DNA of 64,000 nucleotides. Source: Methanosarcinales archaeon (lineage in GTDB: Archaea; Halobacteriota; Methanosarcinia; Methanosarcinales; Methanoperedenaceae). Below are positions 1 to 64,000 of this stretch, one piece after another (the stretch's first letter is position 1; the number at the start of each line of letters is the position of its first letter). The stretch is taken from contig CAJPFJ010000010.1 of NCBI GenBank assembly GCA_905339155.1, positions 1 to 64,000 of the forward strand, given 5' to 3'. The notes beneath the pieces were generated by a model. That model saw only the letters and a program-made list of their open reading frames with translations. It was not told the origin of the DNA and ran no database searches. The position numbers and the translations under genes were made by a program.

Positions 1-81
1 TCAGTAGTTAGCTAATTTTTACTCCACTTCTATCAAAAACATGGCTGACGATAGCTATATATAGGTGCAGGCTGCCCCCAT

Positions 82-1233
82 ATGAATCCTAAATCAAATG
101 GGTTAGCCTGCAAATCAAGAATTGAATTAAGATCAAAAGAATGTATCGATAATATACTTCAACCTCTGGTCGATAACATTCAAATACCTATCAATGGTTC
201 ACTCACCAGTAAAGATATTTTTCAGACAGCAATCAGTATGGCAGTTAATAAAAATTCAATTCATTCTGTCCAGAAAAGATATGAAAAGGTTCCATGTGAA
301 ACATCCCTTAGACATCACCTGAAAAAGCTTGATCTGGAAAAACTAATGGAAGTGAACAATAAAATCCTTATCCAGAAGCCTATTGAAAGTTTAGAAACGA
401 ATAAGAAATATGAATTTGCCATTGATTTTACTAATGACCCATACTATGGAGAGATCGATACATCAAATGAAAAATATGTGATTCGAGGACAGGCAAAGAA
501 ATCTACAAACTCGTTTTATTCATATGTTTCTCTTTATATAATCAACAAAAATGAACGGTTTACCATATCTGTTCTTCCAGTTGAGAAGGGAAAGTCGAAA
601 GTGCATTATCTCACTTATTTCATAGATTTGATCAAAAGTCTGAATTTCGGAATAAAAATTCTCTGCCTGGATAGGGAATTTTATTCTATCGATGTGTTTG
701 AATTTTTGAAGATTCTCAAAATTCCACATATAACTCCCGTAGTTAAGAAAGGAGATAGAATAAAAAAGATTCTAACTGGCAATAGGAATCGATTCGATAC
801 ATATCTTATGAAAAATTCGGAAAAAGAGATTCTTCTTGACATTGCGATTGATGTAAAATATTTGAAAGGAAAAAGAGGCAAGAAAGGACATGAGAACCTT
901 GGTTTTGTTGTTTATGGAATTAATTGGAATCCAAGAAAAGTGAGCACGGTTTATAGGAGGAGGTTTGCCATCGAATCTTCATACAGAATCAGAAATCAAG
1001 TGAAACCTAATACCTCAACGAAAAATGTAATAATCAGATATTTTTATGCTCTGATTTCTTTTCTGTTGAAAAATATATGGCTATGCTTACAGAAAAAGCG
1101 TTTTACAATTGTTCAGAGGGGACCTCCAATTATTAAGGAAGATCTGTTTAGATTTGATATCTTTTTGCTACTTATTGAAGAATGGGTCAGAAGGAAGTTG
1201 AAAGTGAGAATTACTGTGGAGTGTTTGAGATGA
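82..1233 (+). CDS. ISH3/IS4-like DDE transposase
   Basis: A 383-residue transposase of the DDE type that would cut and rejoin the ends of an insertion sequence. Visible landmarks are an acidic stretch around residues 114-120 (FAIDFTND), a second acidic motif LCLDREFY near residue 200, and the YRRRFAIESSYR motif near residue 290 carrying the catalytic Glu. This arrangement is typical of ISH3-family archaeal transposases. The N-terminal third has no recognisable domain. I could not define convincing terminal inverted repeats: the left flank starts near the window edge, and the two flanks share only short matches such as CTCCAC. It lies just upstream of the TBP gene on the same strand. Family assignment is from motif spacing only. 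Confidence 0.8.
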   Translation: MNPKSNGLACKSRIELRSKECIDNILQPLVDNIQIPINGSLTSKDIFQTAISMAVNKNSIHSVQKRYEKVPCETSLRHHLKKLDLEKLMEVNNKILIQKPIESLETNKKYEFAIDFTNDPYYGEIDTSNEKYVIRGQAKKSTNSFYSYVSLYIINKNERFTISVLPVEKGKSKVHYLTYFIDLIKSLNFGIKILCLDREFYSIDVFEFLKILKIPHITPVVKKGDRIKKILTGNRNRFDTYLMKNSEKEILLDIAIDVKYLKGKRGKKGHENLGFVVYGINWNPRKVSTVYRRRFAIESSYRIRNQVKPNTSTKNVIIRYFYALISFLLKNIWLCLQKKRFTIVQRGPPIIKEDLFRFDIFLLLIEEWVRRKLKVRITVECLR

Positions 1234-1273
1234 GAGATTTGGCAAGATTTTTTAGCGAAGTACTGTAAATACC

Positions 1274-1291
1274 CTTTATAAAGGTGAGATT
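1274..1291 (+). promoter_or_regulatory. TATA-like box and RBS before TBP
   Basis: A TTTATAAA stretch is followed immediately by an AAGGTGA ribosome-binding site a few bases before the TBP start codon. The TATA element is so close to the ATG that it may not be the real promoter. The RBS decides the start. Confidence 0.4.
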
Positions 1292-1858
1292 ATGGTAAAT
1301 ACTACGGAACCGAAGAAGTCTATAAAAATAGAAAATGTTGTCGCATCTACGGCTATTGGAGCAAAACTTGACCTGATTCAAGTCATCAGCGTTTTTGAAG
1401 GAGCAGAATATAACAAAGAAAGATTCCCTGGAGTTGTTTACAGGACAAAATCCCCGAAGACCGCAGCGCTTATTTTCGGCAGTGGCAAGATCGTTTGTAC
1501 AGGAGCAAAAAGTATTGCCGATGTAGGAATAGGTCTTTCAAATGTGTTTGATAAATTAAGAGAAATGGGTGTCCAGATACTGGAAAAGCCTGAAATTAAA
1601 ATACAGAATATCGTTGCATCCGCAGATCTTGGAAGAGGGCTCAATCTCAATGCAGTTGCTATCGGTCTTGGGCTTGAGAATATTGAATATGAACCTGAGC
1701 AATTCCCCGGTCTTGTTTACAGGATGTCCAGCCCCAAAGTGGTCGTACTATTGTTCGGCTCTGGCAAACTTGTGATAACAGGCGGCAAAAAACCAGAGGA
1801 TGCAGAAGCAGCAGTCGAGAAGATAGTTATAGAACTTGATGGATTAGGTCTGCTTTAA
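1292..1858 (+). CDS. tbp: TATA-box-binding protein (TBP)
   Basis: Archaeal general transcription factor of 188 residues that binds and bends TATA-box DNA and recruits TFB and RNA polymerase. The two imperfect direct repeats of the saddle fold are clear. Each contains the FPG(V/L)VYR...SPK element followed by [12 protein letters not shown] (first) or [13 protein letters not shown] (second), about 90 residues apart. Length matches archaeal TBPs (about 180-190). An AAGGTGA Shine-Dalgarno sequence precedes the ATG. Methanosarcinales often carry several TBP genes, so this may be one of several paralogues. Its position between a transposase and accessory genes would fit a secondary copy. Confidence 0.96.
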
Positions 1859-2096
1859 TAATTTTGACTTTAGAAATGCGGTCAAGTTTAATACATTACA
1901 ATTTAATAATTTTTGTAGTATTTAAGTCCTGTTATGTGCTTGTTTTGATCAATTTTCATGTAAAAAGTAGATGAAACACTACAATATTGGGATAAAAGTG
2001 TAGTATTTTATTAGGGGGTATACGCGATATTACGTGATCTGGTTTAATCGGAACAGTTTTAAAATCTGCTGAGATAATGAGAAGAGGAGGTTCATA

Positions 2097-3782
2097 GTGG
2101 CAGACCAGGCTGAGATTCATAGACTCGCGCAAAGCGAGGATGTGGAGGAGCGGAAAAAAGCAGCAAAAGAACTGAAAAACATTGTTTCCATTCTTAAGGA
2201 TAAAGAACAAGCCTGGGAAGATTTGATAAGGCTAACTTCAGATACTGACAGCAGTGTGCGCTGGCTTGCTTCAGATGCGCTTTGGGGTGCATTTGTGTAT
2301 GTGCCTGACAAGAAAAAAGCATGGTCAGATCTCATTCGTCTTACTTCTGATGATGACAGCTATGTGCGTTGGGATGCTGCTGAAGCACTAAGTAATTCGT
2401 TCTTTTTTATTCCGGATAAAAAACGGGGTTGGTCCGACCTGATCCACCTTACTTCCGATAAAGATAGAGTTGTGAGAGGGAGCGCCATATACGCACTTGG
2501 GATTGCGTTCGCGGATGTTCCTGATAAAAAACAGGCGTGGGATGAATTCCATCCTCTAACTTCTGATATTGATGAAAAAGTTCGCTTTCACGCAGCAGGT
2601 GCACTTGGGAGTGTATTTGTGTATGTGCCTGATAAAGAACAGGCGTGGTCTGACCTTCATCGTCTAACTTTCGATATTGAAAAATCTGTGCGCAAATCTG
2701 CTGCAGATTCGGTTGGGAACGCATTTGTAAGTATCCCAAATAAAAAACAGGCATGGTCTGACCTTCATCATCTAACTTTCGATATTGAAAGCACTGTACG
2801 CGGTTTTGCCACAGATGCACTTGGAAGGGCGTTTGTAAGTATCCCTAATAAAGAACATGCGTGGTCTGACCTCCATCGTCTTGCTTCAGATCATGAAAGT
2901 TCAGTACGAAAGAGTGCAGCAATAGCACTGGCTTTAGCATTTCCTTATGTCAATGACAAACAAAAAGCATGGTCTGACCTGAGTCAGCTTACGAAGGACA
3001 GTGATGAGTTTGTGCGGCAGAGTGCAGCAGTTGCGCTGGGTTCAGCATTTTTCCATATTCCTGACAAACAACAAGCATGGGATGATTTAATTAGATTGAC
3101 AGCAGATGGTGATAGCAGTGTTCGGTTGGGCGCAACATTAACGCTGGGTTCAAAATTTCCGTTTTCATATATCCCAGATAAACAACAAGCATGGAATGAC
3201 TTAATCAACCTTATGGAGGATCATGATGACTTTGTTCGGGGAGGTGCCGCGTCGGCATTGGTTTTATTATTTCCCTATATCCCTGACAAACAGCAAGCAT
3301 GGGATGATCTGAGATGTCTCAAAATGAGCAAAGACAACTTTGTCCGAATGACGGTGGCATCAGAACTGAGTATGAATTTTTTCCATATTCCTAATAAAGA
3401 ACAGGCATGGAATTTCCTGATTGAACTCACATTGGATAGTGAAGGTTTTGTACGGCAGGGTGCAACAGAATCCCTTGGTTCCTTGTTTATCCATGTCCCT
3501 GACAAAAAACATGCATGGAATGACCTTCATCGACTTAGTCAGGATAAAGACAGCTTTGTTAGAACGGGTGTAGGTTCAGCTATTGGTTTAGCATATTCTC
3601 ACATACCTCATAAAAATCAAGCATGGAATGATCTAATGAAACTTGCGCTGGATGAGAAAGATTATGTTGGGGCAGTAGCAAACCATTCTTTGGGTAAGGT
3701 TTCTATATTCAAAGCGAGTGAATCTAAAAACCAAGATGTTTTCAGAAAAGAAATTGAAAATGCTCTCATTTTTTTTGTGTAG
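2097..3782 (+). pseudogene. HEAT-repeat protein, 5' part, interrupted by IS481-type element
   Basis: Starts at GTG with a strong GAGGAGG ribosome-binding site. It consists of about 14 tandem helical repeats of 36-37 residues, each containing (P)DKxxAWxDLxxL followed by VR..AA.ALG.AF. This is the HEAT/PBS-like pattern, a solenoid used for protein-protein contacts. The frame closes at a TAG that lies inside the terminal inverted repeat of the insertion element at 3776-4809, so the stop is not native. When the element and one target-site copy are removed, the frame continues without a shift into 4824-5789, giving one protein of about 881 residues with a C-terminal membrane segment. Function unknown. 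The fragment could still be translated as a soluble repeat protein. Confidence 0.85.
3763..3775. repeat. 13-bp target-site duplication, left copy
   Basis: CTCTCATTTTTTT directly precedes the TGTGTAG end of the inserted element. The same 13 bases recur at 4810-4822 right after the other end. The T-run makes the exact boundary uncertain by one base. Confidence 0.85.
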
Positions 3783-4809
3783 AGTCCTGAAATTATTTCC
3801 CACAATTACTTCTTTTGTATTTTTAGACATAATTTCACAACCCAAATAATCTATTACCTATTCCAAATATGGCTTCTGGTGGCAGTTTTCTCCAGAATGC
3901 CTGTTCAGGAGTCTCAAGTTCCTCAAAATTTAAGCTTCCATGAGGTCGATTGTTATACCAATCAACGAACTCATCAAAGCTGGCAAAGAATTTCCTGAAT
4001 CTTCGATAACTATCAAACCATTTTTCTATTTTCCCATTTGTTTGCGGATGCTTCACCCGAGCGAGAATTGGTTTAATCCCCAAATCCACGATATGCCGTT
4101 TAAATTCACTATCCCACTGGCCATTCTCATCTCTGCGATGAGCACCGAATTCAGCTCCATGATCCATTATAAGTTCTCTGAGAGGAGATATTATCCAGTA
4201 TCTTTCAACCACTTGGTCGATGACCTTTATGGTATTCTCGGTATCTATATTTGCATATTCACCACCCGCAAGGATCTTCCTAGATGCATCATCAAGAACC
4301 GCACATACTTTGATACTATCTTTTTCATCTTCATGCCAATCAATATGCCCTGCTGACATACTATGTTTCCTCTCGTATCTAACCCATTTACGTCTCTTCT
4401 TTTTCCTTTCCTCCTCTATTGCCAGCCCTTCTGATAGCATGTGCATATGCAGTCTATTATGAGGAATATGGATATTATAGGTACCATCTATGACTTGTTC
4501 AAGCATTCTTGCTCCGAATTTGAAGCGGTGGAATGCTTTTTTTATGATCTCAGACTCTTCAACTGAAATTGGTTTCTTAGGTCTTCCCAGGTTATTTCCG
4601 ATTTTTGGTTCTTTTCCTGTTTCCCTATATTCCTCCCAAACCTGATCTACCCGTCTTTTTGAAATTTTCATATCTTTTCGGATAGTATCACTTGATTCTC
4701 CATTTTTCTTGTGGATGAGGATATATCGTACTTTTTTCTTCGTCAATTTCATGCCCAGAGGGGATTTTTCAGGGCAAAAATTTTTGGGAAATTTTTTCGG
4801 GACTACACA
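3776..4809. mobile_element. IS481-family insertion sequence (about 1.03 kb)
   Basis: A complete insertion element bounded by imperfect inverted repeats that both begin TGTGTAG and continue with a (T/C)CC(T/C)GAAA...TTTCCCA core. It is flanked by a perfect 13-bp direct repeat (target duplication). It contains a single transposase gene on the minus strand. It sits inside the HEAT-repeat gene. The intact duplication and intact reading frames on both sides point to recent insertion. Confidence 0.9.
3835..4752 (-). CDS. IS481-family transposase (rve integrase fold)
   Basis: A 305-residue transposase with an N-terminal helix-turn-helix (DTIRKDMKISKRRVDQVWEEY, residues about 19-40) and an RNase H-like integrase core. 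The DDE residues are visible in GHIDWH, LIMDHGAEF and NGKIEKWF, and the usual IS481/IS3-type end WYNNRPHGSLN is present. It is the only gene in the element and appears intact. It drives transposition of the 3776-4809 copy. Confidence 0.92.
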   Translation of the reverse strand: MKLTKKKVRYILIHKKNGESSDTIRKDMKISKRRVDQVWEEYRETGKEPKIGNNLGRPKKPISVEESEIIKKAFHRFKFGARMLEQVIDGTYNIHIPHNRLHMHMLSEGLAIEEERKKKRRKWVRYERKHSMSAGHIDWHEDEKDSIKVCAVLDDASRKILAGGEYANIDTENTIKVIDQVVERYWIISPLRELIMDHGAEFGAHRRDENGQWDSEFKRHIVDLGIKPILARVKHPQTNGKIEKWFDSYRRFRKFFASFDEFVDWYNNRPHGSLNFEELETPEQAFWRKLPPEAIFGIGNRLFGL

Positions 4810-4822
4810 CTCTCATTTTTTT
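4810..4822. repeat. 13-bp target-site duplication, right copy
   Basis: Identical to the left copy at 3763-3775. After it the interrupted HEAT-gene reading frame resumes. Confidence 0.85.
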
Positions 4823-4823
4823 T

Positions 4824-5789
4824 GAAAAAGCTTCAAATGATGGGAATTACTTCAATCCAGCCCATTTCTGTTTTCCGTTTTATCGAACATTTTATTCACT
4901 AATGTTTAAAAAAGTTGAAGCTGAGGTTGAGGTGCAAAAATATTTATTTGAGGCAAAAAGCGCTGTGCAAGGCTCGGAAAGCAAAGAAAGGTTGATCGAG
5001 GCTGTTGAAAACCTTGGAAATGCCCTGAAAGAGGCGCGGAAGGCGCAGGATTTTAGTGATGTAAAAGCCGACCTCAACTCATACATGCGGTACTGTGAGC
5101 GCGCCTGCAAGCTTCTGGATATAACAGAAGAGAAAGTGCCAGGTGCATCGAGGTTGATCAGGAAGGGGCTGCCGATCATCGATGAGAGGATCAAGGGGAT
5201 TATAGCGGAGATACAGGAGAAGGCAAAGGCGCTGTGTAAACAGGTAAAAGATACTGAATATAAAGAGATTGGTCAGCAGGTAAATAATGTTGGGCAGGAA
5301 TTATCAAAAGTCATTAATCCCATACGGCTTGAAAAAGAAGTCAGTCGCATGCTTATTCCGATATCTGCGATGTGCAAGAAAATGCCACAAGAAGATCGGG
5401 GAGAAGCATGTGAGATACTAAAACAAATAAATGATGAACAAAATGTTGAAGATAAACTTCCATTGATCAGTATGTTCTTAAGTAAAATCTCAACACAGAT
5501 GAATCAAAAAAATGATTCAAACATGGAAAAAATCGAGAATAAACAAATAATTATTGGCAATGGCAATATAATTGGTGACGGAAATAAACAGGATCATAGT
5601 TCAAAATCACCGCCTGAAAAGATATCATTTTTTGGTAATCATTTAATTAAAGCAATAATAGGAATCATTGTAACTATTATTTTGGGAGTAATTTCTGGCA
5701 TAATAGCGAATAGATTTTATGGATATAATTGGGTTTTGGAAAAATTGAACTCTATAGAATTTTTCATTCATAGTTATTATAACCCCTAA
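4824..5789 (+). pseudogene. HEAT-repeat protein, 3' part with C-terminal membrane anchor
   Basis: Continuation of the gene interrupted at 3776. Codons from 4824 are open and in phase with the 5' part; an internal ATG at 4902 gives a 295-residue open frame. The segment is Lys/Glu-rich and predicted mostly helical (residues about 1-130 after the internal ATG). It then has a short Gly/Asn-rich element (IIIGNGNIIGDGN), a Pro/Ser linker, and one hydrophobic segment AIIGIIVTIILGVISGIIA near the C-terminus. The intact protein would be a repeat solenoid anchored to the membrane by its tail. No catalytic motif is visible. The fragment may be silent or may be read from the element's outward end. Confidence 0.8.
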
Positions 5790-6066
5790 ACATCTTCCCT
5801 TATTCATATAAAAATTATACATTCTAAATATAAATTAGTTCCTATTCATGTATTTTTAAATATGTAACTCATTTTCATAAGCAGAGCATTTGAAAACCCC
5901 TGCAAGCTCAGATCACCATCATCATAAAGCAATGGAGGAAGTATTCTGCATATTATAATGAATTATACGCAGTTCTGACGAGGTCGCTATCTGAAAACAA
6001 TATACAGAGGCACTATTTTATACTTTCGTTCATAAATCATATAAAAGCTATCATCTATAATAAAAG

Positions 6067-6477
6067 CTACTTCTTTTTATCTGGTTCACCTGTATTCAAT
6101 GGGGTTGTATGAATGACATTTTCTTTTTTTCTTAAAATAATTCTAAGAACATGACCAGGATAGTGAGATGCATAGCCGCTAATTGTTAAGTCTATATTAT
6201 TGCGTTTGCAAATATTGATAAGAGGTTCTAAATCTTCTATTGATGCAAAATAAGGTTCAAATATTACACAAATATCTTTGTCTTCATTGTGCTTCAAATA
6301 TTTTGTGTGGTCTTGGCACGGCCAATCTAGATAAGTCCAATATCCAAAATTATTCTTTGCTAAATTTTCTTTTTTCGATGCGTCTTTAAACCATTTTGGC
6401 ATTGAATATTGTTTTGTTTCTTTACTCTGTCTCAATGCTCCAAGTTCATTACACTTCTGATGATCTATATCGGTCAT
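6067..6477 (-). CDS. Hypothetical protein, 136 aa
   Basis: I do not recognise this protein. It is hydrophilic, with aromatic-rich stretches (FGYWTYLDWPCQDHTKYL) and a C-terminal half rich in beta-strand-forming residues ending in a lysine tail. No signal peptide or membrane segment is present. It stands alone in AT-rich DNA between the HEAT-protein remnant and a lipoprotein gene transcribed the other way. Coding potential is supported mainly by length and amino-acid composition. Confidence 0.55.
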   Translation of the reverse strand: MTDIDHQKCNELGALRQSKETKQYSMPKWFKDASKKENLAKNNFGYWTYLDWPCQDHTKYLKHNEDKDICVIFEPYFASIEDLEPLINICKRNNIDLTISGYASHYPGHVLRIILRKKENVIHTTPLNTGEPDKKK

Positions 6478-6645
6478 GATTTTATTCCTTCATGCTGTCC
6501 TCATCGTATAGTAACATGCTATTTATTTCTTCCTTCACTCATATATTTTTATTAATATTCATAAGACAAAAAGGCAATAGAAAAAATACACAACATTTAA
6601 TAGGTATATCCACAACTTACATTTTAAAACCTGAACGGAGATAAA

Positions 6646-7257
6646 ATGAAATATAGAGGTATAAAGTTTTACACAATTATTATTTTGATAATAGCAACTA
6701 TTTTAGTAAGTGGTTGTACTAGCGATACGAAATATACACCACCTTCTAAAGTTGATTCAACTCCAATTGTTACAGAAACTACACCACCTTCTAAGGTTGA
6801 TTTAACTCCAGTTGTTAAACAAACAGATACTCCAAAAACTCAAACTTTAAAAATCGGTGATACTGCAACAGATGAAAAACTAAAAATCACCTTAAATAAT
6901 GTTTCTTTTGTTTCAAAAATTGATGAACTAAACAATCAATTTTCAATCGCTGAAGCAGAATCTGGAAAACAATATGCAATCGTAGATATTACTATTGAAA
7001 ATGTTTTAGCAGATAAAACACAGACAATTAGCACACTTCTTTTAACTTCGATTGTTGACCAAGATGGTTATGAATATAAAATCGATTTCAAAGGTTTAAC
7101 CGCATTGGATAAATCCTTTAAAGATGGAGAAATTTTACCAGGCATGAAGAAAAGTGGAAGAATTGCCTATCTAGTTCCAAATAATGCAGCAAATTTAAAG
7201 TTTATAATTAAATTTGACCTAATGAATGGAAAAACAGCAGTTTTCGATATTAAATAA
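6646..7257 (+). CDS. Putative lipoprotein with DUF4352-like domain
   Basis: A 203-residue secreted protein. A hydrophobic signal at residues 8-23 ends in a lipobox (VSGC), so Cys24 is the likely lipidation site. A Thr/Pro-rich linker contains an imperfect tandem repeat (TPPSKVD twice). The rest (residues about 65-203) resembles the beta-sandwich DUF4352 family, with IGDTATDEKLKITLNNV near its start and a typical YAIVDITIENV core. A GGAG ribosome-binding site precedes the ATG. The role of such extracellular lipoproteins is unknown. Confidence 0.75.
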   Translation: MKYRGIKFYTIIILIIATILVSGCTSDTKYTPPSKVDSTPIVTETTPPSKVDLTPVVKQTDTPKTQTLKIGDTATDEKLKITLNNVSFVSKIDELNNQFSIAEAESGKQYAIVDITIENVLADKTQTISTLLLTSIVDQDGYEYKIDFKGLTALDKSFKDGEILPGMKKSGRIAYLVPNNAANLKFIIKFDLMNGKTAVFDIK

Positions 7258-7596
7258 TAAATATAAAGACTTAACTGTAAGAAGATATCCTGTAAGAAGA
7301 TATCTATTAATGATAGAAATAGATTGGTTATTCTTGCTCAACGCACCGAAAAGGCCCAATTACAACATGGGTATGTTTGACTATCCCCGCAAAAAGGTAA
7401 AGCTGATGAAAATTCTTTCTAAGAAAGCAGGCAGAAAGGAAGAAGCAGATCCTCATTAGATGGGATTTCTCCTATTGCCTGGCAAAACTTCAATTTACTC
7501 GGTCGATTTGAGTTTCATAAGCAGGAAAGCGCAATATCGATGAAATGATTAGTGAAAATCATATGGCAGCAACCGAAAATAACCGAAGAAGTGCTA
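7258..7596. other. Gene-poor stretch with short direct repeat
   Basis: No convincing gene. A 14-base direct repeat CTGTAAGAAGATAT occurs twice in tandem near 7276-7305. A short open frame ending near 7459 (MGMFDYPRKKVKLMKILSKK) may be the remnant of a basic protein. The stretch ends at the left end of an IS630-type element. Confidence 0.4.
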
Positions 7597-8833
7597 GTAT
7601 AACGATTCCAAATTAACGTTACAATGATTCAATCTTTCCTGGCATTTCATCCATCTTGTACTTCCACTTAAAAATCACAGGTATTTCGTTGATTTCATCA
7701 AGATATTGACAAATCCGTTGTATCAATTCGTTTTTATCCGATACTCTTATTCCCCTCAACATGCTTCTTGTCATTTTACTAAAAAAACTCTCAATAATAT
7801 TCAGCCAGGAAGCATGTTTTGGAGTAAAGACAAATTGAAATCTTTGCGGGATGGTTTCAAGATATTTTTGGGTTTCTTTTGATGTATGCATTTTTAGATT
7901 GTCAAGAATGACAACGATCTTTATTTTTTCGGGATAATATGCATCCAAATCTTTCAGAAATTCAATAAATTCAATGCTCCGATGCTTTTCTCGCACTTTG
8001 TAATGAATTACTCCGGTAAATAGATCAATTCCAGCCAACAATGAAAGAGTCCCATAACGAATATATTCATAATCACGCGATACTGTTGGATGTTTCCCTT
8101 CTACGGGCATTAAATCGGGGTGTTTATTCCCAATGGCCTGTATTCCTGGTTTTTCATCATATGAAACAATAACCATATCGACTTCACCCCCTTCAGACTT
8201 CAATTTTTTCAATAATTCCACTTTCTTGTAAGTATGTAATACAACAACGCTTTTTGCATCAAAATCAGGATCTGCTTGATGAATATAGGATGCAATTTTA
8301 TGGGGTTTTATGTTACTTGCCCCAAGGATTTTTGATATTGTTCCGGAAGAAATCTTTGAAGCTTCAGGAAATCCCATTGCTATGCTGTTTTTCCTAATAT
8401 GTTCCGCTAATAATTGATGTGTCCAGAGTTCATGGGGATGTCCAACATCCTTTGGTTTCTTGCATGCAATTGAAATAATCCATGCACGAGCCTCCCCTGT
8501 GATCTCTGGTGGTTTGCCACTTCTTGGAAGATCATCTATTGCTTCTTCGATCCCATATGCAAGAGCTTTGTTGATACATCGAATGACTTTTTGACGGTTT
8601 GTCCCCATTTTCTCTGCAATTTGCGAATCGTTTATCCCTTGATGAGAATAGAGTAGAATTTTTGCTCTTTCTACTTCTCTTAAAGGTGCAGTGCGAGAAG
8701 AGCTTAGAGATCTTAGATTTTCAAGTTCTTTATCGGTCAGTTGAAGTTTCGAGCGCTGGCTTAAAAATGGCATATTATTATATTAGCGCTCTTTACTAAT
8801 AAATATTGTTATCTTATTTTGGAATTGTTATAC
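7597..8833. mobile_element. IS630-family element (about 1.24 kb)
   Basis: Both ends carry the inverted repeat GTATAAC(G/A)ATTCCAAA and are flanked by the dinucleotide TA, the duplicated target typical of IS630/Tc1-type elements. One transposase gene on the minus strand fills it. Confidence 0.88.
7619..8773 (-). CDS. IS630-family transposase
   Basis: A 384-residue DDE transposase. The N-terminal half holds two helix-turn-helix regions, with HQGINDSQIAEKMGTNRQKV around residues 50-70 and a second paired-like region to about residue 150. The C-terminal catalytic domain shows VSYDEKPG, VVILDNLKMHTS and NIIESFFSKM, which supply the two Asp and final Glu. The gene is intact in one frame, unlike the second IS630-type element of this window, which is split by a frameshift. 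It fills the element at 7597-8833. Confidence 0.93.
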   Translation of the reverse strand: MPFLSQRSKLQLTDKELENLRSLSSSRTAPLREVERAKILLYSHQGINDSQIAEKMGTNRQKVIRCINKALAYGIEEAIDDLPRSGKPPEITGEARAWIISIACKKPKDVGHPHELWTHQLLAEHIRKNSIAMGFPEASKISSGTISKILGASNIKPHKIASYIHQADPDFDAKSVVVLHTYKKVELLKKLKSEGGEVDMVIVSYDEKPGIQAIGNKHPDLMPVEGKHPTVSRDYEYIRYGTLSLLAGIDLFTGVIHYKVREKHRSIEFIEFLKDLDAYYPEKIKIVVILDNLKMHTSKETQKYLETIPQRFQFVFTPKHASWLNIIESFFSKMTRSMLRGIRVSDKNELIQRICQYLDEINEIPVIFKWKYKMDEMPGKIESL

Positions 8834-8901
8834 TAGATTCGAAAAATCGATGATACAATGACTATCTTCCGATGTGTCAGTATTTTTCCCAGCAGGTCTT
8901 C

Positions 8902-9096
8902 TCATCCTCTGGTAAAATATGATACAACTAAAACTACAACGACCATCAGCACAATATGCAGCAACATATCTTTGGTGCCGCCGCCTCCACAACAACCGCC
9001 GCCCTGTTTATGTTCATTTTCGGCAGGATCTTGTTCAGTACCTGTTTGTTCTTTTTTTATTTCTTTATCTGTTTCTTTTGGTTTACAGCAGTCCAT
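8902..9096 (-). CDS. Small Cys/Gly-rich single-pass membrane protein
   Basis: A 64-residue protein with an N-terminal vicinal Cys pair (MDCCKPKE), a charged Glu/Lys/Gln linker, a GGGCCGGGG motif, and a C-terminal hydrophobic segment LLHIVLMVVVVLVVSYF. A CGGAG ribosome-binding site lies eight bases before the ATG. The two Cys pairs suggest metal or thiol chemistry next to the membrane, which is an inference. The family is not recognised. Confidence 0.6.
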   Translation of the reverse strand: MDCCKPKETDKEIKKEQTGTEQDPAENEHKQGGGCCGGGGTKDMLLHIVLMVVVVLVVSYFTRG

Positions 9097-9192
9097 TTTT
9101 TATTTCTCCGTATTAATTTTTAGTATCTTGAGTTATGTATCGTCTATATTAAAGGTCATTTTGCTTTAAATTTTGAAGATTTTTCATTGAAT

Positions 9193-9396
9193 TTATTCTA
9201 TTTTTCTAAGCTTTCCGCCTGTGAATTGTCCGGCCGCGAAGGATAGCATGAGAAGAGGTATGACTTTCCACCCAAAACCAGAGAATATTCTCAACAAAAA
9301 CACGAACGGTACAGGAATATGTACCGCCATCATCCAGTTTTTTGAGAACCTGGGGGCATTGTATCTCCAGTAACCAAAAGGCAGATTGTGCTTCAA
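9193..9396 (-). CDS. Small membrane protein, 67 aa
   Basis: Starts at TTG. It has two hydrophobic segments (VHIPVPFVFLLRIFSG and KVIPLLMLSFAAGQFTGG) and a basic C-terminus, as in small integral membrane proteins. No good ribosome-binding site is visible, so the start is uncertain. It is divergent from the ABC transporter operon and lies just left of its operator-like palindromes, so both could share control. Confidence 0.45.
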   Translation of the reverse strand: MKHNLPFGYWRYNAPRFSKNWMMAVHIPVPFVFLLRIFSGFGWKVIPLLMLSFAAGQFTGGKLRKIE

Positions 9397-9451
9397 AATT
9401 ATAATTCAGGAAATAACTTAACTTTCATTTTTTAAAGCGCAAACTATATGG

Positions 9452-9493
9452 TTTACATCGTTTGTAAGGTATTTAGTTTACATTGCATGTAAA
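9452..9493 (+). promoter_or_regulatory. Two palindromic operator-like sites
   Basis: Two related sites lie directly upstream of the ABC transporter operon: TTTACATCGTTTGTAAG at 9452-9468 and the perfect palindrome TTTACATTGCATGTAAA at 9477-9493. Their centres are 25 bp apart. The symmetry and spacing fit binding of a dimeric winged-helix regulator (TetR, MarR or DtxR type) near the promoter. The regulator is not identifiable in the window. Confidence 0.6.
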
Positions 9494-9531
9494 GCATTCA
9501 AAAGCTGGTGAGAACATATCAGGAGGTATCC

Positions 9532-10200
9532 TTGAACATAATTGAACTTGACGACGTATGGAAGATATATAAGATGGGGGAAGTCGAAGTCCCTGCTCTT
9601 CGCGGCTTAAGCTTGAAAGTAAAACCCGGCGAATTCCTGGCCGTCATGGGACCCAGCGGAAGCGGTAAATCGACTGCAATGAATATGATAGGATGCCTTG
9701 ATATCCCCACTAAAGGCAAAGTGCTCCTTGAAGGACAGAATATATCGTCTCTTAACGAAAGAGAACTCTCCAGAATAAGGGGCAGGAAAATAGGTTTTGT
9801 CTTCCAATCTCATAACCTGTATCCAACGCTGAACGCCCTTGAGAACGTCCAGCTTCCAATGAGGATACATGAGTTGCGTGAGGAGGATATATGGGACAGA
9901 TCAGAAGAACTTCTGGAACTCGTGGGTCTCTCGGAACGAGGCCACCATTACCCTTCGCAGCTCTCAGGCGGTCAGAGCCAGAGGGTAGCAATAGCAAGAG
10001 CCCTATCCACAGATCCATCATTGATTTTAGCAGATGAACCCACAGGCAACCTGGATACAGAAGCTGGAAAAGAGATACTGGACATCTTTTCAAACCTGAA
10101 CGCCCGTGGCGTTACGGTCGTTATGATAACGCATGATGAAAAAATCGCTGCAAGGGCGAACCAGATTGTGAGAATGGTTGATGGAAAACTTGCGGCATAG
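9532..10200 (+). CDS. ABC transporter ATP-binding protein, MacB/LolD type
   Basis: ATPase that energises a MacB-like exporter or lipoprotein-release complex on the cytoplasmic face. The Walker A motif GPSGSGKST, the signature LSGGQSQRVAIARAL, Walker B LILADEPTGNLD and the H-loop MITHDE are all intact, and the length (222 residues) fits the family. I chose the TTG at 9532 because AGGAGGT sits five bases before it. An upstream in-frame GTG at 9508 has no such site. The next gene encodes an exported accessory protein, and the permease follows. Expression probably responds to the palindromes at 9452-9493. Confidence 0.93.
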   Translation: MNIIELDDVWKIYKMGEVEVPALRGLSLKVKPGEFLAVMGPSGSGKSTAMNMIGCLDIPTKGKVLLEGQNISSLNERELSRIRGRKIGFVFQSHNLYPTLNALENVQLPMRIHELREEDIWDRSEELLELVGLSERGHHYPSQLSGGQSQRVAIARALSTDPSLILADEPTGNLDTEAGKEILDIFSNLNARGVTVVMITHDEKIAARANQIVRMVDGKLAA

Positions 10201-10208
10201 GTGAAAAT

Positions 10209-11468
10209 ATGAACTTAAGAAAACATATCATTTTTTTGCTGATTTCGCTGCTATTTCTTCAGAGCGCATCAGCGGCAAATACTTACCTTGTGACCGAGCA
10301 TGAACCTGTGTATCCTGGCGATACGGTCTTTGTATGGGTGCCTATTAAAAATATAGGTTATGGTACATGGTTAAGCGATACTGTCGTGAAACTCGTTCCG
10401 GCAAACAATGCTACTGAAAAAGCAGTGCATGTTCTCGATGATGACGTTGTTATCGGAAATCTGGAAGACTGGAATGATATGCGCACAGCAAAGTTCAAAG
10501 TCCATATAGATAAAAATGCGGTAGAAGGAGAATACGATTTTCATGTTCATATTACTTCAAAGGGTAAAGTTGATTCAAGCAGCAGCCTGCCTACAACATC
10601 GATGCAGGAGGACAGGATATTAGTTGTTTCAGGTACCCCGGTAATAACACTTTCAAACTCTTCTCAGGGCAGCGTAGCACCAGGTTCCTCCAATGAAATT
10701 GTATTGAAATTCAGGAATGAAGGGACAGGTGTTGCCAGAAACCTGTATGTTGATATTGATACTGCAATGGACCATCTGACGAATGCATTTTCAATAGTAG
10801 GTTCAGGCACAAGGTTTTCTATCGGGAGCCTGAGTCCCGGGGATGAAGCGGAAATAAGATTTATGCTCCTTGTTGACTCACAGGCCCAGACCGGTGTTTA
10901 TAATATACCTTTAAAGATCTCAGGAATGAACTACTCTTCCAGCGATTATATCGGGATGGGTGTTGCAGGAATTACGGACTTTGAGCTGAGCTATCAGGAA
11001 TCAGGAAGTAGTTTCCTTCTCAGTGTATCCAACATAGGTGTAAATCCGGCCAGGGCGGTGAGTGTGGAAATACCTACCCAGAACAGTTTCAAAGTATCAG
11101 GGAGCACTACACAGGTGATAGGCAATCTGAACTCAGGAGACTATACCTCTGCAAATTTCCAGGTCTCTCAAATGGGGCGATCTGATATGGTCATAAAAAT
11201 ACTGTATACCGATGCTGGAGGTGCTCGAAGATCGATAGAAAAGAACCTTCCTGTAAAACTTTCAGGGGGAACGGCAGGTACGACCTCCAAAGAAACTACG
11301 GCCCAGCATGAAGCGATGCATAGTGGAGGAACAAATTACACCAAACAGGCGCTTAGCTTTGCTCCTTATATCGGGATAGTGCTTCTTGGAATCATTGGTT
11401 TCTGGCAGCGAAAGAGCATCACGCAGATGTACCAGAGAATAAAATTCCAGAGGCAGAGAAGAGAATGA
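10209..11468 (+). CDS. Exported CARDB/S-layer-like accessory protein of ABC exporter
   Basis: A 419-residue protein with an N-terminal signal peptide (cleavage near residue 23), an extracytoplasmic part made of two or three Ig-like beta domains (COG1361-like pattern, for example VVSGTPVITLSNSSQGSV), and one C-terminal transmembrane segment (FAPYIGIVLLGIIGF) with a short basic cytoplasmic tail. It lies between the ATPase and permease genes and overlaps the latter by four bases, so it is likely an extracytoplasmic partner, a role analogous to MacA in bacterial MacAB. That analogy is inference. Confidence 0.8.
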   Translation: MNLRKHIIFLLISLLFLQSASAANTYLVTEHEPVYPGDTVFVWVPIKNIGYGTWLSDTVVKLVPANNATEKAVHVLDDDVVIGNLEDWNDMRTAKFKVHIDKNAVEGEYDFHVHITSKGKVDSSSSLPTTSMQEDRILVVSGTPVITLSNSSQGSVAPGSSNEIVLKFRNEGTGVARNLYVDIDTAMDHLTNAFSIVGSGTRFSIGSLSPGDEAEIRFMLLVDSQAQTGVYNIPLKISGMNYSSSDYIGMGVAGITDFELSYQESGSSFLLSVSNIGVNPARAVSVEIPTQNSFKVSGSTTQVIGNLNSGDYTSANFQVSQMGRSDMVIKILYTDAGGARRSIEKNLPVKLSGGTAGTTSKETTAQHEAMHSGGTNYTKQALSFAPYIGIVLLGIIGFWQRKSITQMYQRIKFQRQRRE

Positions 11469-12721
11469 GACTTCTGGATATCTTCCTGCTCTCTCTTTCC
11501 CATGTAAGGAAAAGCAGGATGAGAAGCTGGCTTACCATTGTAGGTGTAATTATAGGCGTCGCATCGGTTGTGGCTATCATATCCATAGGCCAGGGAATGC
11601 AGGAAAATGTGCAGCAGAGGCTTGGTAGCTTCGGTGCTGATATAATAACCGTGATCCCGGGATATTTCAGAGCGACAGGTGTGCACAGCGAAATGCATAC
11701 TGACCGGTCAGTGAGTACGAGTTCTTCTATCAACCTCACGGATAAAGATATAAAGGTGATCAAACAGGTGCCGGGCGTCATGTATGTGAACGGGCTTGTT
11801 TCAGGTAAGGCTGACCTCAAGTACGATAATGAGAAAACAGTGGTTTCTATAACTGGCGTCGATACTTCGATCTGGAGACTATTGGATACTACTGGAATAG
11901 ATGATGGAAGATATCTTCAGGCAGGGGATTCTAATTCAATTGTAGTGGGATACGATCTCGCCAGGGGGACTTTCCTTCAACCAGTAACACTTAACCGTCC
12001 AATTATAATAGGAAATAAAAACTTCAGGGTTGTGGGTATCCTGAAGCAGTCCGGAGGATTTGGAGGAGGCAGTGACACAGGGATTTATATGCCTGCCGAG
12101 ATGGCAAGAGAAGTAATAACGGAAAAAGTGGCAAATAATCAGTTTACATCTATAGTCATTAAAGCCTCAGACGCTTCTCTCGTTGAATATCTTAAAGCGG
12201 ATATCGAGCAGAAATTAATGAGTTCAAGACAGGTAAACCCGCGAACAAAGGATTTTACAGTCATAGCATCGGCTCTTATTCGCGAACAGATGAGCGGCGT
12301 GACCCAGACTTTATCACTGTTCTTAAGTGCAATTGCTACCGTCTCGCTCCTTGTAGGAGCAATAGGCATAGCCAATACCATGTTCATGTCAGTTATGGAG
12401 CGCACAAAACAAATTGGGCTCTTAAAAGCGATAGGTGCAAGTCAACGTGAAATCATGAAACTTTTTCTTATTGAGTCGGGAATATTCGGACTTGTAGGTG
12501 GAATCATAGGTGTAATATTTGGTGCAGCTATTTCCTTGCTTATCCCGTATCTGGGCATACAGGCATTGGGCTTTGGTGGAGATATGAGGGCGACAATTAC
12601 CACTGGAACTGTTTTGTTTGCACTATTCTTCTCGCTTGTTATAGGTATATTATCTGGAATAATTCCGGCCCGGCATGCGGCCAAGATGAGACCTGTGGAT
12701 GCTATAAGGTATGATCAGTAG
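11465..12721 (+). CDS. ABC transporter permease, MacB/FtsX type
   Basis: A 418-residue permease with the MacB-family layout. There is one transmembrane helix near the N-terminus (SWLTIVGVIIGVASVVAIIS), a large extracytoplasmic MacB_PCD domain (about residues 45-270), then an FtsX domain with three helices, including LLVGAIGIANTMFMSVMERTK and the loop KAIGASQREI. It completes the ATPase/accessory/permease operon (four-base ATGA overlap with the gene before it). Substrate unknown; relatives export peptides, lipoproteins or antibiotics. Confidence 0.92.
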   Translation: MRLLDIFLLSLSHVRKSRMRSWLTIVGVIIGVASVVAIISIGQGMQENVQQRLGSFGADIITVIPGYFRATGVHSEMHTDRSVSTSSSINLTDKDIKVIKQVPGVMYVNGLVSGKADLKYDNEKTVVSITGVDTSIWRLLDTTGIDDGRYLQAGDSNSIVVGYDLARGTFLQPVTLNRPIIIGNKNFRVVGILKQSGGFGGGSDTGIYMPAEMAREVITEKVANNQFTSIVIKASDASLVEYLKADIEQKLMSSRQVNPRTKDFTVIASALIREQMSGVTQTLSLFLSAIATVSLLVGAIGIANTMFMSVMERTKQIGLLKAIGASQREIMKLFLIESGIFGLVGGIIGVIFGAAISLLIPYLGIQALGFGGDMRATITTGTVLFALFFSLVIGILSGIIPARHAAKMRPVDAIRYDQ

Positions 12722-13328
12722 CATTTATGAATCGAAAACTAAAACCCATGCAAATATTGGAGAGAAAAAACTTATTCAAGATAGGCAAAAGGGAATACAG
12801 GCTGAGATCGAAGAAGAAAACATGCATACGAAAGTCCAATATTTATTAATGAAAATTGGAAAATCTCTTGGCTATGATGTTATTGTGGCGTCAAATGATC
12901 GGACAAAATCATATAGCAATGAAAAATTTTCATTTATTTCCTTAACGGAATTTCCAGAGATAGAAGCCGGGGACGATGTGAAGAAAACTATTGCTCTTAT
13001 TGATGTTATCTGGTTTGAAAAAGCCACTAATAAGCTTGTGAGTGCCTATGAGGTAGAAAAAAGCACATCCATATATTCTGGTATCCTGCGCCTGACGGAT
13101 CTGGCGCTCACTATTCCAGATTCCGAAAAGATATCTCTCTATTTAGTTGCCCCGGAACAAAGAGAGAAAGAAATCATAGCTCAATTGAAAAGACCATCCC
13201 TTATAGCGAAAGAAGGTAATAAAATATCATATATTTTGTTCTCTGAACTTTGCACTCATTGCGATTCTATATGCAAGTTCGGCAATGATCATACAATCAT
13301 GGAAAAGGTTGCCAGGTGTGTAAAATGA
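12711..13328 (+). CDS. PD-(D/E)XK nuclease-like protein (possibly N-terminally truncated)
   Basis: The C-terminal 150 residues match a restriction-endonuclease-like fold. They contain LIDVIWFEK followed by SAYEVEKSTSIYSGILRLTDLA, where the Asp and the ExEK residues would form the metal site, and then LYLVAPEQREK. The first 40 residues are charged, and the open frame overlaps the permease gene by 11 bases, so the true start may be internal, such as the Met at 12822 (MHTKVQYLLMKIG). Family members are often C-terminal parts of longer proteins, so this could be a truncated gene. It may belong to the permease transcript without a shared function. Confidence 0.55.
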   Translation: MISSIYESKTKTHANIGEKKLIQDRQKGIQAEIEEENMHTKVQYLLMKIGKSLGYDVIVASNDRTKSYSNEKFSFISLTEFPEIEAGDDVKKTIALIDVIWFEKATNKLVSAYEVEKSTSIYSGILRLTDLALTIPDSEKISLYLVAPEQREKEIIAQLKRPSLIAKEGNKISYILFSELCTHCDSICKFGNDHTIMEKVARCVK

Positions 13329-13348
13329 ATTTTTCCCAGAAAATTATG

Positions 13349-13880
13349 CTATCCCCCGATCATAGCTTCGAGATTAGGGAGATAGGAAACACCCCCGAAT
13401 AGAAATAATGCTCCAAGCACTATGCTAAAAACACCTGTAACAAAGGCGGCAGAACGATACAGTCTCTGGCGTTCGCTGGATTTTATGTAACCGTACGCCC
13501 CAAGGACTCCCCATAAGGGTATTGGTAGTTACAAGTCCCAAAGAATACATACCGATTAAGTACGATGCTCTGCTTCCGTACCCGTTTCTGAGAACTTGAT
13601 GGTGTTTTCGAGGTGTTCCTGTCAGTTTCGCCTTCAGCCAGCAATATGAATTAAGAACCACATTAGCTACCAGAGCCCATCTGGGAAGCATCCTGAAATC
13701 ATCTCCTTTTTTCTTGTGAAGTGAATAGAAGACATAAATTCCAAGAATAATCAGCGTAGCACCTACAACTGTTTCCATAAATCTATCAACGCCCGGTGGC
13801 AGTGCAAAACTCATGAGTAAGAAACCCAGGGCAATGGCTGCAACCACACTTGCATGACCCAGCCCGTACAGGAGACTCAT
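13349..13880 (-). pseudogene. NicO/HoxN-like metal transporter, frameshifted
   Basis: Starts at the ATG at 13880, which has a GGGAG site. It reads MSLLYGLGHASVVAAIALGF, then several hydrophobic segments and a His/Lys-rich loop, to GMYSLGLVTTNTLM. There the frame is lost. One base of shift near 13520-13530 restores an excellent C-terminal half (GAYGYIKSSERQRLYRSAAF, then a final hydrophobic segment) ending at 13349. The protein resembles nickel/cobalt or related metal permeases, but without the shift the reading ends after unrelated residues. Either a real lesion or a sequencing error is possible. Confidence 0.6.
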
Positions 13881-14058
13881 AAATACTCCCTTGCCAATTT
13901 TACTCAAAATTGTAACATTTGTGCATAAAATGTTTCTAATAAGTGTTACATACTTACATATTTGTAACATTAATTTGTCTATAATATGTAATAAAAAGAT
14001 TGCGGTATAAATTTGTAAAACAAAAATCATATAAAGAACCGCCAACAAACAACAAATT

Positions 14059-14226
14059 ATGCCAATAGACCCGGTTTGCTGGATGCATGTTGAAAAGACA
14101 TCAGAACATAAATCTGAATATATGGGGCAGATGTATTACTTTTGCTCATCAAAGTGCAAAAGGGAATTTGAAATTAGTCCCGAAAAGTATCTTGGAGTGA
14201 AAAGCAATATGAAGATGCCTGATTAA
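14059..14226 (+). CDS. Small YHS-domain protein
   Basis: A 55-residue protein consisting almost entirely of a YHS metal-binding domain. It reads MPIDPVCWMHVEK, then YMGQMYYFCSSKCKREFEISPEKYLG. This pattern (DPVCxM ... YFCSxxCxxxF) is found alone or attached to copper ATPases and soluble monooxygenases, and is thought to bind or sense metals. It lies between a metal transporter remnant and a copper-protein cluster. An AT-rich leader lacks a strong ribosome-binding site. Confidence 0.75.
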   Translation: MPIDPVCWMHVEKTSEHKSEYMGQMYYFCSSKCKREFEISPEKYLGVKSNMKMPD

Positions 14227-14316
14227 TATCGTTTCAAAAGTGAAGGACGAACTGAAGAAAGAAGGTATTCTAAAAAAGGATAGTACAGTCAAGAAAAATG
14301 ACTGCATTTCCATCTA

Positions 14317-15516
14317 CTATTTCCGTCTCAACTGATATGCAATACCGGCACCCAGCAACCCTAGCATAATCTCAAATCCGGGTGTTGCAGGCGTTGAAAC
14401 TGGTGTTTTTGCTGGCTGGGTTATGGCAGGTGTTGGAGTCGGCGTTGTTCCGTCTTCAACTACGATATCAACCGTGCGTTCAGAGAAATTTGCTATATAC
14501 ATCATCGCTTGCATACGGTTCCCGCCAGGCATAGCCAGCCAGAACGAGGATTCTTTGGCATCAAACAACTCCTGCTCGGTCATAACCTGTCTCATTGGCT
14601 TGTTGTCAAGGTATAAACGCATTTTCTGATTTTTATTCCACACTAAAGAACTGTTATCTATGTTCATCATAACGAATTTTCCTGAGGAGTCCGTGGAGTT
14701 AATTGTCATCCTCATCCGATTTACCTCCATGGATTTTATCACGACGTTCATATTCTCAGAGTAGTTAATAATGGAATATTTATTGGACATACCTAAAGAA
14801 ACCTCAGCTCCTGCCCTGTTCCTCATCATTTCTCCCATGAACTTCTGATGCATCCCGTTCACAGGCATATTTACAGGCATGGCCCTGAAAATAACACTTC
14901 CACTGCCAGGTCCGATCCGGACCACTCCCCCGTCAATATTTATAGATGTAGAATTCGTTGAAACGATAAATGCTGTGAGATTATCGGTCTCTATTTTTAC
15001 TACATCATCTTCCTTTAAGGCTTTCACACCATCCGCAAGGTCAAAAGTGATAGTGGTAGCTGTTTCTGTCTTGATGTTGATCACTGAAGCAGGATTATCA
15101 TGCAGTTGCATCACCACAGAACTATTTTTGTTTGCGATTCTTGTCAGGGCGCCCACTGTTGTTGAATCTTTCAAATCAAAGTTGGCGACATTTATAGAGT
15201 CAAAAATCGTGATACCCGTGATACCGTAATTCATCACCGCTCCAGTATTATTATTAACCGAAAAAGTAACATAATTACCGAAATTATTTCCCTCGCTGTG
15301 CATAAATCCCATTCCGGTCATGTCTTGCTGGTTTCGCATTTCGTGGCCTTTGTTCATCATATCTTTCGCTATTCCACGCATCATATCGCCGCCAATCATG
15401 CCACCCCCCATCATGTCTTTTCCACCCATCATGCCGCCGCCGGTCTGGCCATAGATAGGTAGAGCCAGCGTAATGATAGCAAGCATAACTGCTGCTATCT
15501 TCATTGATCTTTTCAT
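14317..15516 (-). CDS. Exported Met/Gly-rich protein with PGF-CTERM tail
   Basis: A secreted protein of 399 residues. The start at 15516 is chosen because AAGGAGGATAAT directly precedes it. A signal peptide ends near residue 24 and is followed by a Met/Gly-rich segment with many MMGG, MMG and MMRG motifs that could bind copper(I), and then a large beta-rich domain. A Thr/Pro linker leads to PGFEIMLGLLGAGIAYQLRRK, a PGF-CTERM sorting signal for archaeosortase cleavage and lipid attachment at the S-layer. It lies directly downstream of the multicopper oxidase gene on the same strand, consistent with a copper-handling partner. Exact function unknown. Confidence 0.75.
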   Translation of the reverse strand: MKRSMKIAAVMLAIITLALPIYGQTGGGMMGGKDMMGGGMIGGDMMRGIAKDMMNKGHEMRNQQDMTGMGFMHSEGNNFGNYVTFSVNNNTGAVMNYGITGITIFDSINVANFDLKDSTTVGALTRIANKNSSVVMQLHDNPASVINIKTETATTITFDLADGVKALKEDDVVKIETDNLTAFIVSTNSTSINIDGGVVRIGPGSGSVIFRAMPVNMPVNGMHQKFMGEMMRNRAGAEVSLGMSNKYSIINYSENMNVVIKSMEVNRMRMTINSTDSSGKFVMMNIDNSSLVWNKNQKMRLYLDNKPMRQVMTEQELFDAKESSFWLAMPGGNRMQAMMYIANFSERTVDIVVEDGTTPTPTPAITQPAKTPVSTPATPGFEIMLGLLGAGIAYQLRRK

Positions 15517-15582
15517 ATTATCCTCCTTAACTTTATAAATTAACATCTCTTTTTCAGGTAATAACTGCTTTGGATGTATTTT

Positions 15583-17130
15583 TTATTGAGTCACAGTAAA
15601 GGATGCAATCATCCCTGCCTCTGCGTGTTCTGGTATGTGGCAATGCATCAACCATGTTCCAGGGTTAGTAAATTCAACGAGGATATCTATAGTGCTTCCA
15701 GCAGGCACAAGAACTGTATCTTTCCATACTAAATTATCATTATATTTCCCATCCTGTGTAAGAACAAGGAAGCGCTGCCCGTGCAAATGTATGGGGTGCT
15801 CCATGGGATGCATTGATCCCGGATCGTTGAATATCCTTATCTTCTTTATATCTCCTACTTTTGCTTGATAGTTAGGTTTCTCTTCCCCGCTTGCATTGTC
15901 CTTGATCATCCACTGTACGTTCTCGCTTGTTGACATGCTGTTAATCATAGCCATATCCTCATCTTCATCCCACTCTATCGGCTCAAAAGCCATCATCATT
16001 TGTTCAAGTTCCTTAGCCAGCTCTTCATCGAGGATATCAACAGTGAGATCAAGCTTATAATCCGGCTCATTGGAACGGTATTTTTTAAACGGTGCTATAT
16101 CGCCGGTCACGCCGTAATTTTTCTCAAGAATCGAGAAGCCCTTTGATCTCTTACTGAAAGATGCCTCATCAGAGACCTTTACTGTGCCAGGCACATAAGT
16201 CATCACTGTGTTATTCTGTTCCGGAAAATTATTAAGAATCCGGAACGTACCGGGCTTATCAAAGAGAACGTCTACAATGTACCGCTCTCCGACGCTGAGT
16301 ACGACAGAGTCCACTAAAGTTTCTTTTTCGTATCTCCCTGAATCTCCCCCGATTAATTTCATCCTGGTATTTTCAATTGAGAAATTAAATGTTCTCGTAT
16401 TTGCTGAGTCCGTAAGATAGAACCGCACCACTTCGCCCTTTCTCACATTCAGTTGATAATCCGCCTCTCCATTGATCAGCATGATATTCCCGAATCGTCC
16501 TGTCAGTGCAAAATTGGCATATTCTCTGTTAAAAGGGTAAATATCACCACTTTCGTTTATTTTGATGTCATCGAGAAATAGAGCTGCCTCTTTATCCACG
16601 GAATCGCTCATCCTCATGTGGCGGGCTGGTTCAACAAGTATATTCCCGTATAATCCCATCTCCTGACCTATATCGTCTCTTATATGAGGATGATACCAGT
16701 AGATGCCCTCATCTGGGAAATCTAACTTATAGAGAAAGCTTTCTCCTGGCTGGATAGGTTCCTGTGTAACAACTGGAACTCCATCGAACTTGTTCTCCAG
16801 CCTCAAGCCGTGCCAGTGGACAGTGGTCTCTATATCAAGGTTATTCGTGAAATTAACGTATATGCTGCTGCCCTGCCTGACCTTTATCAAGGGTCCAGGG
16901 ATCTGGCCGTTGTAGCCGTACATGATAACATTGCTGCCGTTAATATTTTGTACAATAGGCTTTGCCTCAAGCCGGATTGTCGTTCCGTCCGGGATAAGTT
17001 GATCATCGATGCCCATATGATTAATTGCGGAGCCCATTGGTTGATAATTTTTAGACGCCGAAGCTTCAGGTAACATTACAAAAACAGCTACTGTTAACAG
17101 CAGCAGTGCAAATATTAATTTCCTATTCAT
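15583..17130 (-). CDS. Exported multicopper oxidase
   Basis: A 515-residue periplasmic-type (pseudoperiplasmic) multicopper oxidase with an N-terminal signal peptide ending near residue 25. All copper motifs are present: HWHGLRL and YWYHPHIRD in the first cupredoxin domain, HPIHLHGQRF, and the T1/trinuclear motif WLMHCHIPEHAEAGM near the C-terminus, which carries an axial Met. A Met/acidic insertion (EQMMMAFEPIEWDEDEDMAM) precedes domain 3, as in cuprous oxidases of the CueO type. Substrates could be Cu(I), Fe(II), Mn(II) or nitrogen compounds; the sequence does not decide. Its neighbours are CcmF and a 16-heme cytochrome. Confidence 0.93.
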   Translation of the reverse strand: MNRKLIFALLLLTVAVFVMLPEASASKNYQPMGSAINHMGIDDQLIPDGTTIRLEAKPIVQNINGSNVIMYGYNGQIPGPLIKVRQGSSIYVNFTNNLDIETTVHWHGLRLENKFDGVPVVTQEPIQPGESFLYKLDFPDEGIYWYHPHIRDDIGQEMGLYGNILVEPARHMRMSDSVDKEAALFLDDIKINESGDIYPFNREYANFALTGRFGNIMLINGEADYQLNVRKGEVVRFYLTDSANTRTFNFSIENTRMKLIGGDSGRYEKETLVDSVVLSVGERYIVDVLFDKPGTFRILNNFPEQNNTVMTYVPGTVKVSDEASFSKRSKGFSILEKNYGVTGDIAPFKKYRSNEPDYKLDLTVDILDEELAKELEQMMMAFEPIEWDEDEDMAMINSMSTSENVQWMIKDNASGEEKPNYQAKVGDIKKIRIFNDPGSMHPMEHPIHLHGQRFLVLTQDGKYNDNLVWKDTVLVPAGSTIDILVEFTNPGTWLMHCHIPEHAEAGMIASFTVTQ

Positions 17131-17249
17131 TTATTTACCCCCTTATTCTCCCGTTTTTAAATTAGGTAGTCCAGGTATAACTATCCCCGATTATAGTCTA
17201 TAATTATCATCCTTTATTTATGTGGTTTTTGATTTAAATAATGAAAAAA

Positions 17250-19178
17250 TTAACCTGTTTTTGAGGATAAATTTGGTTTCATCAGAAAAATAATTCCACC
17301 AATCATCAAAATAGCTCCTCCCCAGAGAACATTTACCAGCGGCATCACTTCTGTGCTAAGACGAATCGAAGAAAGGGTTAATGCATCCTCAGTATAATGC
17401 ACCAGGATATCCGCAAACAATGTCCTGTGAACAAAGAGTTTATGGTAATAACCAATACGGTCACTTTTTGATAAGCTGACTATGCCTGACCCGTGCGGAT
17501 TCCCATTTTTATAGAAAGTCAGATTTAATACCTGTTCCGATCCGCCATCAGCTTTTTCAATAGAGTTGATATCAGTTACCGATACGCTCCACACAGCATC
17601 TATGCCCTTTGGAATATTTAATTCAAGCGTGGTATAATCGACAGTGCCTTCGGTACTCAAAAGCGTAGATGAAATTGCTCCGGCCACGATAAAAATAAAT
17701 CCTGCATGGATCAATCCTATACCTGTATTACTGCATGAAAACCTGTGTTTGCGGTGAATAAACCTGAAAAATATCCCTCCTACACCAAAAAGAGATATTG
17801 GTATATAAGAAATTACAGATATGGATCCAATTGATTGTACAAGAAACGTAGACTGTTGATAGAATTCCGAAGCAGGGTCAAGGAGAGTTGGTCCTGAAAA
17901 GAATGCAGTCACAGCGCCTATGAAGATTGCCAGGAGCGTTATAAGCTTTAGGACTTTTTGTTTTACTACACCCTGAAGCAGGGAATATCCTGTAAGCGTG
18001 ATCAACAGCAGTATTATGGGAAAACTCCAGAAATTATAGACTTCTTTCGGGATTAAGATTTGATCTCCAAAAATCTTCTCAGAGATGATCGAATGGGTGA
18101 TGCCCCAGAAAGGGACAAAAGCCAGCATACATAATAATAAAATAGCGGCATGGAATGAGGTTCGAAGTGAGCTCATGGAACTCAATGTCATCTTCCAGCC
18201 GGATTCTTCCGATTTTCTCATCAGGATCAAATATAACGTAATAATTGTGGTAAATAACATTGCAGCGAACAGTATGGTCCAGATATCACTTCCCAGGAAA
18301 TTGTGTTCGGAACCCTGCACCCCTTTTCGCGAGAAGAACATTACATAGAGACTCAGGATAAATACGCAAGCAGATAACAGCGGAGCAGTTGTATCATACT
18401 CCCGGAAGTTGCGCTGGTGCCTGATGATCGCATGCAGCGCAGCAGTCAGAACAAGCCATATTATGAGTGCGCCTGATTGTGCAGGGTCCCATTTCCAGAA
18501 CCCGTCCCATCCGACGGTCTCATAAGCCCATGCACCGCCTGTCGCCATTGCAAGGGACAATAGCAGCCATGATGCTCTTCCCCAGGACCTTGCAGTTCTG
18601 GCCCACTCTTTTTCCCCTGAAAACAAGTAAGTTATTGCAGAGGCAAATAGAATAATAATTGCCGCATAGGCCATTACTACCAGGGGCGGATGAATCAGAA
18701 ACCAGAAGCTTATCATCTTCGGGCTCAAACCATGACCTGATAAAATTCCTGCCTCTGATGCGCCAGGAGCGGGTCTGAAAGGTGAATCCAGAAGGGTGAT
18801 TGATAAAAATAAAATATCGATGCCCAGAGCTATATATGATATTTTCCGTGCGAATCCGTTATTCTCCTGGTTTTTCATGTAGAATAACAAAATACACAGC
18901 ATGGTAGCCCATACCAGTAGTAGTTGCATGCCTTCTTTCCCTGCCCACATGGCTGCAATTCGATATACTACAGGCAGATCTCCGCTGTAAATGTATACGT
19001 AATTTATGCGCAAGTCATTTGAGATAAAATAGTAAACAAGAAGCAGGACTGCGGATGAAATAAAGAGAAACTCCAGGATTAGCCCATATAAGAAATATCT
19101 GCGATTAAGTTTATAAATCAATAGTGATGCTATCGAGGCAATTAGCCCTATCAGCAAAAGTATGTTCCCTGTGTCCAT
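17250..19178 (-). CDS. ccmF: Cytochrome c-type biogenesis protein CcmF
   Basis: A 642-residue polytopic membrane protein of the heme-handling HHP family. The WWD signature is seen as ETVGWDGFWKWDPAQSGALIIWL at roughly residues 218-240, with further conserved His residues (WFLIHPPLV; the last domain starts at GLIHAGFIF). It would present heme to apocytochromes for covalent attachment to CxxCH motifs outside the cell membrane. It follows the 16-heme cytochrome gene after six bases, so it is probably cotranscribed with its substrate. Slightly short against many CcmF proteins but complete in plan. Confidence 0.92.
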   Translation of the reverse strand: MDTGNILLLIGLIASIASLLIYKLNRRYFLYGLILEFLFISSAVLLLVYYFISNDLRINYVYIYSGDLPVVYRIAAMWAGKEGMQLLLVWATMLCILLFYMKNQENNGFARKISYIALGIDILFLSITLLDSPFRPAPGASEAGILSGHGLSPKMISFWFLIHPPLVVMAYAAIIILFASAITYLFSGEKEWARTARSWGRASWLLLSLAMATGGAWAYETVGWDGFWKWDPAQSGALIIWLVLTAALHAIIRHQRNFREYDTTAPLLSACVFILSLYVMFFSRKGVQGSEHNFLGSDIWTILFAAMLFTTIITLYLILMRKSEESGWKMTLSSMSSLRTSFHAAILLLCMLAFVPFWGITHSIISEKIFGDQILIPKEVYNFWSFPIILLLITLTGYSLLQGVVKQKVLKLITLLAIFIGAVTAFFSGPTLLDPASEFYQQSTFLVQSIGSISVISYIPISLFGVGGIFFRFIHRKHRFSCSNTGIGLIHAGFIFIVAGAISSTLLSTEGTVDYTTLELNIPKGIDAVWSVSVTDINSIEKADGGSEQVLNLTFYKNGNPHGSGIVSLSKSDRIGYYHKLFVHRTLFADILVHYTEDALTLSSIRLSTEVMPLVNVLWGGAILMIGGIIFLMKPNLSSKTG

Positions 19179-19184
19179 AGTACG

Positions 19185-21386
19185 TTATTTTCCAAATTTT
19201 TTAAATAAGTAAATCAATATCAATACACCCGCAACCAGGAATACCAGTTCCCAGTGCCTGAACAAATACCAGGTTCTAATCTCTTTATTTATCACGAACG
19301 GGGCGGGCAAAACATCCCCCCACCTGCCTTTTGAATCCTGTGCATGCACAGAAACTATATGGGTACCTTCCTTCAGGTCTGAGGTATCCATATCTGCAAA
19401 TGCTTCCCTTACCTGGCCTTCCGCAAGCTCTTTTCCAAAGGTCAGGTTCCTGCCGCTTCCGCCCTCTCCCACGAGGTCAATAAAATACTCCACGTTCGCG
19501 ATACTGGCATCCCACCCTGCCACAGCCAGGACACTGATGGAAATATTTTCACCTGCATAACTTTTCCGCGGGACAAGAATTATATCTTTGATATATGGAA
19601 CGCCGGTTGATTTCTGGAGTACATGAAGAGCGATCGGAGTATCCCCGCCATGGCAGAGGGTACAATCAGAAGCATCTCTATGTGAGGGATTTGTCAGGTT
19701 TGTAGCTTTAAATGGCTGCTCTCCGCCATTTTTTACATGGCAGTCCTGGCACTTATTCACCCTGGTGCCATTGCTCCAGTTATTCCAGCCGGGCAACTGG
19801 ATAGTTCCTGTCGGGAACTCGCTGTAGTGAAATTTCTCTTTCCCTGTAGCGTTATGACATGAGTCGCACGATAATATTACAGTATCATTTGTTTTTATCC
19901 GGGGCTTTACAAACTCTTTATCAGGTCCTGTCAGGTTATGGAATTCATTTTTTATCTCATTGTGGCATACGCCGCAGGTAAGGGTTTTGTTGATATTTTC
20001 CACAATCAGGCTGCTATAGTGCGAGGCATCATAACCTGAATGGCAGGTTGTGCATGTAACTTTCTGAACGGTCTGTTTTATATGGGTATTATGGCAATCC
20101 GTACACTGGGCACCTCTACTATCCACAACCATTCCAACAGGTCTCTCCCATGCGAGAGTAGGTTTGTGGAACCTGCTCAATCTGTTAGAATCGTGGCAAG
20201 TCTCGCAATTCAATTTCATTCCCAATGCCGTGTGTTCTGTCTGGTTGCCGTGGATGAGTCGCGGGATCTGGACAGCGGGCTTATAGGGAAAGCTCCCTAC
20301 CGCACTGTGGCAGTCAGAGCAAAATATCTGCAATATATTGTTTTCCTGTGAAATGTTATCCTGGTATAGGAGGTTCCTGGTAAGAGTGCGGTTATGGAGC
20401 GTAGTGTTAGCCGCATTATGGCACAATTCGCATGAGAAGCTGGCATTCTGCGCAGTCGTGTTTGCCCGCCCCTGCGGTGCGTCCGGGTAATGTGTGCGAA
20501 TAATGCCCTCAGCCCCGTATTTTTCTACAGCGTCCTCTTTCATATGGCATTTTATGCATGTTCTTTCAGCGGGAATTGTAAGGTTTATATCGTGAAGAGT
20601 TTTGACTTGCCCTGTTCCGTGGCAATCAGCGCACGAACCGTTCTTGACGTGGGAATATACGAGGGATGCGTTCCCCCACTTAGTGGCATTGGCAGCGTTC
20701 CCGTGGCATGAAAGACAATCTGTTGAATTATACGTTATTGTTGTAAGGTAATGCGAAACATTTGGTTTCGTGCTGTTTAACCCGGATTTAATAAGACTAT
20801 TGCCATGGCATCTCTCGCAGTTTATTTTCAGGGTCAGGTTTTCTCCGGCTTTTGTGTGACCGCTCACACCGGGTGCATTATAGGAAGATGAAAATGAATG
20901 GCACGAGGCACATGATCTTGGTGCCATGTATTCTTCAGGATGGGTCGCAGGCATGGTACCGTTGCCATGGCATGCCCAGCACGCCTTGTTGACAGGGTCG
21001 ATTACACCTGTGCTTTCTGTCATATTATTGAGGTTTGCATGAACGCTTTTTTTTAAGGCATCAACATCTATCTGCCTTGCTGCAATTCCACCCAGGCGGT
21101 GACAACCGCTGCATTCGGGGTTGAAACTCCCGTTTGTCAGGGTAGATTCGTGGAAAGTCCCCGGAACTTCACCAATTTTTATATACTGGCCCGGCACAAG
21201 TTCTGAACCAGTATAGTTCCCAACTGTTTCATTCTGCCCAACTACATCAGTCTCATTGGAGATGTGACGTGCATCTTCAATTACGATAATTGCATCCGAA
21301 CCTGTAGCTGCGGATGATACAGTGATAATCAGGACAGCAAGAATTATGAAAAGCACATGTCTTATTGATTCTTTCATACTGTTCAT
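19185..21386 (-). CDS. Multiheme c-type cytochrome with 16 CxxCH motifs
   Basis: A 733-residue exported cytochrome. An N-terminal signal sequence (VLFIILAVLIITVSSA) is followed by 16 CxxCH heme-binding motifs (for example CSGCH, CWACH, CASCH, CERCH through CTLCH). A C-terminal Ig-like domain of about 100 residues and one transmembrane helix (LVFLVAGVLILIYLF) anchor it. Many motifs are spaced with extra His residues that could serve as distal ligands. It likely conducts electrons across the S-layer region from the membrane quinone pool. It overlaps the preceding heme-protein fragment by an ATGA and is followed by ccmF. Confidence 0.93.
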   Translation of the reverse strand: MNSMKESIRHVLFIILAVLIITVSSAATGSDAIIVIEDARHISNETDVVGQNETVGNYTGSELVPGQYIKIGEVPGTFHESTLTNGSFNPECSGCHRLGGIAARQIDVDALKKSVHANLNNMTESTGVIDPVNKACWACHGNGTMPATHPEEYMAPRSCASCHSFSSSYNAPGVSGHTKAGENLTLKINCERCHGNSLIKSGLNSTKPNVSHYLTTITYNSTDCLSCHGNAANATKWGNASLVYSHVKNGSCADCHGTGQVKTLHDINLTIPAERTCIKCHMKEDAVEKYGAEGIIRTHYPDAPQGRANTTAQNASFSCELCHNAANTTLHNRTLTRNLLYQDNISQENNILQIFCSDCHSAVGSFPYKPAVQIPRLIHGNQTEHTALGMKLNCETCHDSNRLSRFHKPTLAWERPVGMVVDSRGAQCTDCHNTHIKQTVQKVTCTTCHSGYDASHYSSLIVENINKTLTCGVCHNEIKNEFHNLTGPDKEFVKPRIKTNDTVILSCDSCHNATGKEKFHYSEFPTGTIQLPGWNNWSNGTRVNKCQDCHVKNGGEQPFKATNLTNPSHRDASDCTLCHGGDTPIALHVLQKSTGVPYIKDIILVPRKSYAGENISISVLAVAGWDASIANVEYFIDLVGEGGSGRNLTFGKELAEGQVREAFADMDTSDLKEGTHIVSVHAQDSKGRWGDVLPAPFVINKEIRTWYLFRHWELVFLVAGVLILIYLFKKFGK

Positions 21387-21753
21387 CCATTTGAAAACAT
21401 GCCTGCTATCTTCAGGCTCAGCATCGTGATCTCGATGCCATTTGATGTCGTATTATATGTGAAATAATCACCTGCCCTGATGACCTCCTCTTTGACAACA
21501 ATACCATCTTTTTCAAGTGCTAGTAGCGCATACACGCGGTCCCTGTTGAAATCCTTTATCCGCAGTTCATATCCACTGCCAAGATCCCACGATTCACCTG
21601 AGTACATCGTTTTTTTATCAGAGGCTGAGAAATCGATGTCCAGTCGGTTTAATGTGATATTTTGCTCTTCGTTCTTGAGTACTAAATACCTGTACCCGTC
21701 CGGCCTGTCGGATCTGTAATCCCTGACATGGCAGGTGTAGCACTGGATGCTGC
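21383..21753 (-). pseudogene. 5'-truncated c-type heme protein
   Basis: The open frame extends from the junction with an IS630 element to 21383 and reads SSIQCYTCHVRDYRSDRPDG at its start, so it contains a CxxCH heme motif, then a beta-rich domain (S-layer-like). The N-terminal part is missing: on the far side of the element the reading frame hits a stop. It ends in an ATGA overlap with the 16-heme cytochrome gene, so it was probably the first gene of the cytochrome operon. Any start at an internal Met would lose the heme site. Confidence 0.65.
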
Positions 21754-21755
21754 TA

Positions 21756-22969
21756 GTGTCAAGTCAACTCTCAAGAGTCGGATAGAGTCGAGATAACTTT
21801 ATCCTGGCATTTTCTGTGGTGAATTGCCAATTAACTTTCGCATTCTTGTTGTTTCTATTTTTCTCCCATGCCAATACTTCCTTTTTAACAAACTCAATGT
21901 TATCCATTCTTCGATCTAAACACTGTCCAGTAAGCACATTTAGCTCAATTTCCGCCATATTTAACCAGCTCCCATGCTTCGGAGTATATACAAATTCAAA
22001 TCTATCGCATAATGCTTTTGCCTTTTCTGGTTCGAAAGTTTCATAAAATGATCCGATTTCATGTGTATTCAGATTATCCATAACAATTGTAATTTTTTCA
22101 GCTAATTCGTATTTGCGTGCAATTTCCTCCATAAAAATAGCCCAGTCCTGCTTGGTTTTTCTTTCAGTAACCTTTACCATGCGGTTTCCTGCTAAAGGTT
22201 CAGAAGCAATAAAAACATTACACATACCACAACGCTTGTATTCATAATCATGCTTTTCCGGTTGCCCGGGCGAAGCAGGAATAGGAATTCTTGTTTCAGC
22301 GATCAACTGTTTTGGAGATTCATCCATGCACACAACAGGATTTTTTGGATCGATTGGACGCTTATAAACTTCCAGGACCTTTTCCATATTTGCAACAAAG
22401 CTTCCGTTATGCTCAGGTGGAATTACCCAACCTTCTTTTTTCCATGGTTTAATTTCGTTTTTTTTAGTACTCCGCGTACTGATTCATGTGAGATGCTATC
22501 GATATAACCAAGCTCAACTGATTTATCTGCCAACAATCGCAGAGACCATCTCGCATAACCTTCTGGCGGTTCGCTGCAACTCATTGCAATCAGATGGGCT
22601 TCAACATCCCCATCAATCTTTTTTTCATAAATATGGTTTCCTTTTTTCTTGGTGAGAGCTACTTCAATTCCTTCATTTACAAACCGTTTCTTCACACGGT
22701 CAATTTTTCTCATGCTTGTGCCAAGCACACGAGCTATTTCCTCATTGGTTGAACGCTCAATTTGATGCTCCCCTTCATCACACCTAAGTAAAATCTGAGC
22801 GTTGAGTATTTTTTGTGATTTATGTGTTCCCTTGCAAGTAATGTCTTTTAAGGCATCGCGTTCTTCTTTGGAAAGTGTTACAACATATTTCTTCATAATC
22901 CATCCTCTCAGATATATTATGAAGGACATACAATATATAGATTACGACATTACGTTATTGACTTGACAC
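21756..22969. mobile_element. IS630-type element, frameshifted transposase (1.2 kb)
   Basis: Perfect inverted repeats GTGTCAAGTCAA at both ends, flanked by TA on each side, define a 1214-bp element. Its two overlapping open frames on the minus strand form one transposase through a -1 shift. The ends differ from the other IS630 element at 7597, so it is a separate type. Confidence 0.9.
21764..22896 (-). CDS. IS630-type transposase made by -1 frameshifting
   Basis: The first frame (start 22896, GAGAGG site) encodes the helix-turn-helix half, with STNEEIARVLGTSMRKIDRV, and terminates at 22423. The second frame gives the DDE catalytic half, with VVCMDESPKQL, ITIVMDNLNTH and LNMAEIELNVL. The frames join at a run of eight A followed by C on the coding strand (around 22457-22464). 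There a -1 slip converts the reading from LKKTKLNH into KNEIKPWKKEGWVIPPEHN. An A-rich slippery run like this is the usual site of programmed frameshifting in such elements. Confidence 0.85.
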
Positions 22970-23263
22970 TAGCCTATCAATACAAAAAGTACAGATAAAA
23001 TTGAAACAGTTAAGAAGATTGAAGATTTCTATAAGGTTATTGATATCAACATAACTTTGTCCGAGCATCCAGGCGCGGGTCATAACTGAGGCTGGGCGCG
23101 GTGTTGCCTGGATTAGGGATTTCAGGGTAAAATATCATAGTGCATATACAGAATGACATCCTAACGATCGAGTGTAGCCCGCAGGAAAAGAGGAATATTT
23201 CGATGCTGAATTCTAAGGTCGATACAAAACTAAATAGAGATAAGAGGACAAGAGGATAAAATA
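22970..23263 (+). other. Gene fragments between IS630 element and zinc-binding protein
   Basis: A short open frame (NTKSTDKIETVKKIEDFYKV) directly follows the element end and stops near 23087. A second fragment at about 23143-23259 reads HIQNDILTIE then RNISMLNSK and is a decayed copy of part of the protein encoded at 28527-28886. No intact gene is seen. Confidence 0.5.
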
Positions 23264-23656
23264 ATGACCCAAATCGAAGTTCCTTCAGAAACAATTGTTG
23301 TTGAAATGGGAGAAGATGGGTTGAACATACTGGAAACATTCATGCAGATGTCAGGCATGGATGACAGTGCCCCGGTACAATGCGATATATGCTCAAAACC
23401 GCTCGGAAAAATGAAGGACGTGAAACACATAGAGTCTCCTGAATCAATTACAATTGCGGAAAGGAATGGTTTCAAGCCTGAACAAATGCTGAAAGCCACT
23501 GAGAATATGCTCAAAGAGGAGGGTGAAGAAAATCATGATGAACTCATGGAAATAGTACTTGACTCGTGGAAATCCATCGTTGATAAGAGCGAAACCCCTT
23601 GGGTGTTATGTGATGAATGCTATGAGAGTATCAAGAACTTCAAATCAAAAAGATGA
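23264..23656 (+). CDS. Hypothetical protein with split zinc ribbon
   Basis: A 130-residue protein. Two CxxC motifs, CDIC near residue 42 and CDEC near residue 119, are separated by a mostly helical charged region, so the ends could come together as one zinc site. An N-terminal segment (SETIVVEMGEDGLNILETFMQ) looks helical. I do not recognise the family. The start ATG lies after AGAGGATAAA. It stands alone after a region of gene fragments. Confidence 0.6.
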   Translation: MTQIEVPSETIVVEMGEDGLNILETFMQMSGMDDSAPVQCDICSKPLGKMKDVKHIESPESITIAERNGFKPEQMLKATENMLKEEGEENHDELMEIVLDSWKSIVDKSETPWVLCDECYESIKNFKSKR

Positions 23657-23898
23657 TTCTTAAAATTCGATCCTAAACCCCCTATCCCACAAGCATATAG
23701 GAAATAATGAATGGAAGACACAATATGAATCCAATTATCCGTTTGTAGATGCTATTCATGTTCGTTGATAGTTATAGCTTATCAGCTAAAAGATATTACC
23801 TATGCACCCGCTCAAAAGAGTATAATGATATATAGAATTTTTCAACTTTACGGTTTGGAGTGGTCGTGATGGAAAGTTATTTTTGATTGAATAACTAA

Positions 23899-24687
23899 TC
23901 AGCGTTTTATGAGCTTTGCTGGAAATGATTTTCCAGTAGAAGGTACTGTAATCAGTCCTGTTTCAGGATTGTAAAACATTTCTGAAGTCGCCCCAAATTC
24001 TTGTGTTACGGGGTCTATATCACAGCCGCATTCATACGCTTCAGCAAGGTCTATTTGGACTGTTCCAAATTCATAAGTCATAATGATATCACATTTAGAA
24101 AATTTTATATTAGTAACCGATGACCTTTTGGATAATATTTTTAAATCTTCTTCTGAAATTCTCTCACCAATATATTTGAATATACATTTCTTAACAGAAA
24201 GATAAGCATCAAATTGTATTGTAAACTCGCTACCGACCTCTAAATTTTCTGGTAAATCAATAATTGGTTTTATACCTTTGATTAAAGCTGAATTCAGAGC
24301 TTTCTCATACTCTCCTTTACATATTTCATCAATCAATCCACCTTGATGAGTCCAAGTATGTCTAATTTGCCAAAGTAGAAAGATTGTTAATTCACATGGG
24401 TCTGTAAAGTCATAATTATTTGTTTGTCCGGCAGTAGATTTTCTTCTACTGTATTCTCTTACGAAGGTGTCGAAAGCATTGAATAATCTTTCCAAAGACA
24501 TTGAATAATCATTAGTTCCGCTTCTACGAACTATATCGTCCCTATTTTCTGCTTTAGCTACACCATCCATTGAGACACAAGTTTTAGATAAATTCTTGGG
24601 GAAGTTAAGTGTCGCAGTTATAGGTAACTTGCCCAATTCTTGAACAATTTCATGAGGGTTTTTAAAAAATTTATTTTTCTTTGACAA
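23899..24687 (-). CDS. HEPN-like protein (candidate RNase toxin/effector)
   Basis: A 262-residue protein with no signal or membrane segment. Around residues 108-120 it has LLWQIRHTWTHQGGLIDEI. The R-x4-H element followed by QGG matches the catalytic signature of HEPN-fold ribonucleases (the common form is RNxxxHxGG). The C-terminal part (residues about 160-262) is beta-rich and unrecognised. It begins 18 bases after the HNH-like gene on the same strand, so the two look like one operon. Assignment to HEPN rests on this motif and the helical surroundings only. Confidence 0.5.
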   Translation of the reverse strand: MSKKNKFFKNPHEIVQELGKLPITATLNFPKNLSKTCVSMDGVAKAENRDDIVRRSGTNDYSMSLERLFNAFDTFVREYSRRKSTAGQTNNYDFTDPCELTIFLLWQIRHTWTHQGGLIDEICKGEYEKALNSALIKGIKPIIDLPENLEVGSEFTIQFDAYLSVKKCIFKYIGERISEEDLKILSKRSSVTNIKFSKCDIIMTYEFGTVQIDLAEAYECGCDIDPVTQEFGATSEMFYNPETGLITVPSTGKSFPAKLIKR

Positions 24688-24705
24688 AATAGATCGACCA
24701 CCGTT

Positions 24706-25170
24706 TCATGAGCCATCAAATATCTGTTTTAATGTCTTTTCAAGCTCTTTAGAACTTTCTTCGCTCTCGTTTTTGAAATGCTCCCCAAGAGCAATTACAA
24801 CTTTTTCAAATTTATCAAAAGGAATATCACTTTTCATTTTATTAATAATATTTAGAGAAACAACAAGCTCTTTACTCCCTGAATCTTTATGATCCAATGT
24901 CAAAATAAAAGCGTCTTTGGATGTTCCAAGAGTTTCATTTTTACTATTAAATTTACTGACTATCCCAGTATATTCACATTTAAAATGGCTTTCATTGTTA
25001 TCTGTGCCTTTATGTGAGTATGCATGGATCAAAGCATCTCTTAATTTGTCCATTGGATATTTTGTCTTATTTTGATACTTTTTAACAACTTTATTACATG
25101 CACTACAAGATTGAGTAGCCAGACAATGTTCTTCTTCACAAATATCGCATTTTACCATTTTATTTCTCAT
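24706..25170 (-). CDS. HNH-like endonuclease with N-terminal zinc finger
   Basis: A 154-residue protein. The N-terminus has CDICEEEHC and CSACNK, a likely zinc-binding knuckle. The central part reads FKCEYTGIVS, then FILTLDHKDSGS and SLNIINKMKSDI, the order expected for an HNH/beta-beta-alpha-Me nuclease (Cys/Tyr start, DH catalytic pair, then Asn and KxD). It is the first gene of a pair with the HEPN-like protein and lies in a toxin-antitoxin-rich region. A DNA- or RNA-cutting role is inferred from the motif. Confidence 0.55.
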   Translation of the reverse strand: MRNKMVKCDICEEEHCLATQSCSACNKVVKKYQNKTKYPMDKLRDALIHAYSHKGTDNNESHFKCEYTGIVSKFNSKNETLGTSKDAFILTLDHKDSGSKELVVSLNIINKMKSDIPFDKFEKVVIALGEHFKNESEESSKELEKTLKQIFDGS

Positions 25171-25262
25171 CTTTTATACACATACTTCAAGCAAATACCT
25201 TCTTATCGAAAGATTAATATAATAACAATATATCTTGTGGCAAAATATAATAAGGGATCATT

Positions 25263-25640
25263 ATGAAGAAACTTGATATCAACCAGCTTGATGACAGCGA
25301 TGAAGAATTAGCGGAAATACTCATTTCCTCAGACCTGAGCAGACCAGTTGCAAGAACCCTGGCATATCTTCAAAAAGTGGATACAGCTACATCTATTGAC
25401 CTTGAAAGGGGAACAGGATTACGCCAGCCTGAAGTCAGCATAGCAATGAGGCAGTTAAATCCGTTTGATTGGATCGACGAGAATGAAGAAAAGAAGCCAG
25501 GCAAAGGAAGACCGAATAAGGTATATTCGCTTAAAGTTGGATTTAAGGATATAATCGCGCACATTGAAAAAGAGCAGAAAAAAGCAATTGACGATGGAAC
25601 GGCATCGATCAAGCGGCTGAAGGAATTGGTACGTGATTAA
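25263..25640 (+). CDS. Winged-helix transcriptional regulator (COG4738-like)
   Basis: A 125-residue DNA-binding protein. The winged helix-turn-helix spans residues about 25-90 (TLAYLQKVDTATSIDLERGTG then QPEVSIAMRQL), with a GRPNKVYSL wing, followed by a helical tail probably used for dimerisation. It matches the archaeal predicted regulators grouped as COG4738. It is divergent from the HNH/HEPN-like pair (92 bases apart) and could regulate it. TATA-like AT-rich DNA fills the gap. Convergent with the zinc-ribbon gene that follows. Confidence 0.8.
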   Translation: MKKLDINQLDDSDEELAEILISSDLSRPVARTLAYLQKVDTATSIDLERGTGLRQPEVSIAMRQLNPFDWIDENEEKKPGKGRPNKVYSLKVGFKDIIAHIEKEQKKAIDDGTASIKRLKELVRD

Positions 25641-25643
25641 GGC

Positions 25644-25865
25644 TTATAACTGGATCATCTCTGCAACCCTATTCCCGCAGAAAACACACTGGAGAAGCTT
25701 TGCATTTCCCACTGTGAAATACTGCATCATGTGACCGCATTTTTTACAGAATGCTGTATCGCCTTTCAGTTTCAAGGCATCGATCGCCTGTCTGATCGAA
25801 CGTAATTGCGTATCCTGTTCTCTATCAAGATACACCATGTCTTCATCCGTGAATGTTATCGCCAT
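25644..25865 (-). CDS. Small zinc-ribbon protein (paralogue A)
   Basis: A 73-residue protein with an N-terminal helical part and a C-terminal zinc ribbon (CKKCGH ... CVFCGN). It is about three-quarters identical to the protein encoded at 31654-31875, and the last 40 residues are almost the same. Nucleic-acid or protein binding is likely for such ribbons. It follows the AbiEii-like gene by six bases, so it may be translated from the same transcript as the AbiE pair. Confidence 0.75.
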   Translation of the reverse strand: MAITFTDEDMVYLDREQDTQLRSIRQAIDALKLKGDTAFCKKCGHMMQYFTVGNAKLLQCVFCGNRVAEMIQL

Positions 25866-25871
25866 ATTATT

Positions 25872-26633
25872 TTATACCCCTGTCATCAATCCATCAACCA
25901 CTCTCTTCGCCGCAACCTCGTATGGAATGACCACGCCAAGCAGCGGCATAAGGTCTTTGCTCCAGCCCTTCTCAAGCTGCGCTATACGCTCACTCATTTC
26001 CTCGCTGGAATAACTCTTATCATAAAGAGCAAGCTTACTGTTTATTAACTCAATATCGGGTTTTACCCCTCTTTCCAGCAGGAACCACAGGTCATAGAGA
26101 TCTCTTGCCATGCCTCTCACCAGCAGTGCCCTCACCTTTTCAGCAAATAAATGGTCAAGACTTGCCGCACTCATAACAAACGTCTTCACATCATCGTACT
26201 CTGTACGCACCATTACTCTTTCTTCAGATACATTCTCCCCTCTCAAACTAACATCAATTCTTACCATACCTTTGGTAATATCCCTTCCTTCGTATAGCGG
26301 CCCCATATAACTCAGGGCAAAGCCAAATCCTGACCTTGACATCCTCTTGTTCCTGATCTGTGCCCTGATGCCGAAATACTCAAGCTCTTTTACTGCAGTT
26401 TCCAGCGTATTGTAAGCCTCATCTTCGCCAAGATTTGAGTTAAAGTCCAGGTCCTCAGAATACCTCGGTGAACTGTAAGCAATTCGAAGGCATGTGCCGC
26501 CCTTGAATACAAAACCGATCGTCTTCGAATACAGAAGGCTAAGGAACACTGCCTGTACGTAGTCCCTCTCCTGGGTAAATAGCGACACCCTGTTCTTCAG
26601 GGCAATCTTTTCAATTTGCTTCCTCGTCAGCAT
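25872..26633 (-). CDS. AbiEii/AbiGii-family nucleotidyltransferase toxin
   Basis: A toxin of type IV toxin-antitoxin systems; relatives transfer nucleotides to tRNA or other acceptors and cause abortive infection. The nucleotidyltransferase core is seen as FVFKGGTCLRIAY then RYSEDLDFN (GG(T/S) and DxD motifs), with YDLWFLLERG further on. I place the start at 26633 (MLTRKQIEK) because GGAGGGAG lies nine bases upstream, inside the end of the antitoxin gene. An upstream in-frame Met at 26654 is also possible. Protein length about 253 residues. Confidence 0.85.
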   Translation of the reverse strand: MLTRKQIEKIALKNRVSLFTQERDYVQAVFLSLLYSKTIGFVFKGGTCLRIAYSSPRYSEDLDFNSNLGEDEAYNTLETAVKELEYFGIRAQIRNKRMSRSGFGFALSYMGPLYEGRDITKGMVRIDVSLRGENVSEERVMVRTEYDDVKTFVMSAASLDHLFAEKVRALLVRGMARDLYDLWFLLERGVKPDIELINSKLALYDKSYSSEEMSERIAQLEKGWSKDLMPLLGVVIPYEVAAKRVVDGLMTGV

Positions 26634-26634
26634 G

Positions 26635-27420
26635 CTAGGTCTCCCTCCATCCAAAGATCTCTTCTTCGTTCATATTTACATTAATATACCACTTCTTATC
26701 CCAGACCGTGCTCTTTTTTCTTGCCGGATCAAGCTTGACATACTCATTCGACGAACATTCCAGTAACACTCCGGCATCAGCGCCGAATCTCTCAAGCAGG
26801 TATCCTAATCTTGAGCAAAGGCTCCTGTTCTTCATGTCTGATGCATACTCAAATAGTCTCTCAGGATCAACTTTATCTTTTGCATTATAAACCGCCTTTA
26901 TCACCTCTGCCATTCCACCTGCATTCTCAGGGAGGTAAAGACTGTCAATGATTGCCTTTTCCTCTTCTGCGATCAGGAAATCAAGGTCTCCTATTCTCTC
27001 TTTCCTGTATCCGAAAAACTTCTCCGGATTTATCAGCACATATTTGAACCTGGAATTGTTGAACTCTACCTCTTTCTTTTTCCTGGTAGATGCAAGAAAA
27101 ACCATGATCGGAACCTGTTCTGTAAAGCCGTAGAAATTCAGGGCGCTCCAGAAACTCACATATGAAGGATATACAATCCTTGACGCTATAAAAAATGGAT
27201 TGGAAAGAACGTGGTCTGGTTCAAAACCAAGCAAGAGATACTTTCCCCTTTCAACTGATTTTATGAACCCCCTGTCCTTGAGCCTTGCAACAATAGTATA
27301 TGCTTTTTCAACAGGGACATTTAATAAACCCGCAAGCTCACTCACTGTGAAATAGTAGTATTCCTGCTCAAATAACGATTTTATGATGTAATTTGTGGAA
27401 AGTTTTAAATTATTTTCCAT
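26635..27420 (-). CDS. AbiEi-type antitoxin / transcriptional regulator
   Basis: Antitoxin partner of the AbiEii-like gene. The N-terminal winged helix (YYYFTVSELAGLLNVPVEKAYTIV) and the following AbiEi domain (SYVSFWSALNFYGFTEQVP, then FGYRKERIGDLDFLIAEEEKAIIDSLY) match the family, which binds palindromic operators and represses its own operon. I prefer the start at 27420 (MENNLKLSTNYII); a longer frame from 27492 is open but has atypical composition. Its stop directly precedes the toxin start, a typical AbiE arrangement. Confidence 0.85.
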   Translation of the reverse strand: MENNLKLSTNYIIKSLFEQEYYYFTVSELAGLLNVPVEKAYTIVARLKDRGFIKSVERGKYLLLGFEPDHVLSNPFFIASRIVYPSYVSFWSALNFYGFTEQVPIMVFLASTRKKKEVEFNNSRFKYVLINPEKFFGYRKERIGDLDFLIAEEEKAIIDSLYLPENAGGMAEVIKAVYNAKDKVDPERLFEYASDMKNRSLCSRLGYLLERFGADAGVLLECSSNEYVKLDPARKKSTVWDKKWYINVNMNEEEIFGWRET

Positions 27421-27492
27421 ATAATCATTTACACAATTTACATAGATAAAAAGTTTACCTATAATTCCCGGAATCGATAAGCCAATTTTCAA

Positions 27493-28347
27493 AAAAAATT
27501 TTGGCGACGATCCAACTATAACCCCGAAGTCGTTTTCCTAAAGTTTCTGACCACCAAAAAACAATAAGATCCAACACATTCAGCTTACAGTAACCCGCAG
27601 GCAAAAAAATAACAACTACTCCGGCTCTTCATTACCCAGGAACTCATTCCAGCACTTATCAGAGCAGATACCGGTTATCAACTGTTCGCGTTCCCACGGT
27701 TTGGAGTTCGGGAACTGTTCCTGGATATTATAGCTAAGCAAACGGTTATCACCGCATTCTTTACAAGCCTTCTCATTGTGCTCATGTTGATATTTCCGAA
27801 CTATCGATACTTCTATAATTCGCCCCGGATAATTTTATTTAAAACAAATATCCGATTCATCCACCCGCCAGCAGGCGGCGCACGATCATTCCCTGATCGG
27901 GCTTTAGCCCCATTTATCCGCCGTCAGGCGCGCCGTTCCCTGAAAGAGGATATCGATAAAAAAGAATTATTGTTTTGGAATTCTATGTAGCCATTTAATC
28001 TAATGCTGCTTTTGGAGCTAATTTAGGTCTTATCTTGGAAAAATGCTATTTAAGCATATACCAATTATTGAATGCGTAGAGGATACATGACGCTTTACAA
28101 GATTCACTTCCTATCCGATCCACAATTTATCCATGAACTCTTGAAATCCTCTACTTTTTCTATTCATTTATTCATCTATTGATATTCACGCTCTGCCATG
28201 ATTCCAGTACTAAAAAAAGTTGTTACCAGTTTTTACCAGGACACAATAATCAACTCAAGCATAAATTATGAATAGTTGTATCCTGGTCTTTTAAGTAAAA
28301 AGAAAATGGAGCACTCAAATAACGATTTTATGATGTAATTGAGGGCT
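27493..28347. other. Long intergenic region with gene fragments and hairpins
   Basis: No intact gene is supported. On the minus strand, 27616-27801 could encode about 60 residues with two Cys pairs (CKEC ... CSDKC), but no start codon is visible. A dense hairpin stretch lies at 27865-27930. Near 28318-28344 about 27 bases repeat the 5' part of the AbiEi gene (27368-27394). A minus-strand frame of 61 codons at 28348-28533 looks non-coding or a remnant. Confidence 0.5.
27865..27930. repeat. Four consecutive GC-rich hairpins
   Basis: Four short perfect stems follow each other in 66 bases: CCGCC/GGCGG (loop AGCA), CGATCA/TGATCG (five-base loop), GGGC/GCCC (loop TTTA), CGCC/GGCG (loop GTCA). The second and third overlap by one base, so they cannot form fully at the same time. 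The stretch is far more GC-rich than its surroundings. Confidence 0.55.
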
Positions 28348-28526
28348 TCAACTTAAGGCTCCTTTTGAATCTTTCATCCAGTTCCTAAATCCTGCAAATG
28401 ATCCTATCCACCGTTCCATACTTTCTCCACTAAATATATTTTTAAATATTAATGCTTTGTTACTTGTTACCATGATTATTACTTCAGATAGATCGATGAT
28501 CAAGACTTCAAAATAAAAGAGACAGC

Positions 28527-28886
28527 ATGGCATTCAAAGATGCGACGTATGATCATCTCTTGAAAAATAACGGGATTTCCATGGAAAAAATCATTGTGCA
28601 TATACAGAATGACATCATAATGATCGAGTGGAAACCCGGGAAAAAGATGAATATTTCGATGCGCAATTCCAGAGGTCAATGCGCTTGTTCACTGATGGCA
28701 GATGAGAGGAGGCAAGATTCATCCGGGAAGGCGTACCGATCGCCTGATGACCCGAATGTGCTATACGCTCTGATGGTCTACAGCGAATTCCATGACCTGG
28801 ATATCGCCATTGACACCCTGAACAGGTGCGTAGATATTGTTCCTCTATACTCCAATGATTACGTCGCGCTGGGGGCGGCAGGGTAA
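28527..28886 (+). CDS. Hypothetical protein, 119 aa, with degenerate copies nearby
   Basis: Unrecognised. It has a beta-rich N-terminal part (ISMEKIIVHIQNDIIMIEW then GKKMNISMRN) and a helical C-terminal part (VLYALMVYSEFHDLDIAIDTL). Fragments of the same N-terminal sequence occur at about 23143-23259 and 29750-29800, showing that this gene has been copied and decayed locally. No signal or membrane segment. Confidence 0.5.
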   Translation: MAFKDATYDHLLKNNGISMEKIIVHIQNDIIMIEWKPGKKMNISMRNSRGQCACSLMADERRQDSSGKAYRSPDDPNVLYALMVYSEFHDLDIAIDTLNRCVDIVPLYSNDYVALGAAG

Positions 28887-28900
28887 ATTGAAAGAAGGAA

Positions 28901-29188
28901 TCAGTCCGATGAATTGATTTCGATCTCCTCAAGAGTTTTTTCTACATCACTCTCTTCATCAAGCCTTGAAAGCACATCCATTACCCTGGCGATCGGTACA
29001 TCGATATTTTCGGATATCCTGGAGATCGAATATCCTTTCCTATGATATTCGATAATAAGCTCCTCTGTTACTCCTCTGGCGATATATTTCCTTGCAATTG
29101 CAGATATCGGAAGATATTCTTCTTTTGATTTCCGTTTGAGGTAGCTTGCGATCATATCTGGAAGTGTCACATTAATATTTGTTCCCAT
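28901..29188 (-). CDS. UPF0175-like antitoxin with helix-turn-helix
   Basis: A 95-residue protein that starts as a ribbon-helix-like segment (INVTLPDMIASYLKRKSKEEY) and continues into a helix-turn-helix (RKGYSISRISENIDVPIARVMDVL). This plan matches UPF0175-type antitoxins found beside PIN-like toxins. It directly follows the PIN-like gene with a four-base gap on the same strand. Likely binds the toxin and the operon promoter. Confidence 0.65.
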   Translation of the reverse strand: MGTNINVTLPDMIASYLKRKSKEEYLPISAIARKYIARGVTEELIIEYHRKGYSISRISENIDVPIARVMDVLSRLDEESDVEKTLEEIEINSSD

Positions 29189-29192
29189 ATTT

Positions 29193-29660
29193 TCACCAAC
29201 TCTCTATTTTTTTCAAGATTTTATCAATATCCCTCTGTCTAATATATATTTTCTTTAAAATATTCATGAATTTAACACATTGCTGTTTTGTAATTACACC
29301 TTTTCTCAATTGATATGCAGCAAACTCAGGCGTAGTGTAGCACTTTATGTCATTTTCCGATGCTGTATTTTTTAACAGTAGATCATCACTTACCAGGATG
29401 CATCCTTTTCGATGTATATGACAGGTTTTCAATAGATTAATGTCAGTTATTGAAAGCCGCCCTTTTTTATCATTGCCAAGATCAAGTTTTCCCGATCCGG
29501 TTTGAATTATCTCTATATTGGAATCATTAATGTTTATCCCGAGCTCATTTTCAATTTCAGCAGCTACATTTTTTATGGTGAATAGCTTCATTTCCCGCAA
29601 TATTTCGGGTTCCGTTCTCAAGGTATTTATTAGAAATGTGGCATTTACAATAATTCGCAT
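29193..29660 (-). CDS. PIN-like toxin (DUF3368-type)
   Basis: About 155 residues starting MRIIVNATFLINTLRTE, the typical entry of PIN-fold RNases, with a later acidic motif KGRLSITDINLLKTCHIH and CILVSDDLLLKN, which would complete the metal site. The open frame extends farther upstream to 29759, but the Met at 29660 fits the family. TTTAAATATTTA about 30 bases upstream could be the TATA box. Together with the downstream antitoxin it forms a probable type II toxin-antitoxin pair; the first Asp of the canonical PIN site is Asn here (VNATF), which occurs in DUF3368 members. Confidence 0.65.
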   Translation of the reverse strand: MRIIVNATFLINTLRTEPEILREMKLFTIKNVAAEIENELGININDSNIEIIQTGSGKLDLGNDKKGRLSITDINLLKTCHIHRKGCILVSDDLLLKNTASENDIKCYTTPEFAAYQLRKGVITKQQCVKFMNILKKIYIRQRDIDKILKKIESW

Positions 29661-29749
29661 AAATTGCTTAATTAGCATAAATACATGTAAATATTTAAAA
29701 GTATTGTATCTTTGCGTGACGAGTATTAAATCTGAATTGCTCATTTTAT

Positions 29750-30257
29750 CATAGTGCATATACAGAATGACATCATAACGATCGAACGAACCAGAGGATC
29801 CCTGATGGCAAGGAATGGAAACTAATGGCGATTAAATATTGTTTAGAGATGACATGAAAATAGATCTTGTAGCTGTGGTTGTGTCCAAACAGTCAATTTT
29901 CAATATCTCACCTGTTCGTCAGCACAATCCCTGACTCTGGACGAATGCCCAGACACCATATTCTCGCCGGTTTATTCTTCAAATATCGGGGTCTGGGGTC
30001 GTTAAACCCAGCGCAGTAAGATGAAATAAATCCATCAAATTGCCCGTTTAATCTACCCACTCGTTTAACCATCAAGTACCATTGCAGCATAAATTATGGA
30101 TTCACTGGACTCCAGCAAGCTTCGTAGCCTCAAAAGGCGAACGACAAAGCCATCCAAAAGGATCCTGGAACTGCACCATGAAGATATCGGTTTTGGAGAA
30201 TAGACCTCATCAATATTGGCAAAGCCTTATTAGGTAAGAAAGTAAGAAAGTAGTATC
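29750..30257 (+). other. Fragment-rich intergenic region
   Basis: Contains a decayed copy of the 28527 gene's N-terminal part (29750-29800, IIVHIQNDIITIE). It also holds a fragment (29925-30006) reading SSAQSLTLDECPDTIFS in one frame, nearly repeated at 31964-32046, and a 35-codon open frame at 30096-30203 (MDSLDSSKLRSLKRRTTK). None is a supportable gene. Confidence 0.5.
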
Positions 30258-30521
30258 ATGGCAACAGAAGTCGAGTTTACAAAAATGTCCACAAAAGGTC
30301 AAATAGTGATCCCTAAAAAACTCCGCGAAGGATTTGAAGAAGGGACACCCTTTGCAGTAATCCGGGACAGGGATACGATCCTTCTCAAAAAAATAAAACT
30401 CCCTGGCATTAAAGAATTTGAATTTCTTGCAGAAAAAGGAGAAAAAATAGCAAAAGAACGAGGTATCAAAGAAACAGACGTTGATGATATCGTCCATAAA
30501 CACCGCAAAGTACAGGAATAA
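30258..30521 (+). CDS. SpoVT/AbrB-family antitoxin
   Basis: An 87-residue protein with the swapped-hairpin AbrB DNA-binding domain (FTKMSTKGQIVIPKKLREGF) and a C-terminal helical toxin-binding part with EKIAKERGI. It precedes a PIN-domain gene by three bases, a standard VapBC-like arrangement in archaea. It should neutralise the toxin and repress its own promoter. Confidence 0.88.
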   Translation: MATEVEFTKMSTKGQIVIPKKLREGFEEGTPFAVIRDRDTILLKKIKLPGIKEFEFLAEKGEKIAKERGIKETDVDDIVHKHRKVQE

Positions 30522-30524
30522 AAA

Positions 30525-30935
30525 ATGGTAAAGGTAGTTGCTGATACCAATATTTACATTTCAGCTTTGTTCTGGCGCGGGAATCCATACAAGTTCATCC
30601 ATCTATGCTTTGAGGGAAAAGCCAAATTAGTGGTATCAAGTCAAATTATCAATGAGCTTGAAAGGATACTTTTAACTGATGGGAAATTTGGACTGCCGCG
30701 GGAAGATGTGGCTTTATACTCGGAAATAATCTTAAGCCATGCTGAACTTGTCTCTCCTGCATTCACTTTGAACGTCATTGTTAAGGATCCTGCAGATGAC
30801 AGAATATTAGAGTGCGCTGTTGAAGGTGAGGTAGATTATCTGGTTTCAGGCAACAAACATCTTCTTGATGTTAAGGAATTCCAGGGGATAAAAATCGTGA
30901 CTCCAAAGCAGATACTTGAGATCCTTGGAGGATGA
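30525..30935 (+). CDS. PIN-domain toxin (COG1569 type)
   Basis: A 136-residue PIN-fold ribonuclease. It opens with VVADTNIYISALFW (first catalytic Asp), has NELERIL (Glu), and ends with VKDPADDRILECAVEGEVDYLVSGNKHLL (Asp cluster). This matches the COG1569 group of putative PIN toxins. It is coupled to the AbrB-type antitoxin gene just upstream. Expected activity is cutting of specific RNAs when the antitoxin is lost. Confidence 0.88.
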   Translation: MVKVVADTNIYISALFWRGNPYKFIHLCFEGKAKLVVSSQIINELERILLTDGKFGLPREDVALYSEIILSHAELVSPAFTLNVIVKDPADDRILECAVEGEVDYLVSGNKHLLDVKEFQGIKIVTPKQILEILGG

Positions 30936-31033
30936 ACCACAAGATCGCATTAATGAGTCCCCGGCTGTTACCTTCAATAATAGTCAGCTTATAAAAAAGC
31001 CGAACGGTTCTGTGTGTATTAAAATCTCTATTA

Positions 31034-31417
31034 TTATTGAGGAGGTTCCACCAGTTCTATCAGCACCCCATTCGGGTCTTTCAAGAAGGCAAGTTTCATA
31101 CCTCCCTCCAGTTGTATTGGCTCTAAATGAAATACAACCCCCTTCTCCTTAAATTGAGTAACCGTAGCCTCAATATCATCCACGGAGAAAGTGATATGGT
31201 CATTTATCGGGATTGAACCCTCTCCGATTTTGAGTTAAACACCCTCAGAACGCTCTGGAACATTTTTGCCTCTACACTTCATGAGTTCTATTTTACTTCC
31301 ATCCTTTTCTACGAAAACTGCTGATAATCCCGCCTCTGCCATCTCTATCCTGCTGAAAATAGAAAAGCCAAGCACATCAGTATAGAATTCCACTGACTGA
31401 TCTAAGTCATTTGTCAT
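31034..31417 (-). pseudogene. VOC-superfamily (glyoxalase/dioxygenase-like) protein with in-frame stop
   Basis: Two halves of a small VOC protein lie in the same frame separated by one TAA codon at about 31235-31237. The first half reads TNDLDQSVEFYTDVLGF and ends PERSEGV. After the stop it continues LKIGEGSIPINDHITFSVDD to FLKDPNGVLIELVEPP. No base shift is needed, so a single nonsense change has inactivated it. Sequence upstream of 31417 (LQLDHIGIM) is also family-like but lacks a clear start codon. Original function unknown. Confidence 0.7.
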
Positions 31418-31653
31418 AATCCCAATATGGTCGAGTTGAAGAAATAGGGGAAGAAATAAACCCCTTTATTTCTACTGGAAAATTATATAAGTTAATCTAT
31501 TCAATACTAATAGGATAGAGCAGGCGATGGATAAGATGGTAGGTGGAGTGATATGAAGCTAATTGCCTGCTCACACTTAACAATAACCATCAAAACTAAT
31601 ATACCTATTTCGTTAAAAAATGATTATTATTATGACATACTCAGACTAAGGTT
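31418..31653. other. Intergenic, one hairpin
   Basis: No gene seen. GAGCAGGC near 31517 and GCCTGCTC near 31565 form a perfect eight-base inverted repeat about 40 bases apart; meaning unknown. Confidence 0.35.
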
Positions 31654-31875
31654 TCATAATTCGATCATCTCAGCAACTCTATTCCCGCAGAAAACACATT
31701 GAAGAAGCTTTGCATTTCCAACTGTGAAATATTGCATCATGTGACCGCATTTTTTACAAAACGTTGTGTTGCCTTTCGCTTTTATGGCATCAATTGTCTG
31801 CCTTATAGATCGCAATTTTTCATCCTGATCTTTGTCAAGATACATCAGGTCTTCATCACTGAATATTATCGGCAT
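31654..31875 (-). CDS. Small zinc-ribbon protein (paralogue B)
   Basis: A 73-residue paralogue of the protein at 25644-25865, with the same C-terminal ribbon (CKKCGHMMQYF ... LLQCVFCGN) and a slightly diverged N-terminal half (FSDEDLMYLDKDQDEKL). Here it is not linked to an AbiE pair; it lies between the VOC pseudogene and a fragment repeat. The strong conservation of both copies suggests both are functional. Confidence 0.72.
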   Translation of the reverse strand: MPIIFSDEDLMYLDKDQDEKLRSIRQTIDAIKAKGNTTFCKKCGHMMQYFTVGNAKLLQCVFCGNRVAEMIEL

Positions 31876-31939
31876 CGTATGTTATATCTATGTTATTCAT
31901 ATATTCAAGTATCGCTAACTTGAATAAATATGTATATTT

Positions 31940-32067
31940 TCAGTATTTTGTCTGTTCCTGCGCCAGCACAATCCCTGACTCTGGACGAATGTCCAGATAC
32001 CATATTCTCGCCGGTTTATTCTTCCAATATCAGGGTCTGGGGTCATCAAGACCCCGGCGCAGTAACA
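31940..32067 (+). repeat. Degenerate gene-fragment repeat (copy 2)
   Basis: About 85 bases at 31964-32046 nearly match 29925-30006, with a few changes. In one frame both encode AQSLTLDECPDTIFSPVYSS then NI and VWG, so they are remains of the same unknown coding sequence. No start or full gene is present at either place. Confidence 0.65.
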
Positions 32068-32694
32068 TCAATCTATGAACTTAAACGATTCAAAAATTTC
32101 ATTGAAATTCGGCTCAAGTTCAGCAGTGGCATTATCTCGCTTTCCAGCATCAGTGCTTATGACCCTGAAACGCAATACATACAACCTGTTTCCATGAATA
32201 ACATGTATATCCCGCTGGTATAAGTCTCCGACAGTCCTGTATTTCCTAATGATCTCCCAGGCTCTTTCTCCACCGAGTGTTGTCTCTCCCTCATAGGTAA
32301 TGCCTTCTTCTCTTTTCAATTCCTGTGAACGTGCATACGCCAGAGTGTACCCGATAGGGACTAATTGTGTATCCATACTCACCTGGACTATGGAAAGAGT
32401 GCCGTACTTTTGCAGATCAAGCCTTATGGCACCATCATCACCCGACGGCCACCAGGGATATTTGTCATTAACAAAATTTACTACACCGCCATAAGGTAAA
32501 TTCCACATCGCATCATCTTTCCATCCTGCGGGAAGCTTCATTTCAAACATGAGCGTTTTGCTGGAATAAACATCCTTTCTGATTTGATCAGTATTGGATA
32601 ATGTCTCATTACCTGCAATGCATCCGCTGAAAATAACGATTATCAGCAAAGATAAAGTCAATACAATGTTTTTCTTTTTCATAATTATAACCAT
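32068..32694 (-). CDS. Putative lipoprotein, 208 aa
   Basis: Secreted lipoprotein with a basic N-terminus, a hydrophobic signal and a lipobox FSGC near residue 25. The rest is a PsbP/MOG1-like mixed fold by pattern (FEMKLPAGWK ... IVQVSMDTQ ... WEIIRKYRT ... LYVLRFRVIST ... FNEIFESFKFI), the kind annotated as hypothetical surface protein in methanogens. It overlaps the upstream surface-protein gene by ten bases, implying one transcript. Function unknown. Confidence 0.72.
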   Translation of the reverse strand: MVIIMKKKNIVLTLSLLIIVIFSGCIAGNETLSNTDQIRKDVYSSKTLMFEMKLPAGWKDDAMWNLPYGGVVNFVNDKYPWWPSGDDGAIRLDLQKYGTLSIVQVSMDTQLVPIGYTLAYARSQELKREEGITYEGETTLGGERAWEIIRKYRTVGDLYQRDIHVIHGNRLYVLRFRVISTDAGKRDNATAELEPNFNEIFESFKFID

Positions 32695-34013
32695 TGATAA
32701 ATTAAAGTTAGAAGCTCCTGGTAGGTTATTGAATGCGCATATCCAGCTGGTACTGTTTTGCTTATCCAGTCATCTATTGCTTGTTGAATGTCAGCATACT
32801 CCACTGTGCCGGGATCATCACCAAGTCCTCTGTAATATGCAAGAATATCAGGCGCACTTGCAGGTTCAACAACCCACACCCATGTTTGTATGGCACTGCC
32901 TTTTGCATTATTGACAATTGAAGTTACGATCCATGTGCCAGGTGATGCGCTGGCGTTGACATAGTTCGCCTGGGTTACGCTGTTGTCGGTCTGAACTAAT
33001 GCATTATTGAGAGACCATATATAATTTGCATTCTGATCTGTTGTGATACCAAATGTCCTTTTTTCACCCACAGTATTTTTTACTGTGGAAGTAGTGGGGC
33101 TGAAACTGGTTATATTCGGCGCGCCAATCGATGGGGTTTGCTGTGACTCTTCAGTTGCATTTATTGTTATGACCTGGTTCTCCTCCTGTAATGAGGTTAC
33201 ATTGAAGTAGATCCCTTTTCCATATTCCCTGACAACAGATACGGTGGTTCCGGAGGTAAAACCCATTTCATCATAATAGGGCTTCTTTGATGAATCCTGA
33301 ATAATTACATGGTATAATACATCGGGTTTACTGTATGTGAAATTAAAATATGTTTTTGTAGAGTTTGATGAGTAAGTAACAACATAAGGAATAGTTGAAC
33401 TCTTCGATACTGATGTTTCATAGGTTGCGTCGTATGAGCCGCCATAATCGTCATCGCTTCCGATATAACAGCCCCCTTCCTCAACACGTACAAAAGCAGA
33501 CTCATTCGTATCAGGACTGCAATCCTTATAGTATTGAACTAAATTGTTTATGCGATCCAGATTTGTAAATATATTTGTGTCATATGATAAAACGATATCT
33601 GTAGATGTAATTACGGCATTATCATTAAAAGCCCAATGAACTTTGTTATTGAGACGAGAAAAAGATACAACTCCACCGCCAGAACCGCCGGACCTTATCG
33701 TAAAGGAAGTCTGATAATCTCTGGGAGGGAACGAATATAGATTTGTTAAATTAATGGTTAGAACTGCCAGATGATCCCAGGATGAAGTATCAAAATATAG
33801 TTTATCGAATAATACGTTATATTCGGTAGCCCAATCGTTCCCGTTCCCAAATGTGTAAACATGAGTATAATTTTTTTCCTGGGTGTCGTTTACGACGACT
33901 TTACCGGATTCCGCTCCGGCTACGGAAGTAACTAAAAATACCAATATTATTGAATACAATACCTTCTGATAATTCATAGTTGCAATTCTTTTTTTATACA
34001 TTAGTTTTTTCAC
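32685..34013 (-). CDS. Cell-surface protein with PKD/Ig-like domains
   Basis: A 442-residue secreted protein. The true start may be the Met at residue 13 (MNYQKVLYSIILVFLV), which opens a signal peptide ending near GAES. The first 270 residues form a jelly-roll-like beta domain. Then comes an Ig/PKD-like domain (ITSFSPTTSTVKNTVGEKRTF to WVWVVEPAS) and a final helical segment (VEYADIQQAIDDWISKTVP). This layout is seen in methanogen S-layer-associated proteins. The following lipoprotein is translationally coupled. Confidence 0.75.
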   Translation of the reverse strand: MKKLMYKKRIATMNYQKVLYSIILVFLVTSVAGAESGKVVVNDTQEKNYTHVYTFGNGNDWATEYNVLFDKLYFDTSSWDHLAVLTINLTNLYSFPPRDYQTSFTIRSGGSGGGVVSFSRLNNKVHWAFNDNAVITSTDIVLSYDTNIFTNLDRINNLVQYYKDCSPDTNESAFVRVEEGGCYIGSDDDYGGSYDATYETSVSKSSTIPYVVTYSSNSTKTYFNFTYSKPDVLYHVIIQDSSKKPYYDEMGFTSGTTVSVVREYGKGIYFNVTSLQEENQVITINATEESQQTPSIGAPNITSFSPTTSTVKNTVGEKRTFGITTDQNANYIWSLNNALVQTDNSVTQANYVNASASPGTWIVTSIVNNAKGSAIQTWVWVVEPASAPDILAYYRGLGDDPGTVEYADIQQAIDDWISKTVPAGYAHSITYQELLTLIYQWL

Positions 34014-34192
34014 AAAAATTCGATACTGCGGCTATGTATTTAAATTATTGCACATATAATATATAAAAGTTAAAATTAGTTTTTATCTTCAGTTTTCATC
34101 TCGTATATTAAAACCAAGATTTAATCTTAAACAACGTTGATGTGGATTGAATATCCCATTTGGCCAGACCAGATTAACGGATTTTCAAAGGG

Positions 34193-34345
34193 GTGACTCA
34201 AATAGGCAGAACGGTTCCAGGCTTTTGCATGCTGCTTGAAGGGATAATAGAAGAACTTTCAGCAGATATGATCGATGAAAAATGTGGACACAAGCCAGAA
34301 AATAGCGTTTATATGAAAGAAAAGAAATTCAGTGAAATGTTCTAA
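34193..34345 (+). CDS. Small acidic protein, about 50 aa
   Basis: GTG start with a short Gly-rich upstream site. It reads TQIGRTVPGFCMLLEGIIEE then LSADMIDEKCGHKPEN. Composition and codon use look coding, and it lies in the same direction as the next gene 30 bases later. Unrecognised family. Confidence 0.4.
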   Translation: MTQIGRTVPGFCMLLEGIIEELSADMIDEKCGHKPENSVYMKEKKFSEMF

Positions 34346-34373
34346 TGAATAGATAATAACAAACAAAGAAACC

Positions 34374-34871
34374 ATGACTAAAAACATATTTTCTTCCTAT
34401 GAAAAATCAGTTATCACGCAAGTTCTGGATGAAATTGCAGAATCTGTTTTCGATGATCTGGATAGCCTTGACGTTGAGAGCGACTGGGAGGAAGTGGAAG
34501 AAATACAACAGAAAGATGTTGATCCAGAAGAACAGGCATCCAGGATGTATGACGACGTTATAGAGTCTTATCTTGATGTTCTCAGGGAGTATCAAAATAA
34601 TTCAAGGGATGATTCAGCAACAATTCAATGCATGGGGATATTGAAAGGGATTTATAAGTTTGAAAATGAACGCATGAACGATTTATTTGATTGGGGGCAA
34701 TATGACAATCATAAAAAATTCAAACAGGTCATTGAGGAGTGGAGAAAGGGGAATACTGATCCCAAGAATCCTATAGAGATGGATAAATTTGTGATGGAAA
34801 ATTTTTCCGAATGGCATGAAGATTCATTGATTATTGAAAAATATTCTGGTGAAAACAATGTCAGCGCGTAG
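34374..34871 (+). CDS. Acidic helical hypothetical protein
   Basis: A 165-residue protein rich in Asp and Glu, almost entirely helical by pattern (for example YDDVIESYLDVLREYQNNSRD). No known domain, signal or membrane segment. Its end overlaps the start of a decayed gene (34858-35128), suggesting the two once formed an operon. Confidence 0.55.
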   Translation: MTKNIFSSYEKSVITQVLDEIAESVFDDLDSLDVESDWEEVEEIQQKDVDPEEQASRMYDDVIESYLDVLREYQNNSRDDSATIQCMGILKGIYKFENERMNDLFDWGQYDNHKKFKQVIEEWRKGNTDPKNPIEMDKFVMENFSEWHEDSLIIEKYSGENNVSA

Positions 34872-35128
34872 AATGTGGGTTTTTAGCCCGAATTCTGGAG
34901 GAAAGAAAATCCCGGATCTGGTTAGGATGTTGAAAAGCGAATCAATGACGTTGCAGAGCAGCAATTAAAAGGGAAATTTGTCCGGTTGGATCTTAGTTTT
35001 AAGGGTCAATTTTATTACATTGATGCTTTAACTATAGCAATGAAAAGTATGAGCTGGCTACTTATCCTGACGGTGAGTTCTTCGGAAAACCTGAAGATGC
35101 ATTTCTGGCTTCTGCTGCCTTTTATTGA
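34858..35128 (+). pseudogene. Small hypothetical gene with two frameshifts
   Basis: Coding signals run through three frames: MSARRMWVFSPNSGGKKIPD, then KRINDVAEQQLKGKFVRLDL with QFYYIDAL, then EKYELATYPDGEFFGKPEDA ending at TGA. Shifts near 34930 and 35036 are needed. The original product of about 85-90 residues is not recognised. Confidence 0.5.
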
Positions 35129-35188
35129 TGGATACAAATCAGGAAGATCACAATGAAAGAAAGCTGTTTGATCTTGTTAGTTTCTTGT

Positions 35189-35983
35189 TTATCTTGTGAT
35201 TTCCAATAATATTCTTTCAACTTCTTCCCCGCTAAAACCAATAATAGAGGCGACATTTAGGATCTCTTGTTTTGAAATAGAGCCAATGATCTTTTTGATC
35301 TTCCCCCCATCATAAAACTCAAGCAGGTTCGATTTGATATCCAGAATTTCAACATCGGTAAACCATAGCAAAGCGAAAATATCAGCAATGTCTTTCAATC
35401 TTTTGTGTTCTTTATCCCGACCGATTACCGAGTTTAATTTTGTGGCTAACAAAACATGGGGTTTTGGAAGCCAGAGATTTCTTCCGAATGATTTTTCTAT
35501 CGTCCTATTGGCTTTATTTCTGAAAACCATTTCAATCAGTGGTTCATCGACCGGGTTAAAATGAAAAACATCATAAAATTTTGGATGAATGATGTCAACA
35601 ACCAGGTCTATATATAAAGGAAATACGAAATGCTGTGGCGTTGTTTTCGCTTCCTCTTTGTTCAGTTCTTGTTCGGTTTCTATATGAAACTCCTTTAAGT
35701 ATCTGAATCCTACTGGCATGAAGCCAAGATCTTTCTCAATAATTTGAAGAGATTTAGCAAATGTCGACTCATGCAGATCTTTCTCGCTCCAATCCTTCTC
35801 AAAATGAAATCCAAGGTCAATGTCCCTTGACCCTATGTAATCTCTGCCTGTTGCTTTCTTAAAATTCTTATTTACATTATGGAAAACTGCCCATCCCCCT
35901 ATCAAACAAATTGGTTCTTCAAGTCTGCCTACCACTGTTTTAAGGTATTTATAAGAAATATCTATTTCATACGGTTCATACAT
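35189..35983 (-). CDS. Nucleotidyltransferase-fold protein (AbiEii/MNT-like)
   Basis: A 264-residue protein with a nucleotidyltransferase core: EEPICLIGGWAVF then YIGSRDIDLGFHF (GG and DxD motifs), and later LATKLNSVIGRDKEHKRLKDIADI, a helix common in AbiEii-like enzymes. It overlaps the upstream winged-helix gene by eight bases, so the pair resembles a type IV toxin-antitoxin module distinct from the AbiE pair at 25.9-27.4 kb. Toxicity is an inference. Confidence 0.7.
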   Translation of the reverse strand: MYEPYEIDISYKYLKTVVGRLEEPICLIGGWAVFHNVNKNFKKATGRDYIGSRDIDLGFHFEKDWSEKDLHESTFAKSLQIIEKDLGFMPVGFRYLKEFHIETEQELNKEEAKTTPQHFVFPLYIDLVVDIIHPKFYDVFHFNPVDEPLIEMVFRNKANRTIEKSFGRNLWLPKPHVLLATKLNSVIGRDKEHKRLKDIADIFALLWFTDVEILDIKSNLLEFYDGGKIKKIIGSISKQEILNVASIIGFSGEEVERILLEITR

Positions 35984-36557
35984 CTTTCATAACCTTCTTA
36001 ATAAGCAGTTCTGCAGCCTCAACACATACGCCCCCCTCAATCATCAGGTCAATGATCAACTGAGGCGTAGAAACTATTTTCAACCCATTCTTTTCAAAGG
36101 CCTTATAAAAAACATGCTCATCCGCAAGTAATAACCTCATATTTCCCTTACCTACCAGTCCTTTTTTTGTGATCATATCATGCCACTGTTTCCAGTCGTC
36201 TTCTTTTATATAAACATCTATCCTGCTTGGAAACAAATAATTCTGGATGAGATTTTCTGCCTGGTATGTGGTCAATGCATAGGGTAATTTACTGTTTTTG
36301 AGAAGCTTCAACGGCTCTTTGACCATATACTCCCTATATTTAGGTTGGATATAAAATGCCTGCCAGAAACGCAATAGGGCAGAGTAACTTAAGACTTCTG
36401 TACCTTTTATCACTCCGAGCCCTTCGAGTTTTAAGAGAAACTCACGCACCCAGGGGTATGTAGCGCCAGCCTGCCTGGCGATCTCGTATTTGCTCATATC
36501 ACCGGTTGGATTGTTTGTGAGAACTCTTAGTATTCTATCTCTTACTTTTCCGCGCAT
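35976..36557 (-). CDS. Winged-helix antitoxin-like regulator
   Basis: A 193-residue protein with an N-terminal winged helix (MSKYEIARQAGATYPWVREFLLKLEGLGVI) and a C-terminal domain with LPYALTTYQAENLIQNYLFP resembling AbiEi-type antitoxins. It is the first gene of the pair with the nucleotidyltransferase. A perfect 18-bp palindrome lies 33 bases upstream of its start and is a likely autoregulatory operator. Confidence 0.7.
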   Translation of the reverse strand: MRGKVRDRILRVLTNNPTGDMSKYEIARQAGATYPWVREFLLKLEGLGVIKGTEVLSYSALLRFWQAFYIQPKYREYMVKEPLKLLKNSKLPYALTTYQAENLIQNYLFPSRIDVYIKEDDWKQWHDMITKKGLVGKGNMRLLLADEHVFYKAFEKNGLKIVSTPQLIIDLMIEGGVCVEAAELLIKKVMKDV

Positions 36558-36589
36558 GATTGTGAATGTAACTTTATGTGTTTATATAT

Positions 36590-36607
36590 ATTAACTATAT
36601 AGTTAAT
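36590..36607. promoter_or_regulatory. 18-bp palindrome upstream of toxin-antitoxin-like operon
   Basis: ATTAACTATATAGTTAAT is a perfect palindrome just upstream of the winged-helix gene transcribed leftward. It overlaps TATA-like sequence (TTAACTATATAG), so a protein bound here would block transcription start. Confidence 0.6.
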
Positions 36608-37075
36608 TGAGGTTACTTATATACTTTACATTCATAAATCATGTAATTCAACAACTTTTTCACAGTCGCCATAAAACCAATCCCTTCCATCCCCATCACC
36701 AGTTGTATCACATTCCCGTCTTTCCCGCACCATCAACTGCTGCCAATTAAGACCATGGCGAGTAAATCTCCGTTACTCTAGCCAATTCAGCATGCTCCCA
36801 TATAAAGAAACAACTTGCAGCTGAAAGAAACATGCCACCGATACCGGCGACTGTCCGAGCACCCGGCGCAGGACTGTCGCCAGGACAGCAGCGACAATGA
36901 CCGCAAGGCAGCAGCCGTGCCTGAGTGAACGCAGCGAAGCGGAGTGAGCGAAGGATGCGGTGATTGGAGCGTACGGACAACAAGGCAACCATGAATCACA
37001 GCTATCAATGCTATTTCCAGGAGAAAAAACACATCGCAAAAAGAGTGATGTGATTTATCCGACCTCAAAAAAAAA
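36608..37075. other. Intergenic region with GC-rich, hairpin-prone part
   Basis: No supported gene. On the minus strand 36632-36733 is open for 33 residues (MVRERRECDTTGDGDGRDWF), possibly a remnant. From about 36840 to 37000 the DNA becomes GC-rich with self-complementary pieces such as TGTCGC/GCGACA and CTGTC/GACAG. The long open frames that cross it in several phases do not resemble proteins. Confidence 0.4.
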
Positions 37076-37201
37076 TTAATCCCGGTCGAAAAGGTGAGCT
37101 GGGCAGCCACAATTATCACATTTGTTCAAATCATTCAACAGCAGAGCAGGCATCAACTCTTTGCATTCAGGACATTCTACTCGTCTTTCTTTGCTTTCCA
37201 T
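37076..37201 (-). CDS. 41-residue zinc-ribbon protein
   Basis: ATG at 37201 with GGAGG seven bases upstream. The product has CPEC near the N-terminus and CDNCGC near the C-terminus, separated by a short helix, giving one complete zinc ribbon in about 41 residues. Similar mini-ribbons bind RNA or protein partners. A long GC-rich stem structure lies directly upstream in the would-be leader (37242-37357). Confidence 0.6.
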   Translation of the reverse strand: MESKERRVECPECKELMPALLLNDLNKCDNCGCPAHLFDRD

Positions 37202-37241
37202 AATAACCTCCAGCAGGGAGACAGAGACGCCGCCTCAACCC

Positions 37242-37357
37242 GCACACGTTCTTGTGGAAACCGGCTGGGGCTTTGATGGTTTGTCCGCCGCAGCGGATGT
37301 CCGCAGACACCCCGAAGGGGCAAATCTTCAAGCCCCAGACGGAGGGTAATCGTGTGC
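37242..37357 (-). ncRNA. Candidate structured RNA or structured 5' leader
   Basis: GCACACG (37242-37248) pairs with CGTGTGC (37351-37357). Inside, CCGGCTGGGGCTT (37261-37273) pairs with AAGCCCCAGACGG (37330-37342) with one mismatch in 13. Within that stem lie hairpins TCCGC/GCGGA (37284-37297) and CCCC/GGGG (37310-37320). On the minus strand the last hairpin has a C(UUCG)G tetraloop, a very stable RNA loop, favouring that strand. The region is much richer in GC than the host DNA and sits 40 bases upstream of a small zinc-ribbon gene. No known RNA family was recognised. Confidence 0.5.
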
Positions 37358-37359
37358 AG

Positions 37360-37700
37360 GGGGAGAGCGCGTTAGAGGAGGTCACATATCCGGAACAGGA
37401 ATACAAAGAGGCTGGGGGAGTCTCGACCTCTACGGGCAAGCAGCGGAGAATTCTCGATTACTTCTGCAAACGGGTACGCAACCCTGTCATACGCTCTGCT
37501 TCCCTATGCATTCGTGCAGGACTACACTGAGGCAGGCTATAACCAGAATGTGATGACCAGAGCACCGAGGTTTGCACGACGAAGGGTAGCCTGAACCTGA
37601 ATAGTCAGTGGAGAACTTGCGCCTTGTAGATTTCCATCACGATGACCTTGGTTAGTGAAGAGTCGGCTTAGATTTATATTGAACATTATGAGTCTTTTTG
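37360..37700. other. GC-rich region without a supported gene
   Basis: Open frames of 90-110 codons cross here in several phases but overlap each other and look unlike proteins. It may be part of the same RNA element as 37242-37357 or decayed DNA. AT-rich promoter-like sequence resumes at about 37670. Confidence 0.35.
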
Positions 37701-37818
37701 ATATTTTTAAGTGGTTAAGGGAGTCTCACGGCGGTCAGAATTAAGGATTACCAATAGTAGAGATTATTTTTTAACAAAGAACAATGTAGGTCAGGTAGTA
37801 CAGAATGGAGAATTAATA

Positions 37819-38031
37819 ATGTCAATAAGAGAACTTGAAGAGGAAATCATAGAAATTGAAAAAGTAAAAGAACATTACAAATCAGGTAGTATAGAATGGA
37901 ACAACATTGATGCTATAATTACTGAAAAGAAAAGAAAACTCAGCAGATTGAAAAAACGAGAAGATGGTGAAGAAGATGATGTCCTTGGAGGCTGTGTAGG
38001 AGATTGTAGTAGGTGTGGTGGATGCACATAA
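37819..38031 (+). CDS. Small coiled-coil protein with Cys-rich tail
   Basis: A 70-residue protein; the start at 37819 is chosen for the GGAG site before it, rather than the longer open frame from 37711. Residues 1-55 form a charged helix (IRELEEEIIEIEKVKEHYKS, later EKKRKLSRLKKRE). The C-terminus is GGCVGDCSRCGGCT, four Cys that could hold a metal or cluster. Unrecognised. Confidence 0.55.
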   Translation: MSIRELEEEIIEIEKVKEHYKSGSIEWNNIDAIITEKKRKLSRLKKREDGEEDDVLGGCVGDCSRCGGCT

Positions 38032-38183
38032 ACAAAAAAAGCTGCAACAGTTCAGGGCAAGATAATTTAAAGATTGGCTACTGATCCTTTAATGCGCAAC
38101 GCAAATGGCATTTTGCGTTTTATATGAAGGTTTTATCAACAAGCAGATATTAAATGATATTATTGTTATTCCTGGAGGACGGC

Positions 38184-39317
38184 ATGAAAGATGAAGAAAA
38201 GAATAAAGCAGAAGTGATGTTCCAGGGAATTTTTGATTTTGCACCTGATGCCATCATCATCGTCGACAGAGAAGGGCGGATTTTACAGGCGAATTCACAG
38301 GCCGAGAAGATTTTCGGATATGCCGGGAAAGAGCTTATTGGCAGATTGGTTGAAATCCTTATACCTCAACGCTTCAGGAAACGTCATGATGAACACCTGA
38401 AAGGATATATAGAAAAGCCACGGATTCGCCTTATGGGATCAGAGTTTAACCTTTACGGCCTTCGAAAGGATGGAACTGAATTTCCCGTTGACATCGCTCT
38501 TGGCTATCTTGAAACTGAGGGTGGATTTATTGTTTTGAGTATTGTCCGTGATATTACCGAGTATAAGAGAATGGAAGAAGCAATAAGGATCAGCGAGGCA
38601 AAATACCGCGGAATTTTTGAGAATGCTGCAGAATGCATCTTCCAGACTACCATCGATGGGCGAATACTTGCAGCAAATCCCGCATGCGTGCGTATTTTGG
38701 GCTATACTTCAACCGAAGAACTTATCGCCAGTGTTACCGATGTCCGCAAGCTCTATGCAGAACCGGGAAGGCGTCTGCATTTGGTAAGACTGATCCGGGC
38801 CGATGGTGCTGTTTCCGACTTTGAAGCTATGATCAACCGCAAGGATGGAAGCAAGATATGGGTTTCAATAAACGCTCATGTGCTGAAGGATGCAGCTGGC
38901 AATATCGTGGGTCTTGAAAAGATGGTAATTGACATTACTAATCGCAAGAGGGCAGAAAAGAATTTCCAGAATTTAATAGACGGTGCGCCAGATGCCATAA
39001 TAGCAATTGATAGGGATTTCAACATACTTCTTGTTAATACTCGTACTGAGAAATTATTCGGATATACTCGATTAGAATTAATAGGCAATCCTTATAATAT
39101 CCTGTTACCTGAGCGATTCAGGGAGAAACACACAGTATATTGTAAAACATACTATGCAAATCCCTCAACAAAAATAATGGCTCTTCATATGAACTCAGTT
39201 GCAAAGCGCATGGATAACAGTGAATTCCCTGTTGAGATCAATATGAGTCCAGTTGAAACTGATGGAGGAATTATTATAGTGATTGATATTCGTGACATCT
39301 CGGAAAAGAAAAAATGA
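38184..39317 (+). CDS. Triple PAS-domain sensor protein
   Basis: About 377 residues containing three PAS/PAC domains: IFDFAPDAIIIVDREGRIL (residues 9-130), IFENAAECIFQTTIDGRIL (about 140-255) and LIDGAPDAIIAIDRDFNIL (about 265-377). No kinase, GGDEF, receiver or HTH output domain follows; the protein ends at the last PAC element (DGGIIIVIDIRDISEKKK). The start at 38184 is set by GGAGG nine bases upstream. Such stand-alone PAS proteins may pass signals through protein contacts, or this may be the sensor half of a truncated kinase gene. Confidence 0.85.
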   Translation: MKDEEKNKAEVMFQGIFDFAPDAIIIVDREGRILQANSQAEKIFGYAGKELIGRLVEILIPQRFRKRHDEHLKGYIEKPRIRLMGSEFNLYGLRKDGTEFPVDIALGYLETEGGFIVLSIVRDITEYKRMEEAIRISEAKYRGIFENAAECIFQTTIDGRILAANPACVRILGYTSTEELIASVTDVRKLYAEPGRRLHLVRLIRADGAVSDFEAMINRKDGSKIWVSINAHVLKDAAGNIVGLEKMVIDITNRKRAEKNFQNLIDGAPDAIIAIDRDFNILLVNTRTEKLFGYTRLELIGNPYNILLPERFREKHTVYCKTYYANPSTKIMALHMNSVAKRMDNSEFPVEINMSPVETDGGIIIVIDIRDISEKKK

Positions 39318-39352
39318 TTGGATTTAAGGGATTTGATAATTGCAAAAGTGTT

Positions 39353-39961
39353 CTAAGGAGCTCTTGGAACAGGAGCCTCTGCACCCGGAAACAATTTTTT
39401 TGACATCATGAATTCCCTTGCTTTCTTAATCGCAGTTGAGTATACGAACATCCATCCCTCATTAATAAAAATCGTTCCGTTGCGGATTGTTTCCTTGCTG
39501 AGTGTCTCAACACTGAATTCCATCAACAACTGAATTGTGGCAACACACGCAGCTGAATATTCATCCATATCTTTATTTTCAGTCGTTATATCGTGGAGCA
39601 GCATTTTAAAAAGGCTTCTGAACTTATTGGAAGGAATGTATTGTTTCTCACCAACTTTTACCATCGCATTGATTTCAATAAGCTCTGAAATCAATTTGTT
39701 GACCTTTTCCTCATCCCAGTGTTCTGTGGGAAAATCCGTAAACTCATATTCAGCCCAGACATTTCGAAGATGTTCATCAATTAATTCCTTTTTATCAACT
39801 CGTTTTAATGCATATTCAGAGGATTTCAATTCCGGTATCGTTGAAACATAGAGCCTGAAAAGATTTCTTAGTTTCTCTCCGTCTTCCCCCTCGACAACCT
39901 TTATTTTCTTAAGTATCTCATATTCAAGGTCGTTCAGGATTATTATCAAATCTTTTGGCAT
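39353..39961 (-). CDS. Hypothetical protein, 202 aa
   Basis: Unrecognised, mostly helical soluble protein. It has a region ENKDMDEYSAACVATIQLLME with alternating hydrophobic residues and ends in a Pro/Ala-rich tail (FPGAEAPVPRAP). ORF length and codon use support coding. It lies between the PAS gene and a V4R-like gene, on the opposite strand to the PAS gene. Confidence 0.55.
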   Translation of the reverse strand: MPKDLIIILNDLEYEILKKIKVVEGEDGEKLRNLFRLYVSTIPELKSSEYALKRVDKKELIDEHLRNVWAEYEFTDFPTEHWDEEKVNKLISELIEINAMVKVGEKQYIPSNKFRSLFKMLLHDITTENKDMDEYSAACVATIQLLMEFSVETLSKETIRNGTIFINEGWMFVYSTAIKKAREFMMSKKLFPGAEAPVPRAP

Positions 39962-40049
39962 TAACTCCTCTTCAGTAAGATCTAACTTGATTTCTTACTC
40001 CATTTGATAGCACTATCCTTATATAAATTGAAATGATCGATAGCGGTAC

Positions 40050-40427
40050 TCATTCTATCAACTCCGCAATAAAAACACACTCTTTTGCACCCTTAATGAT
40101 GCATTCTTCGCCTTTTTTGCAATAATATCTCGCATCTATGTGTTTTTTAGATAATCCTCCAAAGAATCCCTTCCAAATACCACAATATCTGCATTTTTTT
40201 CCCTCAACAGGCAAACCTTTTACATGAAATATGACTTTTTTTTCCGATTTTTCGATCGAAATAGTAATACCTTCATTTTCAAATTCCCTCTTAACATCCT
40301 CTATTTTAAGAGTTTTCATATCAAGTGCCGCCTGCTCCCCCGCTTCAAACATCAATACCGAATTGGCTGCCTCAGTCACAATATTATTGCATACTTCGAC
40401 ATACGATTCCAGAAATCTCCTGAACAA
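40050..40427 (-). CDS. V4R-like domain protein
   Basis: A 125-residue protein whose C-terminal half carries CRYCGIWKGFFGG and the final element YCKKGEECIIKGAKECVFIAEL. The CIIKGAKECVF pattern resembles the end of V4R (4-vinyl reductase) domains that bind small molecules or metals. An ArsR-V4R regulator lies 2 kb away. It may be a stand-alone sensor; the assignment is tentative. Confidence 0.5.
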   Translation of the reverse strand: MFRRFLESYVEVCNNIVTEAANSVLMFEAGEQAALDMKTLKIEDVKREFENEGITISIEKSEKKVIFHVKGLPVEGKKCRYCGIWKGFFGGLSKKHIDARYYCKKGEECIIKGAKECVFIAELIE

Positions 40428-40755
40428 TTATTCACACCCTTTATTCATATATTATAGTCGAATTGCATTCATAATAAGGTTTTCTTGTGGATCATATATG
40501 CTTGTAAGCTTTTTAATAGAACCACGTCCATAATATAGGATAACTTCCTGTTAGGCTATACAAAACTATGTCCAGTCCAATCACCATCCAATTTTGCGGT
40601 GCGGTATGTGAAGTTACATGAATGTTCCCATTTCATGGTTAGGTGGTCGAAAAATTGAAGTTAGGTTTTTATAACGGTGTAACCTAAATTTGGGTGTGGA
40701 AATCCTTGTTTTTGATAATCATTTGAATCAACCCCTATTTATAATTAAAACAACC
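40428..40755. other. Intergenic with 5' fragment copy of the beta-CASP gene
   Basis: At 40568-40621 a short open frame (MSSPITIQFCGAVCEVT) closely repeats the start of the beta-CASP RNase gene at 42952 (MSSPINIQFCGATGEVT), including the ATG. It ends in a stop after 17 codons. The rest of the gap has no gene. Confidence 0.75.
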
Positions 40756-41412
40756 TCATTGAATTTCTGCTTTGAATTTTTCGAATCCGATCTCATCGAT
40801 GAATTCCCCGAGTCTCTTTTTCTTGGAATGTCTTTTATAGTATTCTATTATCCTGTCTACGGTATCAAGCGCTTCTTCATCTGATAGGTTTTCATTAAGT
40901 GTTACACCTAATCTAGGTTTTAATCCCGCACTGCCGCCTACTGTGATATTCCAACCTTTGGAAGTGCCTACAATTCCTATATCCTTGATAATGTGTTCAG
41001 AACAAGAATTAAGACATCCTGAGACTCCAATTTTTAATTTTGATGGTAATTCCTTGCCATAATTTTTTTCATCCAGTTTCAAGCCTATTCCAACAGAATC
41101 CTGCTGGCCTTTCTTGCAAAAAGTAGTACCAGGGCATATCTTGACACTGCGCACACAGAGTCCCGCTGCATGAGCAGGTTTCATTTGCAGGTCATCCCAC
41201 AAATTGTCCAGGTCTTCCGGTTTTATTCCTACAATTGCTATCCTCTGGGCAGAAGTTAATTTCAATGCCTGAGCATTATACTTTTCTGCAATATCCACAA
41301 TTTTTCTAAGGCCTGCCACATCTATTATTCCACCAGATATGTGTGGAGCAACAGCGAATGTTTTTCCATCTCGTTGAGAAATAGCTCCTTTTCCTAACAT
41401 GTCTTTTGCCAT
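40756..41412 (-). CDS. Small siroheme [4Fe-4S] nitrite/sulfite reductase-like protein
   Basis: A 218-residue single-module member of the nitrite/sulfite reductase family (Dsr-like protein). The cluster/siroheme ligands appear as CPGTTFCKKG (Cx5C) and SGCLNSCSEH (Cx3C), and the N-terminal ferredoxin-like half contains KLTSAQRIAIVGI. About half the length of assimilatory enzymes, as in the small group common in methanogens, whose activity toward sulfite is known for some members. It is downstream of the NrdD-like and rubrerythrin genes on the same strand. Confidence 0.88.
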   Translation of the reverse strand: MAKDMLGKGAISQRDGKTFAVAPHISGGIIDVAGLRKIVDIAEKYNAQALKLTSAQRIAIVGIKPEDLDNLWDDLQMKPAHAAGLCVRSVKICPGTTFCKKGQQDSVGIGLKLDEKNYGKELPSKLKIGVSGCLNSCSEHIIKDIGIVGTSKGWNITVGGSAGLKPRLGVTLNENLSDEEALDTVDRIIEYYKRHSKKKRLGEFIDEIGFEKFKAEIQ

Positions 41413-41424
41413 AAATTCCTCCTC

Positions 41425-41664
41425 CTATCGACTCGGCGTACCATACCGTTTCCTATCTTTTAGTTCTTGTTGTTTGCCTGCATTCCAGCCTTTAACATCC
41501 CCGATGTATCCGGTTACTCTGGATAATTGGGTGACATTATGCCGATTACATACCGGACACATTGGCTTCCCACATTCATGGCATGTTGCAGTTCCTGATA
41601 TGGTCTCTTTACACGGTTTGTTTGCATTTGCTTTTAATGCGATTGTACATTCTTTGTTTTCCAT
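41425..41664 (-). CDS. Stand-alone NrdD-like C-terminal glycyl-radical/zinc domain
   Basis: A 79-residue protein matching only the tail of anaerobic ribonucleotide reductase NrdD. Zinc-site cysteines (CHECGKPMCPVCNRHNV) are followed by QLSRVTGYIGDVKGWNAGKQ and ELKDRKRYG. The RVTGYIG segment contains the Gly that becomes a radical in NrdD. The large catalytic domain is absent. It could act as a radical spare part, comparable to YfiD for pyruvate formate-lyase, or as a metal protein. It lies between rubrerythrin-like and siroheme reductase genes. Confidence 0.75.
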   Translation of the reverse strand: MENKECTIALKANANKPCKETISGTATCHECGKPMCPVCNRHNVTQLSRVTGYIGDVKGWNAGKQQELKDRKRYGTPSR

Positions 41665-41685
41665 GATTTCAATCTCCGCTTTTTT

Positions 41686-42102
41686 TCAAAAATACCTTTC
41701 AAGAATGCCTTTTAGAGCTTTTGCATGTCGAGCTTCATCCCGCGCCGAGACATCGAAAAAGTCATGTGCTTCATCAATTCCTGCTTCTTTTGATTTTAAT
41801 GCTGACTCACGCTTGAATTTATTCGCACCCTCTTCACCTTTTAGCATCCTCTGAAGGTTTTCTTTTGTACTGATGGAAATTTTACCTGCAAGTTCGGCAT
41901 AGCCTGCTGCATGCCAGGCTTCTTCAAAAGCTATTTTTTCCAGAACTACTCCAATCTCAGGGTAACCTTCACGCTGTGCCTGCTTTGCCATTGCAAGATA
42001 TAGCCCGACCTCACCGGTCTCACCTTTGAAGCTATTCTCAGCTGCTTCTTCCATTACGGTTCCTTTGACAATTCCGATTTTGTTCTCGCTTATCAATTCC
42101 AT
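41686..42102 (-). CDS. Rubrerythrin-like ferritin-fold protein
   Basis: A diiron protein of about 138 residues without a C-terminal rubredoxin domain. Iron-ligand helices are visible as GETGEVGLYLAMAKQA, FEEAWHAAGYAEL, FKRESALKSKEAGI and ARDEARHAKALKGIL (two ExxH pairs). The Met at 42102 (MELISENKIG) is the likely start; the longer frame from 42144 is less likely. It should detoxify peroxide. First gene of a leftward operon with the NrdD-like and siroheme reductase genes, divergent from the ArsR-V4R regulator. Confidence 0.85.
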   Translation of the reverse strand: MELISENKIGIVKGTVMEEAAENSFKGETGEVGLYLAMAKQAQREGYPEIGVVLEKIAFEEAWHAAGYAELAGKISISTKENLQRMLKGEEGANKFKRESALKSKEAGIDEAHDFFDVSARDEARHAKALKGILERYF

Positions 42103-42198
42103 AAAAACTCCTTTGTTAGATATCAAACTAACAGTAAGGTTCAAGTATAACTAATACCATATAAAACTTACTGAAAATTACGATACTAAGAGTATGAT

Positions 42199-42948
42199 AT
42201 GGCTTACATTCTAAAACCTGACGAAAAAACGGCAAAATTATTTTCAGACAAAACAAGACTGAAGATATTGGAGTTACTCTCCGAAAAAGAATTGACAAAT
42301 TCCCAGCTTGCCGGGATGTTGAATTTGAGTAAACCCACTATTTCTCATCACCTGAAATTACTTCTGGATGGTGGCATTGTGAAAATATCAAGGATTGAAC
42401 ATGAGGAACATGGCATTGCGATGAAATTCTATGCAGTCAATCCCAATATTCTTTCAGTTGAAGCGCTTAAAGATAATAAATTGACTGAGCAGATTTCAAA
42501 AGAAATCCAGGAAGCTATGGATGCAAGATCGGGTCTCTCTGGTGGCCATGCTAACAGTGCATTCTTACGTATGTTGAAATCCACAATTCTCAATACAGGA
42601 ATAGATATGGATAAACCATTTTATGATGCTGGCTACAAAATAGGGGTTAATGTAATATCTAAACAGGTAAAAGCCAATACACTAAAAGATGTTTTAAAAG
42701 AATTAGCCGTTTTGTGGGAGAAACTTAAGCTTGGAACTGTAGAATTAGTCTCAGAAAATAAAATCAAGGTAGCAGATTGTTACCAATGTGGAAATATGCC
42801 CAATATGGGAAAAACTCTCTGTCCAAGTGATGCTGGAATAATTGCAGGCGTTCTGAACACAGTTTGCCAAAAGAGATATTCTGTAAAAGAGACAAAATGC
42901 TGGGGGACAGGGTATGACTTTTGTGAGTTTGAGATAAAGGAATTGTAG
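42199..42948 (+). CDS. ArsR-type regulator with V4R sensor domain
   Basis: A 249-residue transcription factor. An N-terminal winged helix (RLKILELLSEKELTNSQLAG then SKPTISHHLKLLLDGG) is followed by a C-terminal V4R domain with Cys residues (DCYQCGN, LCPSDAG, TKCWGTGYDFCEFEI). The V4R part probably senses a small molecule, metal or redox signal. The gene is divergent from the rubrerythrin operon with a 96-base gap and likely controls it. It ends three bases before the beta-CASP gene. Confidence 0.88.
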   Translation: MAYILKPDEKTAKLFSDKTRLKILELLSEKELTNSQLAGMLNLSKPTISHHLKLLLDGGIVKISRIEHEEHGIAMKFYAVNPNILSVEALKDNKLTEQISKEIQEAMDARSGLSGGHANSAFLRMLKSTILNTGIDMDKPFYDAGYKIGVNVISKQVKANTLKDVLKELAVLWEKLKLGTVELVSENKIKVADCYQCGNMPNMGKTLCPSDAGIIAGVLNTVCQKRYSVKETKCWGTGYDFCEFEIKEL

Positions 42949-42951
42949 CCC

Positions 42952-44874
42952 ATGTCCAGTCCAATCAATATCCAATTTTGTGGTGCTACAGGTGAAGTCA
43001 CAGGTTCAATGCATCTACTGACAATTGATAATAAGAAAATACTTCTTGATGCGGGAGCTTTTCAGGGAACTGAGGCAAAAGATAAGAATTCAGCCCCTCT
43101 TATATTTGATCCTGCTGAAATAGATTATATCTTTTTGACCCATGCACATTATGACCATACCGGCAGATTGCCAATGTTATGCCAGAGAGGCTTCAAAGGT
43201 GAGATTATAACTACACCTATGACAAGGGAAATAACTTTTCGAATAATGGATGACTCTTTAAGAATACAAAAAGAAGAAGGGAAAGAACTATTATTCTCAG
43301 AAGATGATGTAAAGAAAGCAAAAAGCCTTTTCGTTCCATTAAATGAAGATTATCCGCAGTGGCAGGATGATGAAAAAAAGATAAAGATCAAATTCATCCC
43401 ATCAGAACATATCCTGGGAAGCTCTTCAATATTCATAGAGGAGCCAGTTTCCCTCTTATATTCAGGTGATGTTGGGGGCGGCTCATCCAGCCTTCACTCC
43501 ATTCCAAAACCGCCTGATACATGTGATTATCTTATTATCGAAAGTACATATGGAAATCGAAATCTTGAAAAAAGCAATAGTGAAATATTATCGCAATTGA
43601 AAGCCGCTGTTGAATCAATCGGGAAGAATAACTCAAGACTTTTGATACCTATCTTTTCCATAGACCGGGCTGAAGAGATCCTGTTCATGCTGCGCGAGCT
43701 GAACATCAAAGAAAAAATATATCTTGATACTCCTATGGGAATTGATATACTTGATATCTATTCACATAATAAATATCTATTATCTAAGATTTCAGATGAG
43801 TTCATAAAAAAAAATTCAAAGGAACTTGATAAAATATTCCACCCCGATAATTTCGAGAGGCTAAGAGCAAAAAAAAATAGCGATGAACTTGCTGAATCAA
43901 GCGAATCATGCATAATCCTTGCAAGCTCAGGAATGTTGGAAGGAGGACGCATCAGGAAATATCTTCCCCAATTCCTTCCCGATGAAAAGAATATCTTGCT
44001 TTTTTCAGGTTTCCAGGCAGAAGGGACTCTGGGCAGGGATATCATAAATGGATATCCAGAAGTGAATGTAGATGGAATACCTGTAAAAGTAAAAGCACAG
44101 ATCAGGAAAATTGAAGGGCTTTCCGCTCATGCTGATAAGACTGCACTTTTAAATTATATCGATTGCTTCAAGACATTACCTGTAAAAATTTTCATCGTAC
44201 ATGGAGAGATGGTAGCATCCCTGGAATTATCTGATGCCATAAAAGAGAAATTCAGGATAAAAACGGTTCTTCCAAAAATAAACGAAAAATATGATCTGGC
44301 AGCAGGTGAGATAAGGGAAAGAACAATAATCAAGGGAATATCAATTGGAAATGTCAGGTTGAATTTTGAAAATATATCTGGTAAGAAGATAGCTCTTTTT
44401 GCAGGGGGAATAATAGATAATGGTAACGAATATTCCCTTGTTTCTGTTCGTGAAATAGAGGAAATGCTTCATGATTTGAAAAAAGAAATGGTAAAACCTC
44501 TCCCTGAAGAAATAATTATTTCGGAAACCCATATCAGACCTGAGACTCTATCGAGTGCAACTCCTCCATCACCTGAAGAGTTGATCCTTGGTTTAATTAA
44601 AATTTTTAAGGCAGGTTATGTTTCTAAAGGCCTTATCCGAGATCTGATGGATGCATCAGAGCGTGGGATAAGCGAATATAGGAAGGTTATCGACAAGAAG
44701 ATTAAAAACGATGCATTGATTCTGGATGAAAATGATTTACGTCGCAAAGGAATTCAAATCCCGGACAGGTCTCTTATTTCAGGACAACTGGAAGACTTAT
44801 TGAAAAGAAGCTCCTTAATGGAACAGTTAAATTTGCAGTTAGCACTCCATCGAATGTTTACCGAAATAAAATAA
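42952..44874 (+). CDS. Beta-CASP metallo-beta-lactamase RNase
   Basis: A 640-residue nuclease. The metallo-beta-lactamase motif is LTHAHYDHTGRLP. Beta-CASP motifs include ESTYGNR, IPIFSIDRAEEIL, ASSGMLEGGRI, GFQAEGTLGRD and GLSAHADK with its conserved His, and VHGE closes the core. No KH domain is present at the N-terminus, so it is of the short RNase J/aRNase-like type rather than aCPSF1. The last 170 residues form an extra helical domain. It processes or degrades RNA. Directly follows the ArsR-V4R gene. Confidence 0.93.
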   Translation: MSSPINIQFCGATGEVTGSMHLLTIDNKKILLDAGAFQGTEAKDKNSAPLIFDPAEIDYIFLTHAHYDHTGRLPMLCQRGFKGEIITTPMTREITFRIMDDSLRIQKEEGKELLFSEDDVKKAKSLFVPLNEDYPQWQDDEKKIKIKFIPSEHILGSSSIFIEEPVSLLYSGDVGGGSSSLHSIPKPPDTCDYLIIESTYGNRNLEKSNSEILSQLKAAVESIGKNNSRLLIPIFSIDRAEEILFMLRELNIKEKIYLDTPMGIDILDIYSHNKYLLSKISDEFIKKNSKELDKIFHPDNFERLRAKKNSDELAESSESCIILASSGMLEGGRIRKYLPQFLPDEKNILLFSGFQAEGTLGRDIINGYPEVNVDGIPVKVKAQIRKIEGLSAHADKTALLNYIDCFKTLPVKIFIVHGEMVASLELSDAIKEKFRIKTVLPKINEKYDLAAGEIRERTIIKGISIGNVRLNFENISGKKIALFAGGIIDNGNEYSLVSVREIEEMLHDLKKEMVKPLPEEIIISETHIRPETLSSATPPSPEELILGLIKIFKAGYVSKGLIRDLMDASERGISEYRKVIDKKIKNDALILDENDLRRKGIQIPDRSLISGQLEDLLKRSSLMEQLNLQLALHRMFTEIK

Positions 44875-44917
44875 AGGAGAAATATATTAAAACCTAATTT
44901 ATAAATATATTAATTAT

Positions 44918-44962
44918 GAATACCCTGTTCTGAGGAAGAGAGGTACGATGCTGGCTTTCTTG
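44918..44962 (+). repeat. Direct repeat flanking the RAMP genes (left copy)
   Basis: GAATACCCTGTTCTGAGG and GGTACGATGCTGGCTTTC closely match the sequence at 46813-46857, with two bases missing in the right copy. The two copies bracket the RAMP gene pair. Confidence 0.65.
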
Positions 44963-45102
44963 CTCTTATAGGTGATACCATAAATTATCGATAATATGAG
45001 AAATCGATCAGAATTGAAAGATTTATTATTGATAAAGACGTTTAACTCAAAGTTCTCGTTCAATTGGGGTTTTTCAAATATTATTAGAAAGGAGATAAAA
45101 TA

Positions 45103-45750
45103 ATGTTAAATGAAGACTTATGGATATTAGAACTAAAAGCAACAGCAGTGTCACCACTCTATACAGGTGAGAATAAACTGGAGAGCCAGAAAAGAAGAAA
45201 ACAGGGAAATATGCTGCCGACCAGGATGTCAGGGGATGGATTCGCATCGATCAGCATATTCGGAGCAGTCCGTGGATATGCAGAGAAGATATATAAAGAC
45301 GCCGGGACATGCGATACCGGAAAAGACACAAAAGGCTGCGGGAGATGTCTAACATGCGATATGTTCGGAAATCTGGGACGAAAAGGAAGAGTATCCTTTG
45401 AAGATTTAAAATCTGTACGACCCTTCGATAAAGTAGTTGAAAGAACAGTACATCCGCACATTGATAGGGAAACAGGTGCGATATCTGCTGGAAAAGGCGC
45501 GTCAATCGAGCTTGAAGAGATCGTAGAAGGAACCGAACTGACAGGCAAGATCGTTATCAAGAACCCTACTGAAAAGGATATTGAAGTCATAAACGCTGCT
45601 CTTGCGGCAGCTGAAGATAATGGAATAGGCGGATGGACACGGCGCGGGAAAGGGCGAGTTAAGTTTGAAGTAACGCCAAAAAAGGTCAAATGGGCAAACT
45701 ACAAAGAGTTAGGGGCGGCGGAAGCTAAGAAACTGGTGAACATGAAATGA
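45103..45750 (+). CDS. RAMP-superfamily CRISPR protein (Csm3/Csx7-like)
   Basis: A 215-residue protein of the RAMP/Cas7 group that forms backbone subunits of type III CRISPR complexes. Signatures are SISIFGAVRGYAEKI (first RRM-like unit), a cysteine knuckle (CDTGKDTKGCGRCLTCDMFG), VERTVHPHIDRETGAISAGK, and the Gly-rich loop GGWTRRGKGRV near the C-terminus. A strong AAAGGAGA site precedes the ATG. The second RAMP gene overlaps by four bases. No cas10, cas1 or cas2 is near. Confidence 0.85.
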   Translation: MLNEDLWILELKATAVSPLYTGENKLESQKRRKQGNMLPTRMSGDGFASISIFGAVRGYAEKIYKDAGTCDTGKDTKGCGRCLTCDMFGNLGRKGRVSFEDLKSVRPFDKVVERTVHPHIDRETGAISAGKGASIELEEIVEGTELTGKIVIKNPTEKDIEVINAALAAAEDNGIGGWTRRGKGRVKFEVTPKKVKWANYKELGAAEAKKLVNMK

Positions 45751-46793
45751 AGCCGCTGGCTTTTAAAATCCAGGGAGAACTTGAAAACCAATCAGAGTTG
45801 CATATAGCCACAAATAATACATATAATGAAAGGGGATCACAGATAAAAGCAAGCGATATCTACCCTTTAGGACAGAATCTCAGGGGAGCATTCGGATATC
45901 TTTTTCTTGAAATGAAAAGCAAGATCGCAGACACTCTTGAGAATGGACATCCTGTTATCTATTTCAGGGACGCGCTGATAAAACATCATGACGGCATTTT
46001 TATTCCTGTAGTTAAATTGGATAAAGGCATAAGACAGGTGGTTTACGAATGTTGTGAATGCCTGCATATCGATAAATACCCTGCTTTGAGACAGCCGATG
46101 GCTGGAATATCGCTTGGCATTGAAGGAACTGTCAGGAATATGTACACGACTGATGTAATCTCAAGCAAAAACAGGTTCAGGTTCGAAGCGATTTTCAACA
46201 TGAAGGCAAAAAGCGCCCAAGAGGAAAAGCTCAATGAAGAATACCTGGCAGAATTTATCTCAGCCTTGAAATATGTTGAGGACAATGGTTTATATATCGG
46301 CAAGCGGAACTCAAAGGGATTGGGTAAGGTCATCCTCAAGAAATTGACAATAGTGCCTATTACGATGGAAGATATCAAAAAGAGAGCAAAAATCATTTCC
46401 CAGATAGTGAGAGATGAAGACGGGAAAATGTGGATTCATCTTTTCTCTGATACTCTCAGCAGCTTCCCGCTGTCAGGTGAGGATATTGTAAGAGATACGA
46501 AGAATGCAGCAAAGTTCTTTGATCCTGATTTCACGCAGTATAAAGATCCGAAAATAACGCATATAGAAAAACCAGTCGAACTTCTTGTCAATTTGAGTTT
46601 TCTTGACCTGAAAGTAAAAACAGGAAAACCCAGATTTGAAGCGCCAAAGAGTGTTATTTCAAGAGGTACAAGATTTAGATATCAGGTAACTGATGCTGTT
46701 CCAGAGTTTTTTAATGCGATTGCAATGGCAGAGCTGCTAAGAGGTTTGGGGGATCGTACAAGTTTTGGAAAGGGGGAGTTTGTAGTAAGTTAA
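45747..46793 (+). CDS. Second RAMP-superfamily protein (two Gly-rich loops)
   Basis: A 348-residue RAMP-like protein. The N-terminal half has GQNLRGAFGYLF, a His/Cys cluster (ECCECLHIDKYPA) and a Gly-rich loop YIGKRNSKGLGKV. The C-terminal half ends with LLRGLGDRTSFGKGEF, a second Gly-rich loop, suggesting two RRM-like modules as in Cas6 or double-RAMP proteins. Subtype cannot be set from motifs: Cas6-, Csm5- or Csx10-like are possible. Coupled (ATGA) to the first RAMP gene and followed by a mini CRISPR-like array. Confidence 0.75.
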   Translation: MKPLAFKIQGELENQSELHIATNNTYNERGSQIKASDIYPLGQNLRGAFGYLFLEMKSKIADTLENGHPVIYFRDALIKHHDGIFIPVVKLDKGIRQVVYECCECLHIDKYPALRQPMAGISLGIEGTVRNMYTTDVISSKNRFRFEAIFNMKAKSAQEEKLNEEYLAEFISALKYVEDNGLYIGKRNSKGLGKVILKKLTIVPITMEDIKKRAKIISQIVRDEDGKMWIHLFSDTLSSFPLSGEDIVRDTKNAAKFFDPDFTQYKDPKITHIEKPVELLVNLSFLDLKVKTGKPRFEAPKSVISRGTRFRYQVTDAVPEFFNAIAMAELLRGLGDRTSFGKGEFVVS

Positions 46794-46812
46794 ACGATTG
46801 ATGTTCATCAAT

Positions 46813-46857
46813 GAATGCCTTGTTTTGAGGATGAGGTACGATGCTGGCTTTTCTGAT
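46813..46857 (+). repeat. Direct repeat flanking the RAMP genes (right copy)
   Basis: Matches 44918-44962 with scattered substitutions and two fewer bases. It lies 20 bases after the stop of the second RAMP gene. Confidence 0.65.
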
Positions 46858-46991
46858 TCTGAAGTATAGTAAATTTGTGCAAGTCTTTTTAAATGATGTA
46901 TCGGTTTTGAGAGTATGCACTTTGATATTTCCTATTTCAAGGCAATATGTGACTCGAAATGAGAAACTAAGTCTGATTCTTGGACCGTTTT

Positions 46992-47098
46992 AGGACACGT
47001 TCCTGATGATATGAGGGTGCAACTTCCTGTCGCATACTGCCATATTGAAAAGCTTATATTTGTATCAGGACACGTTCCTGATGATATGAGGATGTAAC
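46992..47098. CRISPR. Mini CRISPR-like array: two 32-bp repeats, one 43-bp spacer
   Basis: The repeat AGGACACGTTCCTGATGATA continues TGAGGGTGCAAC (46992-47023). It recurs at 47067-47098 with two changes, both in the last eight bases. The 43-base sequence between them is unrelated. The ...AAC end and size fit archaeal CRISPR repeats, and RAMP-type genes lie just upstream. Only two repeats exist, so a simple direct repeat of another kind is not excluded. The strand is not determined. Confidence 0.6.
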
Positions 47099-47186
47099 AT
47101 TAATCTATTTATATAAATTAAAAATTTGAAACATATCAACCTCAGAGCATGCTCTTAATTACTGAAAGTTGCCATTGCAGCTTCTG

Positions 47187-47420
47187 CTAATGTATATGAA
47201 TTATCTGCACCGGACATAGATCTGCAGCCCTTCGCACCATTTTCTCAAATTCGCCGGATACTTCTCCTTCACCAGGGTTGCTTGCGATCCTATACTCATC
47301 GATAACCTGGCTGCAAGCATCTTTTGGATTCTGCTCAAAGAATTCAGGGCAGCTATTCCAGCATGTTCCACAGCTGATGCAACCCTTGCGGTCTATACTT
47401 ACTTTCAGTTTTTCTGCCAT
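47187..47420 (-). CDS. Ferredoxin, [3Fe-4S]/[4Fe-4S] type
   Basis: A 77-residue ferredoxin with CISCGTCWNSCPE near the N-terminus and a distant Cys in ADLCPVQIIHI at the C-terminus, the spacing of monocluster ferredoxins used for low-potential electron transfer. It is the last gene of a leftward run with the HPP, CBS and octaheme genes, two bases after the HPP gene, so it likely supplies or takes electrons in that pathway. Confidence 0.88.
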   Translation of the reverse strand: MAEKLKVSIDRKGCISCGTCWNSCPEFFEQNPKDACSQVIDEYRIASNPGEGEVSGEFEKMVRRAADLCPVQIIHIH

Positions 47421-47422
47421 AT

Positions 47423-47962
47423 CTAAAACCAGTATTCAGGATATTTTCTATTTTTTGAGAGATTATTCACCAACAGGGCAACGATAAGAAGAATGAAAGC
47501 TCCCAGACCGGCAGGTACAATGGCATAAAGAAAACCAAGATTATGGACCTGTTCACCCCCGATTACAGCTATCAGTGCAGTTGCACCTCCTGGAGGGTGC
47601 AGTGTCTTTGTGGCAAGCATTAATGCTATGGATAGGGAAACAGCAAGCGCTGCTGCTGCCCAGATCACTTTTCCAAATATCTGGTAGCAGAATACCCCTG
47701 CAAGCCCGGATAGTATATGTCCGCCGATAAGGTTCCTTGGCTGTGCAAGAGGACTTTTAATTGCAGCATATACAAGGACAGCGGATGCCCCAAAGGAGCC
47801 AATTATCATTGTCAGGTCTCTGGGTTCAAAGTATGCTGATGAAAGATACCCTAATATCCCTATACCTGTAACTGAGCCAAGCCATGACCACATCACCTCG
47901 GAAATTCCCACACCCGGAGGACTTTTTGCGCCCCCTTTCATTTTTAAGAAATATTCTTTCAT
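47423..47962 (-). CDS. HPP-family integral membrane protein
   Basis: A 179-residue polytopic protein with about five hydrophobic segments and the family signature KTLHPPGGATAL. HPP proteins of chloroplasts and cyanobacteria transport nitrite, so this gene may move nitrite or a similar anion. That role is extrapolated. It overlaps the CBS-domain gene by four bases; HPP and CBS modules are often fused, which supports a joint function. Confidence 0.88.
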   Translation of the reverse strand: MKEYFLKMKGGAKSPPGVGISEVMWSWLGSVTGIGILGYLSSAYFEPRDLTMIIGSFGASAVLVYAAIKSPLAQPRNLIGGHILSGLAGVFCYQIFGKVIWAAAALAVSLSIALMLATKTLHPPGGATALIAVIGGEQVHNLGFLYAIVPAGLGAFILLIVALLVNNLSKNRKYPEYWF

Positions 47963-48531
47963 TGTTTCCCCAGGTATCTCACGATGTTCGCCCTTGAGAT
48001 AATCCCTATAAGCTTATTGTTTTCATCCACTACAGGAAGCCTTTTGATCATTTTTTCATCCAGTATCCTGGCTACTTCCCTGATGTCTCTATCAGGTGAT
48101 GTTGTTATTACCTGTGTGGTCATTATTTCTTCGACCTTGCCCCCATTCCTGATCTTCGGATGTGGTTCACCAAGAACATGCCTTAAAATATCCCTGAAAT
48201 CATGGCTTTTTTTCATGCCGGTTGAATAAAGGATATCTGCTTCTGTTACTATCCCTATCAGATGCTTTTCTTCATCCACAACAGGCATCCCGCTAATCCT
48301 GTTTTCTGACAGGATCCTTGCAGCTTCATGAATATCTGCATCTTTACTGATGTATATCACATTCGTTGTCATCGCATCCTTAACGGGAACCTTGAGAGTG
48401 AGCCTTTTTTTTGCATGTATAAGAGCAATTGCGTAAATTTTCTGGAGGTCTTCTTCCGTGATGTCCACATATTGATGCAATTCCTCTAATGCCGCATGGA
48501 GATCCTCACTTTCAAGTTCGATATCTTGCAT
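47959..48531 (-). CDS. CBS-domain pair protein
   Basis: A 190-residue protein with two CBS domains: MTTNVIYISKDADIHEAARI to the first KHLIGIVTEADIL, and MTTQVITTSPDRDIREVARI to NKLIGIISRANIV. It begins with a helical segment of about 45 residues. CBS pairs bind adenine nucleotides and regulate partner proteins. Placed between the octaheme cytochrome and the HPP transporter with two- or four-base junctions, it most likely gates the transporter. Confidence 0.9.
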   Translation of the reverse strand: MQDIELESEDLHAALEELHQYVDITEEDLQKIYAIALIHAKKRLTLKVPVKDAMTTNVIYISKDADIHEAARILSENRISGMPVVDEEKHLIGIVTEADILYSTGMKKSHDFRDILRHVLGEPHPKIRNGGKVEEIMTTQVITTSPDRDIREVARILDEKMIKRLPVVDENNKLIGIISRANIVRYLGKQ

Positions 48532-48533
48532 AT

Positions 48534-49832
48534 CTATGATCGTCTCTTCATGACGAGTAACAAAGATACCATTATACCCAAAACTGCAAGCTCAGTCCCG
48601 AATCCCGGAGTTGCTTTTGTTCCTTTTTCCGTTATCTTTTGAGCATTTTCAAGCTCTGCTATCCTTCGAAGTGTCCGGTTCTGGGACTTTATCTTTTCAA
48701 GATCAAGATTTATTTGCGCCCATCCGTACCAATGCGAATAATCCGGGTTCATGTGATATGCTCCCTTCCAGGAGTGGATCAATGCATATTTGAACATTCC
48801 AAAGAACTCAGCCTCAATGCCTGAGGTATTTGTGTATGTCTGCTGTCCTGTAATAGTAAGTTTATTTCCTGTAACGGGATTAGCCGGCCTGTTTTCAGGC
48901 ATGGGATCAAGCAATCCATCTTTATTCAGTCCTTCGATTATTGTTATGCCTTCTCCCACTTTTTTATCAGCTTGCACTTTTATCTCATCTGCATTTTCAA
49001 GTACATTTTGTGCAAAATTTCTGGAATGGCAGCGTGCACAGATTGATAGCATTTTGTTCCTGTTGGTATCGAACTGTTCCTGGGTGATCGCTCTCATCGC
49101 AATGCCATTTGAGTCTTTGACATAGTCATTTCCGCTGCTCTTGTTGCTTATGAACGCTCCCTGCGAAACCGTGCCTATTGTTGTTCCCTGGCTCACATCG
49201 TGAGTTCCTTCATCCATATGGCATGTGATACAACCCGGAGCGCGTGCACTCGTCCTGTTTGTTTCCTGGATCATCCCGTGCTTTGATTTCTTGTAATATT
49301 CTATCTGTTCATGGTCAAGCCCCATATGGCAGGTCTCACATGCTTCTGGCTGGCGCGCCTCCTCTTTGCTAAATAGATGCCTTGTATGGCATGAATCACA
49401 TTTGCCGGCAGAGTCGTCAGCATATATTTTTCCGATGCTGTGGCAGCCTTCGCACATGCTTTCCCGCATTTTTTCATTCGGGATAGCCTTGTATCGGGCT
49501 GCAGCGGTCATTTTTGACCAGCTGATGCTGTGTTTCCCTGCGTTGAACTGGCTTACCTGCATTGAATGGCAATTTGCACAATCTTTAGGTGATGGCGTCG
49601 TTGTGATCAGAAAACCATTGTGACTTATCGCGTCTTTATCACCTTGCGCTGCCTCATGGCATTTATCACATGTAACATTGTTTAAAGCATGTTTACTTTC
49701 TTTCCAGTCATTGACTATTCCTTTTGTTGCTCCCACCGATGTATGACATCCCACACATGCGTTTTCAGCTGCTGCAGATAATCCGGTTAAAAATAAAAAA
49801 ACAATAGCTATTCCAATAAATTCTTTAATCAT
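48534..49832 (-). CDS. Octaheme c-type cytochrome, HAO-like
   Basis: A 432-residue exported cytochrome with a signal peptide (FIGIAIVFLFLTGLSAAA) and eight CxxCH motifs (CVGCH to CARCH) in the first 280 residues. A helical region and a C-terminal PGFGTELAVLGIMVSLLLV membrane tail with a basic end follow. Motif order and the WSKMTAAARYKAIP element resemble octaheme hydroxylamine oxidoreductase-like proteins, which can reduce nitrite or oxidise hydroxylamine. No crosslinking Tyr could be placed with certainty, so a reductive role is plausible. Coupled to CBS, HPP and ferredoxin genes. Confidence 0.88.
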   Translation of the reverse strand: MIKEFIGIAIVFLFLTGLSAAAENACVGCHTSVGATKGIVNDWKESKHALNNVTCDKCHEAAQGDKDAISHNGFLITTTPSPKDCANCHSMQVSQFNAGKHSISWSKMTAAARYKAIPNEKMRESMCEGCHSIGKIYADDSAGKCDSCHTRHLFSKEEARQPEACETCHMGLDHEQIEYYKKSKHGMIQETNRTSARAPGCITCHMDEGTHDVSQGTTIGTVSQGAFISNKSSGNDYVKDSNGIAMRAITQEQFDTNRNKMLSICARCHSRNFAQNVLENADEIKVQADKKVGEGITIIEGLNKDGLLDPMPENRPANPVTGNKLTITGQQTYTNTSGIEAEFFGMFKYALIHSWKGAYHMNPDYSHWYGWAQINLDLEKIKSQNRTLRRIAELENAQKITEKGTKATPGFGTELAVLGIMVSLLLVMKRRS

Positions 49833-49936
49833 CTATTAACCCTCTTCGTGTCGATAATTTTAGTTATGATAATATAAATATGTATGATGCACCGAAAGTC
49901 CGGGGCATCACTTTTTTCTTATAGGAGGTAAGTCTG

Positions 49937-51886
49937 TTAAGCTGGCAATCCGAGTGCTGCCCTTTTCTTCATTATATGGGCTTCTATGCCATTTGCCGCA
50001 TCAACCATGTCTGTCTCTACAGCGATCTTCCCGCCTGTTATTCCCTCAAGGTCTTCAGTAAGGAGTTTCACGAGGCGTGGAGCTCCTGCCACTGGAGGGA
50101 GAGGTGAAACATGGGTATATAGACCAAAAGCGAGTGCGAAGATCGCATCAATTGTTGCTTTCTGTTCCATATACTCAGGTGCCGTCACCGCAACAGGAAG
50201 CTGGGACGGGTCAACTCCAAGAGCATCTGCTACAGCCGTTACAAGAAGGGCAATTCTTCCTGTATCTGTGCATGTGCCAAAGCTCAGCACCGGCGGGATC
50301 TTAAGCAGTTCGCAAACCGCCCTGAGTCCGGGACCAGCTTCCTGTTTTGCTTCAAGGTTGGTAAGTCCTCCGACCTGCAGGGCAGCATTTCCGCATCCTG
50401 CGCTGATGACGAGGATATCCCTTTTGATAAGTTCTCGAGCCATCTTCAGAGTATTGATGTCCTGTCCGCCGTCGCGAAGAGTTGTGCAGCTGACAAGTGC
50501 AACAACACCCTTTAGAGTACCTTTCTTGATAACATCAAGCAGGGGATCAAGAGTCCCGCCAAGTGCACCGAGGCATGCTTCTGTCGAGAAACCGATCACA
50601 GCATTCTGCTTCTTGCTTGATGGAGTTGTGGTTTTTCCTTTTCTCTTCTTGAAGTTCTCAATAGCGATATCTATGAGTTTCTGCGCCTGGGCTGCTGCAT
50701 CTTCAGGTTTATAGATGATCTGGTCTTTCATGCCCGGAACATTGACCAGTTTAGATACTGAAATGAGACTTGTATTGTATTTATCCTGGTATTCTGCCAT
50801 TCCCGGAGGTGAACAGTTCATATCCATTGCAAGGACATCGATGCCGCCTGTTGCAAGTGCTGGTTCGATAGACAGCCAGTTCCCGGTAAGGCCAACGAAT
50901 ACGTCATCAATATTGTATCTCTGGACAAGTTCCTGCCCTGTCTCGATAGAACCGATTATGTGAAGTCCTTTTCCACCTGCTTTCCTGGCAGTTTCCTGGT
51001 TTTTCGTCTCATGGGCAGCTTTGATAAGAGCTACGCCTATGAAGGGTTCATGACCGTTTACAGCGATATTTACATACGCGGGGTCGATGATTCCAAGGTC
51101 AACATTAACCGCATGCGGTTTTGGAGTCCCGAAAAGAATATCCTGTCCCATTTCAAGTGGTATCTGTGAGCCATAAATGCAGGAAATACCAAGGCGTAAT
51201 GCCTTTTTAGCCAGCGAAACATAATCGCCGTCAATATTTGTCATTGAACTTGTGACACAATCAGTGGTCTCGTTCAGCGGCCCTCCGGGAAGGATCCCAA
51301 GTTTTCTCCATAGATCTATTCTTGACTTTGGAGCAAAACGAAGAACATTTGAAAGCTCGATGTCAGAATCAGAGTTTATTTCTGCAATCATCGCATCTGC
51401 TACTGCTATTGCGACTTCATTTGTACTTCCATCATTTTTTAATCCCAGCTTACCTGCAAAGCTTCTCAGTTTTGCTTCATCGCTGATCTTGAATGGCGTT
51501 TTGCCAAGCGCTGTTGCTCTTAATGTTTTTGCGACTTCTTTGGCGTGATAGGTATACGCTGCTATTCCCATGGTATTCAAGAACATCATGTTCCTCATAG
51601 CCATGGCATCTGCATCAATGCCGCATACTCCACGATCCACACCAGGTTTTATCCTGCATGGGCCATTGCTGCAAAGCTGGCAGCTTATACCCTGTTCGCA
51701 GAATGAACAGCGTTTTCCCTGGGCAAGGGCTCTATCAAAACTATTGGTCATATTATCTTTATGCAATATTTTGTGCATCTGGATCACTGATAGATGTGCA
51801 CTTACGTCCTCAGGTTTATTTTCTTTTATATCCACTTTTATTTCCTCTTTTTTAGTTCCGATTCCAATTTTCTCTAAAAAACTCAT
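49937..51886 (-). CDS. cooS: CooS-type CO dehydrogenase paralogue with altered cluster ligands
   Basis: About 649 residues; the start at 51886 is fixed by GGAGG seven bases upstream. The overall sequence follows Ni-CO dehydrogenase (CooS), with the N-terminal cluster region CSFCEQGISCQLCSNGPCRI, later MDMNCSPPG, VALVSCTTLRDGG, ISAGCGNAALQ and FGTCTDTG. Two key positions differ from the paralogue at 55432. The motif SMCTGQE is SIETGQE here, so the Cys that binds the unique Fe of the C-cluster is Glu. The first His of HGH is Asn (NGHEP). In the D-cluster region GICC is GISC. It probably does not oxidise CO in the usual way. Confidence 0.88.
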   Translation of the reverse strand: MSFLEKIGIGTKKEEIKVDIKENKPEDVSAHLSVIQMHKILHKDNMTNSFDRALAQGKRCSFCEQGISCQLCSNGPCRIKPGVDRGVCGIDADAMAMRNMMFLNTMGIAAYTYHAKEVAKTLRATALGKTPFKISDEAKLRSFAGKLGLKNDGSTNEVAIAVADAMIAEINSDSDIELSNVLRFAPKSRIDLWRKLGILPGGPLNETTDCVTSSMTNIDGDYVSLAKKALRLGISCIYGSQIPLEMGQDILFGTPKPHAVNVDLGIIDPAYVNIAVNGHEPFIGVALIKAAHETKNQETARKAGGKGLHIIGSIETGQELVQRYNIDDVFVGLTGNWLSIEPALATGGIDVLAMDMNCSPPGMAEYQDKYNTSLISVSKLVNVPGMKDQIIYKPEDAAAQAQKLIDIAIENFKKRKGKTTTPSSKKQNAVIGFSTEACLGALGGTLDPLLDVIKKGTLKGVVALVSCTTLRDGGQDINTLKMARELIKRDILVISAGCGNAALQVGGLTNLEAKQEAGPGLRAVCELLKIPPVLSFGTCTDTGRIALLVTAVADALGVDPSQLPVAVTAPEYMEQKATIDAIFALAFGLYTHVSPLPPVAGAPRLVKLLTEDLEGITGGKIAVETDMVDAANGIEAHIMKKRAALGLPA

Positions 51887-52032
51887 ATATTTTACCTCCG
51901 ATATGTTTTTACTCATAATAGATTTCAGAATGTATATACTTGCTGACTATAAATTATAATAAATAACTGGAAATTGCCTATATAAAAATACAATATATAT
52001 CAGAATCGAATAGGTGATTACTGAAATAGTGC

Positions 52033-52611
52033 TTATTTCCAGATATTCCCGCTATAGTTATTAGTCACAGGACATCCCAGACATCTGTTAGATATATGAT
52101 GATGACAATCCTCACATTTACATTGATTTCCGCAGGGTGGAATGTCTTTGAAATCAAAGTTCATCCTTAATGGCATGATCAAATCCTTCATCGGACTAAT
52201 TACTATGCTGACTTCCGCTTCCTTTACTAAAGGGTTGTTCCGAAGATGTCCATCCACGATAGCCTCAAGAGTAGCGATATCCTCGCTTACGAAAAAAAGA
52301 CACAGGTTATGTTTTCCTGACACGATCAGGCCGTTTAAGAAGTACGGGCAGTCCTTGAAAATATCAAGTAGGGATGATGTATTGTTAGCTGTCACATCAA
52401 CTTTTGCCATATGAAGTTTAACTTTTTTTAGATTCATTCCCACGACATGGGCAAGAGCACCTTTTTGTTTTAACTTGTAAATTCTGGCGCTGACAGATGG
52501 CTGGGAAATTTTAAGTATTTCTGCCATATCATTCTGGGACATTTCAGGTGATTTCTCCAGCAGGGACAATATCTCCCTATCTCTTTTATCAAGGTCAAGA
52601 AATTCTCGCAT
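52033..52611 (-). CDS. Lrp/AsnC-type regulator with Cys-rich metal-binding tail
   Basis: A 192-residue transcription factor. N-terminal helix-turn-helix (DKRDREILSLLEKSPEMSQN, QPSVSARIYKLKQKGAL), a RAM-like ligand domain (residues about 60-150), and a C-terminal tail CGNQCKCEDCHHHISNRCLGCP with six Cys and three His residues. The tail could bind a metal or cluster and report redox or metal state. It precedes the CooS paralogue by about 150 bases in the same direction and is divergent from the ferredoxin gene, so it may control CO dehydrogenase expression. Confidence 0.85.
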   Translation of the reverse strand: MREFLDLDKRDREILSLLEKSPEMSQNDMAEILKISQPSVSARIYKLKQKGALAHVVGMNLKKVKLHMAKVDVTANNTSSLLDIFKDCPYFLNGLIVSGKHNLCLFFVSEDIATLEAIVDGHLRNNPLVKEAEVSIVISPMKDLIMPLRMNFDFKDIPPCGNQCKCEDCHHHISNRCLGCPVTNNYSGNIWK

Positions 52612-52736
52612 AAATCTAAATTATCCAAGATGTATAAATAATTTATCTATAATCAAGAATTCAATGTTATAATTTAACTATACTTCAAAGCCATTAACTT
52701 TATAAGAAATAAAATCAGATATTAGTATGATAGAAT

Positions 52737-53480
52737 ATGAAAAGAAAGATAGTATCTATTGATGAAGAAAAGTGTAATGGCTGCGGTGAATGCATACCTA
52801 ACTGTGCCGAAGGAGCAATTAAGATAATTGACGGGAAAGCAAAACTATTGGATGATAAGTTCTGCGATGGACTTGGCGCATGTCTTGGACACTGTCCCCA
52901 GGATGCAATCAGAGTAATCGAAAGGGATGCACTAGAGTTTGATGAGGAGGCGGTAAAGATGCATCTGAATGTTACGGAAGAAAAGCCCACGTTACATAAA
53001 GGAGTACCCAGAGGAACGATGCATGGAGCAGCGGCACCTCGTGGATGTCCGGGCAGCATGGCAATGGATTTCAGGAGCGAAACAAGCTCAAACGCCACAA
53101 CTTCACAGAGGCAGGAACCTCAATTGAGGCAGTGGCCTGTACAGCTTACACTTGTTTCTCCACAGGCATCGTATTTCAAGGACGCGGACCTTCTCGTAGC
53201 AGCTGATTGCGTTCCATTTGCATACCCGAATTTCCATCAGGATTTCCTTGCAGGAAAGTCGCTTGTTATAGGGTGTCCCAAGCTGGATGATGCGGATTTC
53301 TATATAGATAAATTGACCGAATTGATCAAGACCAGCAATATCAAAAGCATCACTCTTGTCAACATGGAAGTCCCCTGCTGTTTTGGATTGCAAAGAATCG
53401 TAGAAGAGGCGGTAAAGAAGTCCGGGAAGGTTCTGCCCATCAGGCAGACGGTAATAACGATAAAGGGTGAAAAACAATAA
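52737..53480 (+). CDS. Two-[4Fe-4S] ferredoxin-domain protein
   Basis: A 247-residue protein with an N-terminal dicluster ferredoxin (CNGCGECIPNCAEGA, then CDGLGACLGHCPQDA), a Pro/Ser-rich linker with RGCPGS, and a C-terminal domain with VAADCVPFAYPNF, GCPKLDDADF and EVPCCFGLQ. This whole plan occurs in methanogen and clostridial iron-sulfur proteins of unknown role. Electron carriage for the nearby CO dehydrogenases is plausible. It starts a rightward run divergent from the Lrp gene. Confidence 0.85.
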   Translation: MKRKIVSIDEEKCNGCGECIPNCAEGAIKIIDGKAKLLDDKFCDGLGACLGHCPQDAIRVIERDALEFDEEAVKMHLNVTEEKPTLHKGVPRGTMHGAAAPRGCPGSMAMDFRSETSSNATTSQRQEPQLRQWPVQLTLVSPQASYFKDADLLVAADCVPFAYPNFHQDFLAGKSLVIGCPKLDDADFYIDKLTELIKTSNIKSITLVNMEVPCCFGLQRIVEEAVKKSGKVLPIRQTVITIKGEKQ

Positions 53481-53545
53481 ATCTACTGCGGACGTGAAAG
53501 CACTATCCAGAGGCATGAATATAACTTGAATGATGAGATAGTGAC

Positions 53546-53821
53546 ATGAGCTGTATTGATGAACTGGATTATGAGATACTGCTACCAAACAGTTCCATAA
53601 AGGAATGTGCTGATTACATAAAGAAAAATTTTAAAGAAATATATTATGTGCGCCAGGGATACATGATTTTCAATACATATTTGATCGGGATCAATCCAAT
53701 TCCTGTTGCAGTGGATAATGATTATATTATCATGCCATACGTCAAACCGTGCCATGGAAGCTTTGTTCTAAAGATCAAAGGAAAGGTGGAAGTTGAAAGA
53801 CTTAGAGCCGGAGGTATATAA
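53546..53821 (+). CDS. Conserved-looking hypothetical protein, 91 aa
   Basis: Not recognised. A compact alpha/beta protein (ELDYEILLPNSSIKECADYI, YYVRQGYMIFNTYLIGIN, PIPVAVDNDYIIMPYV). It overlaps the methanogenesis marker 14 gene by one base (TAATG), so it is translationally coupled and probably acts with it. It contains a Cys-His pair (PCHGSFVLK). Confidence 0.65.
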   Translation: MSCIDELDYEILLPNSSIKECADYIKKNFKEIYYVRQGYMIFNTYLIGINPIPVAVDNDYIIMPYVKPCHGSFVLKIKGKVEVERLRAGGI

Positions 53822-55317
53822 TGAACCCGATCAAGCTGATCCTGGAATGCTCTTTCGGCCCAAAACCAAGGATAGCAGAGAGCCAGCCCATACGTCCTGT
53901 CGAATTGAAGGCAGACCCATACAGGTTGGCTGAAACGATCCCGTTCTTCCTGGTAGCATCCATTGAAGTAGGAAACACCACAACAAAGTGCATCCTGACC
54001 GCAACAAACATGAAAGATGGTCGCTCACGTCTTGTAAACAAGACCGTGAGAATGACACGTAATGTGCGAAAACCAAAACCAAATGAGCGGATCTTTGGCA
54101 CAACATTGAGTGGTGTAGCACTGACAAGGGAATCTATTTCTGAATTAGTCCGGGATACCCTGATCGAGGCGCATGAGGATGTAAATCTCGATATCAGGAC
54201 AGACCTTGATTTTGCAGTGAGATCAACAGGTGTTGTTGCAGGTTTTTCATCCCCTCATGAAGTGGGGGAATTCGTAAAAGCCCTGGCCGACGGATGTCTT
54301 CTTGCAGGTATTCCCCCTAAAAAAATGGTTCCAGCTATGTCTATCGATAATGTGCCTGTTAAGTTCCAATCCCACAGTTTTATTGATAAAGTAGTCTTTA
54401 CTGGCGCTGTGGGCGGGGTTCTACCCCCCATTGGTTCCACTGGAGTAGAGATAGTGGCAAACGAGATGGAAGGTGAGCTTGCGACAGCCGGGATCAAGGA
54501 GGGTGCCAAATGGACTGGTGTGGATTTCAGGAATCCTGTTTTTTCGATGGATTTTGGCACCACCCTTAAAGGCCGCATCACCAATGATGATATCCCTTAT
54601 GCCAGAACCATTGCTAACCTGTGCGGTTATGCAGGTGCGATCCCTGATGCTGTGATAAAAGGAACCGACCTTGTGGATAAGAGATATGGTGCTGCGCTTG
54701 ATCTATTTAAAGATAAAAGGGAGACATTTATCTGGCTCACGAAAAAAAGTATTATTAAAAAATATGCCCATGCTATCAATTCTTTGATAACTATCGATCT
54801 AGTGCCACAGGATAGGGATAAATACGGAAGTGTGCCTGTAGATCCTGCCGCAGCAAGAGATATAGGTGTCACGCTCATAGGATGTGATGTTGGTGTTAAT
54901 GGAAGCTTTATGCCCAAACTCACCGATATCGGCGTTGAAATATATTCAAAGCACGGTTTAAAAACGATGTTCGCAACTCTTGATCTTGTTTCTGCGATGA
55001 TGGTAAAGAGGCTTGTAAAATTGAGCCTTGATAATCATCTGATCTCTGAGAAAACATCTATCGGGTTAACAGGCAGGGCAGCCATCACAGGCTGCAAGCC
55101 GTACCTGATACTGGATGAGATAGAGAAACTTGGGATTTATGATAATGCAAGAAACCATGTGGTTTTCGTGGATGATGGCCTTGCCCGCGGCGCCGGAGTT
55201 ATGGCTCGCTGTATGAACTCACTGGGAGTCCCGGTGAATCCGATCGGGGGAATCAGGGGCGGAGGATGCGTTCTGGGAAAGCGCATCGAACAGTATAAAA
55301 AATCAAAAGAAAATTGA
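53821..55317 (+). CDS. Methanogenesis marker protein 14
   Basis: A 498-residue protein matching the marker 14 family (TIGR03285), an ASKHA-fold group conserved in methane-metabolising archaea. The phosphate-binding first loop ASIEVGNTTTKCIL, a second segment FSMDFGTTLKGR and GGVLPPIGSTGVEIVANEME fit an actin/Hsp70-like ATPase. The C-terminus IGGIRGGGCVLGKRIEQYK is conserved. Exact biochemistry unknown; reductive activation of cofactor-bearing enzymes is a common proposal for this ASKHA group. It supports placement of the organism in the methanogen/ANME lineage. Confidence 0.9.
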   Translation: MNPIKLILECSFGPKPRIAESQPIRPVELKADPYRLAETIPFFLVASIEVGNTTTKCILTATNMKDGRSRLVNKTVRMTRNVRKPKPNERIFGTTLSGVALTRESISELVRDTLIEAHEDVNLDIRTDLDFAVRSTGVVAGFSSPHEVGEFVKALADGCLLAGIPPKKMVPAMSIDNVPVKFQSHSFIDKVVFTGAVGGVLPPIGSTGVEIVANEMEGELATAGIKEGAKWTGVDFRNPVFSMDFGTTLKGRITNDDIPYARTIANLCGYAGAIPDAVIKGTDLVDKRYGAALDLFKDKRETFIWLTKKSIIKKYAHAINSLITIDLVPQDRDKYGSVPVDPAAARDIGVTLIGCDVGVNGSFMPKLTDIGVEIYSKHGLKTMFATLDLVSAMMVKRLVKLSLDNHLISEKTSIGLTGRAAITGCKPYLILDEIEKLGIYDNARNHVVFVDDGLARGAGVMARCMNSLGVPVNPIGGIRGGGCVLGKRIEQYKKSKEN

Positions 55318-55431
55318 TTTATTTCATAATTAATAGCTCATTTCGATTTTTTACCTATCATTCATAGTAATTAAGTTTATACATTATAGGGTTTAAGTTA
55401 GTATTACCCGAAAACAGGAGGGCAACTCAAA

Positions 55432-57360
55432 ATGGTTGATATACTAAATAAACTTGGAATTGGAAACCGAAAAGAGAACGAAAAAGAAAATGCTTCAGTT
55501 CATAAATCCACCCTGGAAATGTATGAAAGAACAGGCAAGATGAACATCCCCACCATCTTCGACCGGTACAATGCCCAGCAGCCCCAGTGTACTTACGGTG
55601 CGCAGGGCATATGCTGCCAGTTGTGCAGCCATGGCCCATGCAGAATAACGAATAAGGCCACAGCCGGCATTTGCGGCGCAACCGCGGATGTCATCGCTGC
55701 CAGGAACTTCCTCAGACTTACAGCAGGAGGCGCAGCAGCCTACACCCACCATCTTGAGATGATAGCAAAAACCCTCAAGGCAACAGCACAGGGAAAGACC
55801 ACATTCAAGATACAGGACCCAGGAAAACTCAAGTCTGTCGCCGGTGCGCTTGGACTTGATACGAAAAAATCAACTGAAGACCTTGCAATCGCTCTTGCTG
55901 ATGCTGTTCTTTCAGAGGTCAAGAAGAGTGCAGATGAACCGCTTCTCCTTGTGGAAAAGTTCGCACCAAAGACAAGGCTTGAGGTATGGAAAAAGCTCGG
56001 AATAATGCCAGGCGGCACGTATGCGGAAGTGGGAGATGCAATGACAAAGACGCTCACATCCATAGACACAGACCCGGTAGACCTTCTGCTTACAACTCTC
56101 AAAGTGGGAATAGCCACAGGTTACATGGGCCTTGTCGCAACGATCACCTTACAGGATATACTGCTTGGAACTCCGACTCCAACAACCTCCTCAGCCGATC
56201 TTGGCATCATAGATCCAAAGGCGGTAAATATCGTTGCACACGGGCATGTTCCGCTTATGGCAACAGCAGTTCTTCGGGCAACGCAGAGCTCTGAGATGCA
56301 GAAACTGGCAAAAGAGGCGGGAGCATCGGATATAAAGCTTCTCGGTTCCATGTGTACAGGCCAGGAACTCATGCAGCGCTCTGCAACGAGTGCAAAAGGA
56401 TTCGCAGGACAGACAGGCAACTGGATAAACCAGGAGTACCTCATTGCCACAGGCGCAATCGACCTTGTGATGATGGACCTCAACTGCTCGACACCCGGTC
56501 TCAAGTCGATGGCAGACCACTTCCACACCAGGGTCATCTCTGTGGATAAGCTTGTAAGGATGGCAGGCGTAACTGACCATCTGGACTTCAATCCGGAAAA
56601 AGCGGATGAGCAAGCTATGCAGATAGTGAAGATGTCTATCGATGCATACAAGATGAGGGATAAAAGCAAGGTCCATATACCAAAGTATAAATCTGAGGTG
56701 ATGGCAGGCTTCTCGGTTGAAAGCTGTAAAGCTGCCCTGGGGGGAACCTGGAATCCTCTCATCGACGCGATAAAGGCTGGAAGCGTAAAAGGTATCGTTG
56801 CAGTTGTGGGGTGCACCACGGCAAAGACAAAACACGATACTGTGTCGGTCAAGCTCTCGCGCGAGCTCATCAAGCGCAATATACTGGTAATAAACGCGGG
56901 CTGTGTAAGTTCTGCAATTCAGATAGAAGGGCTAATGAAGCCGGAAGCGGCGGACCAGGCAGGCGAAGGTCTGAAAGCGGTTTGCAGATCACTTCATATA
57001 CCTCCGTGTCTCAACTATGGTTCATGCGTTGACATAGGGAGAATAGGCGTTGCCGTTACCGAGATAGCAGCTACTCTCGGAGTCGATCCTAGTGCCCTAC
57101 CTGTTGCGGCATCCGCACCTGAATATCTTGAGCAGAAGGCTGTTGCTGACGGTGCATTCGCAGTTGCCTTCGGATTGCTGCTCCACCTCGCGCCAGTGCC
57201 CCCGGTCACCGGAGCGCCGCTCGTGGCAAAGGTACTCACGAACGACGTGGAATCACTGACCGGCGGTAAGGTGCTTGTGGAGCTTGATCCTGTAAAGGCT
57301 GCTGATGCCATCGAAGCCCACATCAACACAAAGAGAAAGGCTCTGGGACTTCCAGTCTGA
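55432..57360 (+). CDS. cooS: Ni-CO dehydrogenase catalytic subunit CooS
   Basis: A 642-residue anaerobic CO dehydrogenase. The D/B cluster region is CTYGAQGICCQLCSHGPCRI with AGICGA. C-cluster ligands are in place: HGHVP (His), SMCTGQE, DLNCSTPG, VVGCTTAKTKHD, NAGCVSSA and YGSCVDIG. An AGGAGGGC site lies just before the ATG. It would interconvert CO and CO2 with ferredoxin. It follows marker 14 by about 115 bases with its own AT-rich promoter region, and faces away from the altered paralogue 5 kb to the left. Confidence 0.94.
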   Translation: MVDILNKLGIGNRKENEKENASVHKSTLEMYERTGKMNIPTIFDRYNAQQPQCTYGAQGICCQLCSHGPCRITNKATAGICGATADVIAARNFLRLTAGGAAAYTHHLEMIAKTLKATAQGKTTFKIQDPGKLKSVAGALGLDTKKSTEDLAIALADAVLSEVKKSADEPLLLVEKFAPKTRLEVWKKLGIMPGGTYAEVGDAMTKTLTSIDTDPVDLLLTTLKVGIATGYMGLVATITLQDILLGTPTPTTSSADLGIIDPKAVNIVAHGHVPLMATAVLRATQSSEMQKLAKEAGASDIKLLGSMCTGQELMQRSATSAKGFAGQTGNWINQEYLIATGAIDLVMMDLNCSTPGLKSMADHFHTRVISVDKLVRMAGVTDHLDFNPEKADEQAMQIVKMSIDAYKMRDKSKVHIPKYKSEVMAGFSVESCKAALGGTWNPLIDAIKAGSVKGIVAVVGCTTAKTKHDTVSVKLSRELIKRNILVINAGCVSSAIQIEGLMKPEAADQAGEGLKAVCRSLHIPPCLNYGSCVDIGRIGVAVTEIAATLGVDPSALPVAASAPEYLEQKAVADGAFAVAFGLLLHLAPVPPVTGAPLVAKVLTNDVESLTGGKVLVELDPVKAADAIEAHINTKRKALGLPV

Positions 57361-57539
57361 ATGCAAACTAGAATCCTATGAAAACGATTCGCTGCAAGCC
57401 CGGCGCATTATTTTTCTATAGGGTATAGTTGAAAATGTAACTTTGAGTTATAGTTCATAACGGGTATATATTTACGTTGACAATTCATAAAACCATATGC
57501 GGATGTGACTTTTAAAAAATGAAGATAGGAGATGAATTC
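57361..57539 (+). promoter_or_regulatory. Promoter region of the nitrate reductase operon
   Basis: An AT-rich stretch with GGTATATATTTA near 57461-57472 as a probable TATA box, about 70 bases before the leader ORF. No clear palindromic operator is seen. Confidence 0.45.
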
Positions 57540-57644
57540 ATGACAATGCCTGGAATAAAGTATCAGTTGTATAGAGATTCTATTGAGCGGAAATTAATTT
57601 GGAAAAAAAGATCGATATTTGATGGGGCGGGGTACGTCCCATGA
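57540..57644 (+). CDS. 34-residue leader ORF overlapping narG start
   Basis: ATG with a GGAG site eight bases upstream. The product begins MTMPGIKYQLYRDS and ends FDGAGYVP. Its stop TGA overlaps the narG ATG (ATGA), so ribosomes finishing it could restart on narG. It may act as a translational coupler. No family is recognised. Confidence 0.5.
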   Translation: MTMPGIKYQLYRDSIERKLIWKKRSIFDGAGYVP

Positions 57645-60600
57645 GTTCTTTAACAGATGCCCAACATAGTACTGTTCCGACTATAGAAAAAATAACGCGA
57701 AGAAATTTTATAAAAATTTCCGCAGCTGCAGTTGCAGCACTCGGTATGAGTAACCCCGTACTTGCTGCTTTCAAATTTATCCCTGAGATCGATAATCCTC
57801 TTGATTTTTACCCTGACAGGGACTGGGAGAAGATATACCGCGATCAGTTTAAATACGATTCTACAGTTCATTTTCTGTGTGCTCCCAACGATACCCATAA
57901 CTGCCTCCTGAGAGGATATGTAAAGAATGACATCATTACCAGGATAGGCCCAAGCTATGGCTATGGCAAGGCTAAAGATGTTTACGGGAACCAGGCATCC
58001 CACCGCTGGGACCCACGCTTATGCCAGAAAGGGCTTGTGATGGTTCGCAAGATATATGGACCGAGAAGAGTGAAATATCCAATGGTCAGGGAGGGTTTCA
58101 AAAACTGGGTTGACGCCGGATTTCCGAGGGACGAAAATGGGAGAATGCCGGAAAGATATCTCAATCGTGGGAAAGAATCATTTATAAGGATTACGTTTGA
58201 AGAGGCTTGCGAGATGGTCGCCAAGTCTGCTGTCAGCATTGCAACCACATACTCAGGGAAGACTGGAGAGAATCTTCTTAAGAAACAGGGCTATGACGAA
58301 TCAATGATCGAAGAAATGCAAGGAGCAGGGACGCAAACGCTGAAGCTTCGGGGCGGCATGGCATTCTTAGGGGCAACAAGAATATTTGGTATGTACAGGT
58401 TCGCAAACTCATTAGCGCTTCTGGATGACAAAATACGAAAGGTTGGAAAAGAGAAGGCTTTGGGCGGGCGTGGTTTTGACAGTTATTCATGGCATACGGA
58501 TCTGCCACCGGGACATACCATGACATGCGGCCACCAGACAATGGATTTCGATCTATCCACAGTGGAAAATTCCAATCTTGTTATCTGCTGGGGAATGAAC
58601 TGGATCTCCACAAAAATGCCTGATGCGCACTGGTTGACGGAAGCGCGGCTTAAAGGGACGAAGGTCGTTACCGTGGCATGCGAGTACCAGTCTACATCCA
58701 ACAAGGCAGATAATGTCATCGTAATTCGGCCTGGAAGTGATACTGCCTTTGCGCTTGGACTTGCTAATATCATAATCAGCGAGAACCTTTACGATACTGA
58801 TTTTGTGAGAGGGCATACCGACATGCCTCTTTTAGTGCGGATGGACACGCTAAAACTGCTCAAGCCCCAGGATATAATTGCAGATTACAAGCCCGGAGAA
58901 TTGAAAAAGACGACAATACTCAAACAAGGGGAAAATGCCCTCCCGAACACGGAACAGGACCGCCAGATAACAACCGAAAAGTTGCGCAATGAATGGGGAG
59001 ATTTCATTGCCTGGAATTCAGATACAAATCAAACAGAAATCGTTACGAGGGATGACGCAGCCACCATTAAAAATTTTGCGCTTGAAGGCGAATTTACAGT
59101 TGATGCCTTAGACGGGAAAAAAATCTCTGTTAGACCCGTGTTCGATATGCTCAAAGAACATGCCTCATATTTCACTCCTGAAGTTGTTAGTGATTTATGC
59201 AGTGTGAACCAGGATGCGATAACCTGGCTAGCCCGTGAAATTGCCAAAAACAAATCAAAGACCCTGGTACCTGTCGGAATGGGTCCGAACCATTTCTACA
59301 ACGGTGACCTCAGTGGCAGAGCAATATTCCTTGTTTGCGCTCTCACTAAAAATATAGGGTTCCACGGAGGAAATATCGGAAGTTTCTCAGGTAACTACCG
59401 GGGCGCATATTTTAACGGCCTTCCTTATTATATCGCTGAAGATCCTTTTGATATTGAACTTGACCCTGCAAAAACCCCCCGTCACAAGGATTATTATAAA
59501 TATGAATCCGCTCACTACCTTAATTATGGCGACCGCCCGCTCAGGGCAGGAGATAAGCTTTTCACCGGGAAAAGCCACATGCCCACCCCGACCAAATTCT
59601 TCTGGTTCAATAACGGGAACTCTATTCTTGGAAATCTGAAATGGCATCATGATTTTGTGATGAACACGCTTCCAAAGATCGAATGCGTGGTTGTGAATGA
59701 ATGGTGGTGGACAGCGTCTTGTGAATACGCTGATGTGGTCTTCGCAATAGATTCATGGGCAGAGTTAAAATACCCTGATATGACCGCAGCTGTCACCAAT
59801 CCATTCTTGTCGATATTTCCAAGAACCTCCCTGAAGAAGGTGCATGATACCCGCAGCGATATCGAAGTTCTGGCAGGCGTTGGAAAAGCGATGGCAAAAG
59901 TTACAGAAGATGCTCGTTTTGATGATTACTGGAAGTTCGTGAACGAACAGAATGTCGAAGTCTATCTCCAGAGGATCATCGACCACTCTTCTACCCTCAA
60001 AGGCTATAAAATAGAGGAGCTTGAGGCTAACGCCATAGAAGGCATACCAGCGCTGATTATGTTACGAACCTATCCCAAAGCCATGGGCTGGGAACAGTCC
60101 GTTGATAATAAGCCGCATTACACAAAATCCGGGAGGATGGAGTTTTATCGCGATGAAGATGAGTTCATAGAGTACGGGGAGAACATCCCTATTCATCGTG
60201 AACCCATTGATTCCACGATCTATGAACCGAATGTGATCGTGTGCGGTGGGACCAATTTGATAAGACCTAAGAGCCCGGAGGAATATGGTTTATCACGGGA
60301 CGATCTCTCCTGCGAAGTCAGGCAGGTCAGAAATGTTATAATACAGCCTGCGCAGGTCACAAAGACTGTCCATCCCCTGCGTAAGAGTGGTTTTTCTCTT
60401 GTTTACATAACGCCCAAATACCGCCACGGTGCACATACCACGCCAGTTGATATCGATCTCATGTCCCTCTGGTTTGGGCCATTCGGGGATATATCACGTC
60501 GGGATAAAAGAATGCCATGGGTAGGGGAAGGATATGTTGACCTGAACCCGGCAGATGCAAAGGAACTGGGAATAGCAGATGGAGACTATGTCTATATTGA

Positions 60601-61105
60601 TGCTGATCCCGATGACCGGCCATTCCGGGGCTGGCAGAAAAAGCCCGACGATCACAGGGTGCACCGCGCAATGATGCGTGCGCGCTATTATATGGGCATT
60701 CCTCGCGGCATAGCCCGTTCATGGCATAATATGTTCGTTGCCACCTATGGTTCTGTAGAGGGTCATGAAACTAATCCGGATAAACTTGCAAGGAACCCGC
60801 GCACAGGATACCAGGCAATGTTCAGATACGGCTCTCATCAGTCTGCAACTCGCGCCTGGCTGAAACCGACCTTAATGACAGATTCGATGGCGCGCAAGGA
60901 CTATTTTGGACAGAAAATCGGAAAAGGCTTTGCTGCTGATGTTTACTGCACGGTCGGGGCGCCTAAAGAGGCGTTCGTGAAGGCTACAAAAGCAGAGCAG
61001 GGCGGCGTGGAACATGCCCTCTGGAGACCGGCTGAACTTGGCTTCCGGCCTGGCTACGAAGGTGAAGCTATTAAAAAATTCCTCAAAGGAGGCTTTTCAT
61101 TATGA
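57641..61105 (+). CDS. narG: Nitrate reductase alpha subunit, TAT-exported (type II DMSO reductase family)
   Basis: A 1154-residue Mo-bisPGD catalytic subunit that reduces nitrate outside the membrane. A twin-arginine signal (TRRNFIKISAAAVAALGM) lies at residues about 19-36. The N-terminal cluster segment reads HFLCAPNDTHNC with a later CQKG. The Mo-pocket region is SWHTDLPPGHTMTCGHQ, with the Asp expected to bind Mo. The NDTHNC version is typical of the NxrA/EbdA/PcrA branch, so nitrite oxidation or other substrates cannot be ruled out by sequence alone. Operon context (NarH, chaperone, gamma subunit) fits nitrate respiration of Methanoperedens. Confidence 0.92.
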   Translation: MSSLTDAQHSTVPTIEKITRRNFIKISAAAVAALGMSNPVLAAFKFIPEIDNPLDFYPDRDWEKIYRDQFKYDSTVHFLCAPNDTHNCLLRGYVKNDIITRIGPSYGYGKAKDVYGNQASHRWDPRLCQKGLVMVRKIYGPRRVKYPMVREGFKNWVDAGFPRDENGRMPERYLNRGKESFIRITFEEACEMVAKSAVSIATTYSGKTGENLLKKQGYDESMIEEMQGAGTQTLKLRGGMAFLGATRIFGMYRFANSLALLDDKIRKVGKEKALGGRGFDSYSWHTDLPPGHTMTCGHQTMDFDLSTVENSNLVICWGMNWISTKMPDAHWLTEARLKGTKVVTVACEYQSTSNKADNVIVIRPGSDTAFALGLANIIISENLYDTDFVRGHTDMPLLVRMDTLKLLKPQDIIADYKPGELKKTTILKQGENALPNTEQDRQITTEKLRNEWGDFIAWNSDTNQTEIVTRDDAATIKNFALEGEFTVDALDGKKISVRPVFDMLKEHASYFTPEVVSDLCSVNQDAITWLAREIAKNKSKTLVPVGMGPNHFYNGDLSGRAIFLVCALTKNIGFHGGNIGSFSGNYRGAYFNGLPYYIAEDPFDIELDPAKTPRHKDYYKYESAHYLNYGDRPLRAGDKLFTGKSHMPTPTKFFWFNNGNSILGNLKWHHDFVMNTLPKIECVVVNEWWWTASCEYADVVFAIDSWAELKYPDMTAAVTNPFLSIFPRTSLKKVHDTRSDIEVLAGVGKAMAKVTEDARFDDYWKFVNEQNVEVYLQRIIDHSSTLKGYKIEELEANAIEGIPALIMLRTYPKAMGWEQSVDNKPHYTKSGRMEFYRDEDEFIEYGENIPIHREPIDSTIYEPNVIVCGGTNLIRPKSPEEYGLSRDDLSCEVRQVRNVIIQPAQVTKTVHPLRKSGFSLVYITPKYRHGAHTTPVDIDLMSLWFGPFGDISRRDKRMPWVGEGYVDLNPADAKELGIADGDYVYIDADPDDRPFRGWQKKPDDHRVHRAMMRARYYMGIPRGIARSWHNMFVATYGSVEGHETNPDKLARNPRTGYQAMFRYGSHQSATRAWLKPTLMTDSMARKDYFGQKIGKGFAADVYCTVGAPKEAFVKATKAEQGGVEHALWRPAELGFRPGYEGEAIKKFLKGGFSL

Positions 61106-62238
61106 AAGTTTACAACTGGCAGCTGAACAGGGAAATGGACTATAAATATCAGGAGATACATCCGCAAAAACAGGTCACCTGGGTATTTGATACTAATAAG
61201 TGCATTGCCTGCCAGACATGCACTATGGCATGTAAAAATGCCTGGACCTCAGGTAAAGGACAGGAGTACATGTTCTGGAACAATGTTGAGAGCAAGCCAT
61301 GGGGATTCTATCCTCTTGGATGGGATGTAAAGCTCCTGGAAAAACTCGGCCCCCAGCCATGGAACGGGGATAAATATGCTGGAAAGACCATCTTTGAAGG
61401 AGCACAGTACGGGGAGGAAATATTGGGATATGCGCCTGATGAAAAAGATTACTCGCACCCGAACCTGGGCGAGGATGAAGTAAACCAGCAGGTTAAAGAA
61501 AAGGAATATATAACGATCCCCCACCAGCCCTGGATGTTCTATCTTCAGAGAATATGCAACCACTGCTCATATCCTGCTTGTCTTGGAGCCTGCCCGAGGA
61601 AAGCGATCTACAAAAGAAAAGAAGATGGAATAGTTCTTATTGATCAAAAAAGATGCAGGGGTTATCAGGAGTGTGTGCGCGCCTGCCCTTATAAAAAGTC
61701 AATGTTCAGGACGAATACAGGAAAATCAGAGAAATGCATATCCTGTTTCCCTGCTGTTGAACAGGGTAAACAAACGCAATGTGTCCAGAATTGCATCGGG
61801 AAGATCAGGCTTTTCGGTTTCAAGAATAACTGGAATGAGCCAAAAGGGGACAATCCTATTGATTATCTTGTTCACATTAAAAAGATCGCTCTTCCACTTT
61901 ATCCGCAATTCGGAACCCAGCCCAACGTGTATTACATACCACCCATACACGTGCCGGAGGCATTCAACAGGCAACTGTTTGGTCCTGGAGCTAAAAACGC
62001 AGTTGAACAGTACAAAAAAGCTTATGAAGACCCGGACCTTACCGGCCTTTTGATGCTATTCGGCTCTACTGATCAAATAATAAGTTCATTCAAAGTTGAA
62101 GGTGACATAAACAATGGGTATTGTGCTGGCTATGACGATAAGGGGAATGAACTTATAAAAGTCCCAATGAAAGAACCCATAATTATCAGAGAGGAATACG
62201 ATGAACAGAGAAATGTGCGAAGATTTAATGTTACGTGA
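61102..62238 (+). CDS. narH: Nitrate reductase beta (iron-sulfur) subunit
   Basis: A 378-residue electron-transfer subunit with four Cys groups: CIACQTCTMACKNAW, CNHCSYPACLGACPRKAI, CRGYQECVRACPYKK and CISCF...CVQNCIG. These hold three [4Fe-4S] clusters and one [3Fe-4S] or [4Fe-4S]. It passes electrons from the heme-b gamma subunit to NarG. It has no signal and is expected to be co-exported with NarG through TAT. Overlaps narG by four bases. Confidence 0.94.
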   Translation: MKVYNWQLNREMDYKYQEIHPQKQVTWVFDTNKCIACQTCTMACKNAWTSGKGQEYMFWNNVESKPWGFYPLGWDVKLLEKLGPQPWNGDKYAGKTIFEGAQYGEEILGYAPDEKDYSHPNLGEDEVNQQVKEKEYITIPHQPWMFYLQRICNHCSYPACLGACPRKAIYKRKEDGIVLIDQKRCRGYQECVRACPYKKSMFRTNTGKSEKCISCFPAVEQGKQTQCVQNCIGKIRLFGFKNNWNEPKGDNPIDYLVHIKKIALPLYPQFGTQPNVYYIPPIHVPEAFNRQLFGPGAKNAVEQYKKAYEDPDLTGLLMLFGSTDQIISSFKVEGDINNGYCAGYDDKGNELIKVPMKEPIIIREEYDEQRNVRRFNVT

Positions 62239-62254
62239 TAAGGAGAGGATGAAC

Positions 62255-62767
62255 ATGTACAAAACTTTGTCATTGGCTTTCTCTTATCCTGATGAACATT
62301 TCTTCAACCTGTTTTCTTTCACAGATGCAGAAAAGAAGGAACTTATTTTGGAATATGACAGGCTTTTCAGGGCAAAAGATATCTGGCTTTATGGGACAGA
62401 GTACACAGCTCTGAATGAATTCCAGAGGGTTCAGTATCTATCTGACATCATGGGCTTTTATAAAGCATTTGGTCTTGAACCTGAAAACGATAGACCGGAT
62501 TCACTGCATATCGAGCTTGAATTCATGCATTATCTTGTCTTTAAGAGATTTCATGCATTGGAGAAGGACGAAGCAGATTCAAATGAAAAAGCATTTATCT
62601 GCCTTGATGCCCAGAAAAAATTCTTCAATGAGCACCTCTACCCTGCGGCAAGGAAGATAGCAAAAGCAATAATTTCCCAAAGCAACAATAATTTTTATGT
62701 AGAAACTGCGAATGACATGCTTGAATTTTTAGAATCAGAAGAGAAAATTTTTGGGAGGGATACATAG
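62255..62767 (+). CDS. NarJ/TorD-family chaperone
   Basis: About 170 residues, mostly helical, beginning MYKTLSLAFSYPDEHFF. Helices carry the TorD-family pattern (EYDRLF, LHIELEFMHYL). It should bind apo-NarG and its TAT signal until molybdenum cofactor is loaded. The open frame starts earlier at 62201 within narH, but AAGGAGAGG at 62240-62248 favours the Met at 62255 (or 62249). Its stop is followed immediately by the gamma subunit ATG. Confidence 0.85.
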   Translation: MYKTLSLAFSYPDEHFFNLFSFTDAEKKELILEYDRLFRAKDIWLYGTEYTALNEFQRVQYLSDIMGFYKAFGLEPENDRPDSLHIELEFMHYLVFKRFHALEKDEADSNEKAFICLDAQKKFFNEHLYPAARKIAKAIISQSNNNFYVETANDMLEFLESEEKIFGRDT

Positions 62768-63622
62768 ATGAAAAAAAATAATGTTATTTTAATAATCATT
62801 GTTACAATATCTTCAGTTGCACTGGCTTATTGTGGATTAGAACTTTCAAGTGGAATACTGGCTGCTACACAAGCATCTCAAATGCCAATGGAGGTTCAGT
62901 TCATTGACAAAGATATAGATCTTGAGAAAGGCATTTTTCCTGAGATATGGGAGTCCATCCATCCAATCGATATAGAGATGGAATATCAGGTCATGGTATT
63001 ACCCTGGGGAAAGAGTTTGATCAACCCCGTTACCGTAAAATCATTCCACAACGGAAAGGAAATTTACTTTTATATGAGCTGGAAGGATGATACTGAGGAT
63101 AGAATTATCGGGACAAGCAGGTTCTCTGACGCAGCTGCAATCATGTTCCCTATTGGAAATAATGTTCAAAATTCCACAATTATGATGGGATTCATGGGAA
63201 ATGGGTCAAATATCTGGCAGTGGAAAGCAAGCCAGGATAGAGAGTACTGGTTAAAAGAGACATCAAAAATTGAGGCTTATTCAGATTATTATTATCCTTT
63301 CGAAGATAATGAAACATTAGTAGTTTCAAAGGTAACACCCGGATCAGCAGTCAATGACCTTATGGTAATAAGAGTGGGTACGCTTACGCCCAAACCAGCC
63401 CAGAATGTGCAGGGTAGAGGCCTATGGGATAATGGAACCTGGCAGGTGGTATTCAAGCGTTCCCTTGACATTGCCGACCCGGAACATGATGCTGATTTTA
63501 ATATGGTAAAGAGGATTGCATTTGCCGTCTGGAATGGCGCAAATGGTGACAGAGGAGGAAGAAAGTCCATAACTCACGACTGGACAACGCTTGAGATAAT
63601 ACCTGTGGGGGGAACAAAATGA
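62768..63622 (+). CDS. Heme-b gamma subunit of nitrate reductase (NarC/EbdC-like)
   Basis: A 284-residue exported protein with a signal anchor (NVILIIIVTISSVALAYCG) and a beta-sandwich like ethylbenzene dehydrogenase gamma subunits (VKSFHNGKEIYFYMSWKDDT, SDAAAIMFPIG, WQVVFKRSL, FAVWNGANGDRGG). It would hold one heme b with Met and Lys ligands and bridge the electron donor to NarH. Overlaps the next gene by four bases (ATGA). Confidence 0.88.
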   Translation: MKKNNVILIIIVTISSVALAYCGLELSSGILAATQASQMPMEVQFIDKDIDLEKGIFPEIWESIHPIDIEMEYQVMVLPWGKSLINPVTVKSFHNGKEIYFYMSWKDDTEDRIIGTSRFSDAAAIMFPIGNNVQNSTIMMGFMGNGSNIWQWKASQDREYWLKETSKIEAYSDYYYPFEDNETLVVSKVTPGSAVNDLMVIRVGTLTPKPAQNVQGRGLWDNGTWQVVFKRSLDIADPEHDADFNMVKRIAFAVWNGANGDRGGRKSITHDWTTLEIIPVGGTK

Positions 63623-64000
63623 AAAATAGTATGAAGTTTTTCATCATGGTTCTCGTTCTTCTGGCCATTCCTATAGTCATACTTGCTCAAACAGAAGAAC
63701 CAAAGGAGAAGGTGATTACCATCAATGCCCAACAGTTCTCCTATACACCAGGCACAGTGGAGGTGAACAGGGGGGACAGGGTAACCATCAGGTTAATCAG
63801 CACGGATGTGCACCACGGCTTATACATCGACGGCTACGAGGTTTCAACAGATGCGCGTCCCGGACAGGATGGGAGCTTAACTTTCGTCGCAAATGATACC
63901 GGAAAATTCGTAATGCGCTGCTCTGTCACATGTGGGCCTTTCCATCCGTATATGATAGGCTATCTCAAGGTCAAGCCTGACTACCGGCTCTTTGGATCAA
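63619..64000 (+). CDS. CuA-type cupredoxin (partial, runs off window end)
   Basis: The first 127 codons of an exported copper protein. A signal peptide (MKFFIMVLVLLAIPIVILA) precedes a cupredoxin fold (NAQQFSYTPGTVEVNRGDRV). The binuclear CuA pattern is seen as CSVTCGPFHPYM (Cx3Cx3Hx2M), with an upstream His in DVHHGLYIDGY. It resembles nitrous-oxide reductase or cytochrome oxidase subunit II copper domains. It probably carries electrons to the nitrate reductase complex. The 3' end is beyond the window. Confidence 0.85.
   Translation, partial: MKNSMKFFIMVLVLLAIPIVILAQTEEPKEKVITINAQQFSYTPGTVEVNRGDRVTIRLISTDVHHGLYIDGYEVSTDARPGQDGSLTFVANDTGKFVMRCSVTCGPFHPYMIGYLKVKPDYRLFGS

What the first reader, a model, noticed from the sequence alone, without database searches (positions are those of the whole stretch)
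45103..47098. Two-gene RAMP module without Cas10, Cas1 or Cas2 next to a mini CRISPR array
A Csm3/Csx7-like protein and a second protein with two Gly-rich loops are translationally coupled and followed by two 32-bp repeats with a single spacer. No other cas gene lies within the window. A minimal crRNA-binding complex of a Cas7-like backbone plus a Cas6/Csm5-like double-RAMP protein could bind RNA guides without a Cas10 signalling subunit. It may be a reduced or repurposed type III relative.
Basis: partly seen in the sequence, partly recalled or inferred. Interest (0 to 1): 0.78.

Follow-up and report, generated by a model that had tools for sequence, protein, structure and literature searches.

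The report
Type VII CRISPR aimed at host mRNA
What looked like a stripped-down two-gene CRISPR remnant is a complete type VII (RNA-cutting) CRISPR system in a methane-oxidising archaeon; its nuclease gene sits right behind a redox-regulator gene and its only guide is complementary to the message of one of the cell's own stress-detoxification enzymes, so it may be a natural RNA-silencing switch rather than (or besides) immunity.

Summary
The two RAMP genes and the mini-array are real, but the claim that no other cas gene is near is wrong: the gene just upstream (42952-44874) is cas14, the beta-CASP nuclease that defines type VII CRISPR-Cas. All three proteins match the solved type VII complex. 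The array is two 37-nt repeats around one 38-nt spacer, with no other copy in the genome. Three other Methanoperedens genomes carry the locus or part of it. New here: the only spacer is antisense to a chromosomal flavodiiron-protein gene in five sister genomes (2-3 mismatches of 38) and, more loosely, in its own genome (5 of 38). Of six Methanoperedens guides with a clear target, two hit transposases and four hit other cellular genes, three of these at the translation start; all are antisense. In this genome and in strain BLZ2 cas14 starts 3 nt after a MsvR-like redox-regulator gene; a studied relative of that regulator controls a flavodiiron oxidase. Type VII membership is near certain. Co-option as an RNA-guided switch on host mRNA is plausible but unproven; a decayed immune memory is the main rival.

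The parts
42199..42948 (+). MsvR-like redox regulator gene (ArsR-type HTH + V4R), stop 3 nt before the cas14 ATG
   Evidence: NCBIfam NF053755 MsvR E=6.8e-43, 147 bits (curated cut-off 220 not reached); PF02830 V4R and PF01022 HTH_5; Cys 208/234/242 spacing and junction, also in BLZ2
42952..44874 (+). cas14 (beta-CASP nuclease, 640 aa)
   Evidence: NF045584 E=6e-129, 431 bits (cut-off 800 not reached); best PDB hit Cas14 2.4e-69; Beta-Casp and RMMBL; metal-site motifs THAHYDH, H153, D173, SAHAD, VHGE invariant in 5 sequences
44916..44958 (+). orphan leader-like element; in E14 the same element stands before the cas14-cas7 array, which is absent here
45103..45750 (+). cas7 of type VII (215 aa)
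   Evidence: PDB type VII Cas7 E=9.1e-36, next best 2.8e-4; PF03787
45747..46793 (+). cas5 of type VII (348 aa), ATGA overlap with cas7
   Evidence: PDB type VII Cas5 E=9e-6, 1e-15 as an 8-sequence profile; four of the five best Foldseek hits are type VII Cas5 chains
46811..46851 (+). leader-like element of the mini-array (second copy of the 44916 element); TATA-like stretch near 46885-46895 by eye
46987..47023 (+). CRISPR repeat 1 (37 nt)
47024..47061 (+). single spacer W1 (38 nt), antisense to a flavodiiron protein (fprA) mRNA
47062..47098 (+). CRISPR repeat 2 (37 nt)
40503..40618 (+). remnant of a cas14 upstream region and first codons, 2.3 kb upstream of the intact gene
   Evidence: BLAST to E14 L010 5526-5572 and 5594-5656; 4 of 48 differences to E14, 8 of 48 to the intact window gene

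Best explanation
A type VII CRISPR-Cas locus of a Candidatus Methanoperedens species. crRNA from the mini-array is held by a Cas5-Cas7 filament; when it pairs with an RNA, Cas14 is recruited by its C-terminal domain and its beta-CASP site cuts that RNA. This mechanism was shown in the literature for homologues and is inferred here. The one guide of this genome is antisense to the mRNA of a chromosomal flavodiiron protein, and cas14 lies directly behind a MsvR-like regulator gene. Shown here: gene identity, synteny, purifying selection, guide-target complementarity and strand. Inferred: expression, crRNA processing (a Cas6b is encoded on another contig), co-transcription of msvR-like and cas14, cleavage, physiological role. 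On the role I give: decayed or foreign-directed immune memory about 0.45, maintained regulation of host mRNA about 0.3, not decidable between the two or other about 0.25.
For: Cas14: NF045584 431 bits against 287 for aCPSF1, matched residues 6-591; PDB Cas14 2.4e-69. Cas7: type VII 9.1e-36. Cas5. The trio stands together in L082, L083 and L085 from other families at 31-43% identity. dN/dS window against E14: cas14 0.142, cas7 0.085, cas5 0.095. Repeats vary between copies and the locus holds no cas1, both as described for type VII. Guide targets are antisense in 11 of 11 guides that have a confirmed target with an ORF over it, taking the longest ORF at the site; shorter sense-strand ORFs overlap some sites. 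W1: 5 of 34 family genomes at 2-3 mismatches outside the array, reversed control 0.
Against: The NCBIfam curated cut-off for Cas14 was not reached. The Cas14 model is poor (pLDDT 57), so its C-terminal fold is untested. Cas5 here is 348 aa, the solved one 240 aa, and TM-scores to it are modest (0.39-0.47 by query). The own genome's target has 5 mismatches of 38. No transcript or activity data.
Confidence: 0.9

Rival explanations
1. Ordinary type VII immunity in decay: the locus lost its other arrays, and the last spacer is an old memory of an fprA gene carried by another strain or a mobile element; the match to the own gene is incidental.
For: W1 differs from every fprA found at positions 29-30, and read in frame its source encodes KYKLFNMAVCDR instead of KYKFFNMAVCDR, like a natural allele of another strain; A1 and A2 look alike in this. 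Arrays A and B of E14 are missing here. Type VII is reported to target mainly transposon genes, and B2, B3 and 4 of 5 confirmed G236 targets are transposases by Pfam.
Against: No exact core match in viral contigs and no match covering 80% of W1 in plasmids or phages. cas genes are under purifying selection. Array 0 differences of 112 nt between window and BLZ2 against 6 of 281 in its two flanks: right direction, not significant. Four of six Methanoperedens guides with a target hit non-transposase cellular genes.
Confidence: 0.45
2. Co-opted regulator: msvR-like and cas14 are expressed together and the complex lowers fprA mRNA in response to redox state.
For: 3-nt gap between the msvR-like stop and the cas14 ATG, same in BLZ2; the only guide is antisense to a flavodiiron gene; M. 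thermautotrophicus MsvR represses fpaA, an F420H2 oxidase gene (passages of PMC3729527); predicted duplex -43.6 kcal/mol with the own mRNA, -51.5 with BLZ2's, -62.6 for a perfect match; guides of E14 and G048 hit start regions of GT2 genes of their own genomes, at adjacent sites by different spacers.
Against: 5 mismatches in the own target; the known MsvR box TTCGN7-9CGAA is absent from the whole window; the same paper found that M. acetivorans MsvR does not bind upstream of FpaA homologues; the targeted protein is nearer to Moorella FprA (486 bits) than to the methanogen F420H2 oxidase (300 bits); in E14 and G048 cas14 is not next to this regulator. The link was noticed after the event.
Confidence: 0.3
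3. A housekeeping aCPSF/RNase J-like gene that happens to lie beside a two-gene RAMP remnant.
For: It also matches TTHA0252 (1.1e-61) and aCPSF proteins.
Against: Cas14 model 144 bits above aCPSF1 and matched into the C-terminal region; the trio is kept in other families.
Confidence: 0.02
4. Remnant of a type III system that lost Cas10.
For: PADLOC and NCBIfam call Cas7 Csm3/Csx7-like.
Against: Type VII Cas7 leads by 30 orders of magnitude; no second PF03787 gene in the genome; Cas14 present.
Confidence: 0.01

Closest known systems
Type VII CRISPR-Cas (PMC10910872, section 9 and passages; PMC12669027, passages; Yang et al. 2024 seen only through PMC11786720)
   Same: cas14-cas7-cas5 operon, varying repeats, no adaptation genes in the locus, antisense guides, transposase targets in relatives
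   Different: one guide only, antisense to a host flavodiiron gene; cas14 directly behind a MsvR-like gene; three arrays in E14; no mention of host-gene guides in the parts I read
Type III-D / III-E CRISPR-Cas
   Same: Cas7 and Cas5 kinship
   Different: no PF03787 gene besides this Cas7 in the genome; nuclease is beta-CASP
crRNA-like regulators of host genes (CreA/CreT, abstract PMC9458426; type I-B of Haloarcula, abstract PMC10989794; Francisella Cas9 scaRNA, recalled)
   Same: one or two repeats, guide against a host gene, partial complementarity
   Different: those use DNA-binding or Cas9 effectors; here an RNA-cutting class 1 effector, and no regulation has been shown
MsvR-fpaA redox circuit of Methanothermobacter (passages of PMC3729527)
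   Same: a MsvR-type regulator and a flavodiiron protein brought together
   Different: there MsvR acts at the fpaA promoter; here the box is absent and the link is through cas14 adjacency and the guide

Membership tests
Type VII CRISPR-Cas | Cas14: beta-CASP nuclease with a C-terminal domain akin to Cas10 | tested here: met
   by sequence over residues 6-591; NCBIfam cut-off not reached; the C-terminal fold itself untested (model pLDDT 57)
Type VII CRISPR-Cas | cas14 in an operon-like row with cas7 and cas5 | tested here: met
   same in E14, L082, L083, L085
Type VII CRISPR-Cas | Cas7 has lost the type III catalytic residue | not tested
   profile matches do not reach the N-terminal loop
Type VII CRISPR-Cas | no adaptation module in the locus; repeats with substitutions | tested here: met
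   Cas1 only on contig C72; repeat pair 89% identical, 14 repeats of three genomes vary
Type VII CRISPR-Cas | guides antisense to transcripts, mainly of transposons | tested here: inconclusive
   antisense 11 of 11 guides; transposases 2 of 6 in Methanoperedens (none for the window's own guide), 4 of 5 in G236 by Pfam
Type VII CRISPR-Cas | crRNA-guided RNA cutting by Cas14 | not testable with these tools
   metal-site motifs kept
Type III CRISPR-Cas | Cas10 | tested here: inconclusive
   no further PF03787 gene in the genome and none in the ORFs around the locus; Cas10 models not searched
MsvR regulators (gene before cas14) | ArsR-type HTH plus V4R with three conserved cysteines | tested here: met
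   Cys 208/234/242, spacing 26 and 8 as in M. acetivorans 206/232/240; NCBIfam cut-off not reached
MsvR regulators (gene before cas14) | TTCGN7-9CGAA box before the gene | tested here: not met
   0 in the window, 2.4 expected by chance

The most novel reading that the evidence does not exclude
A prokaryotic RNAi circuit: a redox-regulator gene (MsvR-like) and a type VII CRISPR effector form one transcription unit with a dedicated single-guide array, and the effector cuts or blocks the cell's own flavodiiron mRNA. More widely, type VII of these archaea silences genome-resident transposons and chosen host mRNAs at their start regions, piRNA- or RNAi-like, because aiming at RNA lets a cell target itself without cutting its chromosome.
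Probability: 0.3. Interest if true: 0.87.

Novelty: new variant of a known kind. Interest (0 to 1): 0.63.

Why it matters
Type VII is rare and its natural role is known from few spacer matches. This locus offers one concrete host target in a genus kept in enrichment cultures, points to self-directed mRNA silencing by a CRISPR effector, and may tie it to redox control in anaerobic methane oxidisers.

Tried and rejected
Rejected: Cas6/Csm5 identity of the second gene (type VII Cas5 leads). Autoregulation of the cas operon by the spacer: no match over 12 nt to the window or the loci held at that point, outside the array itself. A viral or plasmid source of W1: exact cores not in viral contigs, no match covering 80% in plasmids or phages; the repeat core is not in viral contigs, nor is a close Cas7. 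The direct repeats around cas7-cas5 looked at first like mobile-element flanks; in E14 each stands before an array, so I read them as leaders. Repeat hairpins: of 6 repeats folded, the best z-score was -1.59 and one was positive, so no claim. The Cas14 model is too poor for fold claims. No beta-CASP tree was built.

Guides examined. Methanoperedens: 10 (W1, A1-A4, B1, B2, C1, the 30-nt stretch B3 after the last repeat of array B, and the G048 spacer); 6 with a clear target (W1, A1, A2, B2, B3, G048). A3, A4, B1 and C1 had no clear hit in 34 genomes (A4 and B1 weak hits only, B1 not followed, A4 best 8 mismatches of 34). G236: 11 stretches between repeats; 5 confirmed (S2, S3, S7, S8, S9), S6 and S10 are composites with a lost repeat, S4 has a 42-nt BLAST match that my ungapped check of L116 did not confirm; L116, L120, L123, L124 and L125 of the 13 fetched loci gave no match at up to 7 mismatches. 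Three matched sites had no ORF over them and were not counted for strand (L073, L090, L121). The repeat consensus used for L082 was chosen by eye.

Papers: PMC10910872 section 9 and passages, PMC12669027 and PMC3729527 passages, PMC11786720 part 1 of 2 of the text; the rest search listings. No supplements. Print: the library, searched for Methanoperedens, CRISPR and 'type VII' together, ranks papers with more of the terms first and its top paper held two of three, so none held all three; PMC10910872 and PMC12669027 main texts hold the genus name 0 times. Supplementary tables and papers outside the library may name it. Searches were the other searches on type VII and on self-targeting.

Full report
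Observation. The two ORFs, their ATGA overlap and the repeat pair are real. The repeat is 37 nt; its core occurs nowhere else in the 3.34-Mb, 79-contig assembly at up to 3 mismatches. The stated lack of other cas genes is wrong.

Identity. The protein at 42952-44874 is Cas14: NCBIfam NF045584 at 431 bits against 287 for aCPSF1, below that model's curated cut-off of 800; best PDB hit Cas14 of the type VII complex at 2.4e-69, ahead of TTHA0252 at 1.1e-61; Pfam Beta-Casp and RMMBL. Cas7 hits type VII Cas7 at 9.1e-36, next best 2.8e-4. Cas5 hits type VII Cas5 at 9e-6 alone and 1e-15 as a profile of eight relatives; four of the five best Foldseek matches of its model (pLDDT 74) are type VII Cas5 chains, the other is type III-D, with modest TM-scores. 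The own genome has one PF03787 gene and one Cas1 gene, on contig C72 with Cas2, Cas4, a Cas6b and a HepT. PF10040 (Cas6) does not ring there, but Pfam's Cas6b models do, so crRNA processing in trans is possible.

Distribution. In a phylum sample it rings in 8 of 392 genomes, own included. Full trios stand in L082, L083 and L085; L081 and L084 gave Cas7 with Cas5, L087 Cas5 and L086 Cas7 in my ORF comparison. A fourth Methanoperedens genome, G048, has an array and the first 274 codons of cas14 on a contig that ends there. Window against E14: dN/dS 0.142, 0.085 and 0.095 for cas14, cas7 and cas5.

Arrays. E14 has three: five repeats upstream of cas14 in the opposite sense, three between cas14 and cas7 and two after cas5. 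The window keeps only the last, with another spacer, plus a leader-like element where the second array stood. The 14 repeats of the window, E14 and G048 share an invariant ATGATAT. L082 of another family has 12 repeats, also between cas14 and cas7, most with a closely similar core.

Targets. W1 matches fprA, a flavodiiron gene (ODP and flavodoxin domains; nearest solved relative Moorella FprA), in 5 of 34 family genomes with 2-3 mismatches outside the array, BLZ2 included, reversed control 0, and in the own genome with 5. The crRNA would pair with the mRNA, in BLZ2 from codon 283. The own fprA lies beside an FtsZ-like gene, BLZ2's beside a hisG-like gene (by eye), so it looks chromosomal. E14 spacer A1 matches a GT2 glycosyltransferase gene from about 14 nt into the gene, 2 mismatches of 37 in E14 itself; A2 matches about the same region of a membrane-protein gene without a Pfam domain, 4 of 34. 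The G048 spacer covers the start codon of two GT2 genes of G048, 1 and 2 mismatches of 34. E14 B2 and B3 match DDE_Tnp_1 and IS110 transposase genes, in E14 itself with 3 of 38 and 4 of 30 mismatches. So 2 of 6 Methanoperedens guides with a target hit transposases and 4 hit other genes. In G236, 5 of 11 stretches match ORFs of G236 with 1-3 mismatches; 4 of these ORFs have Pfam transposase domains, the fifth (S2) has none. All 11 guides are antisense to the longest ORF at the site. Each of the 11 also matches the genome that carries its array, W1 with 5 (own) and 3 (BLZ2) mismatches.

Context. In the window and in BLZ2 the cas14 ATG stands 3 nt behind the stop of a MsvR-like gene that is divergent from a rubrerythrin gene, with a sulfite/nitrite-reductase-like gene beyond. 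Its cysteines 208/234/242 have the spacing of the conserved ones of M. acetivorans MsvR, and it has CX2CX3P. M. thermautotrophicus MsvR represses fpaA and itself; M. acetivorans MsvR was not seen to bind upstream of FpaA homologues. In E14 and G048 cas14 has its own upstream region instead; a remnant of that region and of the cas14 start lies at 40503-40618, nearer to E14 than to the intact gene (4 against 8 differences of 48). The present order thus arose by rearrangement.

Reading. Type VII membership rests on several tests by sequence and one by fold. The regulatory reading rests on three facts put together after the event: one guide left, a host flavodiiron target, a redox-regulator gene before cas14. 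Against it stand the mismatches, which look like allelic variation of another strain, the missing MsvR box and the transposase targets of relatives. The array shows 0 differences of 112 nt between window and BLZ2, its flanks 6 of 281, which is not significant.

Noticed in passing
window 37441-37598; L010 10347-11940: A 158-nt stretch of the window is 90.5% identical to the 3' end of a terminase-like ORF that lies just after the E14 array, next to a tyrosine-integrase gene; both type VII loci lie near pieces of the same (pro)virus-like element. The terminase name is by eye (no Pfam hit).
   Followed up: partly
window 42116-42131: Palindrome TTAG-N8-CTAA in the 96-nt gap between rubrerythrin and the MsvR-like gene; one of two such in the window. 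It resembles the published box TTCGN7-9CGAA and might be this regulator's site.
   Followed up: partly
L021 (G000:C72, 3848 bp): Own genome's only Cas1 hit: a small contig with cas4, cas2, cas1, cas6b and a HepT toxin gene, no array seen on it.
   Followed up: partly
L091 (G058:C7:2717-2826): 77% DNA match to the 3' part of cas5 in a further Methanoperedens genome; possibly a fifth, divergent or broken type VII locus.
   Followed up: no
L061, L063, L064, L065: The GT2 gene hit by two different spacers at adjacent sites (E14 A1, G048) is a small paralogous family with nearly identical first codons in three genomes.
   Followed up: partly
window 40503-42951: About 2.3 kb with a reductase-like, a rubrerythrin and the MsvR-like gene lie between a remnant cas14 start and the intact cas14, as if inserted with regeneration of the gene start.
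   Followed up: partly
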